A stretch of DNA of 64,000 nucleotides. Origin: Pocillopora verrucosa (lineage: Eukaryota > Cnidaria > Anthozoa > Scleractinia > Pocilloporidae). Where the stretch lies: contig NC_089321.1 in assembly GCF_036669915.1 (NCBI RefSeq), forward strand, positions 2,771,316 through 2,835,315, read 5' to 3'. Made by a program: the position numbers and the translations under genes. Under the pieces are notes generated by a model, which worked only from the letters and a program-made list of their open reading frames with translations, was not told the DNA's origin and searched no databases. Numbering within the stretch: the stretch's first letter is position 1; the number at the start of each line of letters is the position of its first letter. This document shows positions 1 to 64,000 of this stretch, in pieces.

Positions 1-140
1 GCAGAAAATCAGCCAGTCAGTGCATGAGTCAGCGAATGGGTCAGCCGTCAGTCTCCAGTCAGTCGACCAGTTGGTCAGTGAGCAAGTCAGTCAGTCAACC
101 AGTTGGTCGGTCAGCCAGTCCACCAATCAGCTGGCTAGCT
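1..140. repeat. Degenerate GTCA-rich tetranucleotide repeat
   Basis: Short units such as cagtcagt, gtcagtca, accagttggtcagt and ggtcagcc recur irregularly through the first 140 bases. This is a decayed tetranucleotide satellite at the window edge, inside an intron of the minus-strand lectin gene. It has no unique spacers, so it is not a CRISPR array. Confidence 0.6.
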
Positions 141-3100
141 ATCCAGACAACCGGAGCGTCTTTCAGTCATCAGTGAGGTTGACACATCATGAGCAATACC
201 TTCGCAAGTGCTTCCATTTCCAACATATCCATTGTTACATTCACAGTAGAAAGATCCCTCTGTATTTATACACTTGGCGTTTACTGTACAGTTTCCAAAC
301 TCTGTCGAACATTCGTCTTGGTCTACAAAGAAGAGCGTAAAGTTCGCGAAAAATCTGGCAAAGTGAAGGCAACTTCCCAGAATTCGTCAAAATCCTTCCA
401 AATTGAAGCAGCACAGGATTAGTACAATAGAGTACATATTCGTTATGTTATTCTTGTCATTTAAACGAGTCCTAAGAATACATAATAAGCGAACAGTAAT
501 AGGTTAAGTAATAAGTTAAGGAACAGTACGTAAATGAATATGCAATTACATAATCAAATAAATACAGTCAACTTTCTCTTAAGCGACCAGCTAAAGTGTA
601 GGTGAGAGTGGCCGCTTGAGGGAGGAGGTTGCTAAAGTGAATGCATTCAGTTTTCATCGTTACGACGAAAACTACATGGATCCACGAATTATTACTATTT
701 ATTGCCATATTACAATAGATATATAGAATAAGGCAAAGAAAACAGTTTCTTGTAGAGAAAGTGTAATAATAAAATTAGCAATACTATGTAAAGCACTATT
801 CAATCAAGTACTCTTCGTTTTCGATACAGTTTGTTTAAACAAAATTGCAACTTTTTCGTGAAATTCAGAATGGTCGATGGTTTAAATTCATGGAGTAAAA
901 AGCAAAGAACATCAATTGTTTTTCTGGAATGCTGGTACTGTTGACGAAAAAATGTCAAATTTCTGGCCACGTAAGTGATCGCAGTTGCGCTCAAAATGTG
1001 AGCACTGGTATTCCAAGAGAGGCATCATTTGACTGAGATACAACACTGTTATTCACCAGATGGTCGCCCAATGAAAGTGATCGTTTTGAAGAATGGTGAG
1101 GTATATGTTACATGCATGCAGTTCCTGAGTTGACGTGATTCAAAGAATTTATTAATATATTACGACATTTTTATGACGTCTTCACAAGAACTGCTTTTTG
1201 ACCGGCGCAGCAAGGAGTTCTGAAGTCTACCATATGTCCACCAAATTCTACTGCTGAATGAACATCAAGGTTTAAAAGGTTAACCACTTCTACCATTGGT
1301 GTCAAGAAATCCCTGTGTAGGAGGCTTGGCTGTACGTGATACCTTCACCAATTGACACCCGAGATCTGATATGCAATTTTCTCTCTCGGCTGCTGGACAA
1401 GTGTTAGAAGTTGGTAGAGGAGGTTTGATGAGGATGACTTTGGCTGATAAATTTGTGTATTATCAAAAGTTGTTTATGAGGTGAGGAGAAAATGTTAACC
1501 AAACACTTGTGGGGTTGATGGGATCACATGTATGTATCTACAGCCTTCTCTTTCCGGACCATCTCGTTGAGGAAAAGAGGCGAGCTTATACAAGCCTTCA
1601 AATAAACTTAAATCTCTGAGTATCAACTTAACAATAGTTGTCAGCTTATGCGCCTGTGGCAAGCTTCGAGTGTCAAGAAGTGTCATCAAATTTTAGTATT
1701 TAATCTCGGGAACTTAATATCAGCTTTGTTTTGTCTGTTCCTAAATTAAAAACAACTCCAAATCACATCACAGATATGAGTTCCCTGATCATACCGAAGC
1801 AACATAAAAACATGTCAGAACAGCCGTGATGGAAATCCTGAGAGTTGTAGTCGTGCAGTTGTCAAAATATACAGGAGAATGAGTGACCTTTTACAACACA
1901 GCAAAATACAGAAAACGGCACTAGTTTCAATAAATCTATTGAACCTTCTTACCAAAACAACGTCGCAGTAAATGGTTATTTTTGGATAACGATGTCATCA
2001 ACACAGAGGTAGCTTAAGGCTCAGGCAAACATATCAGAATTGTGGTAGAGAGCAATTTTAAGTATACCGTGAGTGATAAATTTAGTTCAGTTTATCGCGC
2101 ATTGTTCGCGATTTAGGACCTCGGAATATAATATTAAAAACTGCTGTCATCAAGAATTTGTCCATTTTGATATATATTTGAGTTTTAACTAGTTTTCGAG
2201 GTCTTGATGAGATCCAATGGTAAGTTTCGTCTTCCATGAAACGAACAGAACTTGGAAGTTCTTCCCAAGGCATTCCAGATGATAAAGACATTTTACAGGC
2301 CTTTAATGCTTTTAATGTGATTTGTACATAGATTATTAAAAGCAGGTTTAGCTACTTAGATTTCATCTTCTGTTTTCAAATTTTTTTACTCTCTCACTAT
2401 CTCTTTCAACTAACCGATTTATGGAGGATAAAGACAGCAAAGATAACGCTGAAACGAGGCCAAAAAGTGTGGTAAAGGGGCTCTCTTCTATCGTAATCTT
2501 AGCTGGCTGCTTCACGTTTCTACGGAGCAGAACTGTTCATTCAATTCATTAAGGAAAAAGGCCGGCCAACAGCAACGTCTATGGTCGGAGGGTTATCGCC
2601 TCCATTGATTATGGGCATAGTGGTTGAGGAGAAAAATAAAACAAAATAAAAATAAACAGAAAGGAAGGAAAAGAAAGGGAGGAAAAAAAGAAAGAGATGA
2701 GATGAATTTTTAAGAAAGTACGACTGATTCGGATTTGGAGGAGAAAACTTTGAGCCATTTTCCATGTAAATGCGCTCCTCCAAACCCAGGACACACGGAG
2801 TAGAACGGAAGGAAAAAACGATATGGATGAGATTTTCCTTAAGAAAGTACAACTGATTCGAATTTTGTAGGCGATAATTTTGAAATGTTTTCCTGGTAAA
2901 CATTTTCCTCCAGATCCAAGCAGAGTCCCTGGAAAGGTAAAATTATAATTTCATAACTTAAAGTGCAGGTGGAAAGACAGTAAAAGCATCCGGGGGCTAA
3001 TCATCTATCTTCAGAGGTGGATCATTGTTCCAAAAGGAGCTCTTATGCTTACATGTTTGTTCACAGCCATACCTATGCTTCAAAAGGCTGCCCTGACAAG

Positions 3101-6100
3101 TGCTTGAGCAAAGCATGGATTTTTCAGAAAACGATACCTATTGCTCCATGCAGAATTCTTATGTTTATGTTAGCAGGTGTCACAATGATTTTCCATGCAG
3201 CTGCGGCAACATTTTTGTATACCTTGGCATGTTTTGCTAACTCCATGATACCCTTCCTTGCAGATATACGAAAACGTACCGATTCGACGTCCCAGTCGAC
3301 TTTTGACCGGCGCATTCGTTTACATCTGAGGATGAGAAGAAAAAGAAGATAAGCGACTTTATTGTCTCTGTTCATAAGCAGATGAAAAGTATTAAGTGCA
3401 AGAGCCGACGCAGATACCAAATAACACATAGGCGTCTCAAAATCTCGGATTTATGAAAATATCTCTGTCATCCGTGTATCGCACATGAGGTCTTCCAAAA
3501 GGTCAGTGTTGTTGACAAGCTGACGAACACGCAAACTAAAAATTTTTCAACATGACAGATCCGGAAAATGTCTGTTGACATAACATTATTACTTCCTCAT
3601 AGGCATGATCAGCGCGATTGAATTCGTTCAATTGCTGTTGATTGACTTCTTCTGCAAAGGAACTTCGATGGGCCTATAATTGCAAACTGTACCAGTTTAA
3701 AGAACATGTCCTACTAGTGCAGTTGGTCTCGTGACAGAAGGAAAAAAAACAAACATATATCCAAAACTTAAGTAATCACTCATGGGTCACCGTTTGCTGT
3801 ATTGAGATCATCAATTATTAGTCGATCCATATCTAAAAACTGACCTGGACTTGTGTCGCTGACACAAAAGACCATTTTCATTTATAACATAACGCGTGTG
3901 CTTGCCCTATATAAGTCCTATCGAGCCGCTATGAACAAAATCTTTATTTAAGCACGCCCGTGCGTAAATAAGATGACGTGAGCATTTTTTGAAAATTTCC
4001 TTCAGTCTGTCTTCTCCAATTGCACCGTGCACGGCAGCGTAAATATTATTTTGAACAATCAAAACCCTTGATAACTTCGGGTCTTTGACTTTTAAAACAT
4101 TTTTTAGTGACACGAGTTCATTTAGCTTTGATTTTCTCCATTTTCTCCGTAAATTTTGAGCTTTCCATTCACAGTTATCGGTTACAGATGCACCTCGAGC
4201 TACTCTCACGCATTTTTCGTGCTCTCCAAACTTCCCGCCTGCATCCATAACTCGATATACGCACGCTAAGCATGAACAAATTCTTAAATTAAACGTAGTT
4301 AGAAAATTTGAGAAAAATAAATGAAGACAATCTTGTCGTCGTTTGCTTGGCCTAACCTTTTCAGGCACAATGCTTGAAGAAAAGGTTGTCTTGGTATCAT
4401 GCAACTAAAGGAGAGGTGTCACTGAACCGAAATGTTGAGAGCCTCAACGCTTTTTGGTTCATTTTTTCTCCTTACAGAGACTTTCGCGCCACAGAAAATC
4501 TATCCATACAGAAAAATGTGGAAGCTAGCAAGAAAATTAGGCAGATCTCCTCGCACAGCCTAAAGTACTATTACTAAAGGCAAAACTTTAAACATATAGC
4601 GCCAAGTGAGAACTTCCCTCCTCAGGTCAGAGGGTAGAAAAAAAACGCCACAGTCTAAGGGCTATAGGGGTAAACTTTCACATCTTCGGAGTTTACGGGG
4701 TTGTTACAGCCCCAAATCATATTTCACATCCACTATCAAATATAGTTTAGGTTTGTTGTTTTTTTCGTGGTTCTAACCTTCGCAGTGCTTTCCTCTTCCA
4801 GCAAATCCTTCTTGACAATGACAATAAAAGCTTCCTGGCACATTGACGCAGGATGAGTTGCCATGGCAATCTTTGAATCCGTTCTCACATTCAGTAATGT
4901 CTGCAAAAGGCAGAGGAGAACGTAATCTACAAAAAAGCATCACATGACAGGGGATGTCATTTACACATATCATGTAACGAGTGTTTCGCAAAAGGCTTTA
5001 CAGTTTGTATCAGTTTGTTCGAAACTATACGCTACATAACATTTATCGCAAAGTTCTCTAATTATTAATTGTTGGGTTTTTATGGCTCCTTCCAAGCGTG
5101 TTTGAATGTTCATTTATACTTTTCAAATAATAGATTCCATGGCTTTTTGGTCTGGGGGCCGATCGTGGATAAACCTGTACCACTGACACGAAAAGAAAAG
5201 ACAGCACGTCAGAAAAAGTTAACTCACTGCTTTGTATTGGACTGAGGGGGCATAAACAGCTTTTCATGCATTAAAAATGATATTCAATTTCAGAGCTCTT
5301 CTGTTCAACAAATGAATGGCAAAGAACTAAAAAAATTCACGCACAAATTCTAGGGACTCCAGAGTCAAGAACAAGCCGTTGTGGACAAAACGAGACACCA
5401 CCTATACTAAAAGGATGGAAGAAATAAAAGTTACGGTTAACTTATTGTTTTCTTCGACATTTTACATACCAGTTTTCCATTCCTTGGTTACAAGCACAAC
5501 AAGTCGCGCTGTCCACCAGCATACACTTTCCATTTAGAGAGCGATCCTGGAAGCCCTTCGAGCACGTGTTTCCATCCTTGGTTGCACCATCAACCGACTC
5601 GGTATGTGCAGGTCATTCAGGAACATCGTGAGTATTTATCGAAACAGTCACGCGTCGAGCCTCGGACTTTTCTGTTGATGACGTCCTTAATTCCTTTGTT
5701 GCTCCAGAAGTTGGTACTATCGCCTTGCCTCGTGCTGTAGTCACAAAATCCGCGGAATCTGATTGAAGCTCATCAAATTTTTGTTCGTAAGTTAAAAAAT
5801 TGAAACAACCTGTTTCATCTGTCAATTCTTTGTTGAGCTCATCAGAAAATTTATCCGTGCTTTCAGCGTCGTAAGTTGTCTCAGTTCGCTTTTCCAGAAA
5901 AGTCAGCTGCCATAACTTCATGAGACTCTAACGGCTAACCTGTTACATTTTCTATTTCAAAAGCAATTGCATCGAAGCATATACTTTTCAAAAGAAAAAA
6001 ATATCTCATAAGTGAATGACAACACGTGAAGAGCATCAATGTGAAAATGGACATGGTGGATTAAATGACAGAAATAAAAAGTAGAGAAGAAGAGAGGGTA

Positions 6101-9100
6101 AAAAGGTGGCATTATTGCATGGTTAAATAAGAACGCATGAGTCACAGCTGACCGGCCCTCTTTTAAGACGTTGCTGACGCTTGAAAAAAAATTGTCGTTA
6201 TTTCAAAAATTGACAACTCTAAAAGTCAGACTATTGTCGTTATAAGAAAACTGACAAGAATCCAACCCGTTCGCACCTTCTGATTAGGTCTAAATTTTGT
6301 CGCAGTCATAGATGCAATGCGAAACGTCTGACAGATTGTGAACAAGTTGCAACGAAACATCGAACAAAAGAATAAGGTGTGGTCGGACCCACTACATGAA
6401 CTCGTGGACATTCTCTTGACACGAACTTCGTCGATTAAGCTACGTTAAGCGCTACCTGTCTCGTGGAATGTCGGAGAAATTTAAGATTTTCTTAAAGCAT
6501 TAACGACTAAGTATTATTCTGGTTTGCTTTCTGGGAGCCAAACTAACCAGACCGTCCACTGTACGCTTGGTACGTGCGGTAAATATATTGACATGACAGG
6601 CTGTGATATTGGATGGTCAAATCTTTTACTAACCAATCAGGAGAAAACAAACTTTGAACTCTCGATCCATTTTCATAGTCGATTGAAATAGATATCAGAT
6701 GTCGTACATTGTTGATAAATCTAAACGAAAGTGAAGCATTTGGTTCAAAGGTCGATTGCCGGAAGAAAAACCGTTCAAAGATTCTTTTTTTTTTCTTTTG
6801 CTACTTCTCTTATTATAATCTTTTCTTATTTTTACTCCTACATTATTATGCGAGCTCATCCAGAAATTCATGTAACCTTCAAGCATGAAGCATGTCTTCG
6901 CATACACATGCTTATCAAATTGAGAAGATAGGTAAGCGGCCGAACATAATCTTTCAACTCTTATAATTTGTTTGTCATAGGAGGAGTACAAAAGCGTTTA
7001 ACATCAATCAAACTTGTCAGTACCTTTACAAACCCAAAAATTAACCCACTGTTCATTTCTTTCGTTTGTTCGGCAAATCATTATTCCTCTATTGCTTGGA
7101 TGATATTTTATATATACGATACACTTCGCTTTTTCGATTAGTTTTTCCACTCGCATCAACTTTATTACCGTCATCATTCATGAATAGTATTCATGGATGA
7201 ATCCGATTTTTCATAAAAGGCAAGGAGTTGTAGTAGTAAGTACTACACGCCCCTACGTGTTATTTTAGCCACTACAATCTCTGAAGTACTCTCAGAGATT
7301 GAGGTCTCTCGACAGTTTGTGAACACTAATAACATTAAAGTGAAACGAGGCTGTTAAGCCGGTTCAGTATTCAAAGATATTTTGACCCTAGGAACATTCG
7401 TTCTATGAAACAAACAAGTAACATTATCATAACTTAATGAAACCAAAAAAAAATTATTATCGACAGACATAATCCCACAAAACAGTATTTGGAATACAGA
7501 GCATTACTCGTCCTTCCATGCTGCATTCGCAAGTGTACACGTAGATGTAAGTCTTACGTGTCGCAAAAGACGTTTGGCCTAAGTTATTCGAAAGTGGAAG
7601 AACGCTAACCAGTAGATAAATCCCTGTCCGGTGAAAAGCGTGGTACGTTTTTTTAACACTTATCAACTGGACTTACATTCACACGTTGGATAGCCTCATC
7701 TGCCGTTTGAACAACTGAACCCTCAACTTTCATCTACACTAACACTGATGCCGGAGTAATCTCACCTCTCTCGCAGATGAACGACTGTCTTTCCTCACAA
7801 TCTCTTACTTCCCACGAGTGGAAAATGTCCTCGGAAAGTAGAGTTACACAATCTCTGCCTGTAACCGAGGCATCTTTAGGCTCCCGCTTAGCCCAGTTTG
7901 TAAACTCAGATTTGGTACCATCACTCCAGAAAAACTCGCCCCGGTTCCGTTTCAGACCAATCCAGACGCGAGCTTCTGGTCTGGCAACTTGTTCGGCTAT
8001 AAATGTGTTTTCTGTGACGCTCCTGGATAAGGCCAAGTGCGAGTCCATTTCACGACAAGTTCCGTTTGCTTCTTGCCAAGTCTTTCCGTTAACATAAGGT
8101 AAATAACAAGATCCCTTGTGTCCTATCCAACCTTGTGGACATGATCCTGAAAAAACGAAAAAAAAATAGGAATGATTTTAATTTAATCAGCACAATGGGT
8201 CCCAATAGTTCATTTTACAGTTGTGTGCTTGGTTGCCAAGCCTTTGAACAGGAGTGAAGCTATGGGTGACCTTTTTATGATACAAACCTTGCTGCTTTTC
8301 AAATGTAAATTACTTTGTTGTCATGCTAACTAGATACTGGTCTCTATCACAACATAGTCAACTTCAGCCTCACTCAAATCAAAGGCTTAGCGACTAAGTA
8401 CACGACTGTAAAATGGCCTATTTTTCAACTTAAAAAGTATACCGACTGCAAGTATATAACCACATCGGAAACAAACAATTATAGCTTTTTTCATTAAAAG
8501 TGACACTTTTGAAAGGATAAACTTAAACCCTTTGACTCCCAGAAGTGATTAGCATGTAATTTCTCCCCACCATATCCATACATTTTCCTGCACACAGGTA
8601 AGGAGAAGACTCAAAATTATCAGGCGGAAGTAATTACCTTGATCTAACACCAAATTCTCAGAACTAATTCTGAGGAAATGCGTAGCAGCTAGAGGGGAGA
8701 ATTAACAGTCAGATCTTAGGAGTTAAAGGGTTCATCAACAGATTCAATAAATGTTTCCAAGGGATTGGTGGAGTTACCAGGAATATCAGTTCTTCCCGTG
8801 GAAAAAACGTTTTTTGACTGTCAATCAATTCCAGTGTCGAACAATTATACCCGGCGAAAGTCCCAACTGTTAAAACGGTTGTCTCGTCTGAAAGCCGTTA
8901 CGATTCGCTCCAAGTATTTAAAGTTTTTAACTGGCATATGGAAATTCGCTTTTCATCACCCTTTAAATCCGTTCGGTAATAAGCCATGACTCAAACTGTT
9001 TTTGTTTCTTACGCTGCGTGTTTAATAACGTTAAAATCAACTCTATAACCTGGGATATCGAAGAATTCGTCAAGCTGCCTTGCTTTCCTTGGAGCTGTAG

Positions 9101-12100
9101 TCTGCCCTGAGAGAAGAAAATATGCGTTAGAAAAAAAAAAAAAGCTGCAAAGTTAGAGAAAACTGGATGAGGTGCGTAAGTAAATTATCTCTTATCTCTA
9201 ATTTGGGTAATACTACTGTGATGCATCGTGTTAGAATAATTCATTCCACTGCAGAAGGCTCTTTCATGCTTACACGATTACAATTGCACCAAAGCTAATC
9301 TTTCGAAATCCTCTTCTTGTAAGGAGACACCAGTTCCTAGGACCCATGTAAGAGCTTTACGTTTTCAATCCGCATCTAGTAAATGACAATGTTAACGAGA
9401 CAGTCGCCAAGGTTTCCACCCGTGAGAAGTATCCGACGGTGATTGAGTGCCAAATAATGTCTGCTTATCTGTTTATCTCGATGTGGCTTAGTCTTTGCAT
9501 GGATGTATATCTCTATCATATATCCTTGTTAGCTTTATCAATAATCAAAACTAATAAAGCTATGGCGGTATATGCTTGATTATACTATTAGATTAATGCA
9601 CCAAGATAGCTTACACAAGTCTGCTTTGATGCGATAAGAAACGAGGTTTTAAAACCGCAAAGGCTGCAGAAGTGACAATTTTTCTGGTATTTCTTTGCGC
9701 AGATCGCGCTGTCAAATAAAACAAAGGATAAAAAAGACCATTTTGAGGACATGCACGGGTAATTGAATCTGCTTCCATAGAAAATTGCACTAACACGCAA
9801 GGACCCACCCTTTGATTAACAGACTTCACTTGAAGCCTAATTGTGTATTTGGGTCAGAAATATACCAGTAGAAATGAAACTCGAATAATTTGCCTCATTT
9901 TGCCATAATTACCATTTCTCTACAGTCAGAGTAGTTACTAACAAGTTCCGATTTCAGTTAACCCTTTAGCTCCCATGAGTGACCAAGAGAGAATTTCTCC
10001 TTACAATATCAATACAATAGCACGCATAGAAGTGATGAGAATGAAGTAAAATATCAATTAGGGGATTATTAGTTGTTCCAATGCCAAATTCTCCAAATTT
10101 ACATCATAACAATCGTATGGTAGATAGTAAGGAGAATTACTGATAAGATCTTGGGAGTTAAAGAGTTAAGTGTTCTACGCGCGATTAACTCTCACTTTAG
10201 CACTTTCTTGGTCAACGACATTGTAAGTATTCAACCCTTTCTTCTCTCTTGACATTAATGTGTGATTCAGTGGCGATATTGTAAGGAGAAATTAGATGCT
10301 AGTCACTCTTGAGGGTTAAAGGATCAATACCATCCCAAAAGAAAATTTAGCCTCTGTTATCCACAAACAGGCTGGGCTGCTGATATCTTCTATATAAGTA
10401 AGAAAAAAAAAAAAGACTTTTCACATGTTTTTGGTCACAGTTCGTTTGGACCACACGATGACTATCCGGAAACACAGTTTACTGAATGGTGACAAAAGTT
10501 TTGTCTTCAGTTATCGCCCTGAACAACTTTGGAAAATAATTAAATTCCACCAAAACAGGAGACGGTGATATGATGCAGAAAACACATGAACAGTTCACAG
10601 TTAGTTTTATCTTTCTTGGACAGCAATTAACCCGAAATTTACCCTCACATTCCAAAGAGTTACTTCATCCCCTGTATTTAACCTTTCGAGAAATTTCTTT
10701 GTTGGTAATTCTAGCCATTAGTTGACAGCTCAATGACATTCACTAAAAGCAATAGAGTCTCTCTTTCTTCACAAATGTCAGCACCAAATTTAAAGTACTT
10801 TTACGATGTTCCCTTGTGAGGTTTAAATCACGATGGCTTTACCAGTAATTTATGAGGAGTTTTTCTTTTTTCCACAACAGTTCTAATCTGTACTCGACGC
10901 TAACTCGTCCTATCTTCACTTTTTTAAAAACCTTTTGAAAAACCATCATCTACTTAACACGTAATTCAAGTTTCCATTGGAGGCAGTCAGAGAGGTGGAG
11001 TGACTGAAACGTAGAAAAAAACCGACAAAAGGGAAAAGATCAATCATCAGCCTTCGGATTGGTGTGTCCTCTGTCTGGATCAATGATTTAAAGTTTCTTG
11101 GTGTGTCCTCTGTCTGGAAAACTTGATGGCAAACCTGTCTGCTTACGCACCGACGTGGATAAGACCCACTAAAATCTCAAAAGCTACATCGCAAACTCTA
11201 ACAAACGAAGAGTTTATTGGAAGTAAAAGGCGTCGGATAAACTGATGTAATATGTCAGAGCTTTCCTCTATAAATCCTGATGTGACAATCCTTGTGTCAT
11301 GAGTTTAGCTCGGGTTAAGACCTCAGTTAGCCGTTTATTTAACTTTCACCTATCTTTCTCGCCACAACAAATTAATTAATTTTAACCTTGCGTTGCCCGA
11401 CCAAGTACCATTTTAATTTTTCCAGCCTTCGCTGCAATTTCAGAAACAAAGCAGACAAAAAAAGATAACCTAATTCATTCTCGGTGTGTCGTCAAACCAG
11501 ACTGTCCTACTGCTTGGTTCAAAGAAACCCCACGAGGTTTGGCACGGAAACCAATGGCTAGCATTATAATCCAATAACGAGGATGTCTATGACTAAGAAA
11601 TCTCACCAACAAAATGTCTTTGATAATCGCGACAGAGTTTTAAAACAGAAAGACGCTAATGAGTTAGCGGCAATGACACCCCTATTATTATTATTTATCA
11701 TAACATCCCTGTGCTTTTTCTGTTTTTATTGTTCAAATTATGGAGTGAAAGCTTTCAAACCGTGCTGCAAAGTTGTTTTGATAAATAAGTGCCAGGAAAC
11801 GGCGGATAACGCGGTTCTCAAGCGCTTTAAATTGCGGAACTACATGACCGCAGAATGCTAATAAGGGCATCCGGCTGCACAGCCCAAATTCCTTGAAGAA
11901 TTAACTAAAATCAACGTCTCAAATAATTCCATTTTGCGGAATGACAGTTCACTCTAAACATATCATAGCAAGGATTAGGCGAACATCAAGAGACACGGCA
12001 CGTCCTTAAAAAGGCAATTAAAGTAAAGCAACATTGCTGCAACCTTACGGTGGACATAACGAAATAAAATGTCGAGAGGTTTAACAAAACTGCATTTCAT

Positions 12101-14326
12101 TAATTGATTATTCTTCTTTCACTCTATCTAGAACGGTTGCACACTGATGTTGTCCTCAGCATCTAAGTTTCATTTAAAACGAGATAAACAAACACACCGC
12201 CCATCAGTCTGGATCTCGCTGATCTGCGCGGCGCAAGACTCTACAATTTTTACGTAACCAACTGAGAAAAGGTCATATCAACATATCAAACCTTGATCCG
12301 ACCGGATAAAATCTGATAGATGTGAAGATAGAAAATAACTTTACAAATTCCTTTAAAACTTTAAATTCTTATAACAAATGGCTATACCACAATCAATCAA
12401 AGGTAAAGTTAAAAAAAAATAATAGAAAACAATACGATAGGATTTTTCTTGACACCATCGCAAAAATGCGAATGCAATTTAATTAAATTAGCTTTAAGTT
12501 TTTTCCAAAATTCATTGGTAAGTTGATGGTAAATTTCTTCATTAAAATTTATATTTCAATTTCAAAATTGAACTTCAATGGCGTAACATTACAAAGAATA
12601 AAACCAAGGTCTGAAGAACATCGCATGATAACGAAGTGATGAATTTGCAGTCGTAACCAGTTAGAAAAATCCAGCGCAACCAGAAAATATGAGTGTTACC
12701 GGGAGCGATCAAATTGGCTGAGAACCTGTTTAAGGTAGCAATGCATGATGTTTACTGATTCTTCCGCTACTGAATGCCACGGGATGAGTTTAGCCACTCA
12801 ACCCACTATTTCCCTTCGCAAAACAGGCATCTAAAGACAATTCACATGTCAATCGTAACAGAGGGGGCTCCAGAATATCAAACACATGGCCACAATACGC
12901 AATTTCCACCTCTTACGTAAAATCACATTAGTGTGTTTAGTGGGTGGTTTCAGGTTTGCACAGTTCTCATTCGATCTGTACGGTATACGCGAACATATTG
13001 CGATAAGAATTTTTGACCGAGCCCAACACGAAATAATATTGTTTCTTGCCCGTCTGCTGCCACCAGATATATCTTTCCGGGTTAAGTTAAACTCGATATT
13101 GAACAAGTGGACAAGAGCAAGAGAAAAATCGAAAAAAAGGCAAGTGGCATGTGGCAAGTGGCAAGTGGTGGCCAGCAGTCTTAGTTGTGTGACACTCGCT
13201 CGCAGTGGGAAGGGGTCAGAGCCCACCTATGTACATGAATACACATGGTTTCGTAACTGAAAAAACGCTGATATCAGTTTTTCTAATCATATATAAAAAA
13301 GGTCAATATTAGAGACTCCATTTATGACTTGGGCTTGAGTCGATACTCTAGTGTAAAGGTTTTAAATCATCTCTATATGCTCAAACCTGAGAACGAAAAC
13401 GAGACAGCTAGATCGAATCTAAACATTAAATGTTGTGCAGTTATTATTTTCAAGATGATCAGCTATTGAAAATGTCTATTTCGGTTTAATCAGTGGAGAG
13501 CTTTACTCTTGCACTGTCAACAGCAAATGGAAGGAGCTTGCAGATAGCTGTTGTAACGAGTAGATGATGATCTAAAGAATGAGTAGAATTTGCGGTCTAT
13601 ATGATAGCCATCGATGCGAGGTGCCACGTTCTTTATTATAGCTCATGTTTGAGATAAGAATGAGATAAAGCCTCTTTTAACGTTGGTGAGTTTACATTAT
13701 GGCAGTTTGTAGTCCTCTTTTCTAATACCCAAATCGGTTCTAAGGATGGTGCATGGCTTGAAAACAAGTAAAAAAGGTGGTGCAAAAACAGATTAAACAG
13801 CAATTAACTGCTGAGTTTTCATCAATGTCTGGATTTGCGTTATGTCGTTCACGAGAGGTCAAAGGAGCACGGATTCGAAGAAAATATGCCACGGGAGCGG
13901 CAGCGCTCGAGAAAAAGCAGTGAGTGGTATCTTTATAATGCTGTAATTTAAGGTATGCTGAAAAAAAGGCCTTAAATTCTTTGGTTTAATCTCGCTTAGG
14001 CGACACCAAACTTCTGTTGTTAAAGATAAAGCGAATGACTAATTTTTAAATGAAGTAACCTTGACACAGTGCTTCTTACACATGTGTTTGGCAAAAGCCG
14101 CGGAATAGAAATCGAAGATCCTCGTTTCAGAATGAACTATGCCTGAGAAACAACAAGAGTCGACTTATCAATCGCCTAATAAGCATCTGTGTTGCGATTT
14201 AGCGTTTCACGGATCAACGATAAAGCAGGAACGACATTAGTAAAATGTTTCTTCGGTTTCCTTACCTTCGTTCGCTGTAATTAACAGAAGGCCTCCAACC
14301 AACAGCTGATAGCACAGAAAGTTCAT
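1..14326 (-). CDS. C-type lectin / EGF-repeat secreted or membrane protein, 5' part (3' end off window)
   Basis: Spliced gene on the minus strand. Exons read by eye, all joining in phase 1: signal peptide 14326-14266 (MNFLCYQLLVGGLLL..., about 20 residues, donor gtaagg); short linker 9106-9050 (19 codons, good acceptor ttcttctctcag); C-type lectin domain 8146-7766 (127 codons); EGF 4900-4778 (41 codons, starts DITEC); EGF 322-200 (41 codons, starts DQDEC). The lectin domain shows SCPQGW at its start, a central WIGL, and a C-terminal WEVRDCEERQSFICE, so four disulfide cysteines are recognisable. The EPN or QPD sugar motif is replaced by EPK, and WND by WEV, so sugar binding is doubtful. Both EGF units have the calcium-binding D-x-x-E-C start and CxNxxGSFxCxC core. 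Introns are long (5.2 kb after the signal exon). The layout matches the plus-strand gene at 49-55 kb, suggesting a type I membrane protein whose tail lies outside the window. The EGF-like exon at 3325-3223 is damaged and described separately. Confidence 0.85.
200..322 (-). CDS. EGF-like exon of the minus-strand lectin gene
   Basis: A 123-base exon, phase 1 to phase 1, flanked by acceptor cttctttgtag and donor gtattg. It encodes one calcium-binding EGF module: DQDEC start, six cysteines, and the hydroxylation/core pattern CINTEGSFYCEC, ending GSTCE. It is the most 3' exon of this gene visible here. Plus-strand reading frames over the same bases are antisense shadows. Confidence 0.85.
323..3222. 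other. Intron of lectin gene, with diverged tandem duplication near 2690-2912
   Basis: No convincing exon is seen. The stretch is AT-rich. Around 2690-2912 a segment of about 127 bases occurs twice in tandem, recognisable by taagaaagtac(g/a)actgattcg at about 2710 and 2838 and by a downstream ttttcc...tcctcca motif. The units are clearly diverged and probably derive from an old repeat. Confidence 0.45.
3223..3325 (-). pseudogene. Decayed EGF-like exon (frameshifted, 20 bases short)
   Basis: A strong acceptor (ttctttttcttctcatcctcag) is followed by codons for DVNEC, the standard start of a calcium-binding EGF module. The end of the same stretch, read in another frame, gives GTFSYICKEGYHGVSKTCQ and then a donor gtatac, the standard end of such a module. 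The exon is 103 bases long, against 123 for the intact EGF exons of this gene, so it is not a multiple of three and its two halves are in different frames; the middle cysteines are missing. Including it would shift the downstream frame, so it is probably skipped or dead. It sits between two intact EGF exons (4900-4778 and 322-200). Confidence 0.6.
3907..4404 (-). other. Unrecognised open reading frame, 165 codons
   Basis: A stop-free stretch of 165 codons inside the intron between the EGF exons. It is rich in Lys and Arg and contains a few cysteines (CSCLACVYRVMDAGG). I recognise no family, see no splice signals in phase with the surrounding gene, and find no flanking repeat structure. It could be a decayed transposon fragment or a chance frame; it is listed because of its length in AT-rich DNA. 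Confidence 0.2.
4778..4900 (-). CDS. EGF-like exon following the lectin domain
   Basis: A 123-base, phase 1-1 exon encoding DITEC...CHGNSSCVNVPGSF...CHCQEGFAGRGKHCE: six cysteines, a calcium-binding start and a consensus NxxGSFxC. Acceptor ccttttgcag, donor gttaga. Joined to the lectin exon at 8146-7766 it gives ...FICER-DITEC, the same junction layout as the plus-strand paralogue (...ICVK-DANEC). Confidence 0.85.
5442..5921 (-). other. Cysteine-bearing reading frame interrupted by one TGA
   Basis: Reading minus-strand, 5921 to 5613 is open and Ser/Thr/Glu-rich, ends in TGA (5615-5613), then continues in the same frame through a cysteine-rich segment (NTCSKGF, NGKCMLVDSATCCACNQG) to a stop near 5442. 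A possible donor (gtatgt) lies at 5469. The second half resembles a disulfide module, but I cannot name it, and no acceptor in phase with the lectin exon is visible. It may be an abandoned exon of the lectin gene, the 3' exon of an alternative transcript, or a chance frame. Confidence 0.25.
7766..8146 (-). CDS. C-type lectin domain exon
   Basis: One 381-base exon, phase 1-1, carries the complete domain: SCPQGWIGHKGSCY at the N-terminus, helix region with TWQEANGTC, WIGLKRN in the middle, and SWEVRDCEERQSFIC at the end. Acceptor ttttttcag, donor gtgaga. A single-exon domain with symmetric phases is easily shuffled, which fits the modular architecture of the gene. Confidence 0.9.
8523..8735. 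mobile_element. TTAA-type MITE copy (degraded)
   Basis: Starts with TTAA then accctttgactcccag and ends with gatcttaggagttaaagggttc, so the termini are inverted copies of each other. It belongs to the same family as copies at 9958, 23497, 23937 and 46524. It lies in the lectin-gene intron. Confidence 0.6.
9050..9106 (-). CDS. Short linker exon of the lectin gene
   Basis: A 57-base phase 1-1 exon between the signal-peptide exon and the lectin exon, encoding GQTTAPRKARQLDEFFDIP. Acceptor catattttcttctctcag is strong; donor gttata is weak. It keeps the reading frame in both directions, which supports it, but so short an exon needs transcript confirmation. Confidence 0.55.
9958..10169. mobile_element. 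TTAA-type MITE copy with both ends intact
   Basis: Flanked on both sides by TTAA (9958-9961 and 10166-10169). The left end reads ccctttagctcccatgagtg, and the right end reverse-complemented reads ctctttaactcccaagatc. TTAA targets and CCC-starting ends are typical of piggyBac-like elements, so this is probably a non-autonomous derivative. A shorter related fragment follows at about 10233-10322. Confidence 0.65.
10323..14265. other. Remainder of first intron of the lectin gene
   Basis: About 4 kb with no supported exon. It holds a short GGCAAGTG-type microsatellite near 13139-13170 and overlapping open frames on both strands at 12849-13260 that look like chance frames around that repeat. Confidence 0.4.
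14266..14326 (-). CDS. Signal-peptide exon (start) of the lectin gene
   Basis: ATG at 14326-14324 opens MNFLCYQLLVGGLLLITANE: a short polar start, a hydrophobic core and small residues before cleavage, a typical secretory signal. The exon ends in phase 1 at a good gtaagg donor. The plus-strand paralogue begins with a comparable signal exon ending in the same phase. Confidence 0.75.
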
Positions 14327-14745
14327 TCCGTACCAGCGAGAAACTCGCAAGAGGCGACTTTGTCCACTCCTATCGAAGGAATATCGCAAAAACAAGAAGC
14401 ATTAGTCTCTAAATGCTTCCAAAAATTAACATTTGAATCACTAAATGGTTTATGTTTCAGCCATAGTTGATGTTTACACTTACTAGAATGTCAATCTTCT
14501 CTCGCGTTGAGAGCGGTAAAAGAAATTTAAACACGTTTCGAGTTGCAGATACCTCCAGGGGGTCAGCATGAGTAACGCATTAATTTTCAAGGTTGATCCT
14601 TATCCGGTTTCTCTCAACGAGTTCTAAACAATGACCTTGAGTCACTAAGTAGAATATACAATTCTAGATGTAGTGTGAAATTCTCATCATGTAAAAAATA
14701 ACAAAGTTCAGCATTGTTTACTTCTAATTTCCTCCAGACTTATTT

Positions 14746-15174
14746 TTGAGCCAAGTTATCAACAGTTTAATTTCATCCAGACACTTTGCCTGCCTTGAGA
14801 TCTTTATTCCAGTGATGAAAGAGATATACTACTTTTCCATGTTTGATAGGCCCAAGAAATTTAGTGGAGTCACCAAGGAATATTGGGAAGAAATTCCTCA
14901 GGAGATATTGCTCGTGATGAAATGGAGTATTGATTATTTTTGTGATCCGGTTTATATGCTATTTATCGAACAGAGGTCAGCGAGAAAAAATTCAAATATG
15001 GTGGGGAGTGTCCGTTACGTAAGCAATATCATGTTTGTCAATACCTCTTTGTCATTAGCGGATTGCAGCCACATAAACTCGTATCGGTTTTCAAAACATA
15101 TCTTGAACGATCTGTGCACCAAACTAACAAATTTAATTCCAATTGAAAGTAAGTCCTTCACAACTAATCGCTAA
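14746..15174 (+). other. Unrecognised open frame, intergenic
   Basis: A stop-free run of 142 codons, the first ATG being near 14815. The product would be Ser- and aromatic-rich, with no signal peptide, membrane segment or motif that I recognise. It is not obviously spliced to anything. A chance frame or a taxon-restricted gene are both possible. Confidence 0.2.
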
Positions 15175-15479
15175 ACGGTATATACGCTGTAGAAAGGCAT
15201 ATTTTCATCCATATTCAGACATTTCTTTTGGCCTACAACCAGCATAGAAAAATATTTTCCGGTAACGACTTGCCACCTTTCACTTCCGGAAATTTCCAAA
15301 TATTCGGCAGGTATCATGAAGGGGTTACTCAGCACCCAATCAACCCCTTTTTAATTTTATCATAGTTCGTTTTCTGTCTGATTGTGCAATCTATTGGCCA
15401 CTTGGGATAACATAAATTCATTGTAAATGTGCATGTCTAGACATGGTTTGATGCTACTCTGGTTTACAGATTTAATGAA

Positions 15480-15760
15480 TATGACCGAAGAAGTGACAAT
15501 TCATAGACCTAACGTTTCGACACTCCTGTCTAGTGCCTTCATCAGGGGTGATCTAAACGCTGCAACAAGAGGTCCTTTTATATGATCACTAATTAGCGGC
15601 CTTTTTTCTGACGAGGCGTAAATAGGCGTCAGGAAGCAAACCGCCATGTCTGATCGTCCACATGGTTGCCGTGTGAACTTTAATATATGTCCATGTCTAC
15701 TTTGAAGTCGACTAACTATTGGAGGCTCCTGTTAATTGGTGCGAAGATCAGACTAATTAA
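15480..15760 (-). mobile_element. Penelope-like retroelement terminal fragment with hammerhead-like core
   Basis: Read on the minus strand, positions 15545-15539 give CUGAUGA, followed by GGCACU, a 7-base loop and AGUGUC (a 6-bp stem), then GAAA at 15518-15515 and CGUUAG. This is the core layout of a hammerhead ribozyme (CUGANGA, stem II, GAAA). Hammerhead motifs are known in the terminal repeats of Penelope-like elements. One unpaired A lies between CUGAUGA and the stem. Stems I and III were not established by eye. Confidence 0.5.
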
Positions 15761-15772
15761 ATTTTTGAAACC

Positions 15773-15791
15773 TTTTTTTTTTTTTTTTTTT
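15773..15791 (+). repeat. Poly-T run
   Basis: Nineteen T residues directly beside the Penelope-like fragment. On the minus strand this is a poly-A, possibly a retroposon tail. Confidence 0.8.
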
Positions 15792-16499
15792 AGAATGGCA
15801 TCCCCGTCCCTTTCCGGTTTCAGCTGAAGGAACCCAGGGAGAATTGGCGGGAAAACGCCAAAAAAGGGATCTTATTCATTTCTAGCTTGAGAAAACAGTC
15901 TTTCGTGTCAAGTTTTGTCTCCTTCGCTGAGAAAACATACAGCCGAAAATGGCGCAAGTTACCTAATTGCAATCCATCCTGGTTTGACTTCCTGCAGAAA
16001 TAACTCTTAGAGCGACTAAAGTGACCTCTCAAGTCTTTCCTGTGTAACATACAAATTACGTTACATCTATTCACCAACCATGCCGTTCCAGCACATGACC
16101 TTTCTTTTTCTCCAACGAAAATCTAATGGTAAGCTGTTCTGTAGTCTGATATTGCCTATGAGCGATCGCTTGGACCGGGTTTTGATTATTTTAAAAAGTA
16201 ATTAATCTCTATCAATAAGAGTGCGCTGGTGAACTCTAGTATCACTTGTAAGGTGAATGGATTGACAATGCACCGATTCTAAAAAGTAGTCCAGTGAGAA
16301 TTAACTGGTTGTACTGTACTTCACGTTATCATTGTTCTCCAAAATTTGCGCCATTCTCTCAGTTTTTCATGTTCCACACTAAAGTTTCAAATCATGACTT
16401 GGTCAGCGGCGGTCACATTTTTTATGTATTTTTCTGATTCCCTTAAATTTGTTCCTATCATTTTTTCACCTGCTTTGTCTTTGCGACACATAATCGCCA

Positions 16500-16640
16500 A
16501 AGCGTTCTGAAGCTATCTACTCCTTAGACAAGGATGTTTTCCGTCTTGTCACGAAGAAAAAATTCTGAGTCTCCACGAGGAATCGAACCTCAGACCTTCA
16601 TATTCCGCGTTTCGATTAAAAAAAAAATTGCCATCTCTCT
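16500..16640 (-). mobile_element. tRNA-derived SINE fragment
   Basis: On the minus strand the sequence contains GAGGTTCGATTCCTC, a perfect T-arm (4-bp stem, 7-base loop) that includes a pol III B-box, preceded by a tRNA-like stretch and followed by CTCAGAATTTTTTC. There is no intact tRNA 5' half or anticodon arm, so it is not a tRNA gene. It most resembles the head of a tRNA-derived SINE. Confidence 0.5.
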
Positions 16641-16936
16641 TATTCTATTTATCTACTCCTTGTCTGAAAATTAAAAAAAAAAAACCAAGAAACGCGTGTG
16701 TAGCTTGTTGAGGTTCATGGAAAGTCCTTGTTTGCTAGGGTTGTGTAAGAAACGTGTTTTCTATGACTGTTTTTAATTGTTTTCGAATGCGTTCTACCAG
16801 AAAGAGCTGCTGAAATAATTCCCTGATCTTCAGTATTATCACCGATTTCAAAGGACAGAAAGAGTCCACAGGCTGTGGGATTTGGTATCCCGGCTGAAAG
16901 ATTGCGATAAATCGTGGGCGCAATAATAAGATCACG

Positions 16937-16975
16937 AAGGAGCATCTACACCTGTCACAGGTGTAGATGCTCCTT
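16937..16975. repeat. Perfect 19-bp palindrome, 1-base spacer
   Basis: The arm aaggagcatctacacctgt is followed by one c and its exact reverse complement. It would form a near loop-free hairpin or cruciform. No flanking element was recognised. Confidence 0.9.
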
Positions 16976-18270
16976 GACAGACCTCCTTGAATTCAGCAAC
17001 AAAAGCGAGACGTTTCTCTTTAAATAAATACCTTTAAAATTAGCCTCCTGGAGACTACAAAGATGTTTTGTAAAGGCCCAGACAGAAATGCGTAACTTGC
17101 TTCTTTACGTTGGAAACTAAATTATTTATCTAAAAAAAAATAAGTGATTAGTAACAGAGATGGAACAAAAACAAAATTCTGAATTATTAACCTCGCAAGT
17201 TTTCTGAACACAAGAGATCGTAAAGCCATCGTTGCCAGGTGAAAAGAGACAGTCTTGATCTTTGAACCAAAAACAGTCTCGTCTGTCATCACGAAAGGTT
17301 TAGATTTGACCTTTTAGACAAAAACGCTTTATATATGTAAGATTAATCTGCTAAACAAGACAGATGTTTGCAAAATCGTAAGACATAAACATTTTTCCAT
17401 TGACATTTTCGTGGCATTAAACCGTGAGTAGTTCATACAACGATTAGGGACCTGTAAAATTAAACTCAGGTACATGTATCTCGAATTTTCCTGCCATTTT
17501 GTCTTATAAAAACTTTAACCTGTGACACTAAGCGAACAAGGCCTCTTGCGCCCTTTACATCAGCAGGAAGCTGATGCTGTACATGCTGTACGCCGTCTGT
17601 AAAATAACTTGCAATAACTACAATATGACACACAAACTGAAAAGTAAATTTTTTCTCCTAGCACAAAAAATAACGATTAAAGTATCCATTCAGCTCAGAT
17701 ATGTACTGTGGATTTTTTGGGCGGCAACCGAATGAAAGACATCTAAAATCTACTAGGTATGGAGGATGACCTTATTTTGTTTTCAAACTGTTCATCTAAC
17801 AGGTCTCACCTCCGTCAGTTTAGCAAAATTGGGCTTACTTTTTTTCAGCCTTGATACCACCCGATTCAGATCAGAAGATGATTCCTTTAGCAGCTTGCCG
17901 TCTTGTGCACTTTTTTACACTCAGCTGAGTGCAAGGAATTCGAAGGTACAAACAGAAAAATAGCAGCCTCTCATGAATTATCAAGTGATCTCAATTCGAT
18001 TGGGAATACTGAAGTAGACATGAAACCGTCTTTTATGCCAAGGGGGAGAACCATTCAGATATCTGCGAATCGTAGCCAGGAATATGTTTAAGGAAATCCA
18101 GGATTGAATTGTTTTGTTTTCAATTCGCCGCAGAGGCTTTGTAACTGGTTTAAAAACAATCTTGCACTGCTTCAAGAAATCAATCAAGCGCAAAACCAAA
18201 ACCAACCCCCGTCTTTTTCCGGCTCGCGTTTTCCCGCGCTTCAGGCAGTGTGCTTGCTGCATGTTACTTT

Positions 18271-19111
18271 GAGGGGGACATGGGGGTTTGCGGTGTTGCG
18301 GTGTTGACTCTTTTTTTGATGCGGTATTGTGGTGAAGAACAATTGGTATCGCGGTGTTGCGATGATCTCAAAGCTTACGGTTTACGATGTTTGTAGCTTC
18401 AAACCGACGGTGTTCGGTGAAATAAACCATTTCTGGTGTTGCAGTTTATCCTTCAACGACGACCATGGCAAAGCATGGCACTCTCCCTGAGTTTATATGC
18501 CAACCACAGTTATTACTAAACCAATGAATGACAGCGGACCACCCAGTTCTTTATAAGATGAAGCACAACTAGTCGACATCATCGTAGACCACATAGATAG
18601 ACAAACGATAAACTTAGCTGCTATAGTGTTAGTCCCCACGATGACTAACTGTATAAAATTCTTTATGAAATAGAAAATGGATTTGAAACAAAAAAAACTA
18701 GACAAAGGAAGTCGTGAGATCAAAGGAAGCAAACTGTGAACTTCACTTTTTGCGGGAATATGTTATAACTTCAAAGGACGGAAGACTGACCCAACGGAAA
18801 CACTGTCGTATCACTTGGCAACAGTAACTTCTTTGGCTCATCTTAGTGTCGCCTACACTTCATTCATAATCAAGTGTAGGCGACAGCAAGGAATTTTACA
18901 TGCGTAGAAGGCGGTAGGATTGTCTTGTGATGTGTTTCTTGTGTTTGAAAAGTAGAAGTAACGGTAATTACGTTTTTTTAAAAAAAAAAAAAACATTTAG
19001 ACCAAGTAAATCTTGCGGTGTCGGCGTGTTGATAATATTTCTTGTGGTGATGCGGTGTTTGTTCTATTTTGTTGCGGTGTTGCGGTATTCAGAACCCCCC
19101 ATGTCCCCCTC
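18271..19111. mobile_element. Non-autonomous DNA transposon with TIRs and target-site duplication
   Basis: Perfect 16-bp terminal inverted repeats, gagggggacatggggg at 18271-18286 and its reverse complement at 19096-19111. TACTTT occurs immediately outside both ends (18265-18270 and 19112-19117), a 6-bp target-site duplication. Subterminal GCGGTGTTGCGGT-type motifs occur inside both ends. A 14-bp-arm hairpin sits at 18847-18885. No transposase frame is seen, so it must move in trans. Confidence 0.75.
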
Positions 19112-19268
19112 TACTTTGAATTCTCACTGGCTACCTCCAACGTTTTCCTTAATTGTGATTGGCTCTTGTTATTACTCTGATGTTGCTTCTATAGTGCTCG
19201 ATAGAAAAGCGCTCTAAAACGACCTGGTCTTGTCCAAAACTCTACAAGTTCAAGAACATCTCCTCCTT

Positions 19269-19287
19269 CCCCCCCCCCCCCCCCCCC
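19269..19287 (+). repeat. Poly-C run
   Basis: Nineteen consecutive C residues (19269-19287). Its length in the assembly may be unreliable. Confidence 0.8.
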
Positions 19288-19455
19288 ATTAATTGTATTG
19301 AAACCATTAATCCGCAAATACTCATGGTTTCCGTTACAGGGTTTAGAAAGCCGTGACTTAACAACTACAACTTAAATTGGACTGAAGCAAATATTTCACA
19401 AGTAACAATAAAACAAGGTGCTTAATTTTGCGGGCACTCCTCGATATTCATAACA

Positions 19456-19611
19456 CAGGGGCCGCGCAGCAAGTTTTCGAGTGGGGGGGCTAAAGAGGAA
19501 TGCGTGAAGGAAAATTTTTTTGTTAAATTATTTTTTGTTTAATTTATTTTTATTCTTGCAAAAAAGTGGGGGGCTAAAGTCCCCCCAGCCCCTCCCTCTG
19601 CGCGGTCCCTG
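19456..19611. mobile_element. Small MITE (156 bp), CAGGG-type ends
   Basis: The left end caggggccgcgcag and the reverse complement of the right end cagggaccgcgcag match at 13 of 14 bases. TAACA occurs just outside both ends. The interior is T-rich with a gggggctaaag motif and its inverse. CAGGG ends are common among hAT-like elements, but the superfamily is not proven. Confidence 0.6.
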
Positions 19612-20065
19612 TAACAGTTTACTGCATTATGGTATTTCATAATGCTAGACTCACAGTCCCCCTTCACATAACTTAAGGGAATAATGGATTCAAAAGTGTT
19701 TTGTAGACCCATCTTGAGTTGTATTGTTTTGGTGTCTATAAAATCATGAATACTAATCGTGTCCCGGTGATAAATATTTTTGAAGATAGTGAATCATTCT
19801 TACATAAGAATGATATAACTGTAATCATTTGACTTTTCACAGACAATTTCCTTTACATTGCACCAAAATAAATACCACTGGAAGTATTTAGAGGCCTTTC
19901 ATGAATCAAAATTCTATGAAACCTTGGTTTCCCGAGGGACGCGTCAGACATGCATCACTGCGGACCGAGGGCCCAAAATTTGCAAGTTCCAGAAGGCCAG
20001 TCGGTATTCAAGCGTCACTTCGTTTTATTTCATGGAGATGTGAACGCAACTTCGAGCGTTTCAAC

Positions 20066-23000
20066 ATGTGCCTTTGCCCCGAGGAATTTGCTTTCCGTCG
20101 TCTCAAATTGAGTCATCCTTATGCAAGTGCGTTTGCGACATCGCCGGTGAGTACCTCGGCTTTTTAAGGCAAGGAACATTTCCCTTTTAGATTCACGATC
20201 TGATCATAGACGGATTACTTTAGGGTCTTTCATTTGTTCCTTGCACGGATCATGTTTATCAAAGATTGTTTAAAGAATTTCTGAAAATGAAGAGAAGTTT
20301 AGTTTTCTTCCCACAATGAATGAAAGTCCTTGTAAATGGCAAAGAGCACTGAATTCTTTGTAAATCAAGCCTTTATCTGCCAGTGAATTCATTATCTAGA
20401 AGGCATAAATAAGACGTGAGTTACTGGATCACGAATTTTGTCAAGCCATTTATGAAACTGACATTTGTAACAAATGCATTCTCTTAAAATTGGTGAGAGA
20501 CCCCCATTTCAAGAAAAGTAAAAGATCGTTGTGGTTCTGTAATGGCGCCAAAATCTTTGGATCAACGTTTACTGTTCATGGGAAGAGTAATAATTATGAA
20601 GTGGCGCGCTTCGACAGTCGCCCTTCAAGGGATTTCAGTGAGTTATCAATATAGTCAAATACTTTCTAGAAATACTGCGATAACAGGTATGTTAAGTCCA
20701 TTAAAACTTCGTGTTCATAAAACTGACGGTATCAAAAGATTACATTACGAACAAAATCAGTTAAAATCTTTACCTTTTTAAAAAATTACCTTGTATGATT
20801 TTCATTCGCTTAAATGATGCTACTTGATCTAATTATTCAAACACGGTTTCCGCGCACGAACTTAAGGTTCCATAGCCAACAGCGTAATTATCTTTCAACT
20901 TTAAAAAAGTTACACAGCAGCAGAAGTTTCATGGAGTCCCGCAGGACTTCAGGAGAGTTACATCATGGGAATGGAGCCTCTTTGAGCTCCCACTAATTCG
21001 CAATTATCTGTAAAATAAACAAATATTGACTAAAATATTTTATGCAACGCTAACAACTTGCACAGCCGAAAACTGTTTTAAATTATCACACTTGGTAGAC
21101 TTCATGAATCAGATACTCATTGCTCTTATTTGGTACGTTCACCATATGCAGTTTAATGAGATTAAGAGCGAACAAGACTTTCTGATTGTTTAACAAATGT
21201 ATTTGAAACACACCACAGAAGATTGTCATAATTATTCATAACCGTTTATTAGTTCTGCTTATATTTCTATTTCATCAAATTAGGAATTTTAAAATTACTC
21301 CTAAGACAATAACAAGAGAAGGTAACTTATGCTGAGAAGCACTATAAAAATTTTCGTTCATAAATGACTTCGGTCGCGAAACAGTATTGACATACGATTG
21401 TTTTCATAACAAAAACCTCGCTTTACTCGCGACAAAAAATATCGGGCTCCAGTAGTTTCAGATTGTATTGGTATAGCCCGCGCAGAAATCGCAATCACTC
21501 AACGGTGCAAAACGTGTATTTCGTGTCAAGTACATGTGGCGCCTAAAATCGAAGATAGCGCAAGTGATTGTGCTGGTCGTGTAGAACCTGTATGTTCTAA
21601 AATCCTACGATAAAAAAATTAATATCGTAATTTTTTCTAGCATGGAAACCAACGACCTTTCCTTCGAATTGTGAGCGAAGTATAAGTATCCATGACCCGT
21701 AAGGACCCGTGCGCGCAATCACATAGAACCTAGTGGAAATACAGTTCAGAAACATACGTTAATGATCCAGCACATCTTAATAACACGACCCAACACTAAC
21801 TGTCGATCAACAATTCACATTCTCTTTCAACCAAGTGCCTTTCCCAGGCGAACTTTTCACTCAGGATGTGTAAAGAATATACGTATGCTTCAAAAACCAT
21901 ATAATTTTCATCTCCCCTTTAAAAATTTTGAACGAAAATTTGCTTCTCACCGCGGTTTTGAGTCTCAATGTGTAATCTAACAGCTCGATATTGTTTTCAA
22001 ATGGGCAACTGAAAAATTTGACCATGGACGCCGTTATATTTAAATAAATCAGTGCACCTGCCTTCTACGCAAAACTACAACGCGCGGTCATTATACAAGG
22101 GAAGCATGCCTGCCTGTGTAGCATGCAGTTTGTTTTAAGGAAAGGTACTACAGGAATGGGAAAGAGAGGAGAGAGACTGACAAGTCAGAGTAAGAGGCCA
22201 GGTTACTGACTAAAAGTATGTAGTCGAATTTTTCTTAAATCTAAAAACAGTTTTTACAAGGTTTGGTTAGTCTGTGGATTCTCAATCTGCGGTAAATCAG
22301 TTCCCGGCGGATTTATAAATTGTATGTTACAGATTGGGAGGGTGATATAAGAAGATTATCTTTGCTCTCGGTATCGACTGACTGGCAGTATTTTGTCCCA
22401 ACAGTGGCTACCCCTTCCTTTGTTCCTCATTTACCGCCTCATCGCCGCCTTCTACTTTCTGTCATGGTTGATCTACAGTGGCTTTAGCGATGGTAACTAC
22501 TGGTTCATTTTCCTTAGTAACTGGGTCCTTACCTTTGTAACCGCTTACTTTCTGCTTGCCATGTTCATTACTACCCACTATTGCTGCGGATCTGGAGTCG
22601 AAGATGACCCGGCTGGCTACGGACCTCGTCGTTTCAAGTCGGAAACCTACATCGTGGGATTGTCTTCCGAAGATGAAAACGAGACCGAAGACGAAGGGAC
22701 ATCCTATGCCACTAAAGAAGATGATGAAGACGGGCTGAGCTGGCCACAGAAGGTATTGTGGGTACTTTTCGACATAGGAAGTGTTACTTCGCTGGTAGTC
22801 ACCATTTTCTATTGGTCAACGCTGTACCCTGTAAAAGGTGGAGCAATCGATGGTTTGAACATAAACGAACATATTTTAGCTGCCGTTTTTATGCTGATAG
22901 AAGTCGTATTTAGTAATATTCCCATCCGTCTCCTGCATTTTTTCTATCCTCATGCGTTTTCTTCGATCTACGTGCTTTTCAGCGTGATTTACTGGGGCGC

Positions 23001-23178
23001 TGGGGGAAAGAATAAGGAAGGCCTGAATTACATATACCAGATCATTGATTACGAAAAAGAACCAGGTCGTGCCATTTTTATGGTGTTCTTCTTGTTAATT
23101 GTAACGCAAACAATGGTGCATTTGTTCCTCTTCATATTGTTCAGATTTAGGGCGTGGCTTATATCTAAACTCCAATGA
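20066..23178 (+). CDS. Rolling-stone-like multi-pass membrane protein
   Basis: Two exons: 20066-20146 (27 codons, donor gtgagt) and 22405-23178 (acceptor ttttgtcccaacag, stop TGA). They join in phase 0 to give ...EEFAFRRLKLSHPYAS...SPW-LPLPLFLIYR, matching the short cysteine/EEF start followed by a W-containing junction typical of the Drosophila rolling stone family. The 284-residue product has about six or seven hydrophobic segments, an acidic loop (ENETEDEG, KEDDEDG) and family signatures such as LWVLFDIGS, VTIFYWSTLYP, NIPIRLLHFFYP and VIYWGAGG. Rolling stone is needed for myoblast fusion in flies; the role of cnidarian members is not established. The start is the ATG giving MCLCPEEF; an upstream in-frame ATG at 19901 adds unconserved residues. 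The intron is 2258 bases. An AATAAA lies at 23344. Confidence 0.82.
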
Positions 23179-23343
23179 ACCCAAGTAAAGTATGGTTATC
23201 ATTGAACGTTAAGAGGACTTGCAAAACGTAAAGAACGTTGTTAAGCTCAGTGAGACGCAAAGTCTGCCATATGTTAAGTTGCTAAAAATACAACCACTTT
23301 TAAGAGAAGAACTGTCCAGAGAATAATCTCTCGAGAACTGTAT

Positions 23344-23349
23344 AATAAA
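23344..23349 (+). terminator. Candidate polyadenylation signal for the rolling-stone-like gene
   Basis: AATAAA, 166 bases after the stop codon, is the first canonical hexamer downstream. No transcript end is available to confirm it. Confidence 0.4.
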
Positions 23350-23496
23350 CTCATAAGTCTCTCACCCGAGGAAAATTGATCAAGAAAATGTTGGTCGCAT
23401 TATTTTCCCTTGAATGAATTCATAAATTCTGCCAAAAGTGGGACGATAAAGTATCTTGCTTACTAGCGGGTTCTCTAAGGTGATATAAAGTTGTTC

Positions 23497-23707
23497 TTAA
23501 TCCTTTAAATCCTAAGAGTGATTAGCATCTAATTTCTCCCTACAATATCACCCCTGAATCACACATCAAGGTCATGAGAGTAAAGGAAATGATCACCAGG
23601 GAAGGATCCTTCTGATTGGCAAACAAATTCTCTCTGTCAGCACCTTAGGAATGTATAAAGAACAGTGTGGAGAATATGCATTCTGATGTTGGGGCGTTAA
23701 AGGTTAA
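23497..23707. mobile_element. TTAA-type MITE copy
   Basis: TTAA at both ends (23497-23500 and 23704-23707). The left end reads tcctttaaatcctaagagtg, and the interior shares the gattagcatctaatttctcc motif with the copy at 8523. The right end (ggggcgttaaaggttaa) is less similar to the left, so this is a diverged subfamily. Confidence 0.55.
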
Positions 23708-23936
23708 GTTAGTGTGCTGTTCCCTTACAAGCACTGCAATAGCTCCCCTGTATCACGGGTCTTAATCAATTTCTGCCGAAAAAAAATTAACCTTGCATGC
23801 AAAATCAGTAAGTGGATTAAATAGGAAATATTTGTTAACTTGTTTTTTCAAACGTTGTCAAGCTTTTTATCGCTTTTTTTAGTCAATTAAACATGCATTT
23901 TATTCCGAGTAAGAAATTTTCGTAAGCATTTTTTCG

Positions 23937-24170
23937 CTGTAACACTTTAACTCCCAAGATCTTATTAGTAATTCTCCTTACCGTCTGCCATACAGTTAAT
24001 GTGATACTTGTTTGGAGAATTTGGTATTGGATCAACTTATAATCCCCTCATTGAGGGGATTATAAGTTGATAGTTATTTTTCTATATTCTCATCACTTGT
24101 GTGGTTGATATTGTATTGATATTGTAAGGAGAAATTCTGTCTTGGTCACTCATGGGAGCTGAAGGGTTAA
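23937..24170. mobile_element. TTAA-type MITE copy with central palindrome
   Basis: The left end actttaactcccaagatctt and the right end catgggagctgaagggttaa are inverted copies. At 24031-24071 there is a perfect palindrome with 20-bp arms (atcaacttataatcccctca) around one base. This copy is the best in-window reference for the family and shows what the altered copy at 46524 should look like. Confidence 0.65.
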
Positions 24171-27100
24171 ATATGACACTCTATTTAGTGATAAGAGTAG
24201 CATTTTAGCTAAACGCTGTTTGTCTACGTTTTCATGCGCTTTTAATTAAGGGAAAAAAAGTTAGAAAAAAGTAGCTCAGTAAACGTGGGTTTTAAGATAG
24301 TTGGGATATGGAAGACCCAAAAGCCAGTTGTTGGAAAAAAAATGCATTTATAGTTAGCCAGTTTTCCTTGTTTATGACGAAAGGCCTCATTTTTAAACAA
24401 AAAATTGGCTAAAAAAAAAGTACAATGCAATGTATCTATCTCAATTTCATTAAAGCATTTATAAACTTCTCACGTGATATTATGTAACTGCGATGGTTAC
24501 TGATCTGTCTCTGAACAGTTTCGATTATTTTGGCTGTAGTGGGGAAACAGGAAAAACTATCCTCCGATTTTCTTAAAAAGTTCACCGATTCTGGACCTAT
24601 TAAGTGCCAATGTGCTATGTATGATTAAATCTCTGCGGGGCGGTTGCTAATTTTTTAACACGGCAATTAAAGTTCAAACAACAAAATCAATTATTGCATA
24701 TTTTGGTGACGTTTACATTTTCAGCTTCAGTGAAAAGAGTCTGAGATAAATAAAATGTAAGTGAGTTTCAAAAAACGCTATCTTATGAGCATCATGAAAA
24801 AGAGCTATAGCGCTTTCAACCTGTTTCTTAGGAGAAATAAATCAGCTTGAATGGAAGACTACACAACGTTAAGTAGTTACTTCTAACTAAAATCATTCTC
24901 TTTCCACCAAAATTCCGATTCCCAGACCAACCTATTCGAGTATATGAGCAATCATCAATCCTCAAGCAATACACCGAGTCAATTAAGTCTTCTTTGCAAA
25001 ACGTTTAAGTCGCCTGAATTACAGCAAGCTGAGGTGAATTTGATCGTGATCACTTCTAGACATTTACCATACCTTGATAGCGTTTCGCTGATTTTTTCCA
25101 CGACATTTCCATCGGTCACCCCAAAGAAGATGACTACAACCTTATTTCGATAGTTCAGCGGATTACTGAACATTTTGAAGTATCATATTCCTCTCAATGG
25201 GACCATTTTTTAGAAAATCATGCAGGGTTGTGCGTAAACAAACAATCTGAAGAGCATAATCTGCAAACTGTCAGCGGTAGTACTGCATGTAAAAAAAACT
25301 GGTGCCACAGTGAAGATTTGCAACTCTGTTCTGCACGAAGGAGGTATTAATATTTCTCGAGATTGTTCGATTCATCTGAAAATTTATGGACTCAAAAAAT
25401 CAAGGGTTGGACTCATATTCTATAGAGCAGGTGAGTGAAATCAAAGTTTTATTCCTAAGTCTTTTACACAATAAAATGAATCATGATCGTGACGATGAGT
25501 GTAGGTCTCTAATTGAGATTTATCGTTTTAGATAATAATAAGTGTTCTTAAGGCTTTAAAGCTTTTCCTTCAGATTAGAGCATGCATATCAAGGCGTATA
25601 GATTTAAATTTTTTTGCTGCTGACCGCAATCGCTTGGGAATTTACTAGAAAGGCAGACGCTGAAGAATTGTCTAATAGTTCCCGAGCGCTTATTTAGATT
25701 TCGGCCAAAAGGAGGGGCGCTTTTTGGAAGGAGGGCGCTTGATCGAGAGAGGTGCTTATTAAGAAATTAGTGACCGTTTTAGTGAAGCTTAAAAATTTAT
25801 AAATAAAGTAGCAATAGAAACAGGTGTTTTCTTGTATCCTTGCTTCTTAACAAAGTGAGGGGGGAGGGGGGTATATTTTTCATATTATGGCCGAGGGGGT
25901 GAGCGATTATTCGAGGGAGGGCGCTTATCAGAGCGTGGGCGTTTATTCGAGGAAATACGGTGTTTGAGAGGACCGGGCCTACGCGGTGTTGTGCATGCCT
26001 GTTACCCAAAGTAACGTATGTTAAGATAGTCTGGTGCAATTCAGCCGATTTAAACATAAAAGTGACGATGAACGGTACGGCCAAACGATTCAGGATTGTT
26101 CAATTACTCAGGAAGGAAGGTCTGGGATCGGAATTGCGCAGAGCGCAACAGCACAAGTGGCCAAAAGTGTGACTAAATGAACTATCAATTCCTTTGTTTA
26201 TGTCAGCTGTCAGGGAAAATTGAATGCATAAAGGTAAGGAAGAGTGGTGTCTCTAAATATGCTGGAAGCTTTAGCGTGTTACGATTAATGAATTAACACC
26301 CCTTATCGTTGCTAAGGCGATAAGAGTGTTGCACCCCTTATAAAGAGAAATTTGTGCGTTCTCATAGGGTACCCACATTCCAGAAAAATTTTAATAGGGG
26401 TCGAACGTTTTCATTTCCCTGTTTGTTTGATTCTCGTACACCCAATTCTTAAAGCTATAACTTCTTCACCACTTTTTCGTGAAAGCTATAGTCAGCAAAA
26501 AAACAAAAGAAAGAAGCAAAATCTGATCAAGCTAAAAATAAAAGGGCCTTCGATGAGGTATTTCCATGAAATAAATGTTGGAATACGTGAATCAAAAATT
26601 CGCACTACAAGTTAATCTAACTGGACTAACGCAATTGTTTCTGTGTCCCATACGGCAGACAAATTTTCAAGATCTTTCTTCAATATTCAATTGGCTCTCC
26701 GGCCGAGATTATCCTCATCGGTAGCTCGTGTTTCTTTCCGATTGTTTGTCCATTTGCCATCTCTGACTGGGGCGAACGAAAAAAAAGAAATTCAAATATT
26801 TACGAGAAATAGGCAACTGTGACCACGTTTGTGTGAATCTAACACAAGTCGGCTTTGTGAAAGGGGTTTCACCCTCAAGTACAGCTTTTCACATCTCTAC
26901 GAGAAGTACTAATAACAATGGCCACAGTCTAGATTCTCCCGACTAAGACCGACGTCTTAATAATGCAAAGTTATTATGTTTATTTTGATGAAATCGAACT
27001 GCAAACATTACCAAAACAATTGGGAGCTCAGATTCAGTCAGAAAAAAATTCACGCAGCCTTATCATCTCTAAGTAGCATCCAGAAAATAAAGTCGGTTGT

Positions 27101-27887
27101 GCGAAGTTTGCCATGAGAAAATAAACACATTTCTTTTATAATTAAATAATTCCAAACTAAAAAATGTGTTATTTCCGGATAAGATGAATTCATTTTCACC
27201 CTCGTCAGTAAAATGAATGTTCATCACGCAAGAAATACTGATGAGCTTTCAAAATCATTTGACTCACTATTTTCCTAACAAGTGAAACGCAATTTTTCGA
27301 TTGTATTTTTTATTAAAAAAGAATGATTTCAGATTAAGCGAGAAGAATCATCTCGACAAAATATTTTTTTTCTTGGTTTGATTCATGGATTGATGTGAGG
27401 AAAAAGTCAACAACGTGCACGTGAATCTCTTTTATATCATGTTTTAGTCCTAGAAGATAATCTTTATACGCACAACAACTGGCTTCAATAGCATTCTGCG
27501 GAGAATTTCTAACTTTAGTTATTTAAACGGACATAACCTTCAAACAAATTAAAGAAAAGCTGAAAATGAATGAGTATACTTTTCAAGATTTGACTTGAAA
27601 AGAAATTATTTTAGTACAAAGCCAATGGCTTGAGAATCCACTGTGTTCTCTTCCTAAATTTATGATTAGCATGAGTGGTGAAGATTGTTAACAAAATATG
27701 TTTGAGTAACCACATAAGGCTGTTACAGAAGGGTAAAAGTGGGAATGAACGAAAAAATCGTTTTGAATAGCGAGATCGTTTAATTGATCCTCTGATCTTG
27801 CGTAAAAGGTAAGAATATTAAGTCTAGCTGTACACGGCTGTAATGTGTGCACTGTAAGAGAAAAGTTACTTAACCTTTCGCCACCAG
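24171..27887. other. Gene-poor intergenic sequence
   Basis: No supported exon. At about 25660-25960 there are degenerate GAGGG(G/A)GGGCGCTTATT-type units, a decayed minisatellite. Open frames here are short and AT-driven. Confidence 0.4.
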
Positions 27888-28040
27888 TGAATAAAGGGGG
27901 TAAGTTTCTAAAGAAACAGTGGTGCTGCGTCGGTGGGAGAGTGTAACATTCGCTCTGACGAGAAGCTAACGCTCGAAACGTCAGCTCTTAAACTCTTTAT
28001 AGTGGCCAATTCTCAGTTGATAATACTAAATTACTCTTTC
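27888..28040 (+). mobile_element. Penelope-like terminal fragment with hammerhead-like core
   Basis: The stretch aataaagggggtaagtttct...gggagagtgtaac is followed by CUGACGA (27955-27961), a short stem-loop AGC-UAAC-GCU, GAAA (27975-27978) and CGUCAG, which can pair with CUGACG. The same sequence family recurs at 44520-44672, where the gggggtaagttt portion is in inverted orientation. The pattern fits pseudo-LTR pieces of a Penelope-like element. Confidence 0.45.
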
Positions 28041-31000
28041 CCCACCAGCTCTCGTGAAAACTTGAGCCAGCGTTTCAGAAATTTATATGACATACTCAAT
28101 ACAATCCTTTTATGCTTTAAGGCTCGGCGTAAACTAACCAGAAAGAGAGTTTGAGCATAAGTATCTCTGAACACTAGAAAATTGAACAATGAAAGCATAT
28201 CGTCACTCTATAAAAATTTGACCTTGACTAAAAGTGTGATTGCGACAAGGAACCGGTTTGATTCTGCGCGCCGCTGTCTCGCAGCTACGTACAACTTTTG
28301 CCCTCCAACAATGGAATTTCCATCCACCAGTTTGTGTTTAAGCAAATTTATTAGATTGAGCCTTTTGAATTCACAATATCTATTTCGCCTTGAGAATGAA
28401 TCTAAACTTCCTTGAAAGTAGATATGAGGCGAGTTTTCTTGTAGTGAATAATTTTTTAAACTCAATTTGAGTTATTTTGATCCAGTCAAAGTTAAGCAAG
28501 GTTTGATCATATCAGCGGCAAAAACATCTGCAGAAAAACATAAATTTGTTTCACTTAAGTGACCGAAACACCTTTAACTACATCTTCCAATTCAATTCTG
28601 ATGAGGGAAAAAAAAGGAACTCAAACATTAAACTTGTTCCATTTGGACTGAGTGTTTCTGATCTTTTCATCTCATTGAGAGCTACATTGTCAGTAGTCTT
28701 AAATGAAAATGCTACAGACTCTCAATACCTCAAAACAAATAATTACTTTTAACTCTGGTTCAAAATATTCTAGGCTCGAATTGCCAGAGAGAAGAGACAA
28801 CGATCCACATGAAACGGCTAATCTCAGTTTTTCGATAACGAGGAGTTTGAGTGAGCCTGTACGATTCGAGAAAACAGAACCAATCTGCGTTCAATATTTT
28901 GATAGCTTGGTTCATTTTATCACACGAAGAGTTAGGAAAGTTTCTTTTCATTATTTGTGAATGTAAATCCCATTAGTGTTCATATCAGTTATGGTTCGAA
29001 GCTTACATGGATGAAAAAAGAAAGCTGGGAAGTGGGAAAAGTGGGAAGTGGTTTCAAGTAGCTCGCATATTGCTAAATGTAAATAGAGGGGAACTTGAAT
29101 CGGAAAGCGTTAAATTTGTAAAATCAATCGGAACTGATTTTTTTCATTGCTTCATGAAGCACGTATCTCATGAAACAACTCGGAAATGTTAAAGTGAGAT
29201 AGGACACATCGAAACCAATTTTTTGTTATCTGTATTTAATGTTGTGTTTTACGAAGGCATGCACGGACATAATATAGACTTCAAGCTATGACTTGTCATA
29301 ACAATACCAGCACTTTACATTTACAAACAAAGAGGCTTTGTGTATTTTAAGGATTGTTTACGATAAAACAATTTCATCAACTTTTTATCTGCGATATCGT
29401 ATCATTATCCACGATCTGCTTAGACGACAATGTTTTGTCGCGAGAAGCTTGGTTTTGTTTTAACTGTTTGCTGTTTAAAACTGTTACGTCAGAACAGCGA
29501 CTTCAAATTTGTTTGCAAAAGTCGTTACTGAGGTCAGTCAAACAGTTTACTTTCAAAATACTTGCTATAGCAATATTTTGCTCTTAGTTAGGTAAGATTC
29601 TAATGTTAACGGAATTTCTTCGGAGTGAAAGCGACCGATCTTCTGTCAAGACCATCAGCACAATGGAAGAGCCGCATCGATTTCACTTAAATTATCATAT
29701 CAAAGAAGAACGCGTCAGTAATATGGAGGTTCAATAAACTGCGTGATTAACAGAAAGCAGTAAATAACATAGGACTCGACTTATTAACCCTTCATTATCA
29801 TAACAGAGCCTTTAGAAAGTAATATAGTTTAGCAAGTTTCGGTAAACAAAGGTGCCCACAATCATAGGCTGATTAAAGAAAGAATTTTATGATCAAAGTG
29901 CCGAAAATACTTCCTTCGGGCTCCTCGGTGGCCGCCTTCCCTTCCATATCAACAAAGTAGCCTGACTTAACACAAAGACAGTATAAATGACACTCACCAA
30001 CTTGTTCTCTTCTGGCTCATAAATTATTTCGTCTCGCACGTTTTAATGGCTTTGGAGATTGAAGAGTTTTTATTAATCTTTTTCAATCTCGACTTGCTAT
30101 TGTTGCCCAAATTTACACCACAGTGTTAAAAACAAAGGTCAAATTAATTGAATATGCGCTTGAAAAAGCGCCGCAATGTGCCTGAGTGATGCCGCCTTGA
30201 AAAGAAGAGAAATGTAATCAAACCAGAAAACAATGTTAGCGGCAAACGAAGAGAGTGTTCTACTTCTCCTTGGAAGGAACTTTTTAATGCTTTTAATTTT
30301 ATACTGCATTGTTTTTTGCGTGTTACAATTTCGTCACTTTTGAGAAAAAAAACATCACAGCGAGTTACAAAAATTGTGGTATACATATAAAACACAGAGA
30401 CAATTTTCGTCCACACTTCTATGCTGTTGTGTCCTTGGAGTCGCATGAAAGTGTGAAAGGAGTCGCGAACTGAACTTTTTTTTCGCTCTCTCACGAGTAG
30501 TTAGCACAAACACGAAAGTACCATTGGAGAGTCCATGGTCCTTTGGAAAGCTTTTTATAGCAACAACACGCCCCTGTTTTCATTAGTAAGATGTTCCGAA
30601 GCGCCGTGGAAAATGAACTTCTCGTTTGGAAGTAATTTCTTTTCTCAAAGGCAGGCGTTAACTTTGCGAAATATGCCGCGCAATTTGATTGAATTCACCT
30701 GTTCTGTTCAAAACTTTTTCTGAAGTCAATTAACAAAATTAACATTCTGATGGTCCATAGCCGGAAATATATCGTTTTGAACTGGCCGGAGGTAAATAAG
30801 TTAATGTATATCTGCCAGATACCGGGAAAACCTGGAAGGGACGAAGATGTTTAATTAAGACGCTGATATTTGAATTTCCCGTCTTGGTTTATTTTATTTA
30901 AGCTACAGAGTTATCTTTACAAGTCTAATACAAGGGATATCAAACCAACATTGCCACTTGAATATCTCAGATATGTAAGCGATATCAGAACACACCGAAT

Positions 31001-32292
31001 TTGTTAAATAACAACTTTCACTTTGATGTGAAGTATGGCCCGCGTTTCTTAATTTTTCATGCATAAACATCAACTGCTTGTATACAAACGCTATTTACAA
31101 GACTATAGTTCTAATCATAACGAAGATTTCCTTCAAATAACGTTAATCATCTTTATCTTAATAAATATTTCTCTTGCTTGATTTTACCAACTATATTAAT
31201 CTTAATCAATAATTTTTCAGGTTTTATGTACATATTCATATTATCGCTTAAGCTATTTCCTCTTGGGTTGTTTTCGGATATCGAGACCAGGAAATATCGT
31301 GTTAATAATGAGCAAGTTGTGCTTTTGAGCTTAGGGATCTGTGTACTTTGATGTGAGCGATAATTCTTACAATACTGTAAAAAATCTCTGGATTAAATCC
31401 TAAAATATGATGATTCCCTTAAAAGCTATCAGCTGCACTTTCTTAAGCTGTTCGTTACGTTTTAAACCTTATTTCCCCGGATTTGTGACGGTCGGCTTTC
31501 AAGGGACGTAAAAAATGTAAGGAAAAAGAGTCATGTAAGTAGAAGTCGTACCTGGCCGGCGAAGGGGTTAGTTAAAAATGAGAGCTTTCCGTTATGCTCA
31601 GGATAATTTCATCAAAAATCTAAAAACTTACTTATCTGGCCACTTAGTTCCGAGTACTTAAGCAAAATTCTCTTTTCACTGAAATACACCGGCATAGATA
31701 GATACCCTAGTTCGGACTCCTTCAAAAAATTAAAAGAAATACAGGTAAATAAATAAATAAATTCAAAATCTTGATTGAAGCTCAATAGAAAAAAAAGAAT
31801 TAATAAACCCGGTTTCAGTTCGGATCATTTTCCCTAAAGTTGGGCTTGACTAAATAAAAATATTTCTTTTTGAAGTTGTATTTTTTAACGATATAGGAGG
31901 AACAGTTTGGGTAAATTACGACGTTGCCTAATTATATCTAAATCCAACTATAAAAAACGCCGGAGGAAATAATTTTCGGAAATGACATGTTTTTGAATTC
32001 ATATTCTAAATAACCTATCGTTGGAAGCATTATGCCAAAAACTTTGGCATGTCAGTCAAAAATCAAATAGTTGGTTTTTTCGTTACTCCTTTCAGTTCAG
32101 TGCTAGAAGTCTAAATGTCCTCTCATGATGATAAATTTTCTTTCAGAAGCGAGGAAACTTTGAAGAGGAGTTATCCTATTTTTGAAACAAACTGTCGTAG
32201 TTTTCCTTTTTAAGCCTTTCTTTTCGAATTATTTACATCTTTTCTGAAGTTAATGATTTTTGTTTAGGGAGGAAAAGAAGTCCTTACAGAGT
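28041..32292. other. Gene-poor sequence 3' of brachyury
   Basis: About 4.2 kb of AT-rich DNA between the Penelope-like fragment and the brachyury stop codon. No exon, RNA gene or complete element was recognised. It may include the brachyury 3' UTR (read leftwards) and distal regulatory DNA. Confidence 0.4.
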
Positions 32293-35955
<3,663 letters not shown>

Positions 35956-36400
35956 AGCGTGTGTTGACTCGTTGTGCTTTTGCTCTCAATGACAGGACGT
36001 CCACGCAGCGAGAGGTACTAATAAAACATCACAAGAACAGATGATCGAACCGAAATGAAATTATTACTCCGTCGATCCAAGCAGCTTCCTAATTAGCCGT
36101 CAATGAATAAAAGTCACACCTCGTTCTGATATGTCAGAAAAGTAATTAACCATAGATATTTAAATCGAAGCGCATGGACCAATCAGGAAGCGCGCACTTC
36201 GAAAAGTAATTGAAATGCACAAGCAAGGAAATTTAGCAATAAACAGAGGCCGATCGAGCTTGACTCAGTGTAAAGAAACCGACCAATCACGATGCCGCTC
36301 AATAAACTCTTCTTTGCTTAGAGCATATTAATAATTATTGGACCGCTCTCAAAGTTAAACATACCGTACAGAGTGTGAAATAATAAGACAGCGAAAGTGA
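35956..36400 (-). promoter_or_regulatory. Candidate brachyury upstream/promoter region
   Basis: Immediately 5' of the brachyury ATG. It contains two CCAAT-type boxes, one at about 36177 (read on plus as accaatcagg) and one at about 36281 (accaatcacg), and an AT-rich TTTAAATA stretch at about 36160. No initiator or transcript start can be fixed from sequence alone, so this is a location-based suggestion. Confidence 0.3.
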
Positions 36401-39400
36401 CTTTGCACTGGAATAGTTTAACCTCGAGGTCAAATCACTTAAGTTGGATCAGTTAATAAGCCTTGTCACAGACAAGGGCAGATTTATTTTGTGCGTGTCT
36501 GGTCTGTTTTGTTGAGAAAACGCGTTTAATGCGATTGTTGTTCTTTGTGGTGCCCCAGATAGCTCCATAATTTATTATCGGCTCCTGCAATAACCTTAAT
36601 TAAAGGCAATGCTTGAAGTACTTATATTATTAAACCTGACATTCTAACGCTATTTTAGTAACTATATGCCATTCCCTGGCCGAGTTGGTCGGCAATAAGA
36701 TACGCTGTCTTTTCATGATAAGCAAGTGTAAATTTATAAAATGACTTATATGACGCTTGAGTACCATCTCTAAGTAAAGGTTTGTGACCCCTATTCATGC
36801 AATTGTGTTTAACATACGCTGCCCTAATTTTCACTCATTTATAAATGTCAATAACTTTGCGAAGCGCTTGTCGACACTGTTCGCACGGACAATCTGTTTG
36901 GGAAACAATCACCTTCAGGTCGTTTAATATAAGGGGGCGAAAAAAGCTGTGATGCAAAGTGCACCGCCTCGAGGTTGCCAAATAATGGCGGCTTCTTCTC
37001 TGAAGCGGTAAATTACGATTCGTAATCCACAATAGATCACTTATATTGATCTCCGTTGGTTTTTGTTTATGGTAATTTTTAACACAATGTGTTTATCCGA
37101 CCGTCGTTTGACAATGAAGGACGATTTGGATGATTTTGAAAAAGGAAAAAAGCCGCCCACGGGAGAGAATACTGGTGCTTGATTGAAAATGAAAGCCCAG
37201 CAGACAACGAAAACAGGCCGTCTTATAGTAATTATCAGAGCCTTGAAAACCGCGAAAAGTGCATGTTTGGATACGCTAACACGCGTCCGCCTTAGTCTAA
37301 CCTTTGGAATAATTGAATTAAGATTACTCAACTATATATAAATATCGAAAGAGCAATGCTGAAGGTTATCGAGGACATTCGAGTTTTATCGTTTGTATTA
37401 CAAAGCATGTCTTACACTCTGCTGCCCTTCCGTTCGGATTAGCGTCGTAAAACCACAGATACATAGGGATTAGAAAAATCGTTTAGTTTAAGTTATGCAA
37501 ACAGCATTAGTGGTAAGAAAATCTGTAAGACGCTGGCCAACACGAGCGCCAGAAAAGGGCAACATATAGTTTAACGAAGGTGTTGTCTGAGATTCTGAAT
37601 CATTGATACGTATATGAGAGTTTGAATAATTCACTTTCTGAAATTAAGTGATTATGGAGGCTTTCATTTATATTCTACATATTGAAAATGGTGAAAGTTT
37701 GCCTTTCGTCGGAAACATCAAAGAAATAACTGGAATTGATTGCCTGGAAACAATTATCGAATTTAGCGTCAGGGTTTGCAATGAGTTCTCGTAGAAATTT
37801 TTTATTCCAATGAATAAAAGGAGTATCAATTTTTTTCATGATTACGTATCCAATTAGAAAAGTCCACATTAAAAGTTTTAAGATCTTTTAAATTGTATTC
37901 ACAGTTCGTGAAATTGCAAATCCCACCAAAAATTGATTGCTATTTTTTTCTGGCTGCTTTGCACCTAGCCACCAGAAAATATTCGTCTGATTGCAAGTTT
38001 GTTTGTAACATAAGACAACTTACTGCAACTAGTTAGCCCGCAGCTAATGTTTTCTTTTTTCTTTTGCGCTTAAACAAAAGGAAGATGGCCAGAAATGGCT
38101 AAGAAGTATAAAGAACACTCCGTAGCTCACGCTAGTTGTTTAATTTAAGATCTCTGATCTGAAGGTTTTTTTTATTATCAGAATAGTTTATGAAAAGGGA
38201 AACTGAAATGATTTGGAAGGAGCAATCAGTAGTAAAAGCAATTTACTTCCTTATTTGCAGTTTTCTTTCACACTCGTTCCTCAACTTAAAAGAGAAGCAT
38301 ACGCATAACTGCGATGTATTGTTGAGTCAAATTCGTCATGCCTTAACACAATACTCATGTATCGTGAATACAGATTTAAAATCAATAATCTTTCTGTTCT
38401 TCCACCATCAGAATAGTTTATGAAAAGGGATACTGAAGTGATTTAGAAGGAACAATCTGTAGTAAAAGCAATTCACTTCCTTCTTTGCAGTTTTATTTTT
38501 CACATTCGTTCCTTGACTTTAAAAAGTAGCGTACGCATCATCTCGACGTATTGTTGAGTTAAACTCGTCATGCCTTAACACGATACGCAGGTCACTCGTA
38601 CTTATGAAATGTTTTCGAGCGTAAAATCTCAAGGATCAATTGACACCCTAGGAAGTATCAAGTCCCAGAAAAAAAAGGAAAAGGCATTTTTCCTTATTTC
38701 TAGTTTTGTTATATTAATTTCCAAAAACTCCTAGCGATAAGAGGATTTACATGTGGGGTATCCAGTTGCATTTCCCATTAAAAAAAAAAAATTGAGAATT
38801 TTATACTTTAATTTCTTAGTTTAAAAGTTTTTATTTACAAGAAAATATATATTAAAGTGCAATGTTTATCCACTGTATTACTTTTTTAATATTCTGGATG
38901 AAATGAACTAAATAAAATAGTAAACATTTGTAGAAAACACCAACATGTGATTATCAGCGCCGGAGGGGCGTTTTAGAGACAGTTACCTGATCTGTTCTCG
39001 TTACTACTTGTTATTACTTGTTTGAAGTTATTGAAAAAGGGACTCACAAATAGCGTAAATTTTACAAATATAATCACAAGAACGTCTCAAAATAAATCTC
39101 TCGGTGCAATAATTGGTTTTTGCTTCATTTAACTTGACAAGGAAAATCAAAAGAAAAACAATGTACGAGATCCGTTTCCGGCGACAAAAAGTCCTGAGAT
39201 TGCAGCCGGCTGTTATCAGGCAAAGTCGTAATTCAATGTTCTTCTGTGTTGGAAAATAGAACATCTTTAAGAAAAGTACAAACAAAGAATAAACAAAAAA
39301 AGAGAAAGCCTTAAAAAGGTGGAATTCCCCCGGCGCCAAAAAGACTGAGTGCTTTGTTCAAACAACCGGAACATTACATCTTTTCCTATTCAAAATGGTT

Positions 39401-41323
39401 CTTTTTCTTTTTTTAGAGCCTGGATCTTAAAAATTGGAAATAATACATTAGACAATGGCAAATTAGTTATGTTCAGCTCTCTAAACCATTTTCATGTTCA
39501 AACCTTTTACCAAATTAACAAGTTTGTCGGATTTTCCAGGGCAACGGAAGAGCAAGATAAGAAGGGCAGTCAGAAGTGCTAATTAAAGGGTACCATTTTC
39601 TAATTTAAGTTTTTTCTCAAAAATAAACTAAGTTTAATAAGTATATTAAATATTGGAAACACTCGTCTTGAAACAAACTGTGGTCGAGAAACATATAGTA
39701 TTAGTCGCTTTCAATTAGCTTGTCCAAACATCGTTTCTAAGTTTCAAAATTAACCCAAAGATAATACAACTTAACGAGCGGGTTTTTGAAAAGCTTGCTT
39801 TTTAATGAGGCTTCTGGCAACATTCACATCAAATTACACCCGACGCGTCCAGAGAATACGCTGGTTGAAGACCTGGCCTATAATGGCGACAAATGACACA
39901 GGCATTACAGTTTACCACCGGTAATTACCGGCAGTCAAATAAACAAAGCGTTCGTACTATTAAAAATATTAAAATGGCCAGCAAGAGGGATAGAGTAATT
40001 ATATCCACTTAGTCATTAGTGTTAAGAGGCCATCTTAAAATCGTAATTCGGAGACGATTTTTCTTCTATAGCCGAAGAAAACAAAAAGAATACTTTGTGT
40101 TCTCTTTTGGGTACATTTTAATTAAAACTCTTTCAATTTCAAACAAAATTGTTAACAAAGCGCCACGTGCAAAGGACGTAACAAAATCAATCCTTTTCTA
40201 TGAAAGATTTCACTTATTCGCTTTCAAAAAACTATAATAATAGAAGTATCAGTCGATAATTTCTTTTAAATCAATGCCCTCGATGGACCCTGTTCGAAAA
40301 CATCTTCGTATTAGAGCGTTGTCTATCATACCTTTCGTTTGTTGTTGCCCCAATCAATTTTATAACAATGGTAAATTTGAAACCCGTAGAGGAGTACGAA
40401 ATCAGTAAAACGCCTTATTTACAAGAAAAGTTAAGCGGATTCATGATGAAAGGACTACATTAGGATAACTAAACCATTTGTATGCTCATTTCATTTGTAT
40501 GCCCAACTTACCAGGTGAAATTTAACAGTTTAATTTCTTGAACGCAAAAAGAAAATGGAAACTTTTTCGCAGGCATTTGCCTTGCGTTGTGCATCAAAAT
40601 GCAAATAATATAGCGTTCCCAATTTCGGGTAATGGAACAACACACCTCACACAATTGCTAGATTTATACGGAATTGAAGGTCATTTTGAGCGGAGACAAG
40701 ATGTCTGAAAATGCCCAATTTCTTTCGTAATAATCTCTTTCATCGCCTCTACCCGTGGGGGACAAGTTGACAGGGAAACGAGATGTCTGTAAACCCCCCT
40801 GAGCGATACTGGAAAGTGCCAAAATGGTCATAAATAAAGAGTAAGAACTTCGTATTCACTTACACCAAGAGCTCAAGTAATGGGCTCATGCTTACACCTT
40901 TTGTACAAACTTCAAACCGCTCTCTGAGTCAACATCATTGGCCTAAAATGTCCTCCTGGTATTGAAATGTTCTTTACTTTAATGAAATGATTGATGAGTG
41001 TCAAGAAATTGAATGAAATGAAATTAAAAATTAGACACTGAAACATCGCGTAGACCATTCGAAGATTTTGGATAAACAATTGCCTAACGCTATTGTTAGG
41101 GTTGCTATTGAAACTTTGCCTAAGTTTGTAAACTTTACAGTAAGTAATAACGAGAGAAAATGATGGTCTCCTAATTTTCTCTTGGTTGTACAGTTTTCGA
41201 AATAGTTCGCGTTAGGTACTTCGAAATTGTAGCAACACGAGTTACACGGTCCTAACGCATCGGAACAGAAGAAAGTCGAATATCGTTCTATTTACAATAA
41301 CAACAAGGATATTTCAACCTTAC
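36401..41323. other. Gene-poor intergenic sequence
   Basis: No supported exon. The only clear structure is the tandem duplication at 38178-38600. A short minus-strand frame at 36835-37032 contains CPCEQCRQAL but has no supporting context. Confidence 0.4.
38178..38600. repeat. Tandem duplication, period 230 bases, diverged
   Basis: tcagaatagtttatgaaaag occurs at 38178 and again at 38408. The following 180 or so bases match closely (agtaaaagcaatt, cttccttctttgcagttt, attgttgagt, cgtcatgccttaacac) with scattered substitutions and small indels. The second copy breaks down after about 38600. Confidence 0.75.
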
Positions 41324-41484
41324 CAAAATATTACCAGGCTGTCCAGGGAACAGATTAGCTACCTTAGAGTCAGAAACAGTCATTAAGTTGTGCTTTGAAG
41401 TAACGGCTTTATTCATGAGTTTCTTGTTATTACCACTGCTCTCTGATATTTTCAACAACCCTTCAAGGCCTTCTTTATCAAAAC
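41324..41484 (-). CDS. Exon-like stretch of unknown gene
   Basis: Minus-strand open stretch bounded by acceptor ttccactggcag and a strong donor gtaagg, phase 1 in and phase 0 out. It encodes FDKEGLEGLLKISES...KKLMNKAVTSKHNLM...NLFPGQPGNIL, which reads like a soluble protein with ordinary codon choice. I do not recognise the family, and no neighbouring exon was found on either side within the window. It could be one exon of a gene with very large introns, a processed remnant, or chance. Confidence 0.3.
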
Positions 41485-42669
41485 CTGCCAGTGGAAATGT
41501 CAACATATCATAAAATGCCACAAGCCGAAAGATATTCTGTTCACAGATGAATAAAATAGACAGTGTAACTTTAAGCCTTGAAGAAGACGTCTCCCAGTTC
41601 CCCACATCTTTTTTAAGGAATGCAACGCTTATTCAGTCAGAATATCTATTTACATTTGAAAACACATTTATATGAAACTTTTACATCATTTCAATTTTGA
41701 TGCATTTTTTTTGAAAAATCACATACAATCATTTTGAATCAAAACAAGCAATCAGTCCCCAGGAAGTGTATCAGCTTAGATCGTTTCGGAAAATTCAGCA
41801 TGATTCCACGTTGCTTTTATAACATGGTTTAATAATTATAGACCTAGTTTAAGTCTCGAAAAGCTTTGATTATTTGAAAGATAAAGATTGGCACAATGAA
41901 GACTGCATTCTCAAATTAAGACTAACTCTGTCAAATTAACGTTGGTCCGAGTCGATGAATATTGGACTATGTAAGGAAAAGTACTCGGATGCTCAGATTT
42001 TTTCGTTATTATTGTTATCGTTATTATTAGTTTAAATGAAAATAAAACTGCCTGGGAGGTCAATTTAATATAGCTTCCTGGAATCGCACAAATGGTTCGT
42101 GTAAGACAAAGAAAAAAAATATGCCTAAAAATCATCATTAAGATGTAAAGAAAAAAATTCGATAGGATATTTGATTTAAACGAGGATAGCCGAACGGAAG
42201 AACATTACAAATAATAATTAGCTGATAAAGCAGAGGAAAGGCGCCTCCTTAAGGCGAAAAAAAAAAAGAACTTTCAACTCATATTTTTCCATTTGACCTT
42301 GTGTTTTAATCTTAAGGAGTCGATTGCGTCTTCAAAAACTCAGTCATTTTATTTATTTATCTATTTATTTTTTTGTGAGGGGAGGGTGAGAGTGTTGCAG
42401 AGATTTAGCGGTGGATCACGCTTATATCTCTCTATGTAAAAAAAAAGATTTCTACCTTGACACCAGACTGCATTACTGATAAAGTAAAAACTGCTACTTT
42501 TAAAAGATCCTGCAAAGCAACGTGAGAGTTAAAAAATAAATATTCATGGTCAGAAGGGAGTTTTAGAAAAGAAGCTTGAACCTTTCCGCGCTTTTCGGGG
42601 TCCGCGGCAATGAGCGGGGGCTGGTTGCTTAGACGTACTCTTCCTTAGGTTATTGCTTTGAGGGTCTCA

Positions 42670-42850
42670 ATGGGGTTAACGGTTAGCCGTAAAATGGCTA
42701 AAAAGTTTAGTTGTTGGACGCAAAAATTGACGGATTTTAACCGTTAGCCGTAAAAGGGTCAAGCGAAATTTTTTAAAACAACAATAGAAAGAAAGCAACC
42801 ATTAGCCGTTAAATAGCCAGAATTTCAACCTGTAGCCCTAAAAGCCATCA
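42670..42850. repeat. Dispersed minisatellite, unit core GTTAGCCGTAAAA
   Basis: Units at about 42677 (ggttagccgtaaaatggct), 42740 (ccgttagccgtaaaagggtc), 42801 (ccattagccgttaaatagcc) and 42828 (cctgtagccctaaaagcc), separated by 30-60 bases. The core is better kept than the spacers. Confidence 0.55.
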
Positions 42851-43058
42851 TCTCATTGACCCTCTTGCTTTAAACAAACAACTGATCAATATGTAAATGG
42901 TGATTTCTTTCCTTTCTGTCTTGATAATGTCCATACTCTTTCTTTAGATTTCCTTTGGTACTGAACTGACATGAATAATTTTTTTTAACAATAAGGAGCT
43001 TAGCTTCTTCGAGATGATGTTGATCAGTTTCTCGTTCACATGACCTTTATGTTTCATT

Positions 43059-43092
43059 CATGGCAGGAGCCCATTACCGGGCTCCTGTCATG
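43059..43092. repeat. Hairpin, 14-bp arms, one mismatch
   Basis: catggcaggagccc is followed by attacc and gggctcctgtcatg. Part of the arm (aggagcccattac) recurs at about 43229, suggesting an element end or a nested rearrangement. Confidence 0.7.
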
Positions 43093-43819
43093 GGTGATTC
43101 TGTTAGAACAAATTAGATAAAGTCGCTCATGGAGGTCAACCCTTTACGCCCTAACATCAGAATGCATATTCTCCAGACTGTTTTCTATACATCTCCTAAG
43201 GTGCTGATAAGGAGAATTTGTTCAACAACAGGAGCCCATTACTCCTGTTCAACAATCAAGAGCCTGTTTAGTTGGTGATCATTTCTTTTATTCTCGTGTA
43301 AATTAAAGCTCTCTTTGTTGAAAAAAGGCTCAGTATATGCATTTATAAGAATCTTAATGCAGAAAAATTTTCGGTGACTCTTTCAGTTTCTCCTCGTTGA
43401 TTCTTTTTATGATTTTCCTGAGCGACAATGCAACGATAGAAAAAAATTCAGGCCTGTAAGGGATTTGCGGCATTTGCAATATCTTTTCTTAATCCGCGTT
43501 GACATATAATATTTTTATAAATTCACAGTCATTTATTGTAGAAGCGTCGATCGATATGGTCAATATTGAGACGAACACTCACTGAAGTCTTACTCAGTTA
43601 CCTCAGATACCACACAGCCGTCATTATGTAGTGGGTTATTTAACTGCCACTTGCAAAGTTGGAGGAAAATTCTGTAATAGCTTCTGAAATAGTGTAAAAA
43701 CAGAGCACTGTCAAAAAACTAATTCACGACTTAGATAAGTGTCTAAACTCTCAGTATCTCCTTCTGAAACTGATCACCGTGAGCATTTTCGATCAAGAGC
43801 TAAGAGCGTAGAGGAGACT

Positions 43820-43844
43820 ATGTCCGCTAAAAAGGTTTTTATCG

Positions 43845-43886
<42 letters not shown>

Positions 43887-46800
43887 AGAGGGAGAGAGAG
43901 AGAGGGAGAGAGGGGAGGAGAGGGGGGGGAGAGAGGGAGAGAGAGAGATAAAAAATAAAAATCAAGGAAAAGAATGAACCATACATGTAGGCGATAAACA
44001 ACCTGCAGTTGTTTAGTTTCCTTCTTAACCGGTTGCGTCACGTAACGCTCTTCGACAGTGGCGTGACGACTCTGCTTGTTCATTTCCAGGTTCCTCATTC
44101 CTATATTCCTTATGGAGGAAGAAGATCTGGCTTTTATTCTTCCAAAGTCGTAGATACGTTACCCTGCATTTACGAACTGGTTCCCATAGCATTGGAATCT
44201 GTAAGATCTTACCCGGTGTGTCCTGGCTTTGTATTTACCACAGCTGACTATGGCTGTGCTGATGGAGGGACCTCGATGTCGCTTATTTATGCGTGTGTTG
44301 AAGAGCTCAGAAAGTTGCATGGCAATGAGCTGGAAATCCTTGTTTATTACGAGGATCAGCCGGTTAATGACTTCACTTCCCTTTTTTCATACGTCCAAGG
44401 TATTTGCTTTGTTTAATATTATTTAAAGCTTATCTTAAATATGTCCAAACGAGCTCCATTTTCGCAAGAACAGAGATAAATAGTTGTTCCCAGTTTATAT
44501 GACAAGAAAAAAAAGTGTTTCTTTCGCTCTGACGAAGGGCTAACGCTGGAGCCGTCAGCTTTACAAACTCTTTACGGTGTCCAATTTACGCTATCAACTC
44601 CGTTGATACCAAATTACCTAGTTACACTCTCCCAGCGACGCAGTACCCAGCTTCTTTAGAAACTTACCCCCTTTATTCATATGTTGCTTTGAAATATCTT
44701 TTTTCCATTCATCATTGTTTCAACACTGACATTCACACAAGAAACCTTAAAAGATTTTTAAACTTAAACTCTGTCGTACCTCTCTTGCCTTTTGATTTTT
44801 CCTGGCGCATTGTCTCTCCTTTCTCTGTTTCTTTTTATTTTTTCGTTATTTTCTTCCTTTTTTCTTTTGCTTAGGCCTTATCTCAGGACCTCAGAGTTAT
44901 TTGACCTCATTTCCAAACGTTTACGTGGCAGCGAGTGAGACTCAGTTTTACAAACAGTGTTTCCCTCGTGGTTCAATACAACTCGGTTTGTTCAGCGTGG
45001 CCCTTCATTGGCTGAGCAAAAAACCATGCAGCGTAACTGGAGGTCTACTTTGTCTCCAGTCCCAAAACCAGGAGGAGAGGGAACTTTTTACAAGACAGGC
45101 AGCAATGGATTGGGAAACGTTCCTTCTAGCTAGAGCAAAGGAATTGTCATTAGGTATGTAGCAGCCTATTCAGCTGGCGTGTGTTGAAGCTGCCGGTGAG
45201 CAAATGAAGCCGATGGAGCTGCGAGTCATTGGCTGTTTTTGGAATTGGGAAACTTCACGCTTACAATGAATGGACCCATTCTTTCCTTTGGAGGAGGTAG
45301 GTAGCTTAAAATCCTGACAAATTAAGTGTATTATGAGTTACATGAAAGCAACTACTTTTCTTCGGATCTTTACATCGTGTTCAGTGCACACAGCGATTAA
45401 ATTTCTGTGGCATCTTAACTCTGTGTTAGGGAGAGGCATGATTAATATTATGAGGGAGGGCAAAATAAGAAGAGAGATGGAGAGATCTTTCCCTTCCTTC
45501 GTTGTAACTGATAAACAATAAACCTTTCTTAGCCTTGGCAGTTTTAGCTGTGGATGACGATGGACACTTTACTGGAGACACAAAGAACACGAAATTCTCC
45601 TTTTCCCAAATAATGTACGATGTGTGGAAGAGCTTGGCAGAGGATTATCTAATCAGTGTGTTAAGATTAAAAAAAGAAACAAAGAAAAGAAAAAGTAAAA
45701 CTGCTCTCAGAAGTTATGGCTGCTGGCGTTTATATCCTGTGTATGAGACTTGAAGTATTTTCATTTCTCTTACAAGTATATCAATGGTCAATTAAGCCCC
45801 AAAATTGGTATCAAAACAGCTCCATGGGTAAATTGGCTCCAGAGCTAAGACAAACTTCATTTTACAGTGAATTAGATACGACATTAGTCCATCGCAGGCA
45901 GCCCCTATCATTTCCTTTGGTTAATCCTGGGGACATGAACCCGCACTTTTTGACATGGAGTTAAGTGCTTCTCTCGATTACGATGATTTGACTCACAACG
46001 AAGACCTATAAGAAAATTGAAATGAAGACCACCACTCTTGGTTCCGTATCCATACCGTTTCTAATCGTGGTTTATCTGTTTTTGCATTCATTATCCTCTT
46101 GATTATTTGACAATCTGGATAATGCTTAGATGGTGTTAAAAGAATTCGAAGACAAGAAAGGAACGGAATGAAATAACAACAGGAGGAATAATTTAAGGAA
46201 TTAATTGAATATAAAGAACATACATGACAAAACTGATTAGTAAAAATGAGTACCAAATGTCACAATGTCTTCACAGGATGAGGTTAATAAGATCACGCTT
46301 CTTAGTTACATGCGGACACGACAAGAGCTGCAGTCGCCATTTATGTCAGCGGAGAGTCCTGTGAGGAGGGTCGGACTGTCACTTGTGTTACTAGATATCA
46401 AAACATTTCCTTGTCCTATACAAAAATGCGCCTAGAGATTGGAGACACAGAGAAGGTTGCAAAATCATTAACGGAAGAAACGCGTGCTTGGGGCAACTTC
46501 ACCTTCTTGTCAGGTGTGTCGGCAGTAACTCTTTCACTCTCAAGATCTCATTAGTAATTCTCCTTATTGTCTTTCAATAAGTTCCGAAGAATTTTCCATT
46601 GGATCAACAAATAATCCCCTTATTGATAATTCCTTTATTCTCATAACTTCCTTCTTAACCGGTTTCGTCACGCAACGCTCTTCGACAGTGGCGTGACGAC
46701 TCTGCTTGTTCATTTCCAGGTTCCTCATTCATATATTCCTTATGGAGGAAGAAGATCTGGCTTTTATTCTTCCAAAGTCGTAGATACGTTACCCTGCATT

Positions 46801-47512
46801 AACGAACTGGTTCCCATAGCATTGGAATCTGTAAGATCTTACCCGGTGTGTCCTGGCTTTGTATTTACCACTGCTGACTATGGCTGTGCTGTTTTTGTTG
46901 TTAGGAGAAATTCTGTCTTGGTCACTCATAAGAGTTAAAAGTCTAAGGTTGCTTACCAAATGTCGGAACTAATAGACCAGATTAGTCAGAATAAAAGTGA
47001 ATAATTAAAAGCAGAATTTTCCTTTTTCAACGACACGTTATCTTCAATTGTTATTATTTCATTTATTATCTTCTTAATAATTTTAAAATTACTGGTTTTT
47101 TGTGGCTAGGAATTTATCCGGCACAAGTGACAGAAGAGTCATGAGAATATAAAATCTGCGTATTTTTTATTTTTTGAGAGTATCAAGGCTCGAGCTTTGA
47201 TTGAATATTGAATGCAATAATGGCCAATAATGGATCCCACTGAAGAACTGACTCACCTATTCAGCCGCGTAGACTGTATTTCTTAAAGCAGTCTAACGTT
47301 ACCATCTGCTCCTGTACATCCTGCAAGGCAAGCTGAAGAAAGTATTATTAGCATCTTTTTGGTACTCAGGTCTCTCCGATGAGCGAACAGTGGAAGAGAA
47401 AACCACAATTGTCGATGAATTTTTCCTCCATTTGGAAGCAGAATTTGCAAGAGTGATGCACGATTACAGATCCGAGCTTGTCGCTGCAATCATGAAAGTG
47501 GAAAAGAATTGA
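43820..47512 (+). CDS. SABATH-type SAM-dependent carboxyl methyltransferase (frameshifted as assembled)
   Basis: Exons: probable start 43820-43834 (MSAKK), 44090-44399, 44875-45153, 45533-45657, 46277-46513 and 47370-47512. The product would be about 369 residues, the usual SABATH length, if one base missing in exon 5 is allowed for. Signatures: VPHSYIPYGGRRSGFYSS at the N-terminus (substrate-clamp region), TADYGCADGGTSMSL (SAM motif I), LEILVYYEDQPVNDF, SLHW-like VALHWLSKKP, MDWETFLLARAKEL, then LAVDDDG, SYMRTRQELQSPF, SPVRRVGLSL, TRAWGNFTFLSG-LSDERTVEEK and a terminal MKVEKN. SABATH enzymes methylate carboxyl groups of small acids in plants; relatives occur in some cnidarians and other invertebrates, with unknown substrates. 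Exon 3 to exon 4 gives LSLG-ALAVLAVDDDG, a few residues shorter than the usual GG-containing loop. Exon 5 stops at TAG (46433-46435) in frame and needs a one-base shift near 46421-46425 to read on. An AATAAA lies at 47539. Confidence 0.82.
43848..43949 (+). repeat. GA microsatellite
   Basis: About 100 bases of (GA)n broken by G-runs, inside the putative first intron of the methyltransferase gene. Open frames over it (RERERE or LSLSLS) are artefacts. Confidence 0.9.
44090..44399 (+). CDS. Methyltransferase exon 2 with SAM-binding motif I
   Basis: Acceptor cttgttcatttccag, donor gtattt, phase 0 in and phase 1 out, 103 codons. It contains the N-terminal substrate-clamp segment and motif I (ADYGCADGG). 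It is the source of the captured copy at 46648-46891, which matches it and its acceptor at all but five of 244 positions. Confidence 0.85.
44520..44672 (+). mobile_element. Penelope-like terminal fragment, degenerate hammerhead core
   Basis: ctctgacgaagggctaacgct matches the 27.95-kb copy, but the GAAA box is changed to GGAG here, so the core should be inactive. It continues into aaactctttacggtg and ends with the inverse of the gggggtaagttt segment. It lies in a methyltransferase intron. Confidence 0.45.
46277..46513 (+). pseudogene. Methyltransferase exon 5 with one-base frameshift
   Basis: Frame 1 reads DEVNKITLLSYMRTRQELQSPF...VGLSLVLLDIKTFPCPIQKCA and then TAG. A second frame, overlapping the run of five A at 46421-46425, reads KMRLEIGDTEKVAKSLTEETRAWGNFTFLS up to the donor. 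Both halves match the family in order. The exon is 237 bases and needs one more base to meet the last exon in phase 1. The cause is either a real one-base loss in a homopolymer, which makes the gene a young pseudogene, or a sequencing error. Confidence 0.65.
46524..46941. mobile_element. TTAA-type MITE carrying a captured methyltransferase exon
   Basis: The left part (46524 to about 46647: ctctcaagatctcattagta, aattctccttattgtc, ggatcaac, aataatcccctt, tattctcata) and the right part (46892-46941: ttgttaggagaaattctgtc, ttggtcactca, agagttaaaa) match the MITE copy at 23937-24170 in order. The roughly 25 bases that should lie between them are replaced by 46648-46891, a copy of 44018-44261 (intron end, splice acceptor and first part of exon 2). 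I count five differences in 244 bases. The capture ends in the middle of SAM motif I. Confidence 0.8.
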
Positions 47513-47538
47513 AATATACACTTTCTTTGCAAATATGA

Positions 47539-47544
47539 AATAAA
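47539..47544 (+). terminator. Candidate polyadenylation signal of the methyltransferase gene
   Basis: AATAAA, 27 bases after the stop codon of the last exon. Its closeness to the stop implies a very short 3' UTR. Confidence 0.55.
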
Positions 47545-49107
47545 GCGCTGTACGAACTATTATTAAGAGATGTCCGTGCCAGGCATAACTTGGCCGCCTA
47601 TATGAATTCTAAAAGGGCAATTGAAGGCACCAAGCTGGCTGGGTAACAACGAAAAATCCTTCATAGTTATTTTTTTAAGCTTTAAAATTTCAGTACAACA
47701 TACAACACATTATTTCAATACAATGTTGTGAACCGCTTCGGAGCGGAATAGAAATTATCATATAGTAAAAAAGAAAAAGCTTGACATTCAGTCTACGTTT
47801 CTTTCGAAGAAATAAATTAATGCTACGAATTGTCGGAGGGAAGTCTCCTATGTATTTTAGGTAATGAAGGCCTCAGATGCAAAGAGACCGAAATGAAAAC
47901 TCCATAAAATGGCGAACTATGAATCTGGTTTTGACTTAACGCACGTCCTTGGTAAGGGTGTGAATCATGAAGTTTTTAAGTGCCTCAATCTGTTTTTTTA
48001 GTTTTGTAATTATTTCACAAAAACATTTAACGTAGTTTATCTATGTTTTTTTTGCTCTTGCCATATAATAAAAGTAACATCTCCTTTTCAAAACATTGGC
48101 CCTGATTTCGATTCGGAAATCGAAACAAATTAAAGTTTATCTTTTACCAGCTCTTTCCGTCTTCCGAAAAGCCTTAACTGACCTTTACCAGCGGCTGGTT
48201 TAAATTGATCACTTGGAGCGGTTTCTGAGAAAGCTTGAATTTATCAGTAAATTTGCATTTTGTCGTCGAATAGTCATCTCGATTGGCCAGTCGTAAGACG
48301 GAGGGTATTCTTTAGTTCAGTAAACGGTTTTTCCCCCTATGTGTAAAACACTTATAAGAATGCCCGTGTCTTCAATAACTTTGACTGTCAACCCTAAGGG
48401 AGCCAATCAGATTCGCCAATCGTGTGACAAATATCGATAAATTTTCACTGTTATTGCAACAAGTAAAAAATGAATTCTGTATAGTAGCTGAGATAACAGC
48501 GAACTTCATTTGCAGCTTCGAGTATCTGAAAAGCACTCACCAGGTACTTAAGAATATGACAGCGTCCAGTCGTTTTTAAATTAAACTTTTCGATAAGAGC
48601 TGAGGAGCAGATGGCAAAAAATCAAGACTTTCTGATTGGCTATTCCCTTAACATTTAAAATATCTAATCACTGCAAATTATGGAATGAAATTTGTGTTTC
48701 TGTTTTTAAAGTTCTTTCGGCAAAGAAACTGTCCCTCGATTAAAACAATCTCGCAATGGCTGTTTGAGGAAAACGAGATAGGTGGTTGACTTATCATGCA
48801 ACTATGTCATACGTTATGCAGATATATCATGTTTTGTATGGTAAACTCATTCAATAATTGGAATCCAAACCCGGAGAATTATACGTGTACAGTTACAATC
48901 GCAATCGATAAAACGTTATTGTTCGTAGTGTTTATTGTATAAGTATTAAGTTTGCAAAGCAGTGTGCTCGTGTCAAGTATTTAAATAGTTTTGTATTTAG
49001 GAAACAAATTGGAATTTGTTGCCATTTTATTCGACGACCCACTGAGCTTTTGTTTCCCCACGCAACGTAAGCCAGTCGTACCAGTGGAAAACACGAATGG
49101 CGCTGTC
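47545..49107. other. Intergenic sequence between methyltransferase and lectin genes
   Basis: AT-rich, no exon seen. It should contain the promoter of the plus-strand lectin gene; no TATA or initiator could be assigned with confidence. Confidence 0.4.
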
Positions 49108-52100
49108 ATGTCGCGCTGTACGGCTCACGGATTTCGCATCTTTTTCGCTTCTGCCGTTGTTTTCTACGCCTTTTGCAGGGTTCAAGGTATGTATAAAGGA
49201 TTCAGTATGAGTATTGGAGATTTAGGATGCGATTTAAAGGTTATACAGCTAGAATTTTTACGGGTTAGGCGATCGTAAGCACAAGAACGTTACCTCTGCC
49301 GGTTCATCAGTGTTACGCCATGGTACAGCTATTAGTCAAAGAAAACGAACTTCAAAACTCTTGCGAGGAATATTGCTGAGATGGCCCTCAAAATAAATAT
49401 TCAAATGCTGTAAATAATTCTAATGCAATCGAAACTATACCGAAGAGCGTGAAGTCGAGAATATCGACCCAGATTTCATGCCTAGTTTACATGATTATGC
49501 GTGTTCTCATTGTTACCAATTCAATTTTAGCTTTAGCTTGTCTGTAAAGAGGTTTTTCCTAGAGGTTTACGCTCCGTGTAAAACTATGGATTTGCCATGC
49601 TTCTTGCCAACGTATTTGATAGAATGAAGTACTTAATCCAGAAAGAAGGTAGTGTTCGCGAAATATGTTTTGTAACTAGTTTGCAAATAAGCTTGAACAG
49701 GTGGCTGGAGATACACACATTATCATGAATATCGCGCAGAATTATCACACAATCTTGTTCGGCAAATGTTACTGTATGAGTTAATTTTCGAGAAAACGAA
49801 TTTATCGAAAAAAAAATTTTTTGATCAAACCGGACAACGTCACACAACCAATTACCGTCTCAATTCTTGAAATTTAATTAAATGCAGAACATGAAAACAC
49901 AAACACTAGGTTGTGAATGTCATCGCCAAATGTTATCGCTGGAGAAGTAACCGTAACATTTAGACTTAAATTGACTCGGTCGATCTGAAACTCTTTCAAA
50001 TTTATTAAGAAATTCTGGTAAATTTTATGGATCTATTGGGAAGTTTATGTGGTTTGTGCCAGTAATTAGCTGTATTGATTGGGCTGCTCATAAAAAACAA
50101 TCTAAGCTTTTATGGAGTCCGCTTTACTAATTGTTCTTTCGCCTTCGTCGTCAATACGCGAGAACAGGCTTAGCTTGGGTTAATGGCACCCTTTTGTCTT
50201 ATCTTTGAAATACTCCTAGGGTAAAAGGCGAGGTTTAAGGGTTTTACGTTTAATTAGACCCTAGGGTTTTCTGTGTTAAAATACAGAAGCAAACGCTTCG
50301 AATTAAGAGAAATGAGCTCAATTTTCTATTGACATGAAAATCGATTTATACTAATCATTTAAATACGCGAGCGCTAAATGAAAATCTCGGCGATGCTGTT
50401 TCCGAAAATCAAGACTTAGAAAACAGCGAATCACTCGGTCGACTCGAGACGATTTCCCATTTGTTGATTAGCTTACATCTGTTGCGTTTCTTCCAGAATT
50501 TGGGAGTAAAACTGGGTGCTAAAAGGAGCAGAAATAGAATGATTTGTAAAGAGATTTTTTTTGGGCAGCTGTGTTGAGCATATAGATAACTTGTGGTTAT
50601 CCCTAATTACATTCACCATTAAGTATTTAGCTATTTCCACCTGGGAAATTCAATTCCTTTCTTTTTTAAAAGATTTGCAATTTCCGAGCATACAATTTGT
50701 CAAAATTAATCATGGAAAACCGAAGCTAATTAAGATTGCCTCATGGTTCACCGCAGTATTGAAAATTTTATATATCCAAGTCATTCATTCTTCTGTACCG
50801 CGATTGCGTTACGACTCCGCGTTATCTGCTGTTCGGGTGGTGTTTTTCTTTACTGCAATTTATGGCTTAACTGCGAGTTAACGACGATAATATGCATTCA
50901 TGGGTTTGAAAAATGTCTGCAAAAACAAAGCAAAACGAGACAAAAGACGACGAACATAAACTAAAATATAAGACATGTTCTCTGTTTCTGCTGCTATACT
51001 ACACATTTGATGTAAAATCATAATGAAAAATATGGAGAACGTAATTCCGAATAATTGTAGTGTGTTGGCGCTTATATCTAAGAGCCTCTCTTGAAATATT
51101 TGACGAGTGCACTTAAGAGCAGATGCAGACCTAATGGTGCCACAAAATTGAATTTCCTTTCACGTTTTGCAAATTGAAAATGTAATTCTTTCAAACAAGT
51201 ACTGTTTCCTAGCGCGAGCCTATTCTTGAAATTTCCTTTTTTGTTAATGACGTAGGGCTTCCTCGATGTACAATTTTTTTCAGTTTTCAGTTTTGTAAAA
51301 GTCGAGGGGTGTTTATAGAAGGCGAGAAAGTACTGAGTGAGAATGAAATAGCAAATGAAAAATTATCTATTTTCAACCTTTAACAAAACCACCTCCCTTC
51401 TTTACAAATAATTATCTTCTCGTAATATGTAAAGTTTTAATTTCTGAGTCTGATCCATTAAAACTCTTAACTTCACAGAAATTTCTTCGTGAACTGAAGT
51501 TTAAAAAAAAGGAAAATCAGTCATGTTAACAGAATGAAAAAGTGACACACAATTATTTGAAATAGCGGAGAGGACCTGAAGTCAAATCAGCCACATTGTT
51601 TGACTTAGCTTTATCTTGATAAGTAAGCGTATCACAGCATGAACAAAACCACATACATGATGGAAATCATTTCCCTATTTACCACCCGCAGGCAAAGAGG
51701 AATGAAAATATTTTCAATGTAAATATTTTTAGCTTATCTTTCGGAGAAAGCCTGCCATTCAGTTGAATTTTTTTTTGGTGATGGCTGATAGCTCCTCACT
51801 TAAAATGAAATTGTTCAAAACAGAAGAACAGCTAGGGTTGAAATTCACGTCCCACATGTAGGCCTTCTCTGGTCAATTTTCAATGTAATGAAGTCTTTCA
51901 AAGGCACATTGCTTATAAATTCTTTACCAAAATAGTTCAGGTATATTTACTAAAAAAAGTTTTTAAAAAAATATTTAGTCATGTACTTCAAACTATAAGG
52001 TCATTGCATTTATTTTTTTCGTTGACCACATAAACATTTTCTTCTTCTTAGGAAACGTTTGTCCAAAACGTTGGTCGTATTTAGCGGGCTACTGCTATTT

Positions 52101-53237
52101 CTTCTCCAACAGTACTGCTACTTGGTCCAACGCTCGGCAACGCTGTATAGAGACTGGGGCAGATCTCGTGAAAGTAACTTCGGACGAGCAAAACGCTTTT
52201 GTCGCTTCACGTTATTCGAGCTCCCGTTGCTTGACGGAAGGAACCTGGATAGGACTCCGTCGAAATCCCAAGAATTTGTCCCAATGGGTGTGGCGGGATG
52301 ATTTCAATGTGAAGCCTCAGTACACAAAATGGCACAGGAAGGAGCCAATGAACGAACGTTTAGACAAAAACTGCACAGAAATACACCCGAGTAAAAGTAT
52401 ATACTGGTATGGAAGAGAGTGCTCTGCTCGAGGATGCTATATTTGCGTAAAAGGTAAACTATGAGTTATAATGGTTTTCTTAAGGTTTTGGACTTTTAAC
52501 TCTTTCCTTGTTCCTTGGTCTCCTTGGCGATCAAACTGATTTTTCTTTCAGATGCCAACGAGTGTAACAATAATAATATCTGTAGCGGCCAACGTTGTGC
52601 CAATGTCCCTGGAAGTTATAAATGTTCTTGCGGGACAGGCTATACAGCGACCAAAGAAAAACGAAAATGTCAAGGTACTAATCACCTGCCCACCACCTAC
52701 TACTAAAATTCTTTGAAGTTTCAAATCTCCTTGGCAAAGGATTTCGTTTCCTGAGATACTACTGAGCATATATGTGATACATCCCACTCACTATATTCAA
52801 ATTTGCCTGGGTGAAATTCACATCTAGGCAAGATACATTTATACGATATTAACAATAATAATAATATTATGATTTAATGACATATTGCGTAATTATCAGT
52901 GTGAAATTTTCAACTGTGCACTACAATATTAAAAATTAAACTAAAAATGTTTGTTATTGACCTAAATACAACGCTTGACTGCATTTACGATGTGCTCAAA
53001 GACATTTGATATCCTTGCGGGTAACAGAGCCTCTTTAAAAACCTTCTCCGGCTTTTGAAGGGTCAAAACTTCAAGTAGTCTTTGTTCACATAAGCATGAG
53101 TAGTGTAACTCAGCTGTGATAATCCGCTTTCAAATCCATACAAATACAAGTTTATAAACCTTAAACTTACCCAGACGGTATTCACTCGTATTTCACACAA
53201 CATAAAATATGTCGCGCAAATATTATTTTATCCTTTT

Positions 53238-53270
<33 letters not shown>

Positions 53271-54820
53271 TGTTCTTTATCTCTTCTCTATTTATCCCTT
53301 TCTCAGACATTGACGAGTGTAAAGATGAAAATGGTGGATGCCCTCATTTCTGTGTTAATACTCCTGGAAGTTACATTTGTCATTGTAGAGATGGATACGT
53401 GACTGAGAATAATGGCACAGTTTGTAGACCACGTGAGTATAAGTTAAATAAAATCGCATGTTTGTCTTCATCTCGATGGCATCGTCAAAGTAATTCACAA
53501 AACTGGCGCGTTATCCTTAAAACTTACAGTTTCGCGCTAATGTTGCATTGATTTTACATAAAATAGATAATTGCCTTCTGTTTTCGATGATCCGCAAGAT
53601 CCGCAGCAAAACAATCATGTTAAATTCCCAGTGTTAGAACTAATTATGGCAGATATAATAAAAGACATTGAGTTTTCTATGATCTGGAATTTAATCGAGG
53701 AACGGACTAAAACTGTTTATTTGATAAAATTTCAGTCACGTCCTGAGGTGCGCCATCGTTCATTGTACTGATGATACTCTCTGTAACTAGTTTTATCTTG
53801 TAATGTTATTGTCCATGTATGTAACTGTAGGGTAGGGTTTGATACTGGCCATACTATACCTCCGCTTTAACAATTAAAAATTCAATTCAATTTTCATCCA
53901 GCTCCTTGTCATTTTTAACTTCTAAATTATTCCAGGGTTCTGATACCCTCTAATTATCATAATTAGAATTAATTGTCATTTTCTATTCAAAACATTGCTA
54001 AAAACTTGATTACGGGCACGCTTAAGTTGTTGTTGTTCTTATGTTAATGATTGCAGCAGAATTTTCGACGGCTAGAACCGAAATTAAAAGTAGGGAAGAG
54101 ACTAGAATTACAAGCACAAAGGACACGAATGACACAAAGCTATTTACCAAGCCTCCTGCTGCTAAACCACCTGGTGAGTGTGTGACGACAGATTTTTAAC
54201 TCAAAAGTGATTATTTTGTAACTCAATAAATTAAGAAACACCCTAAGGAACAGTCGTTATTTATCGCCTAGAAAGAGTAAGTGGGGGGGGGGGGGAGGGG
54301 GGAAATTAGAGGATTTTCGTTGTGTCGCGATTAAGTTTACTTGATCCCCCATTAGGTTCTGTAATATTCTCACTCAGTTAATTATCTACTGTTCCCCATT
54401 CATACTCTGTTGGTGACGACTGTTCCCCTTCTCCGTTTCCCCTGAAAACCACGTTATCCGCCCCTCCCCACGAAAAATCCTTCATTCTTCTTCCCCAGTC
54501 GATAAGCAATGACTTTTCAATTATCCACTTTCACCATTTTTTTCTCAGATCCAGGAATAGAACCCGAAAAACCTTCGCCATTAACAAAGTTTGGAGTTCT
54601 ATTCACCATGGCAATCCCTCTATGTTTCATTGTATGTTTCCTCGTCCTGTGTTATATCAAGGGACCTGGAAAGGAAAAGAAGGAGGGTGGAATATCAGGA
54701 CGCCTGATAGAGTCAGTGTCGCCCTTTTTAGACACTGCTTTTATGGAGCCCTCGGAGAAAAATGGGAAATCAAAGAGGTCGACCGGTGTATCATTATCCG
54801 AAGAAGAGCCTATGGTATAG
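49108..54820 (+). CDS. Type I membrane C-type lectin with two EGF modules, complete
   Basis: Six exons, all joining in phase 1: 49108-49186 (signal peptide, MSRCTAHGFRIFF...VVFYAFCRVQ), 52052-52453 (C-type lectin domain), 52552-52674 (EGF, DANEC), 53307-53432 (EGF, DIDEC), 54057-54173 (Ser/Thr/Lys-rich stalk) and 54549-54820 (membrane helix and tail). The product is 372 residues: lectin about 28-160, EGF 161-201 and 202-243, stalk 244-282, membrane helix about 297-319 (FGVLFTMAIPLCFIVCF...), and a 53-residue cytoplasmic tail with KEKK and SEEEP. The lectin domain has VCPKRWSYLAGYCY, WIGLRRN, a KEPM segment where EPN would be, and RECSARGCYIC. The WND calcium motif is absent, so classical sugar binding is unlikely. 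Probable role: cell-surface recognition or adhesion. It is a paralogue of the minus-strand gene at 0-14 kb. Confidence 0.9.
49187..52051 (+). other. First intron of the plus-strand lectin gene
   Basis: A 2865-base intron, gtatgt to cttcttcttag. AT-rich with no recognisable element or nested gene. A 106-codon open frame at 50561-50881 has no family features. Confidence 0.5.
53238..53270 (+). repeat. TTG trinucleotide microsatellite
   Basis: About ten TTG/TGT units directly upstream of the acceptor of the second EGF exon, forming part of its T-rich tract. Length variation here could affect splicing of that exon. Confidence 0.85.
54283..54480. repeat. G/C-run repeat, copy 1
   Basis: Begins with a long G run, then continues gatcccccattaggttctg, ttcatactctgttggtgacg and ctgttcccc. 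The same landmarks in the same order occur at 56955-57150, so these are two copies of one repeat. This copy lies in the last intron of the lectin gene. Confidence 0.55.
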
Positions 54821-55699
54821 ATGACGATGTCAAAAAAACATCAACGTGAATGCTGTAATGGAAGGACCTCTTTCACCTCAGGAAGTACATCATTAAGACT
54901 TTAACGTATGATGGAGAATATTCGTACAAGCTCAGACAGACACAAACATTATATTGTGATGTTGGGATAGGAGAAAATTTTTTGTAAGGTTGAGTAGTAC
55001 TAATAACGTCATGAGCTACGATTCGCCTTTAAAAGGCGTTAATCTATCATTTTTTTCGCAAAAACCAAGAAAAGAAAAGAAAAGACAGAGAGACGAAGTA
55101 AAACCGTAATCCACACTTCCAATCACATTTTTGGGACCCTGATCTCCGTCTCAAAGTTATTCTGTGAGAAACTATTCACATACTGGCAATGGACAACCTT
55201 TAAAGGGGGGAGGGGAGGGAGAGCAGGAAGGGTGAGAGAACTGCGCCAGTGGTGTTCCAAAAGAGTAGTTACTGCCAGTATGTGTGACAATGATATGACT
55301 ACTTAATTTGAAATGCTGGCATTCTCTAACTGGGTTAAGATGGAAAAAATGGCAACATCAAGCCAATATCAAATACTTACTGTTCCTTTTGGGTATTTTA
55401 TTTCAATTATGTGTACAACACTCAAATAAGAGATAAGCTATATGGATGGATAAATAAAACAATACATTCCGGATCTAATTTTCCTTACATTGACATCTAC
55501 AATGAAAGGAAGTCATTTGAAACCTGAAAAGTCATGACAGACTAATATACTGACCTACAAAGCTTGCTTTTCAGTCCAAAGGGAATGATGTTTAACGACT
55601 ACTCACCCAAATGGGGGTTGATAATAGTTGTTATTTACCGTGCCGCAAAGTGGCCAGGTAATTATCCACCGTTGGCCATCGACGCTGGGGTGAATAATC

Positions 55700-55884
55700 G
55701 TTTTAGTATATACTAAAACAGTAAGATAATATGGCATAATTAGATGATTTAACTCATTTTTTTCTGAAACGATTACAATCATTTCAGGCGCAAAAATCGC
55801 ACGAGTTGCTCGGAGGTGAATACCAAAGGAGTAGCCAACCACAGCGCGCCTTCAACGCTATTCTCTGTTTTAGTATATACTAAA
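55700..55884. repeat. Segment bounded by identical AT palindromes
   Basis: gttttagtatatactaaaac (55700-55719, perfect 20-bp palindrome) and tttagtatatactaaa (55869-55884) bound a 185-base segment. Both are the same palindrome. Confidence 0.6.
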
Positions 55885-56954
55885 TATCGATATCAGAATT
55901 ACAGTTATAATAAGCAATTTACCCTGTGTCCTTAATCATAAAACAAAGTTATTTTACTTAATATCAGTAACAGTGGTAGCAGCAAAAATGAAACACTACT
56001 TTGCTCTGTTTCGTTATTGACAAAATAAAATTATTTTACCCCTCTTTGAATATGTTTATTTAGCTATGATTCTGGCATAATTATACTCTTGTCGTTTCTG
56101 ATGTAAATATCGTCTGGGGCACAAAAGTACGCACTGTCACCCAGTGTCATCCTGGTCATAAAAAGGAAGTCAACGGTCCCTTAAACAAATAGCCCAACAA
56201 CACAGGTTGAAACAAAATTGAAAGCTCTTTCACCCAGACGTTTGTTTGGGCCAAAAGCTGTTCCTTGGATACCGTTAAAAACACATATTAGCCCCACCCC
56301 CTCCCACCTTGAGATAGGAACTCTATTTATTATGACATTTTGAAGCTTAATTAAAAAACCAGTAATTGCAAAACGCGTTTTGATCATTTTGAAGCATTTT
56401 CTTTATTCTGGTTATAAGCCTCCCTCGGATATAAGCCCTCCCGTGCGAAGTTGTGTGAGCCTAAGTCTTATAAGCGAGAGTTCACGGTATGTGTTTCAGT
56501 TTTGAGCAACGTGAGAAGTTTGCTTATCCTGCAATTTCTCTAATACGAATGTTGCGTCATGGAGAGGAAGGTCGTCCATCCCACCTCAGCACCAGTTCCT
56601 TTCCGGTGCCAAAGCCACTTCGCTGATTTCAATAAGTTTTTCAATTAATTTCTAATCAATTTGTTTTCAGTTCAAGTACTTCATTATCATAATAAAGAAA
56701 TGTCAACTGAGGGCGTCGAAACATAAAAGCTTAAAATGTGTTACTTGATTTCAAGTTTACTGGAAATACTCTCTCAGTCGCTTTTTTTTTTTTGCCTCGA
56801 ATATTGTATTCATCTGAAAAAAGGAAAATAACTATGGAGTAGAAATAACACATTTTTAATTAAACATAATGTGATTATGTTTACCCCACACCGTCTCCAA
56901 GAAATTAATTCAGGGATAGCTCGTTTTGCGACGCCGGGCAAAGGAGATTTTTGT

Positions 56955-57150
56955 TGGGTCTTAGTAAAATTCATTTGATCCCCCCATAAGGCTCCATGAT
57001 GCTCTTTGTATCCCCCCCCCCCCGATATTGACTGTTAATCAGCTGTCAATTTTTTGTAGCTCCCCCCTTATACTCTGTTGGTGACAGCTGATTCCCCCCC
57101 CCCCATGTGCCCCCTGAAAGTATGTGATTCCCAAATCCTCCCCCCTCAAG
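56955..57150. repeat. G/C-run repeat, copy 2
   Basis: gatccccccataaggctcc, a long C run, ttatactctgttggtgacag, another C run and tgccccctgaaag follow the same order as the copy at 54283-54480. Confidence 0.55.
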
Positions 57151-57857
57151 GCGGCTTTTAAGATGTAATTTCCATTTGTCTTACCAAATAACAGCGTTGT
57201 CGGTCCACTTATATCTTGGTTTGATGTCTCCACTTTTAATTGAATAAGTGAAATACAAGACCGCAGTAATATAAAATGTAGTAATCATTTAGTGGAAAAA
57301 GGACATACCTAAGTGAATGATTTGTGGGGGTGTAAAGTGTTTCCGTAAACGTCAAAGGACTTGTCGATGAAATTAAACATTATGTAGCAGAGGCTCTCTA
57401 GAAAGTCGCGAGCCTCATGAAACAATGCACACGGTCGGAAAAAAAAACCTCCCTAACCAGCTGTTTCCATGCTGCCTGTACAGCAAGGAAAATTTATTGC
57501 CGCCCCCAATTTTATTTAAACTTCATAACATGTTTAAATACTGACTGGTAGTGTAATTTACATATGAAAAGCTTCTGTATAATGTCTCGCTGTAGTTTTT
57601 TCAATGTCAAAAGTTTTTCGAACCCTCAATCTGTAGCGGAAGTAGTACCGCTACAGAATCCTACAGCCATATTTTAATTTTGATTTCCAACTAACGCAGT
57701 GATGACAGTTTCGGACGCAATTAAAAATGCAAATGTGACACTTTTTCAGCTGGATGGCATCAGCCGAAGCGAATCTGTTTCCACACGCTAAGTCGATCGT
57801 CGAGACCAGCAGAAAAGGAAAGTAGGACCGGGGTGCTATCCCATTAAAATATAGAGG

Positions 57858-58850
57858 ATGTTGCGAATTAAAAATGCAACGATGAATGGCACACAGTCAT
57901 CGAACTGCTTCGATCCTACAGCAAGAAAAGTCGGTTACACCGTCACTTACTTCCTCTTACTCGTGTTTTCGTTGGCTGGAAATATTCTCGTTGGGATAAT
58001 TGTCTTCAAGACGAAACGCATGAGAAAGCCCATAAACTTTTTTATTGTAAACATGGCTATTTCCGATCTTCTCTTCCCGATTTTCTTTTTCACCCCAAAG
58101 CTTATGGTGCTGCTTAACAACGGTCCTTGGATAATCAGCGGTGTTGTTGGTCAGATGTCATGCAAGCTGCCTCATTTTCTTACAGATGTCTCCTCGTTTG
58201 TATCCATCCAGAGTCTGATTCTGATAGCAGTGGATCGATTTGGAGCTGTGATGTTTCCTCTTCGTTCTCCACTCATCGGTTCAAAACTGTGCCGTCTCTT
58301 CATTCTGGGCACTTGGATCGTTGCGATGGCTATTCAGTCTCCGTTCCTCTTCGCCCTAAAACTCGTTGACAACAAAGAACGAGTACGGTGCGCTTTGAGA
58401 TGGGAAGAAACCTTTGGAAATTCGTCGTCTTTCGAAAACTACGCTTTAGCAGTTATAATTTTAATGTTCTGTCTTCCTTTGGTTTTGATCACCTTACTTT
58501 ATCTCTCCATTCTCCTTAAACTCAAGACCCAGGCGATTCCTGGCGAGGGATCAGACAATGCGAGAGAACAACGTGAAAAAAGAGAGCGGAATGTGCTGAA
58601 GATGTCCATCGCTATCTTGACAGCGTTTACAATATGCTGGCTACCACATAATATCTACTGGTTCATGGACTTATTTCCGCCGGAAAAAATCGTTTTAACG
58701 TCATGTAGTTTCCGTCACTTCGGGTCGATTGCGTTCCTTCTGGGTAGCGCAAATTGTGCTATAAACCCTTGCGTATGTTTCATTTTCAGTGAAAATTATC
58801 GGCGTGGTCTCAAGAATCTTTTTTGTTGCGCGACTACATCTCAGGCGTAA
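57858..58850 (+). CDS. Rhodopsin-class (class A) GPCR, orphan, intronless
   Basis: A single exon of 330 codons. Two N-glycosylation sites precede TM1 (N6-A-T, N10-G-T). Helix landmarks: GN in TM1 (N42), NMAISDLLFP in TM2 (D70), C102 and C178 for the extracellular disulfide, DRF at 126-128 in place of DRY, W153 in TM4, P207 in TM5, CWLP at 260-263 in TM6, and NPCVC at 303-307 in place of NPxxY, followed by F308 and an amphipathic tail ending in CC (possible palmitoylation). The overall pattern is like peptide-type receptors (galanin, RFamide and tachykinin-like groups), which are numerous and often intronless in anthozoans. The ligand cannot be assigned. A second ATG eight codons downstream is an alternative start. 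Confidence 0.92.
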   Translation: MLRIKNATMNGTQSSNCFDPTARKVGYTVTYFLLLVFSLAGNILVGIIVFKTKRMRKPINFFIVNMAISDLLFPIFFFTPKLMVLLNNGPWIISGVVGQMSCKLPHFLTDVSSFVSIQSLILIAVDRFGAVMFPLRSPLIGSKLCRLFILGTWIVAMAIQSPFLFALKLVDNKERVRCALRWEETFGNSSSFENYALAVIILMFCLPLVLITLLYLSILLKLKTQAIPGEGSDNAREQREKRERNVLKMSIAILTAFTICWLPHNIYWFMDLFPPEKIVLTSCSFRHFGSIAFLLGSANCAINPCVCFIFSENYRRGLKNLFCCATTSQA

Positions 58851-61800
58851 TCTAGTAGCACCGTAGTGGCACTTTGAATTAGACGGGATTGGTTGCTGAA
58901 CGAGTCACTTAAACATGAAATACCCAGCAACGCTCAGCGTCATCGGTAGGAACTGTTAAAAAAACTGATCGCTTTTAACTTGTGCCTTCGAAAACAGAAC
59001 CTGCACTAAAAATCTTAAAAAAATTTACCTGTTGTCTGTTATCTTAACCGCAGATGCTTCACTTTTTTGTTTGAACTGTGTGGTCACTTAAAGTATTAGT
59101 TTACCTAAGGAACAGCAGCATCTTGGAATTATACAATGAGAGATTATTCTTTATTAGCAAAATTTAATGATACTGATCTATCAGCTAAATTCACAATTCT
59201 AACGGGATTTCTGTTTTTATGCTCTGATAATTGCTCTATATTTATTTTTCGGAGAGAAATTCAACAGAATGAAAAACTATGACTTCCGTTTCTGGCAAGC
59301 TCGACCAAAATGTCATAGCCCGGCTGTCAGAGCCCGGCTGTCAGAGCATCGGTCTAAGCTGTTAAAAAATGAGCTTAACAGTACCATACAATTACCTCTT
59401 TTTTAAAAATGAAAAACAGGGCAATATCACACGAAAGGTATTTCAGTATCTTTGCAACGGCACATTCAATTGTAGAGAGCAAGGCCTAATTTCACATATT
59501 TTGAGAGTGTAATTCGTTATTAAAATAGTCTTCATTATGTTTTACTCCAGATAAAAATTTGTCATACAATCGGTCGAGAACATCTTGACTGTATCAGTTA
59601 GTATTTGGGAAATTTTTACAACGGTGTTAAACCTTTGATTAAAATTTGCGGTCATGACGACCTCTTTCGTAAATAACCATTTCAAAAGGTAAGTTGTTTA
59701 TGTTGGTTTATTGAAAACGAAAAATAAATAATTGAGTTAAAATGGCATCATGTATCCTTTTCAATATGCGTCGATCAATTAGAAGCTTCAGCATTCCCCC
59801 TGGGCAACCCCAGGGCAACCGGGTTCGTTCAAATTCCCACCCCCCGAGGCAAAACTTGTGTCCATATGCCCTACCCAAGCGCCGGGTTGATGGTCAATTG
59901 TTTTGTAAAGGGCAAATTCAGCGGCCGTTATATACGTTACTTTCTTCTCATTGACCAAGCTTAAAAACCCAGACCTTGTGGAACCTTTCTTCTGAGCCAT
60001 CGGCTCACGAAAGTGAACTTTTTAACTTTAAACGCTCTAAAAACACGTGCGCTCCATGTACGGGTCTTTTGCAATTTTTTCTACTTTGCCTTCAGGTTAA
60101 GGAAAAAGTAAACATCTTTCGCTCAGAAATGCTGCTAAAGTCAGTTTCGTCCTGTTAAACCACAATTTTACATTTCTTTTACCTTTTTTATACTTTCCAC
60201 GGAAAAATGAGCAAAATAAAGACGTTCTCAATTGACCCTCGGCTTGGGTATGTTCTTGGTATGTTTTTAGTATTTTGGTTAGTCTCAGCCTGAACGTTCT
60301 TATAAGAAGGGAAAAGCAGTTCTTATTAAAAAAAAAAAAAAAAAAAAAAAAAGGGTGCAGCAACATTTCCCTACCTGGGATTTAAAAATCTCCGTGTTAA
60401 CTTCCTTTGAAGTAACCTGAGCATTTTATTTAAATTGCAATTAGATTGACTTATTGCGATCGCAAGTGACAAGTCGTTACGAATTTTAATGACAGGTGAC
60501 GAGGGACTTGCAAGGCAACGTAACTTTTTTGATTGCCATTGTACATTTTATGTGACACGAATGTGAGAAATCCAATTTTACTTTTGAGGGGGCTGGGCTC
60601 GCGGTAAACCAAATATTCATAATTTTTATTTCGTATGACTCTACCTTTTATTAGGTTTACAAAGATATCTACTTTTCAAGGGTTTTGTTAAAAGTGAAGC
60701 GCGAATGAACGATTTTCCAGAAGACAACCTAAATCGTTTTTCGCCGCACATTTATCTCAGTACAGCACTGCTGCTGTAAGTTTCCCTCAAAACTATTAAT
60801 GAATAAAGATATGAAATAAATTAAAAACAGAAAACAAAAAAAAGAGTCATTAAGTTATTTCTCAGAGTTCATCCAAGCCTATATTCTTCTTGTGGTAGTA
60901 TACTGGGAATGTCACACCAAGTTCCCCCCGAAAGAAGAGTGTTGTGTGACATTAAAACCGAAGGAAACGAAGGAGACCAGTTTTGGAGGACTTTGGAATG
61001 ATTAAGATTTACTCCATTCTTTTCAGATGATCTTGAGCTCGCGAACTTTCCCTAAAAACAACGTTTGCCCAACGTGGCACAATCCCAATCCGCACCCTTG
61101 AGAATTCCCGCGCAGTTCCTAAAAAAGAAGCGTTACGCCCGGCAAACATTTTGTCAAGGAGAGGTTTTGTATTCCAGTAATATGCGAGCTTGAGCCGTTT
61201 TTAAGTCAAAAGCGAGGTAGGCGATTACCAAAGGCTCGAGACTCGAGACCGAAATTCAGTTCTGCTGAAATGCAACGATCACGAGAAGGTGTTTGGATTG
61301 TATGTGGACTCAATCGGTAAATCCGATGTTTGAATGTGAAATACAACAATGATACGACAATGTTTACTGTAACCAGGTAATTTACCTTCTCTAGGATAGA
61401 GGCAGTTCGCCGCCTCGCCTTAAAAACCCCTAATCCTCTTAAACATCTCGCAATTGGCAGATCTCTTTTGTCTGCCACCTTGAAGTCTGGAAGCTTGGGA
61501 GATGCGAAATTGATTCGTTCTCAAAAGATTCTTAAAGAATAATTTCATCTTAGATCATACTTTCTTTCCTGTTCTCGCTCTTAAGAAGACAACTGATTTT
61601 CCTCTCAAGATTGACTTCCCTCGAATCAATTCGACGCTACCCCACCCCTGCTCAAACATTTTAACCGTCATATGCGCATCCTGTTTCCGGTTACAACAAC
61701 ATAGCCTTTGTACTCTTTCGAGTTTCTGTAACCGACATGACGAACAACCATTCTGTTTACAGCTAAGGCATTATGAATTGAAAATTACATCCTTTGTAAC

Positions 61801-61906
61801 CAAAAGAAACATATGTGAAGCTCCGGGAGTTCTCGCTTGATAAAACGATCTGTTTTTTGTACAATCGTTTTGAATTTGCAACGACAGTTTACCACGTTTC
61901 TCCAAG
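58851..61906. other. Intergenic sequence between GPCR and ZP genes
   Basis: No exon supported. Notable items are a 14-base direct repeat (cccggctgtcagag twice, near 59324), a 25-base poly-A at 60328-60352, and a 10-bp inverted repeat aatgtcacac/gtgtgacatt at about 60908 and 60942. Confidence 0.4.
60328..60352 (+). repeat. Poly-A run, 25 bases
   Basis: An uninterrupted run of 25 A. It may be a retroposon tail on the plus strand, but no element body was identified upstream. Confidence 0.85.
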
Positions 61907-64000
61907 ATGGCAAAGCCAGTTGTGGTGATGAAAATCGTGCATGCAGTCGTCTTTGGTCTTGTTCTTCAGAGTTGCAGTACAGAAGGTATGATATTGCAGT
62001 TGAAAAACAAGATTTACCACGAATTTAGGAGATTCTTGACTTAGCGTGGCTAGACATACTGCATGTGTTGTGCTTTTAACGATCGTAAAAAATCTTTTCA
62101 TTGATTAGCGGAAAGAGCAGATCGATCTTATTGATGTGATGCCGTAGTGTTTGAACACTTGGGCTTAAACCCTGGAAACATGTTTGTTCCCAGTGACTGT
62201 AACTAACAACGAGTAATTAAAGAACTTGTCGGCTTTCCTTCGACCCGAGCCATTTCTTTGATATCGTAATGTTCATTAATATGTAAACATGACAAGTTAA
62301 TGCGGTACAACCAGTGAGTGACTGGTCTCAGAAAATATCGTGAAAGATTTTGGATTAATCGAGTGTTTCATGTACCGACATAATGAGTGGTCTGAAAGTC
62401 GATAAATAGCGGTCTGAAAGAACAGATTTGTCGTCCGATTTTCAAACCTTATTTTTTCCTATTCGTTTTATATTAGTGCGTGACCCCGAACGGCTCAAGT
62501 TTCACTCAGGGTGCGTTCCTTTGAGAGAATCCGGATCAGGATTTCTGATCTGTGGGGTTCCTTTCGAGCAAATCCATTTTCAGATCAGTGATTTATCAAA
62601 TCCACTCTGGACAAGGATTTATGGATCATTGATCTGCGCGATCTGAAGACGGATCATTGATCCAACGCGTTCCTTTGGGCGAAGGATCCGAAATTAATCA
62701 TTTTGCCCAGCGGTGCTCAATTTCAAACAAGTGGGTAATTCATATATTGACCGGAAAGATTGTTGGCAATAGCTCCACAAATTTTGCGATAAACACGAAA
62801 TGCACTCGATTTTGTTATGTAAAATCGATCGGCCACTGATCGTAGGAATTCAGGGTTCCCAAGTATCCATGTCGTAATCAAAACTTGCCTCTGTAAGTCA
62901 GTGGTAGGTCTCCATAAGGCAGACCTGGGAAGCAGGCGCTCCAAACAGCTGACTGTGGTTCTTGAAATCCGAGAATGACTTCAAGAATCTGAAACACTGA
63001 AGAGTGGTTTAATACGTTCAAAATAATTTTCAATGCAGACATGGCTCTGCCTCTGCCTTATCGAAAGAAACAATAGAGATTCGTAAAATTCACAACTTCT
63101 CGCTTCTTGTAGTATTGAATCATCGGAAAGTTCTCTATTACCGGTAACGAAACAATAGCCTCTCTACACGCGACGGCCATCTTGTTTTCGTTTTTAAATT
63201 TAGCGCGCTATTCTTCTGACGCGCTCTACAATTTCGCGCCTGCTGTCATGGTAACTGATCTGATGAAATAAAGCTCCGTTCCTCTGATGCACCGTAATCT
63301 GTGTGATCTTGGATCACAAATCTTAACCCGGATCCTCCCAAAAGATCGCACACTCAGATTCCTTTCCAGTACTCCATAGTACTTCTTTTTAGTTTATTCG
63401 AACCTCCAGCAACCGCTGGGCCACAGCCTGCTCATCAATAAGGCTCTAACTGGTGAGAGGGCCGGGTAAAGGTCAATATGGACCAATTTTGCTTCCCTTG
63501 TTCACTGTATAACAAACCTGGACGAAGTGGCATCTTTTACTCAAAGGACTGTGGTTACGATAAGTCGCTTTGTTTGTAATCACATGGATATTAGAATCCT
63601 TTTCCCAAACCAACGGAAGATTATGGCACAGTTACCCCCATTTCAAATGGAAAATTCCCAGTTTTTAAGGCATGTATTTTTCATGATTGCATGCAAAAGA
63701 ACAACTCGTATTCCTTTAATGCATAAAAACAGACAATGTTTAAAATTTTTGCAATATTTTTCAGCTGAACTTCACAAGCAAGTCACTGTTGACTGTGATT
63801 TCGACCAAATGTTAGTTCACATAGAAAAATCCCTGATACCAGAGTTTAAAATGAGTGACGTGCGCTTATTAGATCCTAACTGTCAGCCAACAAAATTCGA
63901 GAACAGCAGTCACATGACCATTTCTGCACCGTTGATTGGCTGTGGTACCACGTTAGAGCATACGAAAGACAGTCTAATTTACAGAAATATGGTCAAGGAT
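61907..64000 (+). CDS. ZP-domain protein, 5' part (3' end off window)
   Basis: Exon 1, 61907-61985, encodes a signal peptide (MAKPVVVMKIVHAVVFGLVL, then QSCSTE) and ends in phase 1 at gtatga. Exon 2 starts at 63765 after acceptor gcaatatttttcag and is open to the window end (78 codons plus a split codon). Exon 2 reads as a ZP-N half-domain: VTVDCDFDQMLVHIEKSL, then SDVRLLDPNCQPT, SAPLIGCGTTLEH and SLIYRNMV, with the CGT motif and the four spaced cysteines (DC, NC, GCG) of that fold. ZP modules polymerise extracellular glycoproteins; the ZP-C half, cleavage site and anchor would lie beyond the window. The 1.8-kb intron holds a transposase fragment. Confidence 0.88.
62723..62944 (-). pseudogene. 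PIF/Harbinger transposase N-terminal fragment
   Basis: The minus-strand frame contains LQRQVLITTWILGNPEFLRSVADRFYITKSSAFRVYRKICGAI, matching the helix-turn-helix segment at the start of PIF/Harbinger (HARBI1-type) transposases. The catalytic DDE part is absent. It lies in the ZP gene intron, near ggatcc-rich repeats at 62509-62700 and 63316-63345 that may be element ends (gggtgcgttccttt). The element is clearly broken. Confidence 0.6.
62945..63764 (+). other. Rest of the ZP gene intron
   Basis: No exon seen up to the acceptor at 63761-63764. It includes the GGATC-rich stretch near 63316-63345 that may be the second end of the Harbinger-like element. Confidence 0.4.

Follow-up and report, generated by a model that had tools for sequence, protein, structure and literature searches.

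Animal genomes are known to contain TIR transposons that enclose a segment of non-TE sequence, and Tan et al. (2021, Nat Commun 12:4280; PMC8277862) describe 370 such Pack-TIRs in 100 animal genomes, of which 323 are hAT or TcMariner elements. By their account, 160 of the 281 unique Pack-TIRs (56.9%) lie less than 15 kb from the parental sequence, the majority of these less than 5 kb away, and only four (1.4%) are multicopy. Microhomology occurs at one or both breakpoints in 67.6% of cases, with a median of 2 bp; the gap in the TE has a median of 4.6% of its length, and the TE copies are diverged by a median of 18.3% (PMC8277862). Measured against these figures, an earlier note on the locus described here overstated its case twice, in holding that capture of this type is known mainly from plants and in calling a donor 2.6 kb away unusual. 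The words cnidaria, coral, MITE and piggyBac are absent from the main text of that study.

Other described systems share some features with the present locus. Plant Pack-TYPE transposons are likewise TIR elements carrying gene fragments, which PMC8903248 describes as shuffling coding DNA genome-wide, whereas the element reported here is a single copy with mutated TSDs; more than one copy with the captured fragment, the mark of a multiplying Pack-TYPE element, did not emerge from our genome searches. The transduplication represented by Turmoil-1 of C. elegans also places coding fragments inside an animal TIR element, but there the fragments sit in the inverted terminal repeats of a different element (PMC2572040). 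The CMITE families of Acropora (Wang et al., 2010; PMC2872659) resemble the MITE family considered below in their TTAA TSDs, their TIRs mostly of the CCCTTT type and their tie to piggyBac-like elements. As described there, CMITEs are approximately 100 bp long with a conserved internal region, whereas the present family measures 212 bp including TSDs and has the TIR CCCTTTAACTCCCA. The 60-mer representing the CMITE conserved internal region matched nothing beyond chance (lowest E 1.3) in the window, by which we mean the whole 64,000-nucleotide stretch of DNA that was analysed. The word transduplication appears twice in the text of PMC2872659, and among the part of the matching publications that we inspected, by title and opening of the abstract, none announces a cnidarian case of transduplication or gene capture, which is weak evidence of absence. 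The class to which the locus belongs is already known in animals; its particular features are a host among the anthozoans, a MITE of the TTAA type, and the occurrence of donor and acceptor in one gene.

The gene in question is represented in the window by a series of exons encoding a carboxyl methyltransferase (PF03492, E 7.3e-23), with named close homologues in Oculina, Desmophyllum, Actinia, Orbicella and Nematostella, all of which are anthozoans, so that the cnidarian host named in the earlier note stands. Exon 1 was not found, and the numbering used here assumes one upstream exon, as the homologues suggest. The exons are as follows.

44090 to 44399, + strand: exon 2 of the PF03492 carboxyl methyltransferase gene, 310 bases
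44875 to 45153, + strand: exon 3 of the methyltransferase gene
45533 to 45657, + strand: exon 4, its end inferred from phase and homologues
46277 to 46513, + strand: exon 5, from comparison with P0001, P0002 and P0005, with the splice donor GTGTGT at 46514
47370 to 47512, + strand: last exon, including the stop codon

In this assembly exon 5 carries a frameshift near 46416-46426. A protein cluster derived from ENA contigs, P0040 (85 member sequences), crosses this site unbroken, and two others, P0042 and P0043, show other breaks; the frameshift may therefore reflect either allelic decay or a sequence error.

Intron 5 (46514-47369) contains the chimeric element, whose TSD begins 11 bp past the exon 5 splice donor. 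Its parts, together with the donor of its central segment (the filler) and two related elements used for comparison, are listed here.

46525 to 46946, + strand: the element including both TSDs
46525 to 46528, + strand: left TSD, GTAA (a mutated TTAA), placed by alignment with 30 family copies
46529 to 46647, + strand: left MITE part, the TIR CTCTTTCACTCTCA followed by subterminal sequence
46648 to 46891, + strand: filler, a copy of 44018-44261 comprising 72 bp of intron end and 172 bp of exon 2
46718 to 46719, + strand: copied splice acceptor AG, the copied exon starting at 46720
46892 to 46942, + strand: right MITE part, the first junction bases ambiguous, with a BLAST match from 46898
46943 to 46946, + strand: right TSD, CTAA (a mutated TTAA), placed by alignment with family copies
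44018 to 44261, + strand: donor of the filler, from pairwise alignment and genome search
23937 to 24170, + strand: MITE family copy without filler, in the window
9958 to 10168, - strand: MITE family copy without filler, in the window

The earlier note had located the element correctly, although its limits of 46524-46941 give way to 46525-46946 once the TSDs are included, and the copied exon, which it had begun at 46722, starts two bases earlier.

The outer parts of the element belong to a TTAA-type MITE family, as the earlier note had claimed. Positions 46525-46647 and 46898-46941 match the two window copies at 10168-9958 (-) and 23937-24170 (+), the latter of which holds a 20-bp insertion that is an inverted copy of its own sequence. 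When the whole element was used as a query against the 353.4-Mb, 52-contig assembly that contains the window, 63 matches were obtained, consisting of the element itself, the donor, at least 39 further places resembling the left part at 72-81% identity and at least 22 resembling the right part; these counts are lower bounds, as 40 of 1034 candidates were scored, and the window copies at 9958-10168 and 23937-24170 are themselves absent from the list. The alignment to the family that the earlier note had proposed was built from 31 sequences (28 genome copies, the two window copies and the element minus its filler), and it yields a consensus of 212 bp including TTAA on both sides, which leans towards the present element because the 28 genome copies were chosen by similarity to it. 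The consensus ends, CCCTTTAACTCCCA and TGGGAGTTAAAGGG, form a perfect 14-bp inverted repeat of the CC[C/T]T type, and TTAA is found on both sides in 20 of the 30 other copies. TTAA together with CC[C/T]T ends are hallmarks of piggyBac elements, as stated by Wang et al. (2010; PMC2872659), and by its TSDs and TIRs, which are assigned here from the alignment, the element is of the piggyBac/TTAA-type. The alignment of both its MITE parts to the consensus extends as far as the TSDs; 7 of 28 TIR positions are mismatched, and the nearest of the 30 other copies differs from it at 29 of 175 positions. None of those 30 copies has an insertion of more than 20 bp. A 24-mer from the MITE end had 0 matches in collections of viral contigs and genome contigs.

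The mosaic is completed by the filler, which corresponds to its donor over 244 bp with 5 mismatches and 0 gaps (239/244 identical) and in direct orientation, much as the earlier note had described it. The differences fall, in donor and copy respectively, at 44035/46665, 44043/46673, 44101/46731, 44171/46801 and 44242/46872. When the window is compared with itself by dust-masked BLAST (E <= 1e-10), this pair is the strongest of the eight alignments listed. The donor lies approximately 2.6 kb upstream of the filler in the same gene and on the same chromosome, and the copied segment spans the end of the preceding intron, the splice acceptor and the first 172 of the 310 bases of exon 2, again as had been noted. 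In the whole-element search the filler matched only itself and the donor among the 40 of 1034 candidates scored. Using the donor region as the query, for which all 4 of 4 candidates were scored, we recovered only the donor itself, the filler and a pair of partial paralogues (75% and 68%), which start near the filler's end; for this reason the donor is unambiguous and no second chimera of MITE and filler is found by either the whole-element or the donor-region search. Further copies carrying the same exon, for which the earlier note had recommended a search, thus did not appear beyond donor and filler.

Set against the definition of a Pack-TIR, the locus shows 244 bp of non-TE sequence (100-5000 bp being required) between two parts of one TIR element, and both TIRs cover at least 10 bp of the termini despite their 7/28 mismatches. 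There is a unique parental copy at 98% identity, ungapped, where at least 90% identity and a length ratio of 80-120% are required, and the 72 bp of retained intron indicate that the filler is not a retrocopy. Tan et al. further require that no TE lie within 100 bp of the parental copy (PMC8277862); in the window alignment, which screened for the present MITE family alone, no copy of that family occurs near 44018-44261. At the filler site 17 of the 212 consensus bases (8%) are missing, so that a small internal gap lies at 66-74% of the MITE length. The left junction shows 2 bp of microhomology between MITE and donor, a value reached by 18% of random placements and therefore not significant as evidence for template switching, a use of it that we considered and rejected; microhomology at the right junction is ambiguous at 0-2 bp. 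As portrayed by Tan et al. (2021; PMC8277862), the single-copy Pack-TIRs of animals share with this locus an internal non-TE segment of more than 100 bp, a unique parent at more than 90% identity that lies nearby in cis, internal breakpoints, a small gap and the single copy itself. The locus matches their pattern in its cis donor, its internal breakpoints, its small gap and the divergence of its TE copy. It differs in involving a TTAA/piggyBac-type MITE and an anthozoan host, in having donor and acceptor within a single gene, and in a filler that carries a splice acceptor.

We regard it as probable that the chimera arose when a break inside a decayed, immobile MITE was repaired from nearby sequence, making it a single-copy Pack-TIR formed by gap filling. 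In this scenario, a piggyBac/TTAA-type MITE would have entered intron 5 of the methyltransferase gene, where it decayed. A later break or stalled fork inside the MITE, about two thirds along its length, would then have been repaired with 244 bp copied from around the exon-2 acceptor, which lies 2.6 kb upstream on the same chromosome. The strand would finally have been rejoined to the other side of the MITE, with the loss of 17 MITE bases. We infer the order of these events (MITE first), the break itself, the pathway (SDSA or template switching) and the loss of mobility. The scant microhomology counts against this reading, as does the fact that we saw no allele in which the MITE is present and the filler absent. 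No function is necessary to explain such a chimera; splicing would be expected to remove it along with intron 5, at some risk of exon trapping.

The order of events can be approached through the divergence of the parts. Both TSDs are mutated, at 2 of their 8 bases, which has P 0.011 at the filler's divergence of 5/244. Within the MITE parts, 29 of 178 positions depart from the consensus, the highest value among the 31 aligned elements and one that contrasts with the 5/244 of the filler (P 9e-8). Among these 29 differences, however, 11 occur in at least 4 of the 30 other copies, 13 in 1-3 of them and 5 are private. With the 11 widely shared differences removed, the comparison becomes 18/178 versus 5/244 (P 0.0004), and with the private differences alone it is 5/178 versus 5/244 (P 0.75), at which point the MITE no longer looks older than the filler. 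The corresponding P for all 7/28 TIR differences, 1e-6, overstates the case because the three in the left TIR are common family variants, present in 4, 10 and 8 of the 30 copies, and an estimate of 0.20 for the terminal branch, made from three copies, is weakened by the same count of shared variants. Dating by total divergence from the consensus is thus weakened, since a large share of it consists of variants common in the family. With that limit, the mutated TSDs and the greater divergence of the MITE parts suggest that the MITE predates the filler. The divergence of about 2% on which the earlier note had based a recent origin of the copy is real, but gene conversion across 2.6 kb could depress it, and any such exchange between donor and copy would cause the age of the filler to be underestimated.

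A different possibility is that capture depended on transposition, an active MITE having taken up the fragment through abortive gap repair at excision or through fork switching, with the chimera either remaining in place or inserting here. The chimera is indeed bounded by TTAA-like TSDs and both TIRs, fork switching combined with transposition has been proposed by Tan et al. for multicopy Pack-TIRs (PMC8277862), and if dating is restricted to private differences the MITE need not predate the filler. Yet a second copy of the chimera was not found in the genome searches, both TSDs are mutated even though the filler is 98% identical to its donor, and the breakpoints are internal with only 17 bp lost, where repair after excision should remove more according to the same source (Tan et al., PMC8277862). 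We consider this route unlikely, and repair inside a dead MITE fits better than active capture because of the mutated TSDs and the missing second chimera. For the same two reasons, the earlier note's description of a MITE that has captured an exon holds for the mosaic but is overstated in the activity it implies for the element.

Even less probable, in our judgment, is a local 2.63-kb tandem duplication that had one breakpoint in the MITE and whose second copy was afterwards largely deleted. Geometrically it would yield the same order of parts, with donor and copy in direct orientation, but it requires two events, the deletion having to end within approximately 17 bp of the breakpoint inside the MITE, and self-alignment of the window reveals no further repeat of 44262-46647.

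Sequences from other ENA contigs bear on the remaining readings. A 102-aa frame spanning the right junction, used as a query, recovered six proteins in clusters from these contigs. The chimeric junction, DYGCA followed directly by VFVVRRNSVLVTHKS, is present in P0035 (2 member sequences) and P0037 (5), 7 members in total; P0035 includes 64 aa identical to the chimeric frame of the window, and P0037 continues past the MITE into the intron flank. The longest contigs carrying this junction have 3231 and 696 bases, and variants of their own are present in them. Donor-type sequences of the gene are represented by P0034 (51 members), P0036 (3) and P0039 (1), the latter two of which appear damaged; the sixth protein, P0038, is more distantly homologous. 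A second query, consisting of exon 5 and the first MITE codons, returned four proteins. Three of these, P0040, P0041 and P0043 (85, 3 and 1 members, 89 in total), run from exon 5 into the same MITE end and stop before reaching the filler, P0042 (16 members) reads only as far as the TSD, and an empty site is not seen among the four. Because P0035 and P0037 come from other contigs, the right junction is not an artefact of one assembly, and judging from these protein matches the MITE site is common to other samples. The member counts (7 chimeric versus 55 donor-type) were considered as a measure of polymorphism and rejected, as the chimeric frame of the window lacks an ATG and gene callers may miss it.

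The same clusters bear on the differences between donor and copy. P0034 and P0036 have Asn at a position where the window donor has Tyr and the window copy Asn, and because they share this residue with the copy, a change in the donor allele is the probable source of one of the five differences. The residues MAF are common to P0039, which is donor-type, and P0037, which is chimeric, whereas donor and copy in the window both read IAL; the shared residues hint at gene conversion or, given that one contig is short (696 bases), at misassembly.

It is also conceivable that the copy is functional, for instance by regulating the gene as a poison or terminal exon. The surroundings of the copied acceptor from -46 to +11 equal the native ones (44044-44100 = 46674-46730), so that the acceptor is preserved along with the 46 bases that end the intron and the 11 that begin the exon, and an AATAAA lies in the intron at 46990, 99 bp past the filler. 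Homologues indicate that exon 5 ends in phase 1, and exon 2 starts in phase 0; if the copied exon were trapped, the frame would therefore be predicted to shift, and reading on in the phase of exon 5 would encounter a stop after 27 codons (computed with exon 4, which has the same phase, upstream). In its most elaborate form, the chimera would be a switch in which the copied acceptor and the intronic poly(A)-like signal truncate the methyltransferase through an alternative terminal or poison exon, with concerted evolution, to which the shared MAF might point, keeping the copy matched to the donor. The start of P0035, however, differs from the window copy in a manner suggesting an indel in the copy, and we would give a regulatory role of any kind, and the switch in particular, very little credence. 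Least credible of all is an assembly artefact or a haplotype chimera, for although a difference of about 2% could be allelic variation in an outbred marine animal, the right junction recurs in the two protein clusters from other contigs, with variants of their own.

Repair inside a decayed MITE, as favoured above, would add to the known Pack-TIRs an apparently clean anthozoan case of exon duplication driven by repair, within a single gene and with a junction that recurs in several contigs. The locus could also serve as a natural marker, revealing the rate of conversion between copy and donor and whether an exon that has an acceptor but lacks its native donor is spliced.

Exon 5 of the methyltransferase gene is frameshifted in the present assembly at 46416-46426. 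Among protein clusters derived from other samples, one (P0040, comprising 85 member sequences) reads uninterrupted across the site of this frameshift, and two further clusters (P0042 and P0043) carry exon-5 breaks of other kinds. The frameshift at 46416-46426 may represent either allelic decay or a sequence error. In exon 2, within the stretch that served as donor for the filler of the intron-5 MITE, site 44171 specifies Tyr in the window, versus Asn in the copy, in the donor-type clusters P0034 and P0036, and in P0020. On comparison of these sequences, the donor allele of the present assembly seems to be derived at this position.

A GA-rich purine tract of approximately 100 bp (43851-43948) lies upstream of the donor stretch and is separated from it by 70 bp. 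Fork stalling or the formation of non-B DNA could be envisaged at this tract, but nothing links the tract to the filler event. Self-BLAST of the window also detected two pairs of near-adjacent direct copies, one of approximately 185 bp (38177-38592, 85% identity) and the other of 117 bp (2672-2918, 74% identity), as well as an inverted pair of approximately 85-bp stretches (23622-23705 and 43138-43222, 88% identity) that is probably another dispersed repeat. Finally, the filler-free MITE copy at 23937-24170 has a 20-bp segment that repeats, in inverted orientation, the element sequence next to it; together the two form a 41-bp palindrome (97.6%) at 24031-24071. This is the form that template switching at a hairpin would be expected to give.
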